Source: a virus
IMG/VR virus record: IMGVR_UViG_3300046804_005583
Span: 1-33,387 of that record
Strand: one strand, 5' to 3'
Length of the DNA stretch: 33,387 nt
A model generated the notes under the pieces. That model had not been told where the DNA came from. It saw only the letters and a program-made list of their open reading frames with translations, and searched no databases. The position numbers and the translations under genes are program-made. Shown here piece by piece: positions 1 through 33,387 of the stretch; within the stretch, counting starts at the first letter, position 1; the number at the start of each line of letters is the position of its first letter.

Positions 1-194
1 GAAACATTAAGCTTGTTAAACGTACAAGCATCTACTAAATCTTTAACTATTCTACCCGCTTCACTATCATCAGCGCTTGTCATAGTTAGAAGTACTTTAT
101 GCTCTTTAACTAAAAAAGGTCTGTAAATTACTTTTTGATTAGTGGAAGGCAAATTCAATTCATATGTCGGTGTTTCTAATATTGGTAAAGCCAT
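1..194 (-). CDS. 26: gp26-like baseplate hub protein (partial)
   Basis: Only the first 64 residues are present; the gene runs off the left edge. Translation from the ATG at 194 reads MALPILETPTYELNLPSTNQ and continues with a YRPFLVKEHKVLL segment, the characteristic start of the T4_baseplate family (gp26/gp51 hub proteins) in T4-like marine phages. In T4, gp26 takes part in assembling the central baseplate hub. An AGGAGA ribosome-binding site at 200-205 lies five bases before the ATG and fixes the start. The gene follows gp54 in the minus-strand block with a 16-base gap. gp51 belongs to the same family, so the assignment to gp26 rather than gp51 is less certain than the family. Confidence 0.75.
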   Translation of the reverse strand, partial: MALPILETPTYELNLPSTNQKVIYRPFLVKEHKVLLTMTSADDSEAGRIVKDLVDACTFNKLNV

Positions 195-199
195 AACTA

Positions 200-205
200 T
201 CTCCT
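200..205 (-). promoter_or_regulatory. Shine-Dalgarno site of gp26
   Basis: AGGAGA on the minus strand, five bases before the gp26 ATG. It is one of the few strong ribosome-binding sites in the window and occurs where the upstream gene does not overlap the start codon. Confidence 0.7.
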
Positions 206-210
206 AAAAA

Positions 211-939
211 TCATCCACCTACTCCACCAGCTCCTACGCTAGTATTGTAGCTATCTTCTAAAGCTCTATCATTAGATTGTCCAAAAAATCTAGGTCCAAC
301 AGTAGGTCTAGGGCTATTATTAATTCTATTATCAACTCTTGGTATTTGAGGTGACCTAATTAACTGAGGTATATCTACAGATTGATTAGGTTTACGTAGC
401 ACATTACGCCAGTATCTATAAGCAAATAAAACGTTTAAACGATGAGTTTGGTTTGAAGCTCCATGATTAAGATCCATAAGGTTCATATTTCTTGGAAATG
501 CTTCTATTAACTCTACTTCATAAGTTACATTATCTTGTTCATCTAGTTGTCGAATATTAATGGTAGTAGCATACTCTTCTTGATATCCTATAGTATAATC
601 ATTTCTATCTACAATTAAATGCATCCAATCTTCAAAAAAGTTTCTTACAGCCATTGCTCTATCAACATGAAAGTTTAAAGAAATACCTTCACCACCATAT
701 TCAGATGCAAACGGTCTTTGATAACTAGGGCCGAATATTTTTTGTGATTTGACAGCAATGTTAAAAAGTGGAATGCTGGTTTGTTCTACGTATAGACTTA
801 TAAGCCTTTGATTGTACTTACTACCATCTAATCTACTAGGCAAGGCTATAATTACTTCAAAACGATTATTTCTGGCAAGGCTAGATTTACCTAAAACCTC
901 GCTGGTAAAGGTACTTAAATTAAAATTAGACTTTGCCAT
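211..939 (-). CDS. 54: gp54-like baseplate tail-tube initiator
   Basis: A 242-residue protein with the tail-tube-like pattern of T4 gp19, gp48 and gp54. An N-terminal RNNRFEVIIALP strand is followed by a VEQTSIPLFNIAVKSQKIFG segment, a SYQRPFASEYGGEG stretch, a NFFEDWMHLIVD helix and a YEVELIEAFPRNMN segment typical of the gp19 tube fold. In T4, gp54 sits on gp48 at the top of the baseplate and nucleates the tail tube. The C-terminal 50 residues are Pro/Asn/Arg-rich and probably flexible, ending GVGG. It is shorter than T4 gp54 (about 320 residues). Its ATG overlaps the stop codon of the upstream gene by one base, suggesting coupling. A generic tube-like baseplate protein is the main alternative. 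Confidence 0.68.
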   Translation of the reverse strand: MAKSNFNLSTFTSEVLGKSSLARNNRFEVIIALPSRLDGSKYNQRLISLYVEQTSIPLFNIAVKSQKIFGPSYQRPFASEYGGEGISLNFHVDRAMAVRNFFEDWMHLIVDRNDYTIGYQEEYATTINIRQLDEQDNVTYEVELIEAFPRNMNLMDLNHGASNQTHRLNVLFAYRYWRNVLRKPNQSVDIPQLIRSPQIPRVDNRINNSPRPTVGPRFFGQSNDRALEDSYNTSVGAGGVGG

Positions 940-1502
940 TAAAATGCTTTCCTTGAATCAGCCCAGACTTTTTGTTTATTAGCGCCTTCAAATCGTTCTA
1001 CTGGAAGTAATGAAGCTGTTACCCAATCAGGATACTTAATTCGTAAAAATCTAGATTCCACTTGTTCGTCTAGATAATGTTTAACGCAATGTTTTATTGG
1101 AGCAACCCTCGATAAAGAGGTTAAGATCCTCCAATTAACTCTTACTTTAGTATCTTCATTTACTTTTTCATCAGAAGCATAATCATGTAATAATCCTAAT
1201 AGTTTAAATCTTGCTCCATATGGCATATAATGTAGATTTATTCCATAAAATCCATCAGCTACTTTTCTAAATGGAAGTACTAATGGAAATGAATCCCAAT
1301 ACGGTAACTTATCTTTATGTTTTGCATCGTAAAAAAACATATACATGTTACCAGGTAAGACTCTAGTAGTCATATCGACAGCATTTGTCATCAGCCGGTT
1401 TGGAGATAAACTAGTGAGAGTCTTGACTTGAGATTTATACCAGTCTAAAGATCTCTCTGTATCTCCAGCTTTAGATCTTATTTTTTCGAAAGGATTAGCC
1501 AT
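939..1502 (-). CDS. probable gp2-like DNA end protector
   Basis: A 187-residue basic protein. Its core has PGNMYMFFYDAKHKDKLPYWD, then FPLVLPF, then GFYGINLHYMPYGARFKLL. I associate this pattern with the gp2 DNA-end-protector family of T4-like phages, proteins carried in the capsid on the DNA ends that are thought to shield incoming DNA from RecBCD-type nucleases. Its position directly after gp4, another late head-completion gene, fits, since T4 also keeps genes 2 and 4 together. No membrane segment or signal peptide is visible. It lies 13 bases after gp4 and overlaps gp54 by one base. The assignment is from memory of the motif, so the symbol is left blank. Confidence 0.58.
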   Translation of the reverse strand: MANPFEKIRSKAGDTERSLDWYKSQVKTLTSLSPNRLMTNAVDMTTRVLPGNMYMFFYDAKHKDKLPYWDSFPLVLPFRKVADGFYGINLHYMPYGARFKLLGLLHDYASDEKVNEDTKVRVNWRILTSLSRVAPIKHCVKHYLDEQVESRFLRIKYPDWVTASLLPVERFEGANKQKVWADSRKAF

Positions 1503-1515
1503 TAGATATTTATCC

Positions 1516-1962
1516 CTAGTTTATTCCTAAGTCATTCTCAGTTAAAACTAAAAATTTCATACCTCTATCCTGACAGAACTCATTAGCTGCTTTCCATTTA
1601 GCTTGATTAGTACCATATTGAAATACCTCTTGTATAAATTTTTTGGTTTGTTTTTTAGGTATTTCCGGTGGTTTAGTAAATTTTTCTGGCTTAATTTCCA
1701 CTAAATATTTGGTTACTTTATTCTCTTTATTTTTTATCTTAACATAAAAATCTACAAAATAACGATGCAGTTTATTATCAACCGGTGACTTATAAGGGAT
1801 AACAACAGTCTCAGAACCCCATTCCAAAACTGATGCATTTTTATCGCACCATACCATAAATTTTAATTCCCAGGAAGATCTATAAACAATTTCACCTAGA
1901 TTTCCTTTATATTTTGAAGGGTTTAAAACTCTATATCGCCCTTTGTAAACCGCTTTGTACAT
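1516..1962 (-). CDS. 4: gp4 head completion protein (TnsA/PD-(D/E)XK fold)
   Basis: The open frame extends upstream to 2007, but the ATG at 1962 gives 148 residues starting MYKAVYKGRYRVLNPSKYKG. This matches T4 gp4 (150 residues) in length and start. Motifs shared with T4 gp4 are YRSSWE, WGSETVVIPY, RYFVDFYV, VEIKPEK, KWKAA and a late GMKFLVLTE. gp4 is needed to finish DNA-filled heads before tail joining. The family matches the N-terminal domain of Tn7 TnsA, and the VDF...EIK pair looks like the acidic and E-x-K parts of a PD-(D/E)XK nuclease core. It is the first gene of the minus-strand block, directly behind the promoter-like box at 1989-1996. Confidence 0.88.
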   Translation of the reverse strand: MYKAVYKGRYRVLNPSKYKGNLGEIVYRSSWELKFMVWCDKNASVLEWGSETVVIPYKSPVDNKLHRYFVDFYVKIKNKENKVTKYLVEIKPEKFTKPPEIPKKQTKKFIQEVFQYGTNQAKWKAANEFCQDRGMKFLVLTENDLGIN

Positions 1963-1964
1963 AA

Positions 1965-1972
1965 GATAAATA
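1965..1972 (+). promoter_or_regulatory. late-promoter-like box (NATAAATA), rightward
   Basis: GATAAATA on the plus strand in the 44-base divergent spacer, about 35 bases before the gp48 ATG. It matches the NATAAATA late -10 element of marine T4-like phages and differs by one base from T4's TATAAATA. T4-type late promoters need no -35 element. It would drive the rightward baseplate operon. Only the sequence match and location support it. Confidence 0.55.
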
Positions 1973-1988
1973 TAACAATAATTAACAA

Positions 1989-1996
1989 TATTTATT
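1989..1996 (-). promoter_or_regulatory. late-promoter-like box (NATAAATA), leftward
   Basis: Minus-strand AATAAATA in the same spacer, about 27 bases before the gp4 ATG. It would drive gp4, gp2-like, gp54 and gp26. It faces the rightward box at 1965-1972, so each transcript would start inside the other promoter's region. Confidence 0.5.
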
Positions 1997-2006
1997 GGAA
2001 TATCCA

Positions 2007-3122
2007 ATGGCTACAAAAGAAGAACAAGACAGGCTAGCACAGCAAAAAGTGGAATTTAATAACTCTGCTGCTCGAGCTATAGCTGGAGAAAAACGTAATA
2101 ATCCTTATGATATTTCTATTGTTAAATTTCCTAGTGATCTAGGTGCTTCACCTGATCTATTACACTATGTTCAATTTTCTATTAATGTTAGAGGTAAGTC
2201 TAACTTTAATTATAAAAAGACAAATATTGTCGAGCAACGAGCAAGTAATGCGCAATTATCAGACGCAGAACTTTCAAGAGCTAAGCTTGCTGGAGAAGTA
2301 GCAGGAGGCGCAGCGGCAGGAATTGCTGTAACAGCCTTAGCTGATACTGTTAAAAAAAGTTTAAACGTCTCTGGAGGTGTGTCTAAGAAAGTATTAGATT
2401 TTTTAGGTAGTAAGACAACTGGTGTTATTACAACAGCAGCTGTAACAACAGCTATGGCCTCGGGTGATATTTTAGCTTCAGACAAATCTTCTAGAATATC
2501 CGATGTAATTGCTTTGCATGTAGATGGACCTCCTACGGTAAAATATGGAGCACAGTACTCTAATAAAGATCTTGGCTCTATGGCTTCCTTATTATCCGGG
2601 AGTGCGTTTGGTAGCCTTAAAGGCGCAAACGAAGCAGTTTCCGCAATTGGAATGCAATTCGCTAAATTACCCGGGGCATTAGGTGGTGGTGACTTAAGTT
2701 CAGCCATTGGTGCCTCAGCTAAAGTTGCATTAAATCCCTTTAAAGAAGTTATTTTCGAAGCAATTGATTTTAGGTCATTTGCTTTTAAATATAAATTTTT
2801 GCCTAAAAACAAAAAAGAGTCTGACAGTATTAAACGTATTATAAATTTGTTTAAGTTTCACATGCACCCAGAAGTTTCTTCCACTAAGTTATTTTTTATA
2901 TACCCCTCGGAATTTCAAATTACATATTTTTTTAAAGGCAAGACAAACGAATACTTTCACGCATTTAGACCTTGCGTATTAGAATCGATGGAGGTTGCTT
3001 ATGGAGGAGAACAATTCAGTTCTTTTAGGGATGGACAGCCTACTGAGGTAAACATGTCACTTGTGTTTAAAGAAACTGAAATTCTCACTAAAGAACTTAT
3101 TGGTGGAAGTGGAGTATACTAA
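2007..3122 (+). CDS. 48: gp48 baseplate tail-tube cap
   Basis: An in-frame TTG at 1995 adds four residues, but the ATG at 2007 (MATKEEQDRLAQQ) is the better start and gives 371 residues, close to T4 gp48 (364). gp48 caps the hub and, with gp54, starts the tail tube. The C-terminal third carries the tube-like signature: FKFHMHPEV, then a YPSEFQITYFFKGK segment, RPCVLESMEVAYGG, FSSFRDGQPTEVNMSLVFKE and a closing TKEL. Roughly residues 90-160 are unusually rich in Ala, Gly and Thr with hydrophobic runs. It is the first gene of the rightward operon and overlaps gp53 by one base (TAATG). Confidence 0.8.
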   Translation: MATKEEQDRLAQQKVEFNNSAARAIAGEKRNNPYDISIVKFPSDLGASPDLLHYVQFSINVRGKSNFNYKKTNIVEQRASNAQLSDAELSRAKLAGEVAGGAAAGIAVTALADTVKKSLNVSGGVSKKVLDFLGSKTTGVITTAAVTTAMASGDILASDKSSRISDVIALHVDGPPTVKYGAQYSNKDLGSMASLLSGSAFGSLKGANEAVSAIGMQFAKLPGALGGGDLSSAIGASAKVALNPFKEVIFEAIDFRSFAFKYKFLPKNKKESDSIKRIINLFKFHMHPEVSSTKLFFIYPSEFQITYFFKGKTNEYFHAFRPCVLESMEVAYGGEQFSSFRDGQPTEVNMSLVFKETEILTKELIGGSGVY

Positions 3123-3610
3123 TGTATTTCGAATATTTTCCTCCAACTTTATATACCCTAGATGATAAAACTACGGTAAACTTAGTTACTAATATTTTTT
3201 TACGAAATGTCATAAGTGAAGATGTGAAAAATAATTATAGTCTATACGATGAATATGATGTAATAGACGGTGAAACTCCTGAGATACTTTCTCAAAAGTT
3301 TTATAGGACACCTAAACTTCACTGGCTAATCTTACACTATAATGACATACTAGACCCAAGGTTTGATTGGCCGTTATCTACTTTCAATTTAATCAAATAT
3401 TGTCAGAGTAAGTATACAAATATTAATGCTACTCATCATTATATAAACTCAGATGGTTATATTGTAAACTCAACTGAGACAGGTGCTACACCTGTCTCTA
3501 ATTTTACTTACGAAGAAGAATTGAACGAGAAAAAAAGAAGAATAAAAATCTTAAAACCTACGTATGTAGATTCTTTTGTAAGAGAATTTGTTAATAAAAT
3601 CTCTCGATAA
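3122..3610 (+). CDS. 53: gp53 baseplate wedge protein
   Basis: A 162-residue protein with the hallmarks of the gp53 family. An N-terminal aromatic YFEYFPPTLYTLDD segment is followed by IFLRNVISEDVKNNYSLYDE, then a LysM-like stretch with DVIDGETPEILSQKFYRTP and LHWLILHYNDILDPRFDWPL. gp53 joins neighbouring wedges around the hub in T4 and is needed to close the hexagonal baseplate. The protein is somewhat shorter than T4 gp53 (196). It overlaps both neighbours by one base (TAATG at each end). A perfect 10-bp hairpin lies inside the gene at 3476-3498. Confidence 0.85.
   Translation: MYFEYFPPTLYTLDDKTTVNLVTNIFLRNVISEDVKNNYSLYDEYDVIDGETPEILSQKFYRTPKLHWLILHYNDILDPRFDWPLSTFNLIKYCQSKYTNINATHHYINSDGYIVNSTETGATPVSNFTYEEELNEKKRRIKILKPTYVDSFVREFVNKISR
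3476..3498 (+). other. perfect 10-bp inverted repeat inside gp53
   Basis: GAGACAGGTG at 3476-3485 pairs exactly with CACCTGTCTC at 3489-3498 around a three-base CTA loop, followed within five bases by a short T run. It has the shape of an intrinsic terminator but lies in coding sequence. Its function is not established. Confidence 0.45.
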
Positions 3611-4989
3611 TGGCTAATAACAATCCAGACAGCATTAATCGTGCTGGTGATGTAAGAATAGAAAAACTTGCTTTAATTTCTTCTGATAATAAAACTATTG
3701 ATTTATCAGAATTTTTAATTGAGCTTAATATTTACGAAGACATATTTAGTAACTATCTTCAAGGTAATATAGTTTTAACTGATAGTAGAAACTTAATTGA
3801 AAAACTTAACATTCATGGCGAAGAGGTCTTGCTTGTAAAAATTAGAACTCCATCTCTTGATGAAACAAGTGTCATAAAAAAGACATTTAGAACTTTTAAA
3901 ATTTCTGATAGAAAAATAGTAAGAGATAATAATACACAAAATTTTATTATACATTTTGTTTCCGCAGAACTTTATGTTGATGTTCTTCTACCATTATTTG
4001 TTTCATTTGAAGGTGATATAGACACTGTAGTAGAAAATATTTTTAATAATTATATTGCTACCAATACTCAATTCGAATTAAGTGAAGAAAAAAATAATGC
4101 TGATGTCAAACCAGATATTAGCCCGCTTATTATTTTAAATAGTTCTTCAAACAGAGTTAAATTTGTCTCTCCTGGATGGTCTCCGTTTAAATGTATAAAC
4201 TGGTTAGCTACTAAATCTATTCCTAAAGATGGTAATGCTAAAAACTTTTTATTTTTTGAATCTTCTAAGGCTTTTTATTTTGGTTCAATAGAATATATTT
4301 TAAAAAATGCTATAGAAACAAACAATATAATTGGAACTTACACAATCGCAGCTTCTAACCTAACCGGTAATGACAATAAGAAAGACTTAAGTAGAGAATA
4401 TTTTTTAGCTAAAGATGTGGAAATGGTAAATACCGTTGACCAAATACAAAATTTTACTAACGGGTTTTTAGCAAATAGATTATTATTTTTAGATATTCAT
4501 AATAAAATATATGATGTAATAGATTATGATTATGTAGAAGAATACAAGTCTCAGTACCATACCTCTGGTAAAGGTAGTGAATCGATACCACCGTTCTCAA
4601 CCAACTCATTGAGAAACTTTGCAACTAGTATAAGTTTTTATCCTAAAAATCCAAAATTATTTAATGATTTTACTGATAATGTAAATGAGAAAATGGATGT
4701 AATTTATGGTAATAGAAAGTCTAGTATGTTAGACTTAAGTAATATAAAAATGAACATTACTGTACCTGGTCGCACAGATATCGAAGTAGGTAGATTACTT
4801 TACTTTTTATATCCTTCACTAGGAGGTAAAGAAGAAGCAGATAAGAGTTTTGTTCAGCAAGATACTTTATACTCAGGTTATTATTTAATTACTGCTATTA
4901 ACCATAAAATTAATAGACATGAACATACTATGACTATGGAAATCGTTAAAGATTCTCTTAATGTAAATAATTTAAGTGCTAAAAAATAA
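3610..4989 (+). CDS. 27: gp27-like baseplate hub protein
   Basis: A 459-residue protein in the position expected for gp27, just before gp5. T4 gp27 (391 residues) is a trimeric ring that holds the gp5 spike. Visible features fit: an N-terminal segment with LSEFLIELNIYEDIFSNYLQ and GNIVLTDSRNLIEKLNIHGE, typical of the first hub barrel, and a C-terminal segment with VGRLLYFLYPSLGG, SGYYLITAINHKI and HEHTMTMEIVKDSL, which resembles the last barrel of gp27 and the gpD-type hub fold. The middle is Asn/Lys-rich and may hold insertions relative to T4. It overlaps gp53 and gp5 by one base each. The assignment rests on position plus terminal motifs. Confidence 0.78.
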   Translation: MANNNPDSINRAGDVRIEKLALISSDNKTIDLSEFLIELNIYEDIFSNYLQGNIVLTDSRNLIEKLNIHGEEVLLVKIRTPSLDETSVIKKTFRTFKISDRKIVRDNNTQNFIIHFVSAELYVDVLLPLFVSFEGDIDTVVENIFNNYIATNTQFELSEEKNNADVKPDISPLIILNSSSNRVKFVSPGWSPFKCINWLATKSIPKDGNAKNFLFFESSKAFYFGSIEYILKNAIETNNIIGTYTIAASNLTGNDNKKDLSREYFLAKDVEMVNTVDQIQNFTNGFLANRLLFLDIHNKIYDVIDYDYVEEYKSQYHTSGKGSESIPPFSTNSLRNFATSISFYPKNPKLFNDFTDNVNEKMDVIYGNRKSSMLDLSNIKMNITVPGRTDIEVGRLLYFLYPSLGGKEEADKSFVQQDTLYSGYYLITAINHKINRHEHTMTMEIVKDSLNVNNLSAKK

Positions 4990-6071
4990 TGCAAAGAATA
5001 TTTAACAAAGACGGGTTTAATTGGTGGATTGGTTGTGTTGAAGATAGAATGGACCCTGAAAAAATGGGTCGTTGCAAAGTAAGAATATTTGGCTACCATA
5101 CTGATAACAAGCAACTACTACCAACTAAAGACTTACCTTGGTGCGTACCTATTCAACCAATTACATCAGCTGCAATTTCGGGGGTAGGTTCATCACCTTT
5201 AGGTCCGGTAGAAGGAACTTGGGTTATAGGGTTCTTTTTAGATGGTGAAGATATGCAACAACCCGCTATGTTTGGAACCATAGCTACTAGATCATTAGGT
5301 GGGTTTGCAGGTATTGAAGAACCAGATACACTAACTAATCCTAATGATGGTATAGTTAGAGATCAGGGAGGTCGTCCTGTATTAGATGATCAAGGCAACC
5401 CGGTAAGATCTGGAACACCTGCTGTAGATGGATGGGAAATAGGTCAAACATCTGAATCGTTTGAATCCGGGGGACGTGGACCGGGTACTATAAATGCTTA
5501 TGCTAACTCCGGAGACACAGGAGGAGCATCTTATGGTACATATCAATTTGCATCTTATTTACCTCAAAGAAATCCAGTGACAGGCGCATCAAGACCATCC
5601 AGTAAAAATTCTCCTGTAATTCAATTTATTAATGGAAGTAAATTTAAAGAAATGTTTGCTGGATTAGAACCAGCGACTTCTGCTTTTGATAATAAGTGGA
5701 GAGAGGTGGCTAGTAAGTATCCTAAAGATTTTGAAAATGAGCAACATGAGTATGTAAGAAAAAATTATTATAATGTTATGGTAGCAAACTTACAGCGCCA
5801 AGGATTAAATTTATCTAATTACGGGCCTGGAGTACAAGATCTAATTTGGTCAACAGCTGTACAATTCGGTCCAGCTAGAACCGCTATATTTACTGAACCA
5901 TTAAAAGGTAAAAGTACATTAACAGATACTGATATAATTAATTTAGTAAGCGAATATAAAAAGAACAATGTTAACGTTTTCTTTAAATCTAGCGGAGCTT
6001 CTATACAAACAAGTCAACGTAATAGATACGCGTCTGAACAAGCAGCACTATTAAGGTTAGTTACAGCATGA
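4989..6071 (+). CDS. 5: gp5 N-terminal part: OB-fold plus lysozyme-like domain
   Basis: A 360-residue protein. Residues 1-105 match the T4 gp5 OB-fold: GCVEDRMDPEKMGRCKVRIFG, then LPWCVPIQPITSAAISGVG, SPLGPVEGTWVIGFFLDGED and a short FGT strand. Residues about 150-355 are not T4-lysozyme-like. They carry FESGGRGPG (candidate catalytic Glu159), GGASYGTYQFAS and DLIWSTAVQFGPA, which resemble the C-terminal muramidase domain of VgrG3-type spike proteins. The likely role is local cell-wall digestion during tail penetration. Unlike T4 gp5, the protein ends here and the beta-helical needle is a separate downstream gene overlapping by four bases (ATGA). The OB-fold call is firm; the hydrolase family is by resemblance. 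Confidence 0.85.
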   Translation: MQRIFNKDGFNWWIGCVEDRMDPEKMGRCKVRIFGYHTDNKQLLPTKDLPWCVPIQPITSAAISGVGSSPLGPVEGTWVIGFFLDGEDMQQPAMFGTIATRSLGGFAGIEEPDTLTNPNDGIVRDQGGRPVLDDQGNPVRSGTPAVDGWEIGQTSESFESGGRGPGTINAYANSGDTGGASYGTYQFASYLPQRNPVTGASRPSSKNSPVIQFINGSKFKEMFAGLEPATSAFDNKWREVASKYPKDFENEQHEYVRKNYYNVMVANLQRQGLNLSNYGPGVQDLIWSTAVQFGPARTAIFTEPLKGKSTLTDTDIINLVSEYKKNNVNVFFKSSGASIQTSQRNRYASEQAALLRLVTA

Positions 6072-8302
6072 AAGATATTTTATCACAGCAGATTAATGGT
6101 GCATTATCTAACGCGATTTTTAATCAAGTCAGAGGTTTAGGGGTAAATATACCTTCACCTTTATTACAACGAGTAGTATCTCAAGTTGCTGAAAGAGCAT
6201 CGATTTTAGTTTCGTCAAATGTAGTCTCTCAAACTAACTATAATTTAACAGACATACCAAAAAATTTATTAGGTAATAAAAACCCGGTTAATATGACTAC
6301 CAGTAATTTAGGTAGCACTGGTATTTCAAATAACCTAGGTAATTTATTACAAACTCAATTATCTAGTCAACTAACTAATCAAATAGTGGTTCTACTTCAA
6401 AGTGAATTAGCAAGTGTATTGCCAGCTAATTTATTAGGTATTATTAATGTTAATAATCTTGCTAATTCTTTTCTACAAGGGTTAACACCAACTATCAATA
6501 GCACGATAAATCAAACTTTAAACACAGTTTCACAAAATTTATTTAAATCTAAAAAACCATCTACTGAAGTACCAGCCGATCAAGGTCAGTATGGTAATAT
6601 TCAAGCTAGTAAGGCATTAGAAGCTGCTAGAAACTTTAATCCATTTGAAGGTGAAAATGCTCAAAAGCTAGAAGCTAATAATAAAGGGTTTAGAGATCCA
6701 AACGCTAATTACCCTAAAGTAGAATATAAAAACGAACCTGAAACAAATAAATTAGCTAGGGGTGATATTAAAGGTACTATCGTTCAAGAAAAAAATGACG
6801 ATAGAATGCTCGGTGCAAAATTGCCCGGTGGTTCTTCATGGGAACAACCTACTTCTCCGTATAAAGGAGAATACCCTTATAATAAAGTTACACAAACAGA
6901 ATCCGGTCACGTTATTGAAGTAGATGATACACCTGGTGCTGAAAGAGTTCACGTATACCATAAATCAGGAACATTTATTGAGATAGATTCTACAGGTAGC
7001 TTTGTAAAAAGATCAAAAGGTTCTTCTTACGAAATTGTAGATAGAAATGGTAAAATAGCTATTTCTGGTAAAGCAGACATATCAGTTAATGGTGCTTGTA
7101 ATATATTTGTAGGTAATGATGCTAATATTGAAGTAGAAGGTGATACTAATATTTTATGTCATAATGATATAACAGCCATGGCTGGTGGTAAATTAAATTT
7201 ATCAGCTGTTGAAGATGTTAATATTGCTGGTGGTAATGTACGTCTACAAGCATTTAATAATTTTGATATTACTTCCAATGTTAATTTAAACCTGCATACG
7301 GATAAGACTATTCATATGCATAGTAATACAGAGATTAAAGTGCAAGCAGAAGATTATTATAACAAATTATCTGGTAGTATGTTTAATCAAGCCGCTGGTG
7401 AATTTCACTTTAAATCTTCTGGTACATTTAATGTTGATGGTAGTGAGGCTTATATTAACTCCGGTAACTCTCAAGACTCTCAAGAAAGTAAAGTAGCTGG
7501 TGTTTCTCAAATAGGATTATTAACAGGTAAGTATGGTGTTAATGGTAGAAAAGATATCGTGGTGGTTGAGATAGATGATCCAGTTCCTTTAACTATAGCA
7601 GATAGAGATTCAACTATTTTAGATGAGCCCGGTGCAACTTCTTCTCAGTTAAAATCTCAACGTGATAAAAAGCTATTTAGTGGCTTTGCTACAGCTCAAG
7701 AAGTTGATTCAGTTCCACCAGAATTAGAAACCTTCTCTACATCATCTCAACAAAATAACTTCGTACCGGCTAATCCTGAATTGCTAAAAGCTACTTTATT
7801 GCCTGGTAACTTTAAACTATCTCCAAACTTTACGTTAGAGATGTTGTCTTCTAAAGCACCCGCATCTACTGGTAATTTCCTAAGAAACTTTACTGCCGGT
7901 GGTAAGACGTTTAGTTATGGAGAACTAGCATTTAACTTACAAGCAGTCGCTCTTAATATATGTGAACCCGTATTAAAGATCTACCCGGATATGTTCGTGA
8001 CTTCAGGGTTTAGAAATTACAATACTGGTGATGAAAGTAGATTATCTCAGCATGTTAAAGGCCAGGCTGTTGATATTCAGTTCCACGGTTTACCTAAGTC
8101 TAAGTATTTTGAACGAGCAAAAGAATTAGCTAAAGCATTAAAGTACGATCAATTTTTATTAGAGTATAAAACTGATGGTACGGGCATGCCCTGGATTCAT
8201 ATATCGTATGTTGACCCGGCATCTAAGGCTACTAATAGATCTCAAGTTTTAACTTTCTTTAATCATAAGACTAAAGGCCCTGGTTTAATTAGGCTAGCGT
8301 AA
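6068..8302 (+). CDS. gp5 C-terminal needle fused to an M15-type peptidase
   Basis: A 744-residue protein in three parts. Residues 1-165 are rich in Leu, Gln, Asn and Ser, look helical, and have no T4 counterpart. Residues about 258-465 match the T4 gp5 needle: SPYKGEYPYNKV, then ESGHVIEVDDTPGAERVHVY, GTFIEIDSTG, and repeated VxVxGxxNIxV-type strands ending in VDGSEAYINSG. Residues about 575-744 are an M15-type zinc peptidase with TSGFRN, SQHVKGQAVD (His662, Asp669) and WIHISY (His711), the expected three zinc ligands. The family cleaves D-Ala-containing peptidoglycan peptides. Marine T4-like phages have similar proteins annotated VrlC. The gene sits between gp5N and the PAAR tip. Confidence 0.85.
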   Translation: MKDILSQQINGALSNAIFNQVRGLGVNIPSPLLQRVVSQVAERASILVSSNVVSQTNYNLTDIPKNLLGNKNPVNMTTSNLGSTGISNNLGNLLQTQLSSQLTNQIVVLLQSELASVLPANLLGIINVNNLANSFLQGLTPTINSTINQTLNTVSQNLFKSKKPSTEVPADQGQYGNIQASKALEAARNFNPFEGENAQKLEANNKGFRDPNANYPKVEYKNEPETNKLARGDIKGTIVQEKNDDRMLGAKLPGGSSWEQPTSPYKGEYPYNKVTQTESGHVIEVDDTPGAERVHVYHKSGTFIEIDSTGSFVKRSKGSSYEIVDRNGKIAISGKADISVNGACNIFVGNDANIEVEGDTNILCHNDITAMAGGKLNLSAVEDVNIAGGNVRLQAFNNFDITSNVNLNLHTDKTIHMHSNTEIKVQAEDYYNKLSGSMFNQAAGEFHFKSSGTFNVDGSEAYINSGNSQDSQESKVAGVSQIGLLTGKYGVNGRKDIVVVEIDDPVPLTIADRDSTILDEPGATSSQLKSQRDKKLFSGFATAQEVDSVPPELETFSTSSQQNNFVPANPELLKATLLPGNFKLSPNFTLEMLSSKAPASTGNFLRNFTAGGKTFSYGELAFNLQAVALNICEPVLKIYPDMFVTSGFRNYNTGDESRLSQHVKGQAVDIQFHGLPKSKYFERAKELAKALKYDQFLLEYKTDGTGMPWIHISYVDPASKATNRSQVLTFFNHKTKGPGLIRLA

Positions 8303-8955
8303 TGGCAATTACAGGAGCTACTATATCAGGTGGGTTTTTAGATCCAGAGCTTTTAGGCACTGAACCTGCTGGCACAAATTTATATGCCGTTAATGAGTAT
8401 AGTGATTTTGTAGATAAAATTACAGTTACTTTAACAAATGAAGATCCTTTAGGTATGTCATACGGTAGCATACTTGATTTATCTGCTAATGTAACCGTAT
8501 ACGGAACCCCTATTACATCTAATGAGCTCACTAATAACGGTAATGTTTCTCTTAATGTTACTTATAATTCACCCAATACCTTCTCGGTTGTAGGGTTAAA
8601 TATATCTGTTACTAATAGCGGATCTCAAGGTAATATTTACATTACAGGTAATATTCAAAATGCATTTCCGGACAAATATTGGGAATATAAAGATTTTGTA
8701 ACTAAAGATAGTATTGTAGTCGATTCAACGTTTGATATACCTGACGAAGATGTTGCTCTTCATACGTATAAACCTTCCTTTATGAGATATATTAATATAC
8801 TATTTAATGTAGAAGTAGAATACGATACTGCAACAGTTTATAAAACAATTAAAAAGAAAGTTTATAATGATTGGGAGATAAATAGATTAGCAATGATAGC
8901 TCAGGTAGATAGAGAAGAAAACTACCGCTCTAATAACTATCCAAAGGATTACTAA
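8302..8955 (+). CDS. unidentified protein between needle and PAAR tip
   Basis: A 217-residue acidic, Asn/Tyr/Val-rich protein I do not recognise. The first 140 residues alternate hydrophobic and polar residues, like a beta sandwich (KITVTLTNEDPLG, NVSLNVTYNSPNTFSVVGLN, NIYITGNIQNAFPDKYWEY). The last 60 include FMRYINILFNVEVEYDTAT, a lysine cluster and an Arg/Asn-rich tail. No cysteines, signal peptide or membrane segment are visible. It overlaps both neighbours by one base, so it is translated with the needle and tip and is probably a spike or baseplate component. That role is inferred from position only. Confidence 0.6.
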   Translation: MAITGATISGGFLDPELLGTEPAGTNLYAVNEYSDFVDKITVTLTNEDPLGMSYGSILDLSANVTVYGTPITSNELTNNGNVSLNVTYNSPNTFSVVGLNISVTNSGSQGNIYITGNIQNAFPDKYWEYKDFVTKDSIVVDSTFDIPDEDVALHTYKPSFMRYINILFNVEVEYDTATVYKTIKKKVYNDWEINRLAMIAQVDREENYRSNNYPKDY

Positions 8956-9254
8956 TGGCAGCTGCATCAAGAAAAGGTGATTTAAGCGCTGGGCATGGTT
9001 GCTTTCCTCCTACAGCTTGTGTTAATTCATTAGCAACTAGAACATTTATTAATGGTATTCTAGCTCAAAAACAAGGGTCTAGTTTTAATTCTCATAGATG
9101 CGGTAAAACAACTCACCCTACGTCTTCTAGAACAACTTCTTCTGGATCAAGTACAGTGTATATAGAAGGTGCAAGGGCTGTTAGGATAGGCGATTCTATA
9201 TCTTGTGGAGATTCAGTTGCTCAAGGTTCACCTAACGTACAGATTGGTGGATAA
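8955..9254 (+). CDS. 5.4: PAAR-repeat spike tip (gp5.4-like)
   Basis: A 99-residue PAAR protein, the sharp cone on the end of the spike in T4 (gp5.4, 97 residues) and in type VI secretion. It shows GDLSAGHGCFPPTACV near the start, VYIEGARAVRIGDSISCGD in the second half and a closing GSPNVQIGG. His14, Cys16, Cys22, His47, Cys49, His54 and Cys84 are candidate metal ligands; PAAR tips bind one metal ion near the apex. It follows the needle gene and one unknown gene, and precedes gp25 by eight bases. Length and motif make this a confident call. Confidence 0.93.
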   Translation: MAAASRKGDLSAGHGCFPPTACVNSLATRTFINGILAQKQGSSFNSHRCGKTTHPTSSRTTSSGSSTVYIEGARAVRIGDSISCGDSVAQGSPNVQIGG

Positions 9255-9262
9255 ATAATAAA

Positions 9263-9664
9263 ATGGCAACTATAAACCGTAATACTAGACAGTTTACAGA
9301 TTTTAATCTTTTATTTACTGCTCACCCATCTACTAAAGATGTAACTTTAAAAACAGATGAGGATGCGGTAAAGGCATCCATTCGTAATTTAATTTCAACT
9401 AATAATTTTGAAAAACCATTTCACCCAGAAATTGGTTGTCAAATTTATGGATTATTGTTTGAAAATTTAAACCCGCTTACAGTTCAAATTATGAAACAAA
9501 CTGTGATAGATGTTATTGATAAATTTGAGCCTAGAGCTGTTATATTAGATGTCTTAATTAATGATAATGTAGATAAAAATTCAATAGACGTAGATGTTAT
9601 TTTTAGACTGGTTAATAGTGAAAAACCAGTATCTATTAAAACAGCAATCACAAGAGCAAGGTAA
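9263..9664 (+). CDS. 25: gp25 baseplate wedge protein
   Basis: A 133-residue protein (T4 gp25 is 132) of the gp25/TssE family. It has an N-terminal FTDFNLLFTAHP strand, EDAVKASIRNLISTN, the FHPEIGCQIYGLLFEN segment and the family-defining Glu-Pro-Arg at residues 89-91 (FEPRAV), followed by a beta-rich C-terminus. gp25 is part of the conserved wedge core with gp6, gp7 and gp53 and contacts the first sheath ring. Its ATG follows the PAAR gene by eight bases, and a NATAAATA box at 9250-9257 overlaps the PAAR stop codon. It overlaps gp6 by one base. Confidence 0.94.
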   Translation: MATINRNTRQFTDFNLLFTAHPSTKDVTLKTDEDAVKASIRNLISTNNFEKPFHPEIGCQIYGLLFENLNPLTVQIMKQTVIDVIDKFEPRAVILDVLINDNVDKNSIDVDVIFRLVNSEKPVSIKTAITRAR

Positions 9665-11511
9665 TGGCAAATTTAAGAATAGCTGAATTAGATTTTGATG
9701 CTATCAAAACTAATCTTAAAGAATATTTACAATCTCAAGATCAATTTACTGATTATGATTTTGAAGGATCGAGTTTATCTATTCTTTTAGATATCCTTGC
9801 TTATAACACTCATTACAACGCCTACTTAGCTAATATGGTAGTTAATGAGATGTTTTTAGATTCCGCTGTAAAAAGGTCTTCGGCTGTAAGCATAGCTAAG
9901 CATTTAGGTTATACTCCAACATCGGTGAGAGGTTCTACAGCCGTAGTTGACGTCACTGTAACCAGTCCTACCGGTAGTCCTACTTCTTTAACGTTAGATA
10001 GGTATACATCCTTTTCTACTACTATTGATGGTACTGCGTACAACTTCCTTACTTTAGACCCTGTTACAACTACACCAGTAGATGATGTCTATACTTTTAA
10101 TAATGTTACTGTAAAAGAAGGAACTTTATTACAATACTCATATACAGTAGTAACACCCGGCCCTGATGAAAAATATGAGATACCTAACTCCGATGTAGAT
10201 ATCTCAACCTTGTATGTAACCGTTCAGGCATCCACATCTGACACTACTACTACGGTGTATACTCGTACTACTGATATTACTGGGTTATCAAATACATCTG
10301 CGGTGTATTATATCGAAGAAAACGCAGCTGGTAACTATCAGATATATTTTGGAGATGGTGTACTAGGTCAAAAATTATCTGCAGGTAATATTGTAAAAAT
10401 ACAATACTTAGTCAGTGCAGGTGCTATAACTAATGTTTCTAATTTAATAGATCAAACCTTTGGCTTTAGCGGTTCTATCGGCGGGTCAAGTAATGTAGCT
10501 ATTACTGTAGCTAGTAACTCTACTGGTGGTGCAGATAGAGAATCTATTACATCAATTAAATTTAATGCATTAGGAAGCTATCAATCTAGAAATAGAGCGG
10601 TTACCAAAACTGATTATTCTAATTTAATTAAATCAGAATATCCTAGTGTAGAAGCAGTTTCAGTTTGGGGCGGGGAAGAAAACATTCCTCCTAATTATGG
10701 TAAGGTTTATATTTCATTAAAACCTTTTGAAGGCTTTACAGTTAACGCTGCTACTAAAGAAGCAATAAAGACAGAGCTTTTAGCTTCTAGATCTATGTTG
10801 ACCGTTAGTCCTGAATTTGTAGACCCTGATTACATTTATGTAAATTTATTAATTAATATAGAATACAATAAAAACCTAACTACTTTATCTGCATCTGGAA
10901 TTAGAGATTTAGCTCAGACTGCAGTGACTAATTATTTTAGTACAAATTTACAAAAATTTAATTTACCGTTTTATTATTCTCAGTTATTAAAAAACCTGAG
11001 TAATATTAATAGTTCTGTTTTAAACGTACTATCAGAAGTAAGAATACAAAAAAGAATAACTCCTATTTTAAATGTAGGTAATTCTTATGTTAGTGATACG
11101 GCTATTAATTTTAACAATAAACTTCATCCAAACGGTTTACAGTCTACAAGATTTTTTATTACTCAAGGCGATTTAACTGTACCGGTGAGAATGGCCGATC
11201 AACATTTACCGGTTGATTCCGCGCCTGACTATGACGGAACGGGTGAAATATATCTTTACAATCCAGATAATAATACCAGAATCGAAACTATAGGTACTAT
11301 TAATTATGGAACAGGTGAAGTAGTAATAAACAGTATTACACCAACCGGTTTTCCTTCTGGTGTGTTCGATATTAGGATAACATGTGAAGCACAAGAATCT
11401 AGCTATAATATTACATCAGCTAGAAATCAAATTATAGTATTAGATGATAGTACTGAAAGTTCTAGTACTAATCGTATAGCTGGTTTAACTATTACTGCTA
11501 CACCTGTGTAA
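9664..11511 (+). CDS. 6: gp6 baseplate wedge protein (J-like)
   Basis: A 615-residue protein (T4 gp6 is 660). Diagnostic segments at the N-terminus are FEGSSLSILLDILAYNTHYN, YLANMVVNEMFLDSAVKRSS and a following AKHLGYTP. Later come YFGDGVLGQKLSAGN and the baseplate_J-like block around SYQSRNRAVTKTDYSNLI, EYPSVEAVSVWGGEENIPP and YGKVYISLKP. gp6 dimers form the ring that ties the wedges together and surrounds the hub. The C-terminal 120 residues are beta-rich and resemble cyanophage gp6 versions. It is coupled by TAATG overlaps to gp25 and the next gene, and the order gp25-gp6-gp7-gp8 is the usual one in marine relatives. Confidence 0.92.
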   Translation: MANLRIAELDFDAIKTNLKEYLQSQDQFTDYDFEGSSLSILLDILAYNTHYNAYLANMVVNEMFLDSAVKRSSAVSIAKHLGYTPTSVRGSTAVVDVTVTSPTGSPTSLTLDRYTSFSTTIDGTAYNFLTLDPVTTTPVDDVYTFNNVTVKEGTLLQYSYTVVTPGPDEKYEIPNSDVDISTLYVTVQASTSDTTTTVYTRTTDITGLSNTSAVYYIEENAAGNYQIYFGDGVLGQKLSAGNIVKIQYLVSAGAITNVSNLIDQTFGFSGSIGGSSNVAITVASNSTGGADRESITSIKFNALGSYQSRNRAVTKTDYSNLIKSEYPSVEAVSVWGGEENIPPNYGKVYISLKPFEGFTVNAATKEAIKTELLASRSMLTVSPEFVDPDYIYVNLLINIEYNKNLTTLSASGIRDLAQTAVTNYFSTNLQKFNLPFYYSQLLKNLSNINSSVLNVLSEVRIQKRITPILNVGNSYVSDTAINFNNKLHPNGLQSTRFFITQGDLTVPVRMADQHLPVDSAPDYDGTGEIYLYNPDNNTRIETIGTINYGTGEVVINSITPTGFPSGVFDIRITCEAQESSYNITSARNQIIVLDDSTESSSTNRIAGLTITATPV

Positions 11512-13337
11512 TGCCAACTACAAGAATACAAGAACGATTATCAACTCTAGTACCTTCACAGCTACCTGAGTTCATTCGTTCCGATTATACTACATTTGTT
11601 TCATTCTTAGAAGCATACTATGAATATCTAGAACAAGATACCTATGCTCATGAATTACTACAAAACTCTAGAAAATATAGTGATGTTGATTTAACTGTTT
11701 CTAGCTTTGTAGAATATTTTGTTAAACAGTATATTAATTCTATACCTAGTACTGTTTCTGCAAATAAAAAATTATTAGTAAAGAATATTAAGGATCTTTA
11801 TAATACTAAAGGTTCTAAAAAATCTTATGATTTATTATTCCGTTTATTGTTTAATAAATCTATTGATATATTTTACCCGTCTACTCAAATACTAAGAGCA
11901 TCAGATGGTAAATGGAAACAGAAAACATCTTTCTTTATGGAAATTATTTCTGGTGATCCTACAGAATTAATAAACAATACTGCTCTAATAAGAACTTCAA
12001 CAACGTTATTTCCAATAGTAATTGAAAGTGTGAGATCAGCATCTACCGCTCAAGGATTAGTAGATAACGTTAAAGAGTTATTTTTTACAAACGATAAAAA
12101 CATACCATTAGAAGCAGGTAACGAGATAGAGTATGGTACGTTTTTAGGTAGAATTGTCAACGTACCTAATAAAATTACAGTAATTAACCCAGGCTCAGGA
12201 TTTAAAGTAGGAGACATTTTACCTTTAACATCTGGAATAGGTACAGGTGCAAGAGTAAAAGTAACTAGAGTAACTTCGACTGGTGGTATTAGAAACGTAC
12301 AATTTATAAATTACGGGTACGGTTACGAGACAAATTTTTATAACTTTTTTACATCTCAAGAAGGTGTAGTAACTACCAGCACTTTTGAATTTGATGCACC
12401 TGGTGGTGAAATTATTATTAATGAAAGCACTCAGGGTTTTGTAGATTCAGGAACTATTACTAAACCGTCTTATGCTGAAAATTATTTTGCTCAAGATTAC
12501 GAAGGTGAGGTTTTAAGAACTTTCTATACAAATACTTCTATTAATAGCGGTGATGTTGGAACATTAGGGGGCATTTCAGTATCGGTTGGCGCTGCATCAG
12601 ATGCTGCATTATACGTTCAGTTAGGCGGGTTAGCTAAGTACCCGGGTTATTATGAATCTATAGACGGATTTTTAAGTGATGAAATATTTTTAGAGAATGA
12701 AGATTATTATCAGACGTTTACCTATGTTATTAAAATAGATGAAAGATTAAGTGAATATAGAAAAGCAGTTTTAGACCTTTTACATCCTGCTGGTACAAGA
12801 CTGCTTGGTGAACTTACTTTAACAAATGATTTTGATTTAGGAGCCGAGTTAACTGCTCAATTAAGATATCTCATTAGTCGCTTCCAAGAAGTTTTTGAAG
12901 TTACCGATGCTACACCAACTAAAAATGTTGGTAAGGCAATTACTGATAATATTACTACACCTGAAGATATCGGTAAGCATGTTGGTAAACCTTTACCAGA
13001 AGACACGATTGATGTTTTATTAGAAGAAATTGCTAAAACTTTAGGTCTTAATAAAACTGAAGAGATAATTGCTGAAGACTCTATACCTACTAAAGGTATG
13101 TCTAAGCAAATAGGTGATGCTGGAGGGGCATACGCATTAGAAGATTACTTTGCAGAAGATTATACAGTACTTACTGAATTTGTAATCATCACTGATCAAA
13201 TCTTCCTATCTCGAGAGATAAATATTTCTGATAATTTTGCATTTACTGAATCAGGATATGTTTTAAATTCAAACTATGCAACAGATTATACCGGGTCTAC
13301 TGAAGATTATGCCGGTGATGTAGTATTAATAAGTTAA
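11511..13337 (+). CDS. gp7-like baseplate wedge protein
   Basis: A 608-residue protein between gp6 and gp8, where T4 has gp7 (1032 residues). The N-terminal 130 residues (LPEFIRSDYTTFVSFLEAYY, IKDLYNTKGSKKSYDLLFRL) and a conserved LLHPAGTRLLGEL near residue 430 resemble P2 gpI/gp7-type wedge proteins. Residues about 220-275 carry two GSGF/GYGY repeats like those in gp8. The C-terminal 150 residues are acidic and repetitive (TKNVGKAITDN, GKHVGKPL, TKGMSKQIGD), and a YxxxDY motif recurs three times in the second half. No symbol is given because the gp7 assignment rests on position and weak resemblance. Confidence 0.62.
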   Translation: MPTTRIQERLSTLVPSQLPEFIRSDYTTFVSFLEAYYEYLEQDTYAHELLQNSRKYSDVDLTVSSFVEYFVKQYINSIPSTVSANKKLLVKNIKDLYNTKGSKKSYDLLFRLLFNKSIDIFYPSTQILRASDGKWKQKTSFFMEIISGDPTELINNTALIRTSTTLFPIVIESVRSASTAQGLVDNVKELFFTNDKNIPLEAGNEIEYGTFLGRIVNVPNKITVINPGSGFKVGDILPLTSGIGTGARVKVTRVTSTGGIRNVQFINYGYGYETNFYNFFTSQEGVVTTSTFEFDAPGGEIIINESTQGFVDSGTITKPSYAENYFAQDYEGEVLRTFYTNTSINSGDVGTLGGISVSVGAASDAALYVQLGGLAKYPGYYESIDGFLSDEIFLENEDYYQTFTYVIKIDERLSEYRKAVLDLLHPAGTRLLGELTLTNDFDLGAELTAQLRYLISRFQEVFEVTDATPTKNVGKAITDNITTPEDIGKHVGKPLPEDTIDVLLEEIAKTLGLNKTEEIIAEDSIPTKGMSKQIGDAGGAYALEDYFAEDYTVLTEFVIITDQIFLSREINISDNFAFTESGYVLNSNYATDYTGSTEDYAGDVVLIS

Positions 13338-13342
13338 GGAGA
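13336..13342 (+). promoter_or_regulatory. strong Shine-Dalgarno site
   Basis: AAGGAGA starting inside the stop codon of the gp7-like gene, four bases before the ATG at 13347. It is the clearest plus-strand ribosome-binding site in the window, where most genes depend on overlapping stop/start codons. Confidence 0.75.
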
Positions 13343-13346
13343 AGAA

Positions 13347-13796
13347 ATGAATACCTACGATGAAGCGCTTTCTGTAAAAGGCGACGTTATATTAATTAAA
13401 ACAGATGAACTAGGAAATTCAGAAAAGTATGAATATAAAAACCTAGTTGTTTCTGTTGGTAAAACTTTTATTGCCAGTCGCATGGCATCTAACTCTGCTG
13501 TTGTAATGAGCCATTTAGCGGTAGGTAATGGTGCAACAGCTGCTGCAGTCAGCGATACAACATTAGGTGTTGAGCTTGGAAGAGTTACCTTATTAGTAAA
13601 TGGAGGGTCCCCATCATCTAATACTATTAACTATTCTGCTAATGTTCCTGCAGGTACTGCTACTGGCGCGTTAACCGAAGCCGGGGTCTTTAATGACAGC
13701 TCTACAGGTACCATGCTTTGCCGTACCGTGTTCCCTGTTGTTAATAAATTAGCAGGGGATTCTATAGCTATTAGCTGGACAGTATCTATTACCTAA
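13347..13796 (+). CDS. small virion structural protein, tail-fibre-like
   Basis: A 149-residue protein with a consensus strong ribosome-binding site, suggesting high expression. The C-terminal half reads RVTLLVNGGSPSSNTINYSA, VPAGTATGALTEAGVFND and MLCRTVFPVVNKLAGDSIAI, then SWTVSI. I recognise this pattern from structural proteins in several tailed phages, often near tail fibre genes, but it has no named T4 equivalent. It lies between the gp7-like gene and gp8 with a one-base gap to gp8. A beta-rich fold and a peripheral baseplate role are likely; both are inference. Confidence 0.6.
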   Translation: MNTYDEALSVKGDVILIKTDELGNSEKYEYKNLVVSVGKTFIASRMASNSAVVMSHLAVGNGATAAAVSDTTLGVELGRVTLLVNGGSPSSNTINYSANVPAGTATGALTEAGVFNDSSTGTMLCRTVFPVVNKLAGDSIAISWTVSIT

Positions 13797-13797
13797 T

Positions 13798-16386
13798 ATG
13801 ACTTCAACATCGCTAGTAAAAACGCAATTACATAATAGTATTGCGGATTCAGTTTACAAAGAAATTTCTTCGAGAACTGGACGCTATTATTATTTTCTAG
13901 GAAAAGCTATTGAATGGACTGACGAGAATAATCCTCCAGTGCCTATTGATAGTTTTAACTATGAAAAAGATACTAGAAAAAATATTATTATAGTCAAAGA
14001 AATTTTGCCTAGCGATGTAGCTTTTGTTATCGATAGAAAAGACTGGAAATCAGGCACGGTCTATGATATGTATGATGACAGTTATAGCACTGAGATAATA
14101 GGATTAAACCTTATTGCAGGTGGGTCCAATTACACTAGTAATGCTAACATTACTATTTCCGGTGGCGGTGGGTCTGGTGCTACTGGGAATGTAATTGTTG
14201 TAGATGGAGCTATAACAGGAGTAAACTTACTAACTAATGGTTCAGGCTTCACTACTAAGCCTAATGTTATTATTTCTCATGTTAGTGGTACGGGTGGTAA
14301 TATAGAAGCTGTGATTGGTTACGCTTATTCAGGTGTTTCCACACTGCAAGCAGCCAACTTTTACGTTGTAACCGATCAGTTTAACATTTACAAGTGTTTA
14401 GATAATAACAATAACGCACAGTCAACTGTTAAACCAACAGAAACTACCACTGAAGCTTTTAAAACTTCCGATGGTTATAAATGGAAGTTTATGGGTAATG
14501 TACCTATCTTCCTAAGAAATAAATTTCTATCCCCTACTTTTGTCCCTGTAACTACTTCAGTAAATTCTAATTTTTATTCCAAGGGTGAAATTAGATCAGT
14601 TAATATTTTAGATACTGGTAGTGGGTATACGTATGCAAGAATTGTTGTTCAAGGGGATGGTTATCTAGAGGATGAGCCGTATCTTATAAAAAATGTTAAT
14701 ATTAATTATTCCGGTGTTGGCTACTCTAGCGCAAACGTCGTAATTGATCCTCCAGTAACTGCTTCTGCAACATGGGCTGCTAATACAGCTTACACCGTTG
14801 GTAAAATATTATCTCACCAAAAGAATTATTATGAGGTTGTTTTAGCAGGAACCTCAGCTTCTTATGGTCCTTTACATACAGTTGGAACTAAACAAAACGG
14901 AAATGTGGGGTTAAAATTTAGAGGTACAGTTGCTACAGCTAATGTTTCTCTTATTAGTAATGGTTTAATTAGCGCTGTAATGTTAGATGGTGCTGGTATT
15001 AGAGATATTGTTATTACTAAAGGCGGGTCGGGTTATATAGATGCCCCTACTATTACCTTAACCGGGGGCGGTGGTGTAAACGCTGCAGGTTATGTAAATT
15101 TAGTGGATAATACAGTAAGAAGAATTATTATTACTGATAGTGGTACCAATTATTCTACTGCACCTAATGTAGTAATTGGCGACGAATGGACCGCCAATAC
15201 TTTCTTTGATATTAATGATCAAGTTTTTTATTTAACTAATTTATATACAATTACTTCAAACGGTTATAGTAATACCACTGCCCCTACTCATACCACGGGC
15301 TCACGTACTTTAGGTAATGCTATATTTACTTACGCTGGTGCAAAAGCAACTGCATACGCTAGGTTAAAATATGGTGCAGGTTATACCGCTGCTCCTCTTG
15401 CAAACATTGTAGGGGACAATGGTGGTAATCAGGCGGGTAATGCAAATATTTCCGTTGAAGTTGAAAAAACTGAAGCTATTTTAATTCCCTATATTGATCA
15501 GGGTGGAAGAATAACTAGAGTTAATATTGAAAACGGTGGCACGGGGTATACATACGGAACGTTAACTGTAGTTGGAGATGGCGCTAACGCTTCTCTACAA
15601 TTAAATCTTTCTCAAGGTGACTTAGAGTCTCTACAATCATTAAGTGAACTTCAAGCCGTACCCGGTGCAATTCATACTGTACAAGTCGTATCTAGAGGTT
15701 ATAATTACTCTAATGCTAATGTATCTATTTCGGGTGATGGTACCGGCGCTACAGCAAACGCAACGATAGTGTCAGGTAGAATTACTAAAATAAATATGAT
15801 TAATGAGGGGTCAGGTTATACTTACGCAACTGTAACTATAACCGGGTCTGGTAAAGGTGCTAGTGCAAGAGCTATTCTACCCCCTTATAATGGACATGGT
15901 AAAGATACTATAAATGAATTATATGCTAGAAACTTAGGTTTTTATTCTACTATTAATCAAGAAGAAAATCAAGGTTTTATAGTTACTAATGATTACCGTC
16001 AGTTTGGTATCATAAAAGATATTAGAAATCTTAATAATTCAAAATACTTTAATGGTGGTACAGGTTCTGCTTGCTATTTAATTTCAGGGTCTGTTAACCC
16101 CAATATTTTTGCTGAAGATACTATAGTAAGAAGAGCGTCTGATAATACAGCTTTTGTAGTTATTTCTTCTTCTAACAATGCTATTTTAGTTAGCTCTTTA
16201 GATGAGACAACTCCAATTATTGGAGATACTATATCAGTCTCTACAGGTAATAGTTTTGTAGTCACCGGAGTAACTAATCCTGACGTTGATAAATATTCCG
16301 GCGAACTTCTTTACTTAGACAATAGACGAGCATTCACTACAACAGAAGATCAATCAGTTTCTTTAAATACAGTAATTAGATTCTAA
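13798..16386 (+). CDS. 8: gp8 baseplate wedge protein with large repeat insertion
   Basis: An 862-residue protein against 334 for T4 gp8, yet both ends match T4. Residues 1-95 include the VIDRKDW motif (T4 VIPRRDW). Residues about 185-235 include FNIYKCLDNN, TVKPTE and DGYKWKFMGNVP (T4 YRCLD, TIEP, DGYVWEYLFEIP). The extreme C-terminus, KYSGELLYLDNRRAFTTTED, matches T4 HSGEMIYMENR. Between these lie repeats of the form V-x-I-x-x-x-GSGYT-x-A-x-V-x-I-x-GxGxGAxA. gp8 forms dimers on the wedge in T4; the inserted repeats probably add an outward beta-rich domain. It is preceded by the stop codon of the small structural gene with a one-base gap (TAATATG). Confidence 0.85.
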   Translation: MTSTSLVKTQLHNSIADSVYKEISSRTGRYYYFLGKAIEWTDENNPPVPIDSFNYEKDTRKNIIIVKEILPSDVAFVIDRKDWKSGTVYDMYDDSYSTEIIGLNLIAGGSNYTSNANITISGGGGSGATGNVIVVDGAITGVNLLTNGSGFTTKPNVIISHVSGTGGNIEAVIGYAYSGVSTLQAANFYVVTDQFNIYKCLDNNNNAQSTVKPTETTTEAFKTSDGYKWKFMGNVPIFLRNKFLSPTFVPVTTSVNSNFYSKGEIRSVNILDTGSGYTYARIVVQGDGYLEDEPYLIKNVNINYSGVGYSSANVVIDPPVTASATWAANTAYTVGKILSHQKNYYEVVLAGTSASYGPLHTVGTKQNGNVGLKFRGTVATANVSLISNGLISAVMLDGAGIRDIVITKGGSGYIDAPTITLTGGGGVNAAGYVNLVDNTVRRIIITDSGTNYSTAPNVVIGDEWTANTFFDINDQVFYLTNLYTITSNGYSNTTAPTHTTGSRTLGNAIFTYAGAKATAYARLKYGAGYTAAPLANIVGDNGGNQAGNANISVEVEKTEAILIPYIDQGGRITRVNIENGGTGYTYGTLTVVGDGANASLQLNLSQGDLESLQSLSELQAVPGAIHTVQVVSRGYNYSNANVSISGDGTGATANATIVSGRITKINMINEGSGYTYATVTITGSGKGASARAILPPYNGHGKDTINELYARNLGFYSTINQEENQGFIVTNDYRQFGIIKDIRNLNNSKYFNGGTGSACYLISGSVNPNIFAEDTIVRRASDNTAFVVISSSNNAILVSSLDETTPIIGDTISVSTGNSFVVTGVTNPDVDKYSGELLYLDNRRAFTTTEDQSVSLNTVIRF
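14095..15875 (+). repeat. GSGY-type amino-acid repeats in gp8
   Basis: About nine imperfect copies of a 35-60 residue unit with cores such as NGSGFTTKPNVIISHVSG, TGSGYTYARIVVQGDG, GGSGYIDAPTITLTGGGG, SGTNYSTAPNVVIG, YGAGYTAAP, GGTGYTYGTLTVVGDG and EGSGYTYATVTITGSG. Copies are diverged at the DNA level, so the repeat is old or under selection for variation. The first copies lie inside the T4-like N-terminal region and the rest after residue 260. Confidence 0.75.
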
Positions 16387-16396
16387 CAGGTAAAAC

Positions 16397-19300
16397 ATGG
16401 CACTTGATTTTAATATCGCCCCGTATTATGATGACTACTCTCAGTCAAAAAACTTTTACCGTATCTTATTCAAGCCCGGTCGCGCAGTACAAGCCCGTGA
16501 ATTAACCCAGCTTCAGACCATTCTGCAAAAGCAGATTGAGTCTATGGGTACTAATATATTTAAAGAAGGTTCGTTGGTTTTTAATGGTAAGTCTTTTGTA
16601 ACTAAAGGCTTATTTTTTAATTTAGATACAGTTTCAGTTGATGTAAACGTATTTGAAGGCGAAGTAGTTGTAGGTGCTACGTCAGGCGCTCGCGCTTTGG
16701 TTAAAAAAGTGGCTGCTGCTACTTCTACTGAACCTGCTAAACTTTATATTGTAAACCCTGATGGTGTATTTCAGAACGGTGAGACAGTAACTATAGTCGA
16801 TACCACTACGTCTGTTACTATTGATTCAGACGAGACGACGTTCTCCGGCCCTGTCTACTTCTTTAGTATTGAAGAAAGTATTTTTTATACTAAAGGTAAT
16901 TTTGTTTTCTGTGACCCGCAAACTATTGTTGTACCTGCCACTTTAGCTGTTAACATACCTTTACCGTCAGCTAGAATTGGTTTACAAGTTGTTGAAAGTA
17001 TTATTAATTCGGATGATGATTCTTCTTTATTAGATCCTGCTATAGGTACTAATAATTATTTTGCACCAGGTGCAGATAGATATCAAATTGAATTAATATT
17101 AAAAGGTATAGAATATAACCCGACTGTAGAGAATTCCGATCAGGAAACTATAACTGATTTTATTGATATTTGTAATATTAGGTATGGTGAGACTATTAAG
17201 TTAGTCACATCTTCTCAGTATAATGTCTTACAAGATGCTTTAGCTTTAAGAACTTATGATGAATCAGGTGACTATACTGTTAAGCCATTTATAGCGACAA
17301 TCAAAGATCACGTATTTTTAGATAATACAAAATTCACTTTAGAGCTTACTCCAGGTAAAGCTTATGTTAAAGGTTATGCATTTGAAACTACCGCACCGTT
17401 ATTTCTAACTATTGACAAAGCAAGAGATACAGAGACAGTAAATAATTTTCCTATTGCTGCTGATTACTCCACTTATGTTAGAGTATCAAATGTTTCAGGA
17501 TTTATTAACCCTTTAGTATCGCAGCAATTTGATATTCATAATGTAGATATTGCAAACGTTGTTCTTACATCAAACGTTAATTATGCTAATACCATTATCG
17601 GTAATGTTAGAGTTAGATATTTTGAAGATATAAACATTGGTGCAACAGATGCTACTAAACAGTACAGATTTTATTTTTACGATTCTCACATTTTTGATTA
17701 CCAAGCCTCTAATGTAACTGTTACCTTGAATGGTTCAGGTTACAACGTAAATGCGCAAACTAATACTACAGTAACTATTGCTACTTCTGGTCCAGTGCAA
17801 CCTAAAGTAAATGCTACTGCTACAGCAAATTATACTGGTAATGCTATTCTTGGAATTTCTTTGACAAATATTGGTCGAGGATATACACCAGAAGCTATTA
17901 ACAATACCACCGTAACTATTGCAACTACAGGTCCAGTTCAACCTACTGTTAACGCTACTGCTACAATTAGCTTTATTGAAAACTCTTTTAGTAATGCAAA
18001 ATCGTTTGTTAATGTAGAAAGAATTACAGCCTCTCCTAACGTAGTGGCTGCTGCAGATGTTTATGATCCAGCCAATGTCAGAGTTACCTATGGTGAAGAT
18101 GACACTTTATTATTCCCGGTTCCTCAATCGACTATCGCTACGTTTAAACCAAACAATGTAAGTGATACGTCCTTTACTTCTGTAAAGTTGTTTACAGCAT
18201 CGTTTACTAATAGTACTGGGGTAAATTCAGCTGCTACTATTACTTTAACCGGAGATGAAACCTTTATCGGCACTGGTAACCTGGATGATGACGATATTAA
18301 TGTTAGATTCTGGGGCGCGGTAACTGCAGCAGGTACATCCTCACTAGCTAAAAAAGCAAAGCTTAATTTTAATAATACTCATTCTTATGTAAATATTTCC
18401 GGTGACGGTAAGACTGCTATCTTACAAGTCGAGCATGACGGTGGTTCGTTCACGGCTAATGTTCTAGGTCAAGTATTTACGTCATCTGCTGCTGGTAAGC
18501 AAAAAGTTTTAACTACAGGTAATGTTACTGTAGCTTACGGGTCTGATACAGGTAATATTAGCCTAGGTGTATCAGATGTTTATGATATCGTTTATGTTTT
18601 AGATTATGTCGGTTTAAATGATACAGATGGTATTACAGGCAATTCATACATAGGTAGATATTCGTTTGATAACGGTCAAAGAGATGATTTTTATGATCAT
18701 GGTAAATTAACCTTATTATCTAATGTAAGTGCTCCAGTTTTAAATTCTACTGATAACGCTAATTTAACAGTTCAATTTAGATATTTTGCTCATACAGGAA
18801 CTGGCTTCTTTAGTGCAGATTCTTATACCGGCTCTGGTATAACTTACGAGCAGATTCCATCTTACACATCCTCTAAGGGTGTTACCTATCAATTGTCTGA
18901 TGTATTAGATTTCAGACCAGTACGTGCGGCAAGTGCTAACACAGTCAACTTTACAAACGTTGTTGAACCTGGCTCAGTTATTTCTGCTGATTATTCGTAC
19001 TATCTAGGTAGAATAGATAAAGTAGCAATTACTAAAGAACAAAAAATTCAAGTATTTAAAGGTATTCCTAGTCTTTCGCCAGACGTTCCTAAAGATAATC
19101 CTTTAGCCATGTCTATCTACACGGTAGACATTCCAGCATATACTAAAAAAGTTACGGATGTTAAGTTAGGGTATATCGACAATAGAAGATATACTATGAA
19201 AGATATTGGTAAGATAGAGCGTCGAGTTTCTAGGTTAGAATATTATACTGCATTAAGCTTTTTAGAGAAAATTGCTTCTGATCAAAGAATTCCTTCTAGT

Positions 19301-22300
19301 GTCCCAGGAGTAGACAGATTTAAAAACGGTATTTTAGTTGACCCGTTTGCCGGGCATGGTGTTGGTGATGTAACTAATAAAGATTATATCTGCTCTATTG
19401 ATTCCGATTTAAGATATTTAAGACCAGCTTTCGTTTCTGATTCTTATAATTATGTTGTGCAGGTTGGTGAATCATCTAACTATAATCAAACCGGTGATTT
19501 AATTACACCACCTTATACCGAAGCTGAATATATTTCTCAGGTGCAATCATCTAGAAATACATTCTTAACTCCACATGAGGTGTTTACTTATATAGGTGAA
19601 ATGCAGCTTAATCCTGCTACGGATATATGGCACGATAGAGAAACATTACCTGCAGTTACCGTTAATGTAAACGGTGAGAATGATGCATTTACTCAAATCG
19701 TCCCTACCAGTCAAGGCTTAAGCCCCTGGGTAACTAAGTGGAATGATTGGAAGAGTATTGGTCGTTACTTGACTGATGTAGATGTTTCGGTTAGCGTATC
19801 AACATCTACAAGTACTAGACTGTCTATAGATGCAGCTGGTAATTTATCTGCTCAAAATTCTACTCAATCTAGCGCTACTACTACAGTAAATAAAACCTAC
19901 GGTGAGTCGTTTGTTAAAACAGGTTTACAATTTAGTGCTGCACAAAAGGTCATTACCACCAACTTCGGTGAAACATTAAAAGATGCAAGTTTAGTACCTT
20001 ATATTAGATCTAGACCAATTACCTTTGTTGCTAAGAACTTAAGACCTAATACCACTCTTTATGCAACGTTTAATGATACTGATGTTACAGAATATGTATT
20101 TCCGGCTATTGAGCTTAAATTTAGTTCTGACTTACCTACAGATGTAAAATTAACTAGAGTTTATTCTGGAAGTAGTACAGCTAATGTCGTTCTGCACGGT
20201 AAAGATAGATGCTATGTTATACCTGATGTAACCCAAGCTCCATTAACTACTGGTAATGTTAGTATTGCTGTTGATGGGAGTACACCCATTACCAGAACTA
20301 TTTCTACAATTAACGTTCCAACACAGCTTGCAACTAATCAGTATGGTGAAGCAGCAGGGGTATTTGTAATACCAAATAACGATGAATTAAAATTCTATAT
20401 TGGAGAAAGACCGTTTAAGCTAGTAGATAGTTTAGATAAAACATTTGTTACTACAGCTGCACAAACTAACTATCTTGCCCACGGGTTATCAACAACTGCT
20501 CAAGACACTATTCTAGCTACTAGAATGAATTTGGTGTCTATAGACCCGTTAGTGGATACAAAGCAGACAAGCGGTGGATCAACTACCTCAACAAAAACTA
20601 CTACTAATACTACCGTTGGGGAAATTTCAACAGTATCTCTTCCTTCTGCTCAGCCTGGTGCTGGTAGCTTTGGTACTCAAGATTTCTTCTGTGGTCAAAA
20701 TAAAAAGAGCTCTGGCAAACAAGGTACATATACATTCAGAATTAATTTAGGTGAAGGTAGTCTTGGTGAAGCAAACGTTACAGTAAGTAGCTTTACTGTC
20801 CCAGATAGATTTACTTTAACATATGCTGGTAGTCAGCAGACTACTGGATTTATGACAAATACTACAGATGCAGCTACTGTAGAAGATTATAACACTACTT
20901 TAAATAAATTAGGCTACCCAGACATTAGTAGAACAGGTACTGCTAGTTATAAATTTACAATCAATAAGCAGACTGCTAATCTTGAATATGCATACTTAAA
21001 GATTGATGCTCCTTTTGAAAATACAGGATGGTCGTTTGAAGTAGATTGTCCTACTGGGTCTGCTGATCCTGCAGCAGGTACTGCTAAAGTTACCTTGACT
21101 AAGAATTCGCTATTTAATTACATAGCAGATTATAATACCTTCTGGACTCAAAATGCTAAAGCTACTAATCGTCCAAATTTTACTGCTAAAATTAAGACAG
21201 GTCATCAATTTACCATTACTAATACATCGGATGCTCCTTCGTGGAAACTAGCTGGCGACGGTCTAATTCGAATTGACGGTATTACTTTAGACACCTCTAA
21301 AATAGAAGAAAAGAGGGCTGGTGTTTCAACAACCTTTGGTGTAGACTTAACAGGTACTAGCTATTGGGTTTATGATGGTGTAAGATATATTTCAGGTGAT
21401 AAAGCTTATAGTAGAGGATACACTAGAAGTGCTGGTGATGAAAACCCATCCTGGGAAAATACCTTAGGTACTCTTCCTATTACTATTCCTCGAGGTGAAA
21501 GTAGAACATTTACTGTTTTCGTTGATCATCCTGCTAACAGTTGGGTTGAAGGTACTTTAAAAGTTGTTTTAGATATAAAAAATTCTCTAGGCACAAAAGA
21601 TGTACCGCATAATGACCCTGAGATTAAGATTACAACTAGAAACCTTAATCAAGATGAAGTTATTGATCCTGTAGCTCAGACTTTCTTCGTTGATGCGGTT
21701 AGAAATCCTTCAGGTATTTTTGTATCATCTATTGACTTATGGTTTGCTCAAAAAGATAACGCTGTACCAGTAACGGTTGAAATTCGACCGGTTATTAATG
21801 GTATTCCTAGCTCAGTAGAAATAGTTCCGTTTGGAATTACTTCAGTAGACGCTGAAAATATAACTACATCAGTTATCGCTAATGATCCACAACTAGATGA
21901 ATATACTAGATTTACATTTAGAAGCCCGGTATATTTACCACCCGGTCAATATTCATTTGTTGTAAAAGGTAATTCAAGAAATTATAGAATTTATACTGCT
22001 CGTTTGGGTGACTTTATTTACAACAGCACAACTCAAAGAGTTAACTCGCAACCGTATATCGGTTCTATGTTTAAGTCACAAAATGCATCTACATGGACAC
22101 CTGAGCAGGATGAAGATATTACGTTTAGAATAAACACGGCTGTATTTGATCCTACTAAGACAGCTCAAGTTACTTTAGCTTCTGAAGATCCTGCACAAAA
22201 TGTTAAGTATGATATTTTCTATACTCAAGGTGAAACATTAGCATTCGCTGATACTGAAGCTCAGTACTTCTATAAAACTACCGGTGCAACTGCAGGAAGC

Positions 22301-22909
22301 ACTCTAGACCCAACGTTCATACCTTACCAGTTAGGTAAAAATATTGCTCTAGGTTCAACTAAAGTTATTAAACGTTTTGAAGGTAATTCTCTTAAATTCT
22401 TATTTACCTTAAATACAGCTGATGAAAATGTTGCACCAGCAGTTGATCTAAATCGTTTAGCTAGCGTACTGGTTAAAAATATTATTAATGATCCAGGTGA
22501 TACTGTACTAGCTGATGAAGAGAGTTATGGTGGTGGTAGTGCTTTAGCAAGATATATTACTAGAAGAGTAACATTAAACCCTGGTTTTGAAGCTCAAGAT
22601 TTAAAAGTATACGTAAGTGGATATTGTCCTAAAAATACTAGATTTAAAGTATATTGTAAGGTTAATGCCCCTGGAACTACACAGTTTGACTCTCAGAATA
22701 AATATCAAGAGATGACTAGAACCTCTGGTGCATTTGATAACGCAAGAGATAAATTCGAAGAGTTTATTTTTGAGAATACTGGGAATACCGTATTATCAGA
22801 TGGCTCGTATTTTAATACCTTCCAGATAAAGATAGTAATGTTATCCTCTGATCCTGCATATGTCCCTTATTTGCGCGATTTAAGAGTGATTGCTTTAGAA
22901 GATTTCTAA
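16397..22909 (+). CDS. giant DUF4815-type baseplate or tail-fibre protein
   Basis: A 2170-residue protein, the largest in the window. The N-terminus reads NIAPYYDDYSQSKNFYRILF, then KPGRAVQARELTQLQTILQK and IFKEGSLVFNG, the hallmark of the DUF4815 family of T4-like phage structural proteins. Residues about 440-525 hold two GSGY-type repeats. The C-terminal third has the typical DPVAQTFFVDAV, SIDLWFAQKDNAVPVTVEIR, FRSPVYLPPGQYSFVV and a following IGSMFKSQNASTWTPEQDED block, ending with a jelly-roll-like domain and LRDLRVIALEDF. By size and position after gp8 it probably replaces T4 gp9/gp10-type peripheral baseplate proteins or forms a proximal fibre. No enzymatic motif is visible. Confidence 0.8.
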   Translation: MALDFNIAPYYDDYSQSKNFYRILFKPGRAVQARELTQLQTILQKQIESMGTNIFKEGSLVFNGKSFVTKGLFFNLDTVSVDVNVFEGEVVVGATSGARALVKKVAAATSTEPAKLYIVNPDGVFQNGETVTIVDTTTSVTIDSDETTFSGPVYFFSIEESIFYTKGNFVFCDPQTIVVPATLAVNIPLPSARIGLQVVESIINSDDDSSLLDPAIGTNNYFAPGADRYQIELILKGIEYNPTVENSDQETITDFIDICNIRYGETIKLVTSSQYNVLQDALALRTYDESGDYTVKPFIATIKDHVFLDNTKFTLELTPGKAYVKGYAFETTAPLFLTIDKARDTETVNNFPIAADYSTYVRVSNVSGFINPLVSQQFDIHNVDIANVVLTSNVNYANTIIGNVRVRYFEDINIGATDATKQYRFYFYDSHIFDYQASNVTVTLNGSGYNVNAQTNTTVTIATSGPVQPKVNATATANYTGNAILGISLTNIGRGYTPEAINNTTVTIATTGPVQPTVNATATISFIENSFSNAKSFVNVERITASPNVVAAADVYDPANVRVTYGEDDTLLFPVPQSTIATFKPNNVSDTSFTSVKLFTASFTNSTGVNSAATITLTGDETFIGTGNLDDDDINVRFWGAVTAAGTSSLAKKAKLNFNNTHSYVNISGDGKTAILQVEHDGGSFTANVLGQVFTSSAAGKQKVLTTGNVTVAYGSDTGNISLGVSDVYDIVYVLDYVGLNDTDGITGNSYIGRYSFDNGQRDDFYDHGKLTLLSNVSAPVLNSTDNANLTVQFRYFAHTGTGFFSADSYTGSGITYEQIPSYTSSKGVTYQLSDVLDFRPVRAASANTVNFTNVVEPGSVISADYSYYLGRIDKVAITKEQKIQVFKGIPSLSPDVPKDNPLAMSIYTVDIPAYTKKVTDVKLGYIDNRRYTMKDIGKIERRVSRLEYYTALSFLEKIASDQRIPSSVPGVDRFKNGILVDPFAGHGVGDVTNKDYICSIDSDLRYLRPAFVSDSYNYVVQVGESSNYNQTGDLITPPYTEAEYISQVQSSRNTFLTPHEVFTYIGEMQLNPATDIWHDRETLPAVTVNVNGENDAFTQIVPTSQGLSPWVTKWNDWKSIGRYLTDVDVSVSVSTSTSTRLSIDAAGNLSAQNSTQSSATTTVNKTYGESFVKTGLQFSAAQKVITTNFGETLKDASLVPYIRSRPITFVAKNLRPNTTLYATFNDTDVTEYVFPAIELKFSSDLPTDVKLTRVYSGSSTANVVLHGKDRCYVIPDVTQAPLTTGNVSIAVDGSTPITRTISTINVPTQLATNQYGEAAGVFVIPNNDELKFYIGERPFKLVDSLDKTFVTTAAQTNYLAHGLSTTAQDTILATRMNLVSIDPLVDTKQTSGGSTTSTKTTTNTTVGEISTVSLPSAQPGAGSFGTQDFFCGQNKKSSGKQGTYTFRINLGEGSLGEANVTVSSFTVPDRFTLTYAGSQQTTGFMTNTTDAATVEDYNTTLNKLGYPDISRTGTASYKFTINKQTANLEYAYLKIDAPFENTGWSFEVDCPTGSADPAAGTAKVTLTKNSLFNYIADYNTFWTQNAKATNRPNFTAKIKTGHQFTITNTSDAPSWKLAGDGLIRIDGITLDTSKIEEKRAGVSTTFGVDLTGTSYWVYDGVRYISGDKAYSRGYTRSAGDENPSWENTLGTLPITIPRGESRTFTVFVDHPANSWVEGTLKVVLDIKNSLGTKDVPHNDPEIKITTRNLNQDEVIDPVAQTFFVDAVRNPSGIFVSSIDLWFAQKDNAVPVTVEIRPVINGIPSSVEIVPFGITSVDAENITTSVIANDPQLDEYTRFTFRSPVYLPPGQYSFVVKGNSRNYRIYTARLGDFIYNSTTQRVNSQPYIGSMFKSQNASTWTPEQDEDITFRINTAVFDPTKTAQVTLASEDPAQNVKYDIFYTQGETLAFADTEAQYFYKTTGATAGSTLDPTFIPYQLGKNIALGSTKVIKRFEGNSLKFLFTLNTADENVAPAVDLNRLASVLVKNIINDPGDTVLADEESYGGGSALARYITRRVTLNPGFEAQDLKVYVSGYCPKNTRFKVYCKVNAPGTTQFDSQNKYQEMTRTSGAFDNARDKFEEFIFENTGNTVLSDGSYFNTFQIKIVMLSSDPAYVPYLRDLRVIALEDF
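17765..17965 (+). repeat. two-copy direct repeat inside the DUF4815 gene
   Basis: Sixty-base units at 17765-17824 and 17906-17965, offset by 141 bases (47 codons), are largely identical. They encode NTTVTIATSGPVQPKVNATA and NTTVTIATTGPVQPTVNATA. Each follows a GSGY/GRGY core, so this is a recent duplication of the same module found in gp8. Confidence 0.75.
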
Positions 22910-23130
22910 TGGAAAACGTTAAGACAGCAAAAATTATAGATCACCCGGATTTAATCCGGGACATGGAGTCAAAAGCGGTTCTGGCTAGCAACATAGACAA
23001 GTATCAAGAGCATAAACAAAAGAAGCATTTTCTTAAAAATGTAATGAATCAAGGTCAAGAAATAGAAAATTTAAAAAAAGATATTTCTGAGATTAAAGAG
23101 ATGCTTTTACAGCTCACAAAAGATAAATAA
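22909..23130 (+). CDS. small coiled-coil protein
   Basis: A 73-residue protein. The N-terminal half has IDHPDLIRDMESKAVLASN; the C-terminal half is a Lys/Glu-rich heptad-like stretch (QEIENLKKDISEIKEMLLQL) that should form a coiled coil. Comparable small proteins with a DHPDL(V/I)RD motif sit before tail fibre genes in other marine T4-like phages. It may be an assembly factor or a minor structural protein; function is unknown. Its ATG overlaps the stop codon of the giant upstream gene (TAATG), and its stop codon lies inside the promoter-like box at 23122. Confidence 0.7.
   Translation: MENVKTAKIIDHPDLIRDMESKAVLASNIDKYQEHKQKKHFLKNVMNQGQEIENLKKDISEIKEMLLQLTKDK
22944..22960 (+). other. 7-bp GC-rich inverted repeat
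   Basis: CCCGGAT and ATCCGGG around a TTA loop, 35 bases into the small coiled-coil gene. It encodes the conserved HPDLIRD motif, so coding constraint may explain it. No T run follows, so it is not a typical terminator. Confidence 0.35.
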
Positions 23131-23133
23131 ATA
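23122..23133 (+). promoter_or_regulatory. tandem late-promoter-like boxes before the fibre module
   Basis: GATAAATA (23122-23129) and AATAAATA (23126-23133) overlap in the 24-base gap region before the 409-residue fibre gene. The ATG at 23155 lies about 22 bases after the second box, with AAGAGA at 23144-23149 as a possible ribosome-binding site. The spacing suits a T4-type late promoter for the host-recognition genes. Confidence 0.5.
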
Positions 23134-23154
23134 ATCAAAATTTAAGAGACAAAC

Positions 23155-24384
23155 ATGGCAACTTTAGTTCTAAGAACAGTTAAGGGCACACCGCTAACCA
23201 ACGCGGAAGTCGATGGTAACTTCTCTAATATTAATTCAGAAGTTGGAACAGCATTTAACACTGCTAATACCATTAACTCTAATGTTGGTATTCTATCTAA
23301 CTTAACTACTTCTGCAAAATCCAATTTAGTTGCAGCCATTAATGAGATTGCAGCTGAGTCTACGTCTAGTGTAGGTATCACCGGTGGATCGATAGCTAAC
23401 GTTACATTGTCTAATGTAACGGTTACGGGTTTAGGCATATCGGGAATTACAACTGCTAACGTAACTGAACTTTCTAACCTTTATTTTACTAACGCCAGAG
23501 TTTTAGCTAACGTAGAACTTGCTGGATTTTATAACACAGTTTCAAATACTGCTCCAATTGGTGCTTCTGAATCAGGTACTACTTTAAGCATCACTCACTT
23601 AAATTCCGGTGTTACAGCTGCCACGTATGGTAATGCTACTAACATTCCAATTATAACTATAGATGCTTCTGGTCATATTACTTCAGCATCTAATGTTGCT
23701 TTAACAGCATCAGGAGGAGGTGGGTCTGGTTTATTTAATACTGCTATCTCAGCTGCTGGTAATGTAGCGGTTGATACTACTGCAGCAAACGTATATGCTG
23801 CACCTTCTACAGCAGGTAAGAGATACATTATTCATTCGATTCATATTACTAATATTGATGGAACAAATCCAGCTGAAGTTACTGCTCAAATTATTGGCTC
23901 TACATATTCCAGTATTTCTTTCGGTAACACAATTCCTGTTCCAGCAGGCACATCGGTGGAACTATTAAAGAAACCAAAAATTTTACAACCCAGTGATTAT
24001 ATTAGCTTAAATGCTAACGTTGATTCTCGAGTACATGCAACAGCTACTATTGAAGAAGTTACTGGCACTAATCATTTTGGTGCTGGTATAGATATTACAT
24101 CAGCAGGAGTCTATACAAATCTACATACTGCAACTGCAGCGTCCGTTATTGAAAGCGTGTTGTTATCTAATGATGACCCTACTCTGGACGTAAAAGCACG
24201 CGTAGTGGTAACTGATAGTATTAATAATATCGTAGGTTACTATGCTTATGATTTAATTGTCCCGGCTGATTCAACAGTGGAACTTTTAGAACAACCTAAG
24301 TATTTACCTAACGGATTTAAGGTTAGAGTATATGCTAACCAACCTAATCGTTTAGAAGCTATCATAGCAGGTAAGGTGATTTAA
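23155..24384 (+). CDS. tail-fibre-like structural protein with duplicated C-terminal domain
   Basis: A 409-residue protein. The N-terminus has GTPLTNAEVDGNFSNIN and LTTSAKSNLVAAINEI, both common at the start of phage tail fibre proteins. Residues about 80-190 are Thr/Asn/Ser-rich with a triple-beta-type pattern. The C-terminal half holds two related domains of about 105 residues: the first has IIHSIHITNIDGTNPAEVTA and PVPAGTSVELLKKPKILQ, the second VIESVLLSNDDPTLDVKARV and IVPADSTVELLEQPKYLP. There are no cysteines. It likely forms part of a fibre with the neighbouring RCC1 proteins; the one-base gap to the next gene (TAATATG) suggests co-translation. Confidence 0.7.
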   Translation: MATLVLRTVKGTPLTNAEVDGNFSNINSEVGTAFNTANTINSNVGILSNLTTSAKSNLVAAINEIAAESTSSVGITGGSIANVTLSNVTVTGLGISGITTANVTELSNLYFTNARVLANVELAGFYNTVSNTAPIGASESGTTLSITHLNSGVTAATYGNATNIPIITIDASGHITSASNVALTASGGGGSGLFNTAISAAGNVAVDTTAANVYAAPSTAGKRYIIHSIHITNIDGTNPAEVTAQIIGSTYSSISFGNTIPVPAGTSVELLKKPKILQPSDYISLNANVDSRVHATATIEEVTGTNHFGAGIDITSAGVYTNLHTATAASVIESVLLSNDDPTLDVKARVVVTDSINNIVGYYAYDLIVPADSTVELLEQPKYLPNGFKVRVYANQPNRLEAIIAGKVI

Positions 24385-24385
24385 T

Positions 24386-26581
24386 ATGCCAGCAACAACC
24401 AAAGGTGCGTGGAGACTTCAAGAAGTACGTGATGCTGTTTTAGCAGGTGAATGGGTAACTTATAATATAAATAATGACCCAGGGTCCCTATGGGCATGGG
24501 GTTGTGGTAATGAGGGCGTATTAGGAAACAATACAGCTTCAGTTTTTAGTTCCCCTGTTCAAATACCTGGAGATAATTGGGTTAAAATTTCAGCAGGTTG
24601 TGCATCTTTAGCGACGAAGCTAGACGGTACATTATGGACTTGGGGTGCTAATGGAAACTATGGTAGATTAGGGGTAAACTTAGGATCAAGCGTATTATGT
24701 TACAGCTCTCCAGTTCAGATTCCAGGTAATACCTGGAAGGATATTGATACTTCTACTTTCGTACACGGAGCTACTAAAACAGATGGTACGTTATGGACTT
24801 GGGGACTTAATAACAGAGGTCATTTAGGTGATGGAACAGGAATTACTCGTAGCTCTCCAGTACAGGTACCTGGTAATAACTGGTCTATTATATCTTTTAA
24901 TCAAAGTGCTAGCCATGCGTTAAAAACCGATGGTACACTATGGGGCTGGGGAGGTGAGCGATATTCAGGAGAAGTTGGTGATGGTTTAAATCCCTCTAGA
25001 AGTTCTCCAGTTCAAGTTCCAGGTGCATGGATAGATGTATGTGGTACATATCATACAACCTTTGGAAGAAAGTCTGATGGTACTTTATGGGCATGGGGAA
25101 ACAATGCAAGTGGTAGACTTGGGGATAATACTATAATTCCTAAAAGTTCTCCAATTCAGATTCCAGGTACTCAATGGGCATCATTCTCTGGCAGAATTCA
25201 TACTGTAGCAATAAAAACCGATGGGACTTTATGGGCTTGGGGTAATAATGGCTACGGTAGATTAGGTGATGGAACTACAATTTGCAGAAGCTCACCAGTA
25301 CAAGTACCAGGCAGTAATTGGGCATGTGTAAGCGCAGGCACAGGTACTTTAGCACGTAAAACAGACGGTACATTATGGGGAATGGGATACAATAATTTTG
25401 GTTTAGTTGGAGATAACACAAATACCGCGAGATCTTCCCCGGTACAAATTCCAGGCTCCAACTGGACTAATATTAGCGCTGGGTCACCGCATTCCCTGGC
25501 TAAAAAATCCTATACACCCTTCTTTTACGATGTTTTAGGTACACATTTATGGAGTTGGGGGCTCGCGCAATATGGGCAGCTAGGTGATAATACAACAATA
25601 CCTAAAAATTCTCCTATACAAATACCAGGTGCTAATTGGACTGGAATTTCTGGTGGGCAAAATCATGGCTTAGCCAGAAAGACTGATGGTACGCTGTGGG
25701 CTTGGGGAGCTAATTATAACGGTAGATTAGGGGATAATACAACATCACTTCGAAGTTCACCAGTACAAATTCCGGGTAATTCTTGGTGCCTTGTTGCTAC
25801 TGGAGCATCACAAACTTTAGGAATAAAAACTGATGGTACCTTATGGTCATGGGGTTATAATGGTACTGGTCGATTAGGGGATAATTCCACAATCGATAGA
25901 AGTTCACCAGTACAAATTCCGGGTAATTCTTGGTGTAAGGCTGTTAGCGGAAATCATCAAGGCCTGGCTCTTAAAACCGATGGAACTTTATGGGCATGGG
26001 GATGTAATAATAATGGTAGATTAGGTGATAATACAGCAATACATAGAAGTTCACCGGTACAAATTCCTGGTACATCTTGGAATGATATTTCATTTTTTTC
26101 ATCTTCTACCCATTCTTTAGCCAGAAAGACAGACGGTACATTATGGGGTTGGGGGGATGGCGGTCAAGGGCGATTAGGAGATAACACTATAATACAAAGA
26201 AGTTCACCAATACAAATACCGGGTACTAATTGGAATGATATTGCTAGTGGAGCTGCTCATTCTGCAGCAAGAAAGACTGATGGAACCTTGTGGATTTGGG
26301 GAAGTAACGGTCAAGGGCGATTAGGTGATAATACCACAATACCTAAAAGCTCTCCTATACAAATACCGGGTACTAATTGGAATGATATTTCTATTAATTA
26401 CCATTCTTTTGCTAGAAAGACTGACGGTACGTTATGGTCATGGGGAGATAATTCTAATGGCAAATTAGGGGATAGTACATCAATCGCTAGAAGTTCACCA
26501 GTACAAATACCGGGTAATTGCTGGACTGATGTAAACGCTACACACAGCTTCTCATTAGCAATTAAATGTTTTACAGGTTAA
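24386..26581 (+). CDS. double seven-bladed RCC1 propeller fibre protein A
   Basis: A 731-residue protein. Residues 1-33 carry the KGAWRLQEVRDAVLAGEW motif seen at attachment points in other phage fibre proteins. From residue 34 there are fourteen RCC1 repeats of about 47-57 residues with consensus TLWxWGxNxxGRLGDNTxIxRSSPVQIPGxxW. Seven precede and seven follow a distinct linker (KKSYTPFFYDVLGTHLWSWG, about residues 370-390), as expected for two consecutive seven-bladed beta propellers. It ends with NCWTDV...CFTG. RCC1 propellers are protein or ligand binding platforms, so a distal receptor-binding role is proposed. No signal peptide or enzyme motif is seen. A paralogue lies at 27432-29657. 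Confidence 0.85.
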   Translation: MPATTKGAWRLQEVRDAVLAGEWVTYNINNDPGSLWAWGCGNEGVLGNNTASVFSSPVQIPGDNWVKISAGCASLATKLDGTLWTWGANGNYGRLGVNLGSSVLCYSSPVQIPGNTWKDIDTSTFVHGATKTDGTLWTWGLNNRGHLGDGTGITRSSPVQVPGNNWSIISFNQSASHALKTDGTLWGWGGERYSGEVGDGLNPSRSSPVQVPGAWIDVCGTYHTTFGRKSDGTLWAWGNNASGRLGDNTIIPKSSPIQIPGTQWASFSGRIHTVAIKTDGTLWAWGNNGYGRLGDGTTICRSSPVQVPGSNWACVSAGTGTLARKTDGTLWGMGYNNFGLVGDNTNTARSSPVQIPGSNWTNISAGSPHSLAKKSYTPFFYDVLGTHLWSWGLAQYGQLGDNTTIPKNSPIQIPGANWTGISGGQNHGLARKTDGTLWAWGANYNGRLGDNTTSLRSSPVQIPGNSWCLVATGASQTLGIKTDGTLWSWGYNGTGRLGDNSTIDRSSPVQIPGNSWCKAVSGNHQGLALKTDGTLWAWGCNNNGRLGDNTAIHRSSPVQIPGTSWNDISFFSSSTHSLARKTDGTLWGWGDGGQGRLGDNTIIQRSSPIQIPGTNWNDIASGAAHSAARKTDGTLWIWGSNGQGRLGDNTTIPKSSPIQIPGTNWNDISINYHSFARKTDGTLWSWGDNSNGKLGDSTSIARSSPVQIPGNCWTDVNATHSFSLAIKCFTG
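24485..26560 (+). repeat. fourteen RCC1 repeats, protein A
   Basis: Units of about 141-170 bases. Some neighbours are still near-identical at the DNA level; for example 25752-25788 and 25899-25935 match over 37 bases at an offset of 147 bases, exactly one blade. Confidence 0.85.
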
Positions 26582-26603
26582 ATAAAACACAGGATTCAAA
26601 AGA

Positions 26604-27428
26604 ATGAAATATTTTAAGTTTACTCAGATAGATGCCAATACAGGTATTTCTTGGGCAATTAAACAACCTATCTCTGGTCCATCATGGCCTAGCATTCCGG
26701 GATTAAATGTTGCTACAGCTATTCAACTTGCACATAGCCCGATTTACTACATATCTAAAGTTGATGTAGATGCATTAAATGCTCAATTATTAAGTGATTG
26801 GCAAGCTAAGGTAGATGCTCAACAACCTACTGAAGAGAATCCTAACCCGGAAAGCATTCCGCAACCAGACCCAATCGTCATAGTTGCTGATCCTGATAAT
26901 CACTTCTTTGAGTTAACGTTAGAAGAATATGCTAATGAGCTTAAAGAACATGTAATGATTCAACTGAATAATGAAAAAAATACTATCTACCAACAAGAAG
27001 CTGATTTTAGAAACAATATTTTTACACCTTACCACGACACAGCTACTATTGCCGGTGTCTACAAATACAATCAGGCTAAAGAACTAGTTGCTGACGAAAC
27101 AGCTGCAGCACCTGACGTAAGAGCAGAAGCAACAGCCAGAGGTGTAACACCGGTAGTCATGGCTAATAGAATTATCCAAAACCACGAGAGTTTTAGAGCA
27201 AAAGAAGCTAAAATAGCCGGTATTCGCGGTAAAATTCAAGATAGAATTAACGCATTTAGTTTTGATATGCAAGATCCAGAAGGCTCTTTATCCGAATTTA
27301 AAGCAGAAGAAACGATTGGTACATCTAAAGGTATGGTATTTGAAAATGGTGAGATGGTAGAAAAAGATATAAACGTTAAGGTACATAAGTATTCCCTAAG
27401 CCTCTCCACTAGATTTCAATACGAGTAA
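26604..27428 (+). CDS. probable tail-fibre assembly protein
   Basis: A 274-residue protein between the two RCC1 genes. The N-terminal 60 residues (MKYFKFTQIDANTGISW and ISGPSWPSIPGLN) are followed by a Pro/Glu/Asn-rich linker near residue 75. Residues about 115-225 are helical, with YKYNQAKELVADE, PDVRAEATARGVTPVVMANRI and AKIAGIRGKIQDRINAF. The pattern YxxKxxEA...AEAxxxG...VAxxI...IxxIRxxxxxxI is widespread in proteins encoded beside phage tail fibres and often annotated as fibre assembly. It could act as chaperone for both RCC1 proteins or be a structural adaptor. It has its own 22-base leader without a clear ribosome-binding site. Confidence 0.5.
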   Translation: MKYFKFTQIDANTGISWAIKQPISGPSWPSIPGLNVATAIQLAHSPIYYISKVDVDALNAQLLSDWQAKVDAQQPTEENPNPESIPQPDPIVIVADPDNHFFELTLEEYANELKEHVMIQLNNEKNTIYQQEADFRNNIFTPYHDTATIAGVYKYNQAKELVADETAAAPDVRAEATARGVTPVVMANRIIQNHESFRAKEAKIAGIRGKIQDRINAFSFDMQDPEGSLSEFKAEETIGTSKGMVFENGEMVEKDINVKVHKYSLSLSTRFQYE

Positions 27429-27431
27429 AAT

Positions 27432-29657
27432 ATGACCGGTATAACTTGTAATACTAAAGGTGTTTGGAATATTGATGATACTTACAAAAAGGCGTTGAGC
27501 GACTATTGGGTACGTTATAATGTTAATAATGATGGCGCGCAGTTATGGAGTTGGGGAAAAGCTGATGCTGGGGAATTAGGTAATAATTCAACTATTTACC
27601 GTACTTCTCCTATTCAGGTACCGGGAAACAGCTGGCTAAAAATTTGTGGTGGTAGATATAATGCATTAGCTCTTAAAACAGATAACTCTTTATGGGCATG
27701 GGGACAAAATACGTATGGTCGTTTAGGAGATAATACCACTATTATAAGAAGTTCGCCAGTTCAAATTCCAGGTAATAGTTGGTGTACTATGTCTATGGGG
27801 GGGCTTCTTGGTGCTGGAATAAAAAACGACGGTACATTATGGACATGGGGATTTAATGCACAATGTAATTTAGCAGATGGTACAACTATCCCAAGAAGTT
27901 CACCAATTCAAATTCCAGGTACTGCATGGACATGTGTATCTACGGGTTGCGTGCATTCTTTAGCTCTTAAATCCGATAATACTTTATGGGGATTTGGATA
28001 TAATGGTTCTGGAAATTTAGGAAATAATTCAACTATAAATGCTAATTCCCCAGTTCAAATTCCCGGTACTAGCTGGTGTTGTATTGTAACATCACCTAAT
28101 TCATCGCATGGATTAAAAACCGATGGTACATTATGGGGATGGGGAGCAAATAGTAACTGTAATTTAGGAGATAGTACAACGATACCTAGAAGTTCACCGG
28201 TACAAATACCCGGTAATAGTTGGGTGGATGTCGGTACAAGGGTTAATGGAGCCTTAGCAAGAAAATCTGATGGTACATTATGGTCATGGGGGTTTGGTAA
28301 TTACGGTTTGATAGGGGATAACACCATGATTGGTAAAAATTCTCCTATACAAATACCCGGTACTAGTTGGAATGATGTGACTAGAAGTTTTGGTAATAAT
28401 GTTCATGCACGTAAAACCGATGGAACTTTATGGGGATGGGGACAAAATTCGTACGGAAGAATAGGAGATGGTACGAGTTCTTATAGAAGTTCACCGGTAC
28501 AGGTACCAGGAACTAATTGGTTAGATATGACTGGATTACTTCGTACAACGGTTGCTAGAAAATCTTACACTCCCCCTACATTTTACGATGTTTTAGGTAC
28601 GCATTTATGGAGTTGGGGTTACAATAATTGGGGTCAAATTGGTGATAACACGGTTATTCATAGATGTTCCCCAGTAAATTTAACAGGTGCAAGATGGACG
28701 CAAGTATTTGGTAACAACACTTCTTTAGCACTTAAAAATGATAATACACTTTGGGCTTGGGGGCTAAATTTACAAAACAGTAGAGGCTCTGTAGGTGATA
28801 ATACTATTATTGATAAAAGCTCACCGGTACAAATCCCTGGTACAGCCTGGTGCTTTATAGCAGGCACGCGTTATACTTCTCATGCTTTAAAAACAGACGG
28901 AACATTATGGGGTTGGGGAAATAATCAAAGTAGTAGTTATGGTACAATAGGTGATGGTACAGTTTCTTACAGAAGTTCACCAGTTCAAATACCTGGTACA
29001 AGTTGGAGTGAAGTAGCAGGTGGTAGATTCTTCGCACTAGGACGTAAAACGAATGGTACGTTATGGGCATGGGGTAATAATTATAGAGGAGCTTTAGGGG
29101 ATGGTACGGTTATTCAAAGAAATTCTCCAGTACAAGTCCCTGGTACAAGTTGGACCGGTATTGCAGGTATAGATGCTACAGCGTTTGCTCGTAAAAGTGA
29201 TGGTACTTTATGGAGCTGGGGTAGTGCTGGCAACTATGGCCTTTTAGGTAACGATTCAATGATTCATAGAAGTTCTCCAATGCAAATACCTGGTACTAAC
29301 TGGAATGATATTTCTAACGGTCATTATGTTGCTTTAGCGCGTAAGAACGATGGTACTTTATGGAGCTGGGGTAGAAACTATCAAGGCCGTTTAGGAAACG
29401 GCACAGATACAATTCCTAGAAGTTCCCCAATTCAGATTCCAGGCACCCAATGGTGTGATATGTCCAGCGGAAGAAATGCTAGTTTTGCAATTAAGACGGA
29501 TGGTACTTTATGGGGCTGGGGTAGAAATTATTTAGGTGGTTTGGCTGATGGTACCTCTATTAATAGATGCTCCCCAACACAAGTACCGGGTAATTGCTGG
29601 TTAAGTGTAAGCAGTAATTGGATGACTACTTTAGCAACTAAATGCTTTACAGGATAA
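27432..29657 (+). CDS. double seven-bladed RCC1 propeller fibre protein B
   Basis: A 741-residue paralogue of protein A with the same plan: a short KGVWNIDDTYKKALSDYW attachment motif, seven RCC1 repeats, a KSYTPPTFYDVLGTHLWSWG linker, seven more repeats, and an NCWLSV...CFTG end. Blades differ from protein A mainly in the positions after LWxWG and after GDxT, the loops that would line one propeller face. Repeats 9 and 10 are a few residues longer than average (NLQNSRGSVG, NNQSSSYGTIG). The linker DNA is almost identical to that of A although the N-termini have diverged. It probably forms a second or alternative receptor-binding tip. Confidence 0.85.
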   Translation: MTGITCNTKGVWNIDDTYKKALSDYWVRYNVNNDGAQLWSWGKADAGELGNNSTIYRTSPIQVPGNSWLKICGGRYNALALKTDNSLWAWGQNTYGRLGDNTTIIRSSPVQIPGNSWCTMSMGGLLGAGIKNDGTLWTWGFNAQCNLADGTTIPRSSPIQIPGTAWTCVSTGCVHSLALKSDNTLWGFGYNGSGNLGNNSTINANSPVQIPGTSWCCIVTSPNSSHGLKTDGTLWGWGANSNCNLGDSTTIPRSSPVQIPGNSWVDVGTRVNGALARKSDGTLWSWGFGNYGLIGDNTMIGKNSPIQIPGTSWNDVTRSFGNNVHARKTDGTLWGWGQNSYGRIGDGTSSYRSSPVQVPGTNWLDMTGLLRTTVARKSYTPPTFYDVLGTHLWSWGYNNWGQIGDNTVIHRCSPVNLTGARWTQVFGNNTSLALKNDNTLWAWGLNLQNSRGSVGDNTIIDKSSPVQIPGTAWCFIAGTRYTSHALKTDGTLWGWGNNQSSSYGTIGDGTVSYRSSPVQIPGTSWSEVAGGRFFALGRKTNGTLWAWGNNYRGALGDGTVIQRNSPVQVPGTSWTGIAGIDATAFARKSDGTLWSWGSAGNYGLLGNDSMIHRSSPMQIPGTNWNDISNGHYVALARKNDGTLWSWGRNYQGRLGNGTDTIPRSSPIQIPGTQWCDMSSGRNASFAIKTDGTLWGWGRNYLGGLADGTSINRCSPTQVPGNCWLSVSSNWMTTLATKCFTG
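27540..29636 (+). repeat. fourteen RCC1 repeats, protein B
   Basis: Fourteen LWxWG...SPxQxPGxxW units of about 48-58 residues, seven on each side of the FYDVLG linker. One unit has LWGFG in place of LWxWG, and unit 8 has SPVNLTGARW in place of the usual SPVQIPGxxW. Confidence 0.85.
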
Positions 29658-29673
29658 ATTTAAATAAAATTTT

Positions 29674-30291
29674 ATGAATTTTTATTCTTTATTATGTGTA
29701 ATACCTGATTTTGTTCCTGATAACATCATTCAGACCCTACTTAAATTAAAGTCAGATGATTATTCACCTGCTCTAGTAGGGTCTAATGATGATCAAAAAG
29801 AAACTGATTATAGACGGACTAAATGGTTAAATTTACCACCTGATATTCATCAGTATCTTTCTAATTCTATACCAATAATACATGAAAAAAATTTACAATC
29901 TATATTTAAATCTAGCATTAAAAATATAGAACCACCTCAATTTTTAAGATATGATGTAGGTGATCATTACGATAAACACAACGATTCTGAATCGTATGTT
30001 AAAAATAAATTAAAAAGAGTAACCAATAGAGATATATCTTTACTTCTTTATCTTAATGATGATTACGAAGGCGGTGAACTAGAATTTACTAAACTACAAC
30101 TTACTATCCGACCTAAGAAAGGAATGCTTATTGCATTTCCTTCTTATGAAGACTTTGAACACAAAGTACATCCCGTAACAAAAGGAACCAGATACACTAT
30201 TGTAAGCTGGATTGAAACTGAAAAGAGAATATATGACCGACCATATGAGTCCCCAGCAAATTTACCAAGAACATGGGTTTTATCTAGTTAA
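29674..30291 (+). CDS. 2-oxoglutarate/Fe(II) oxygenase, prolyl-4-hydroxylase type
   Basis: A 205-residue protein. The core FLRYDVGDHYDKHNDSE aligns with the P4H pattern RYxxGxxYxxHxD, giving iron ligands His102 and Asp104. A YLNDDYEGGELEF strand follows, then the distal His163 (FEHKVHPV) and Arg173 (GTRYTIVSW) ten residues later, the usual 2-oxoglutarate-binding base. It should hydroxylate a side chain using O2 and 2-oxoglutarate; the substrate is not visible. It follows the second RCC1 gene by 16 bases without a clear ribosome-binding site, and its last 59 bases overlap the next gene. Confidence 0.85.
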   Translation: MNFYSLLCVIPDFVPDNIIQTLLKLKSDDYSPALVGSNDDQKETDYRRTKWLNLPPDIHQYLSNSIPIIHEKNLQSIFKSSIKNIEPPQFLRYDVGDHYDKHNDSESYVKNKLKRVTNRDISLLLYLNDDYEGGELEFTKLQLTIRPKKGMLIAFPSYEDFEHKVHPVTKGTRYTIVSWIETEKRIYDRPYESPANLPRTWVLSS

Positions 30292-30850
30292 GAATTTCAT
30301 ACCTAGAGTATTAGCTAATTACCTTAAAGAAATCTTACACACTTTAAGGGTAACTAATCAGTTAGGTAATGGTGATGCTCAGGTAGAAAACTCATTTACT
30401 GTTTATGGTAATCCAGCATTTGATACCTTTGGCTATTTAAGTACTCCATCCTTCTCTCAAATTATAGGTAAACCATTAAGTTTTACCTATACCTATTCTA
30501 GAGTTTATTTAAATAACGCAGCTTTATTACCTCACATTGATAGAGCTGAGTGCGAGCATTCAGTTACATTATTCTTAGGGGGTAACTACTCACAACTATG
30601 GCCTATATGGATGCAACAAGTAAATAAAGACCCTGAGGCTGTAGTATTAGAAGAAGGTGACTGTGTAGTTTATCAAGGTAATAAACTTAATCATTGGAGA
30701 GATCATTTTGAAGGTACAGACTATTACCAATTGTTTATGCATTACGTAGAAGCAGACGGGCAGTATAAAGATAAAATTTTTGATACTAGACCATACTTTG
30801 GATTACCAGGTTCAACAAAACGTGATTATGGACATACAAACAATAAATGA
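30233..30850 (+). CDS. 2-oxoglutarate/Fe(II) oxygenase, second type
   Basis: The frame is open from a TTG at 30212; the ATG at 30233 preceded by AAAGAGAA is preferred (205 residues), and an ATG at 30245 giving MSPQQIYQEHGFYLVKNFIP is also plausible. The pattern VYLNNAALLPHIDRAECEHS gives His101 and Asp103 (numbered from 30233). LEEGDCVVYQGNKLNHWRDHF gives distal His154, followed by YYQLFMHYVEADG. This matches a phage and bacterial oxygenase family with a PHxDR ... HWR signature, distinct from the upstream P4H type. The product and substrate are unknown. It overlaps the upstream oxygenase by 59 bases and the next gene by 23. Confidence 0.78.
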   Translation: MTDHMSPQQIYQEHGFYLVKNFIPRVLANYLKEILHTLRVTNQLGNGDAQVENSFTVYGNPAFDTFGYLSTPSFSQIIGKPLSFTYTYSRVYLNNAALLPHIDRAECEHSVTLFLGGNYSQLWPIWMQQVNKDPEAVVLEEGDCVVYQGNKLNHWRDHFEGTDYYQLFMHYVEADGQYKDKIFDTRPYFGLPGSTKRDYGHTNNK

Positions 30851-32012
30851 TCTTGCTAAGAAATACTATGATCAAAAAGACTTTAAACAAGCACTTCAAC
30901 TTCTAGATAGACCTGATCTTCCTCCAGAACTAATTCCTAATTTAGCTAAATGTTACTATTATACAAGTCAAGCTGATAAAGCTCTTGAGTTAGTTCTACC
31001 ATTAGAAAAATCTCACGAATCATGGATTGATACCGCTCTTTATTACAATGCTATCGGTGATCATAAAAAAGCATTTGAAATTTATAACACTCTAGATCAA
31101 AATGATCCTAAAGTCTTATTTAATTCAGGTTGGCATTATCTTAGAAACAATGAATTTAAAGAAGGGTTTAAACGAATAGTTCATGGTGATCAATGTAGGG
31201 CATGGGGTCACGAATACATTCATATTGAACAAGGTGTTCTTAATAAAAAAGATCGCTGGAATAATGAATTTACCGATCACCTTCTGTTAATTTTAGAAGG
31301 TGGTATAGGTGATGAGATTATCTTTTTAAGATGGGCTGATTATTTAAAAACAAAATGTAACACTTTAAGTATACTTTGTAACCCGGGTCTTTTACGGTTA
31401 CTAACAAATTCAGGTTACCATGTCTACCCTCATAATTTTATAGATAAACTTAATTATACTGCGTATTGCCCTGGTATGTCGTTACCGGCTATCTGTGATT
31501 TTAACTCTCCTCAAGAACAAGTAGATCTGCCTTATATCAATACTTTCCATGAACCGTTTATTACTAGACAGCTAGATATGGTTAGTAGGGGTCGTAAAAA
31601 GATAGGAGTTAAATTTTACGGTAATCAAGAGTTTGAGCATGACCAGTTTCGTACTCCACCAAGACAGGCCCTAGAGTCATTACAGCAACACGGTCAACTT
31701 TTCTCATTGCAATTAGAGGAAGAAGACGGTATAATACCTAATTGTAAGCATTTAATAAAAGACTGGCAAGACACGTATTCTATATTTAAAAGTTTAGATT
31801 TATTAGTTACTTCTTGTACTTCTACTGCACATTTAGCTGGGGCTATGGGTATTAAAGCTATTGTTCTAGTACCATTAGTTCCGTATTTTGTTTGGGCATC
31901 AGACGATATGCCTTGGTATGGTGATAATATTACGGTAATACGGCAAACTAAGTATAATGATTGGACAGAAGCAATTGAACTACTACATAAAAAAGTAGAA
32001 GAATTATTATGA
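30828..32012 (+). CDS. TPR protein with GT9-like glycosyltransferase domain
   Basis: The frame opens at 30780, but the ATG at 30828 (MDIQTINDLAKKYYDQKDFK) starts directly with a TPR helix and is preferred, giving 394 residues. Residues 1-120 are TPR-like helical pairs (LAKCYYYTSQADKALEL, ALYYNAIGDHKKAFEIYNTL). Residues about 145-394 resemble a GT-B glycosyltransferase of the GT9/TPR-linked kind: LLLILEGGIGDEIIFLRWAD, and near the end LLVTSCTSTAHLAGAMGIKA, then VWASDDMPWYGD. The Asp often found before the TxxAHLAG motif is Cys here, which I believe also occurs in other TPR-linked members. The acceptor is unknown. Its end overlaps the next gene by four bases (ATGA). Confidence 0.72.
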   Translation: MDIQTINDLAKKYYDQKDFKQALQLLDRPDLPPELIPNLAKCYYYTSQADKALELVLPLEKSHESWIDTALYYNAIGDHKKAFEIYNTLDQNDPKVLFNSGWHYLRNNEFKEGFKRIVHGDQCRAWGHEYIHIEQGVLNKKDRWNNEFTDHLLLILEGGIGDEIIFLRWADYLKTKCNTLSILCNPGLLRLLTNSGYHVYPHNFIDKLNYTAYCPGMSLPAICDFNSPQEQVDLPYINTFHEPFITRQLDMVSRGRKKIGVKFYGNQEFEHDQFRTPPRQALESLQQHGQLFSLQLEEEDGIIPNCKHLIKDWQDTYSIFKSLDLLVTSCTSTAHLAGAMGIKAIVLVPLVPYFVWASDDMPWYGDNITVIRQTKYNDWTEAIELLHKKVEELL

Positions 32013-32677
32013 AACCTGTAATAGTTACCGGGTATAATAATAATATTGACCCTAAGGTGGTTTACTATCAGCGTATGGTAGTAGATAAACTTAGAGGTCC
32101 AGTACCTTTTTTTGCTTATGATTATACTGGGTCTGATATGTTACACGGTGATGTATGTAACAAATTAGTTCATAAGATGTTTTATGAGTATCAAGACGGT
32201 TTTGATTGCATTTTATTTTTAGACATTGATTGTATTCCACTATCTGAAAAAGCAATTCACTGGACTTTAGAGCAAGCCTATTCTGGGCAACTAGTAGGTA
32301 ATGCACAACGATCTAATCATTATGAAAACGATCAGCATGTATTTGCAGCTGTTTCATATGCAGCATTTACAAGAGATACTTTCGAGAAAGCTGGATCTCC
32401 TACTATGTGCTTTTCGAAAAAATATGATTGCTCAGAATTATTAACTGTTAATTGCGAGAGAAATAATATACCCGTGCAACTTCTTATGCCTTCAAAAAGT
32501 GATTCGCCTAATGAAGAAGGTGGGTATTGGAATTTAGCTGATGGTATGCCTAAGTATGGAATAGGAACCACATTCTCTAATGGTGATATGGATATAAGTT
32601 ATCATTTATTCTGCAGTCGGTTTCACAAGTATAATCGTTTATTTTTTAATCGTTGTCATAGCATTATTGTAAATTAA
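32009..32677 (+). CDS. GT-A-like glycosyltransferase
   Basis: A 222-residue protein. It begins KPVIVTGYNNNIDPKVVYYQ, followed by FDCILFLDIDCIPLSEKAI, in which Asp72-Ile-Asp74 is a DxD motif at the end of a hydrophobic strand, the metal and nucleotide-sugar site of GT-A enzymes. A later FAAVSYAAFTRDTFEKAG and a GDMDISYHLFCSRFHKYN segment could supply the acceptor side. It is shorter than most complete GT-A enzymes and may be a minimal version. It is coupled to the TPR glycosyltransferase by ATGA and to the next oxygenase by TAATG, so the three are made together. Confidence 0.65.
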   Translation: MKPVIVTGYNNNIDPKVVYYQRMVVDKLRGPVPFFAYDYTGSDMLHGDVCNKLVHKMFYEYQDGFDCILFLDIDCIPLSEKAIHWTLEQAYSGQLVGNAQRSNHYENDQHVFAAVSYAAFTRDTFEKAGSPTMCFSKKYDCSELLTVNCERNNIPVQLLMPSKSDSPNEEGGYWNLADGMPKYGIGTTFSNGDMDISYHLFCSRFHKYNRLFFNRCHSIIVN

Positions 32678-33264
32678 TGTATACTGATTATGTAGTATTT
32701 AATCCTAAAGTAGAAGAAGTAGCTACTGATATTCTTTTAGTTGAATTTTGGAAGCCAGAATTTTGTCAAGCTATTATTGAGGCTGCTGACAAAATTGATC
32801 AGTATGAGTCTAAACCAACTGACCCAGTTCCAGGACAAGAGTTAAGAATAGATGCAATTTCCAGAGACTTATATATTTCATTTTGTAAGCACTGGAAGCA
32901 AGTCATTCAACCGATACTTAACGAATTTTACATGCTTCCGGCCGAGCAATGGTTTAGTGGATGGAAAGTACCTTTCATTATAAAATACGAAATGAATAAG
33001 CAACGATATCTTAGACCTCATATGGATGGGTCTATGGTAACAGGTACGGTTAGACTAAATGATAAGTACACCGGTGGTGAATTAGTTTTTCCTAGACAGA
33101 AATATAAAAATACAAATGTGCCAGTTGGGTCTATGTTAATCTGGCCGAGCTCCATCCAACATATTCACTATTCAGATGAACTTAAATCCGGTACTAAGTA
33201 TTCGTTAGTAGCCTGGACTAAGAATGATAAGCGTGAATCTGGAATTAACTTCGACGAAGTATGA
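32677..33264 (+). CDS. 2-oxoglutarate/Fe(II) oxygenase, lysyl-hydroxylase (PLOD) type
   Basis: A 195-residue protein. FIIKYEMNKQRYLRPHMDGS gives His115 and Asp117; then VRLNDKYTGGELVFPRQ, and SSIQHIHYSDELKSGTKYSL gives distal His164 with Lys174 ten residues later in place of the usual Arg. The order RPHxDxS, YxGGexxF, HxH, GT(R/K)Y is that of the catalytic domain of collagen lysyl hydroxylases, which in animals and mimivirus create the hydroxylysine that is then glycosylated. Here the gene sits between two glycosyltransferase genes and overlaps the following one by four bases. The substrate is inferred, not shown. Confidence 0.8.
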   Translation: MYTDYVVFNPKVEEVATDILLVEFWKPEFCQAIIEAADKIDQYESKPTDPVPGQELRIDAISRDLYISFCKHWKQVIQPILNEFYMLPAEQWFSGWKVPFIIKYEMNKQRYLRPHMDGSMVTGTVRLNDKYTGGELVFPRQKYKNTNVPVGSMLIWPSSIQHIHYSDELKSGTKYSLVAWTKNDKRESGINFDEV

Positions 33265-33387
33265 AAACAGCTGCGTATACTCTTTGCTATAACGAAATAA
33301 AAAAGCTAGATCAATGGCTTTTTTATACAAAAGATTTTGATTATAGAGTAATATTAGATACAGGTTCTACAGATGGTACTTATGAAT
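33261..33387 (+). CDS. GT2-type glycosyltransferase (partial)
   Basis: Starts with an ATGA overlap on the preceding oxygenase and runs off the right edge after 42 codons. The visible protein has AAYTLCYNEIKKLDQWLFY and RVILDTGSTDGTYE. The NE near the start and the D-TGSTDGT segment are the classic opening of family 2-like GT-A glycosyltransferases. The rest, including the DxD site, lies outside the window. Confidence 0.78.
   Translation, partial: MKTAAYTLCYNEIKKLDQWLFYTKDFDYRVILDTGSTDGTYE

Follow-up and report, generated by a model that had tools for sequence, protein, structure and literature searches.

In T4 the central spike protein gp5 is made from one gene and processed by a protease, and the locus described here raises the question of whether two adjacent genes of an uncultured phage, which between them hold the parts of gp5, encode the products of that cleavage or a spike divided in another way. 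The window, that is, the whole stretch of DNA analysed, corresponds to IMGVR_UViG_3300046804_005583, and its 33,387 bases are the entire virus record. The pair is surrounded by T4-type baseplate genes (tail-tube cap, gp53, tail protein, PAAR, gp25, gp6 and more wedge genes) in the order gp53, tail protein, gp5 pair, PAAR, gp25 and gp6. The features are located as follows.

3122..3610, forward strand: gp53-like baseplate wedge gene (Pfam Phage_gp53, 2.3e-10)
3610..4989, forward strand: tail protein immediately 5' of chain A, candidate hub in the gp27 position (PHROG 350, 3.5e-73)
4989..6071, forward strand: chain A gene, 360 aa, gp5 OB core and VgrG3-like muramidase (ORF, profile and PDB matches, 33-sequence alignment)
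4989..5303, forward strand: gp5 OB core, A residues 1-105 (Pfam Gp5_OB, 8.5e-17; T4 gp5, 7.9e-23)
5424..6068, forward strand: VgrG3-like muramidase domain, A residues 146-360 (PF21277, 5.4e-52; PDB 4noo/4nso by sequence and fold)
6068..6071, forward strand: ATGA overlap, start of chain B and stop of chain A (ORF coordinates, junction survey)
6068..8302, forward strand: chain B gene, 744 aa, helical domain, GFxDP, needle and M15 (ORF, profile matches, 33-sequence alignment)
6068..6562, forward strand: new N-terminal helical domain, B residues 1-165 (AF2 helices, pLDDT mostly 65-83, a weaker stretch at residues 64-80)
6662..6817, forward strand: GFxDP segment, B residues 199-250 (clade profile; T4 gp5 counterpart at residues 112-136, ahead of the lysozyme)
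6836..7507, forward strand: gp5 needle, triple-stranded beta-helix region, B residues 257-480 (T4 gp5, 1.5e-17; PHROG 430, 2.7e-55; Foldseek 1k28)
7778..8299, forward strand: C-terminal M15-type peptidase, B residues 571-744 (motif S660-x-H662, D669, W709-x-H711; PHROG 894 endolysin, 6.5e-16)
8955..9254, forward strand: PAAR tip protein gene (Pfam PAAR_motif, 3.7e-08)
9263..9664, forward strand: gp25-like baseplate wedge gene (Pfam GPW_gp25, 4.9e-11)
9664..11511, forward strand: gp6-like baseplate wedge gene (Pfam Gp6-like_1st, 2.4e-21; PHROG 219, 1.3e-167)

The tail protein in the gp27 position (3610..4989) found no sequence match in the PDB, and its sequence gives no tie to gp27. Chain A begins as a gp5 protein, its OB part aligning to residues 6-148 of T4 gp5 in a PDB search (E 7.9e-23). 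The preliminary description had placed OB fold and lysozyme-like hydrolase on one chain and the needle on the other, a layout that is correct, but the hydrolase does not belong to the T4 lysozyme (GH24) family. That family was ruled out, since PF21277 is the sole hydrolase profile on chain A and is located before GFxDP; T4 gp5 itself, as a control, matches Phage_lysozyme at 1.3e-12. A Foldseek search with the muramidase fold retrieved 4nso and 4noo (TM 0.84 and 0.83 by target length) and then GH46 chitosanases. Glu159 and Asp176 are invariant in 56 of 56 relatives, and the GH46-like fold suggests that they form the catalytic acidic pair. Among the closest known systems is Vibrio cholerae VgrG3 (4noo/4nso), likewise a spike protein, whose C-terminal domain is a muramidase homologous to that of the window, with 42% identity over 211 columns of the structural alignment. 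VgrG3, however, is a fused T6SS protein with the muramidase at its end, whereas the muramidase of the window follows the OB core in a phage spike that is split. Because it comes from an unrelated family and is located on the other side of GFxDP from the T4 lysozyme, the VgrG3-like muramidase was acquired separately from it.

Chain B was described as the needle chain, and the needle is indeed present: the stretches SPYKGEYPYNKV and ESGHVIEVDDTPGAERVHVY, by which it had been recognised, align to T4 gp5 from residue 376 on (PDB 1k28, E 1.5e-17), the whole match covering T4 residues 376-576. Besides the needle, however, the chain has a new domain at its N-terminus, then GFxDP, and a peptidase at its C-terminus. 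The helical domain, of about 165 residues, gave no confident match in Pfam or PHROGs. Outside the split clade none was found with a search pattern derived from that clade, which distant copies could escape; a broader alignment gave no usable conserved stretch, hence the clade-derived pattern. The domain is always located on the needle side of the split and was seen on split chain B only. At the other end of the chain, the zinc motif of M15 peptidases, SxHxxGxAxD plus WxH, is complete (Ser660, His662, Gly665, Asp669, Trp709 and His711) in 46 of 46 relatives, while the Pfam Peptidase_M15_3 match (E 0.0011) scores 19.6 bits, below the curated cutoff of 23.2. The AF2 monomer of chain A is poor over the OB part and that of chain B is moderate in quality, so that neither gives a basis for statements on interfaces.

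A needle-profile scan and classification of the contigs found recovered many single-gene spikes. Two of them, L121 (1095 aa) and L122 (874 aa), carry OB, muramidase, GFxDP, needle and M15 in one ORF, Pfam confirms both the OB core and the muramidase in each, and both align full-length with A plus B, the helical domain excepted. Between muramidase and GFxDP they have about 55-65 residues, where the window has a stop, a new start and the helical domain. In an unrooted tree of OB core plus needle, built on 92 dereplicated rows, the window clade comprises 26 rows, all of them split (SH-aLRT 95), and is sister to fused L121 and L122 at 99; the surrounding family, T4 included, is mostly fused. Every clade member seen is thus split and none fused, and the single fused genes found next to the clade, which the preliminary description had named as counter-evidence, would make the split derived, not false. 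Since most relatives are fused and the fused L121 and L122 are sister to the all-split clade, fission rather than fusion would be the simplest reading, by parsimony on this unrooted tree. Conservation along the two chains is uneven, the mean pairwise identity within the clade being 0.85 in the OB core, 0.76 at the needle start, 0.44 in the helical domain and 0.38 in the stalk before M15.

The pair probably encodes the central spike of a T4-like contractile phage, that is, the equivalent of gp5, produced by fission of a modular gp5 gene and assembled non-covalently; as such it varies a spike that is already known and adds no new kind. We infer its direction of change, assembly, stoichiometry, enzyme activities and the role of its helical domain along the following lines. 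An ancestral single chain with the order OB, muramidase, GFxDP, needle and M15, persisting in L121 and L122, would have broken within the variable region that separates OB from GFxDP. Chain A would sit with its OB core on the hub as in T4, bearing the muramidase, and the helical domain of chain B would take the place of the linker found in the fused relatives. The assembly would comprise three copies each of A and B with no covalent link between them, the needle being a trimer of B capped by the PAAR protein. Upon contraction the needle would pierce the outer membrane, the M15 peptidase would cut peptide cross-links and the muramidase would cut the glycan. Being on a chain of its own, the needle could depart with no need of a maturation protease. 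In T4 the lysozyme activity of trimeric gp5 with its needle is only 10% of that of monomeric gp5*, and it returns once the needle is lost (PMC3004832); with separate genes the needle could be lost in the same manner but with no proteolysis. Of the parts of the two chains, the helical domain is the best candidate for keeping A and B together. A more specific proposal, made here tentatively and rather doubtful as yet, is that it works as a docking module which replaces the covalent linker and releases the needle on impact, giving a two-enzyme spike with no maturation protease.

The same domain could be read in another manner. It is a new domain with no assigned function, and it diverges strongly within the clade (mean pairwise identity 0.44); M15 modules, moreover, move between proteins, for instance onto PAAR or into a separate gene. 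Chain B might hence be tethered by its helical domain to the hub or to another baseplate protein, in which case A and B would be two tail enzymes, each with its own mounting, and would not form a single spike. We regard this as unlikely, since B retains GFxDP and the needle start, which follow the OB core in the fused relatives, and since A and B are adjacent throughout the clade.

Comparison with T4 bears on the remaining question, namely whether the genes replace a proteolytic step, as had been claimed. T4 gp5 shares with the pair a homologous OB core, GFxDP and triple beta-helix needle; gp53, PAAR (gp5.4) and gp6 are neighbours in both, and in both two chains are expected in the mature spike. 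T4 reaches them with one gene and a protease, the window with two genes. Profiles built on the clade were run on the window, on T4 and on 15 other reference proteins, and gave the order OB, muramidase, break, helical domain, GFxDP, needle and M15 for the window, and OB 6-91, GFxDP 112-136 and needle from 376 for T4 gp5. The T4 lysozyme domain comprises residues 174-339 (PMC7650644) and the cleavage site is Ser351/Ala352 (PMC3004832). The break of the window, between OB core and GFxDP, is thus placed by the profiles on the opposite side of GFxDP from the T4 cut. Whereas T4 has its GH24 lysozyme between GFxDP and needle and keeps GFxDP on gp5*, the window has its VgrG3-like muramidase before GFxDP and keeps GFxDP on the needle chain; it has, unlike T4, the helical domain and an M15 peptidase after the needle, and the lysozyme-needle linker that is cut in T4 is absent from it. 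Other reference spikes vary at the same positions. Mosig, D479 and EniLVp02 run OB, GFxDP and needle with no hydrolase in between, and gp5 of Synechococcus phage BUCT-ZZ01 (ON615601) resembles the window in having a hydrolase between OB and GFxDP and a C-terminal M15, although it is a single gene and its hydrolase is a GH19. In the phage collection no record covers 80% of chain A or of chain B. Among open-access papers, most matches being judged by title or abstract and subscription papers lying outside the scope, none was found to describe a split gp5.

Splits are nevertheless present in other lineages. Genes 154 and 155 of Methylophilales phage Melnitz-3 (MZ577098) break as in the window between OB and GFxDP, with a 1-base overlap and an M15 ending the needle chain; in contrast to the window, chain A carries a VanY-type peptidase (Pfam match below cutoff) in place of a muramidase, chain B has no helical domain, and the phage is distant from the window clade in the tree. 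Their annotations read 'OB domain protein' and 'baseplate hub subunit/tail lysozyme', and the main text of the paper is silent on the split (PMC9004378). In the group of L159, L177, L183 and L184 an OB chain, with GH19 in L159 and L177, is separated from needle chains of about 1,690-1,940 aa, and these needle chains hold more than 1,100 unassigned residues ahead of GFxDP. In L128 and L161 the OB core stands alone and the second chain has about 400 aa of no known kind, the needle and M15. In L157 the OB core and an unassigned part are separated by an in-frame stop and a new ATG from GH19, needle and M15, and L180 is another split spike. Topology tests rejected a single origin for all splits (AU p 0.0009) and the joining of the window clade with L157 (AU p 0.001), but accepted a common split of the window clade and the L159 group (p 0.34) or of the window clade and L128 and L161 (p 0.30). 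At least two independent splits would follow from these tests, and the tree as found implies six changes. The splits do not, as a rule, reproduce the products of T4, the hydrolase of L157 being on the needle chain.

With OB core and hydrolase on chain A and the needle on chain B, the pair resembles T4 gp5 after cleavage, and the genes were accordingly described as direct counterparts of gp5* and gp5C that replace T4 proteolysis at the same place, translational coupling keeping their ratio at 1:1. The first part of this description fails at the break: chains A and B do not correspond to gp5* and gp5C, because the T4 cut follows GFxDP and the lysozyme and the break of the window precedes GFxDP. 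Moreover, the hydrolases come from unrelated families on opposite sides of GFxDP, chain B has a new N-terminal domain and a peptidase, and L157 couples its hydrolase to the needle instead. The likeness to cleaved T4 gp5, an OB chain with hydrolase plus a separate needle, is one of analogy only. As for coupling, overlaps of 1-4 bases are present at 8 of the 12 operon junctions from 1995 to 22909 of the window, including those into the gp53-, PAAR- and gp6-like genes. The T4 counterparts of these operon genes differ in copy number. As most operon junctions overlap in this way, the ATGA is ordinary gene packing and gives no specific evidence for a 1:1 output, although the two genes may be coupled. 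Hence, that the pair reproduces the T4 products in equal amounts is distinctly improbable.

The two ORFs themselves are real. The overlapping genes (4989-6071 and 6068-8302) are located where the preliminary description had put them, joined by the four-base ATGA, and homologues of A and B are separate ORFs in dozens of contigs, from 94% to about 40% identity; the contigs closest to the window, one at 94% and the other at 92-94% identity, show this split too. A survey of IMG/VR gave 52 distinct A/B junctions, with a 1-base overlap in 23, a 4-base overlap in 22 and a 1-base gap in four, which places chain B in a different frame relative to chain A; the remaining three are interrupted or alternatively started B ORFs. 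The split is thus clean at 49 of the 52, in three arrangements. A slippery heptamer lies within the overlap at one of the 52. A sequencing frameshift or assembly error was ruled out by the three arrangements across dozens of contigs, and a programmed frameshift by the finding of neither a conserved slippery site nor a constant frame. Although chain B of the window is in the -1 frame relative to chain A and its frame is open for 31 bases upstream of the B ATG, an artefact, or a frameshift that still gave a fused chain, is hardly credible given two relative frames, a near lack of slippery sites and a conserved N-terminal domain of B that begins at B's own ATG. The split is a well supported, real, inherited and clade-wide gene architecture in uncultured T4-like phages. 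In L034, L042, L065 and L067 chain B is interrupted, by sequencing error or decay.

In T4-type spikes the OB ring and the needle can accordingly be parted at the gene level, more than once and within one modular region, which unrelated wall hydrolases fill according to lineage: GH24, GH19, VgrG3-like muramidase, Phage_lysozyme2 and VanY-type peptidase. The fused and split sisters with the same muramidase, L121 and L122 against the window clade, would allow a direct test of what linkage or cleavage contributes to spike assembly and needle release, a test unavailable from T4 alone.

The position of the M15 enzyme varies as well. In Vibrio phage 1.244.A (L099:5088-6077) an M15-type domain follows a PAAR domain, confirmed by Pfam, in a single protein, and in Vibrio phage 207E48.1 (L100:5095-6081) an M15-type domain is found in the gene corresponding to that PAAR-M15 gene, which suggests the spike tip as the proper place of this enzyme, no matter what protein bears it. 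Sinorhizobium phage phiN3 (L107:5257-6819) has a separate 520-aa M15 gene directly 3' of a gp5 without M15. A fused gp5 at L125:7665-10193 shows a weak CHAP match and has a GH19 after the needle, and Pseudomonas phage Astolliot (L109:3674-4945) has an intact gp5 ORF that is unannotated in the public record. In the window, positions 8302-8955, between needle gene and PAAR, encode a 217-aa protein with no family assigned; in Vibrio phages D479 and EniLVp02 that slot, immediately 3' of gp5, is occupied by a hypothetical protein of about 160 aa. Further downstream, the product of 13798-16386 has a weak gp8-like match, just below the Pfam cutoff, and a weak match to the carbohydrate-binding module CBM_5_12 at residues 325-353.

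Follow-up and report, generated by a model that had tools for sequence, protein, structure and literature searches.

RCC1 propellers with one hypervariable face as probable adhesins in the tail module of a T4-like virus

The window analyzed here is a stretch of viral DNA of 33,387 nucleotides (IMG/VR record IMGVR_UViG_3300046804_005583, positions 1 to 33,387), and encodes a T4-like tail module with tail tube, tail-tube cap, and baseplate wedge and hub proteins. Two of its plus-strand genes, A (24386..26581, 731 aa) and B (27432..29657, 741 aa; both sets of coordinates were confirmed), each encode exactly 14 LWx[WMF]G repeats, nearly all of 48–53 aa. In both proteins the repeats are split 7+7 by a nearly identical non-repeat linker of 13–14 aa, SYTP..FYDVLGTH (SYTPFFYDVLGTH in A, 25508..25546; SYTPPTFYDVLGTH in B, 28563..28604), after which LWSWG comes next. 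Repeats 1–7, a putative first propeller, occupy 24488..25507 in A and 27543..28562 in B; repeats 8–14, the second, run from 25547 to 26578 and from 28605 to 29654, and both proteins end in KCFTG. Membership of the RCC1 family is far beyond chance: the two ORFs match Pfam RCC1 (PF00415) at E=8e-105 and 1.5e-82, or 344 and 272 bits against a curated cut-off of 21.7, and the best PHROG match is phrog_4219. The sequence-only reading, which described two genes of exactly 14 RCC1 repeats arranged 7+7 around a common linker and ending in CFTG, thus agrees with the ORFs, the repeat counts, the Pfam match and the C-termini. It had also assigned a short attachment motif to each N-terminus. Tags are indeed present, but they are two different, gene-specific ones: MPATTKGAWRLQEVRDAVLAGEWVTYN... 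in A (24386..24487) and ..TKGVWNIDDTYKKALSDYWVRYN.. in B (27432..27542), each specific to its position as judged from a list of N-termini and identity comparison between genomes.

Between A and B, on the same strand, lies a gene for a middle protein of 274 aa (26604..27428), whose family is flanked by RCC1 genes on both sides in every related locus where it was found. The protein had been put forward as a likely assembly factor. It matches no Pfam family. Its structural model is confident (pLDDT 90.6), matches no known fold in the PDB, and finds weak viral structure matches, including a DUF4376 phage protein; these are compatible with a role in assembly and lend it weak support. The flanking genes are also conserved. 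A fibre-like protein of 409 aa (23155..24384, plus strand) is kept directly 5′ of gene A in relatives, and a 2OG-Fe(II) oxygenase (29674..30291, plus strand) directly 3′ of gene B; where related loci are visible on these sides, fibre-like genes precede the cassette, and genes for 2OG oxygenase and TPR proteins follow it.

The place of this cassette in the tail module can be read against cultured phages. By the gp6-like protein, the closest cultured phages among the matches listed are Pelagibacter phage HTVC008M and others (35–41%), and a 2170-aa protein of the window is related to HTVC008M ‘VrlC’. In HTVC008M, the interval from VrlC to the 2OG-Fe(II) oxygenases contains genes whose annotations name baseplate wedge initiators and the assembly of L-shaped tail fibres. 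The RCC1 cassette occupies the window’s equivalent of that interval, such that A and B sit where HTVC008M keeps fibre genes, as would befit genes for receptor-binding proteins. The surroundings offer further observations. Next to the adhesin candidates is a cluster of 2OG-Fe(II) oxygenase-like genes (29674-30291, 30212-30850, 32677-33264) with a TPR protein gene (30780-32012), and in relatives a sulfotransferase-like gene lies 3′ of a third RCC1 gene; a role for these neighbors in modifying fibres or surface glycans is possible. Elsewhere in the module, the baseplate hub/tail lysozyme family phrog_430 matches two overlapping ORFs, 4989-6071 and 6068-8302, with profile positions 15–106 in the former and 322–551 in the latter, as if gp5 were split.

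Among relatives of the cassette, most encode single seven-repeat proteins, and doubled pairs were found in the window and in contig L013 only. Fourteen blades, offered earlier as a defining trait, is therefore the exception, with one propeller of seven as the norm. The idea of ‘paired’ genes also gives way. L013 carries three 14-repeat genes, the third with its own tag (MVTKNVFRLKKYYELVLAG). Contig L172 derives from a phage with a 195-aa gene 99.5% identical to the last complete gene of the window, and runs beyond the point where the window ends; about 1.5 kb past that homologue lies a third 14-repeat gene (L172:1512-3761) with a closely similar linker (SYTPPAPYDIIGTH), the ending KCYTG, and its own tag xTKNVFxL, which recurs in a third 14-repeat gene of another contig (L133:15806-17989). 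It is thus almost certain that the set in the window’s own phage numbers three, the third gene lying just beyond the window and absent from it because the window ends there. Among annotated phages, homologues of the tags were found in AG-345-E08 only. Six near-identical contigs (L097–L102) compared as a population were identical over 12.7 kb and gave no information.

What constitutes the structural unit of these proteins is best judged from repeat numbers. Clustering at 70% identity of the complete RCC1 ORFs from the viral loci fetched gave 128 clusters, and a repeat HMM counted 7 repeats in 107 of these, 14 in seven, 21 in two, and 28 and 42 in one each; the count is a multiple of seven in 118, and the 10 exceptions are mostly divergent or very long proteins. 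This distribution is stable over cut-offs from E<0.01 to E<5, and although fetching with a seven-repeat query favors proteins with at least seven repeats, it does not select against 8 to 13. The longest arrays, with 42, 28 and 21 repeats (L074:1096-7521, L039:688-8025, L047:5560-8925), would amount to six, four and three consecutive propellers. Tandem double propellers are also seen outside phages, in bacterial metagenome-assembled genomes (L136, L137) with 14-repeat RCC1 proteins of 33–40% identity. Quantization in sevens is the best evidence that the seven-repeat block is the unit: AlphaFold2 modeled gene A with four strands in each repeat, but at low confidence (pLDDT 62, pTM 0.57), and the model superposes poorly on closed RCC1 rings. 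That poor fit might suggest a single ring of 14 blades or an open superhelix, in which case ‘two propellers’ would not be a structural fact. We consider this very improbable given the sevens, the non-repeat linker that in A, B and the third gene alike follows precisely on repeat 7, the single seven-repeat proteins at the same loci, and the homology to the seven-bladed UVR8, HERC and RCC1 structures. The 7+7 counts and the sevens support two putative rings, each closed by one seven-repeat block.

Tags and propellers appear to follow different evolutionary rules. Over the first 26 aa in 11 genomes, identity between genomes is 58% for A against A and 47% for B against B, compared with 37% for A against B within a genome. 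First propellers from the same genomes show no such sorting by position: 55% for A–A and 52% for B–B between genomes, and 59% for A–B within a genome. In L013, A and B propellers are 77–81% identical (50–58% in the window) and two repeats of gene A are one base apart; the propeller tree, being poorly resolved, was used only for the tendency of same-genome propellers to group, which is clearest in L013. Propellers thus appear to be exchanged or homogenized within a genome while tags stay in place, and such exchange would explain how doubling could spread over a whole gene set.

Variation within the blades is concentrated in particular loops. In the four-strand meander, loop 1 (states 6–23) and loop 3 (37–39) would lie on one face and loops 2 and 4 on the opposite face, an assignment based on predicted strand order and the known RCC1 topology. 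The most variable states in the window are 38, 19, 39, 6, 9 and 40. Variable residues had been placed after LWxWG and after GDxT, and are found there, as well as in a third loop, GGxxHS, that had gone unnamed. Across all 28 blades of the window, the six-residue code is different in every one, and is rich in Asn, Tyr and Ser. By positional entropy alone the contrast between faces is borderline (p=0.056), as fixed residues, too, occur in loop 1. The variability profiles of the window and L013 agree closely (Spearman rho 0.85).

Relatives with less diverged repeats allow selection at these positions to be gauged. When blade i of A is compared with blade i of B in L013, loops 1 and 3 have nonsynonymous changes at 130 of 665 sites and synonymous changes at 12 of 214 (Fisher p=2e-7), with no nonsynonymous excess outside those loops. 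The near-identical repeats of L013 come from a metagenome assembly, in which short-read repeats may be misordered, as is known from the fungal case discussed below (PMC12222747). The pattern extends well beyond this contig: among loci of low synonymous divergence, pN exceeds pS at seven variable states in 27 of 28, and at the remaining states in one of 28. Here the locus was the unit of the test, since pairs compared within the same protein yield interdependent counts; and as the variable states had been picked on the basis of the window and L013, the other loci serve largely as a test set. Cellular RCC1 relatives, considered as a control, have repeats too diverged for pN/pS. The window’s own repeats are synonymously saturated, and by extension from its relatives the same diversifying selection probably acts on them. 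Whole genes tell a similar story: in the syntenic pair L103/L105 the RCC1 genes are 39, 55 and 57% identical and their neighbors 77–97%, and in L042/L046 the values are 74–84% and 91–99%. In relatives, then, RCC1 genes combine greater variability than their neighbors with diversifying selection on a predicted exposed face, both of which are expected of receptor-binding proteins.

Could the variable loops instead be the work of a diversity-generating retroelement, or of some other form of targeted mutagenesis, and not of ordinary mutation and recombination sifted by selection? The variable codons of L013 do vary at their first two bases and keep T at the third, much as mutagenized AAT codons would. 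Adenine-targeted mutagenesis should, however, also strike the AAT codons at states 7, 15 and 32, which never or hardly vary in L013. Nor does the 145-kb L013 record, itself possibly incomplete, contain a reverse transcriptase (RVT_1) or a separate template repeat, as all 42 repeat copies sit in the three genes; the window’s own genome is incomplete. With no reverse transcriptase, no template and the wrong base pattern in that record, we rejected a retroelement as the mechanism and regard it as scarcely credible.

Taken together, we put the probability at roughly three in four that A and B, and very probably the third gene, encode adhesins on the virion surface that are docked by their tags, bind the host through one hypervariable face, and are diversified by selection and recombination. 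Repeat counts, linker, tag specificity, within-genome propeller similarity, variable positions and the nonsynonymous excess there in relatives are read from sequence; for A and B themselves, we infer ring closure, a location in the virion, docking by the tag and binding of a receptor. A receptor-binding role had been suggested from the outset. The tail-fibre locus, the excess divergence and the one-face loop selection in relatives speak for it indirectly, as do fusion proteins that carry related propellers at the C-terminus, joined to tail-fibre, Laminin_G_3, Ig-like and collagen-like modules, even as the ‘paired’ and fourteen-blade elements of the suggestion have fallen away. Less tenable is the notion that such use of RCC1 folds is unusual, since phages commonly encode RCC1 proteins, and some have already been identified in virions: mass spectrometry identified three phrog_4219 RCC1 proteins in the W70 virion (PMC11370258), RCC1 proteins in that of phAPEC6 (PMC7247149), and one in that of GAP32 (PMC5259590).

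Another reading is that the proteins condense or organize DNA inside the capsid, which is how phage RCC1 proteins are currently annotated. PHROGs files phrog_4219, phrog_7220 and phrog_16766 under DNA, RNA and nucleotide metabolism, and the authors of the phAPEC6 (PMC7247149) and W70 (PMC11370258) studies suggested that virion RCC1 proteins act in DNA packing or in an inner body. For a protein binding DNA inside the capsid there is no reason to expect a fibre locus, fusions to fibre, lectin or collagen modules, divergence above that of neighboring genes, or a nonsynonymous excess in the loops of one face. The placement of these genes among tail-fibre genes and the occurrence of all the other features accordingly count against DNA condensation, which we judge quite improbable; the PHROG filing is probably a mis-annotation by fold name. 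Another prospect is that the proteins are exposed on the surface without being receptor-binding proteins, as decorations that bind glycans, mucus, debris or particles in a general way, or as a tail shield. Hairy surface appendages occur on phAPEC6 and CBB, the former having many RCC1 genes, and several RCC1 genes are present in many genomes. Strong diversifying selection at few positions nevertheless suits an evolving partner better than general stickiness, and the fibre-locus position likewise favors receptor binding, leaving decoration as unlikely.

If A and B are receptor-binding adhesins, a plausible mechanism can be outlined. A short, position-specific N-terminal tag would dock each protein at its own tail-fibre or baseplate site, and the body would be a seven-bladed RCC1 propeller, doubled in tandem in the lineage of the window. 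On one face, the loop following LWxWG..GDNT together with the GGxxHS loop would present about six hypervariable residues per blade to a variable host surface, with the strands and the opposite face serving as a fixed scaffold. Point changes favored by diversifying selection would create new specificities, as would recombination between blades, between propellers and between sibling genes within a genome. The same recombination would keep repeats alike, and may have let the doubled propeller spread across the gene set.

While phage RCC1 proteins as such are already known, the open-licence papers searched included none on RCC1 propellers as phage receptor-binding proteins, and no description of a doubled gene set with position-specific tags, of the separate evolution of tags and propellers, of the sevens or of the selection pattern. 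A broader reading, to which we give slightly better than even odds, is that RCC1 propellers are a widespread, mis-annotated class of receptor-binding protein in phages, diversified with no retroelement involved: blades would be shuffled and homogenized among repeats and position-tagged sibling genes, some six residues per blade on one face would be driven apart by selection, and propellers would be added in sevens, with tandem pairs perhaps acting as a two-ring clamp, as proposed for the fungal HET-E/HET-D. The PHROGs library and several papers now treat phage RCC1 proteins as DNA condensers; were they adhesins, aquatic and jumbo phages, some of which can be grown in the laboratory, would possess a class of host-recognition genes that has escaped notice. 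Such a repeat-built propeller, with recombining blades and propellers added in sevens, would provide another route, besides diversity-generating retroelements, to a variable binding face.

Several known systems provide points of comparison. The same cassette, tags and middle-protein family as in the window are found in marine virus AG-345-E08 and in IMG/VR contigs L009, L010 and L094–L096, which have single rather than tandem propellers. Phage RCC1 proteins of PHROG 4219 (such as W70_237-239), other virion RCC1 proteins (phAPEC6 gp549/gp551 and GAP32 gp001) and S-SRM01 gp335/337/344 belong to the same repeat family as A and B, but are annotated as functioning in DNA condensation, unlike the adhesin role favored here. 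In S-SRM01, two RCC1 genes likewise surround another gene beside fibre and TPR/2OG genes; its RCC1 proteins are only about 40 kDa, with six or seven repeats, and the gene between them has no clear homology to the window’s middle protein. Eukaryotic UVR8, HERC1/2 and RCC1 share the repeat and probably the seven-bladed fold, yet differ in their cellular roles, and GTPase exchange, ubiquitin and light-sensing functions find no support in A and B; kinship to RCC1, the Ran exchange factor, appears to be of fold only, and that function is not expected in a phage. Retroelement targets in phage tails resemble the present genes in placing rapidly varied recognition residues on a fixed scaffold, and differ in that L013 has no reverse transcriptase, template repeat or adenine pattern. 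The closest working analogue, albeit in a different fold family, is the recognition propeller of fungal HET-E/HET-D (HNWD), predicted to comprise two seven-bladed propellers forming a clamp (PMC12222747). Concerted evolution keeps its repeats similar, apart from a few hypervariable codons on which diversifying selection acts (PMC12222747). The repeats are of the WD40 rather than the RCC1 type, in an intracellular NOD-like receptor, and those of the window are much more diverged. Near-identical repeats are a feature of L013 (77–81% between propellers) and not of the window (50–58%), while few hypervariable codons under diversifying selection are seen, as in HET-E/HET-D, in L013 and 26 other loci.
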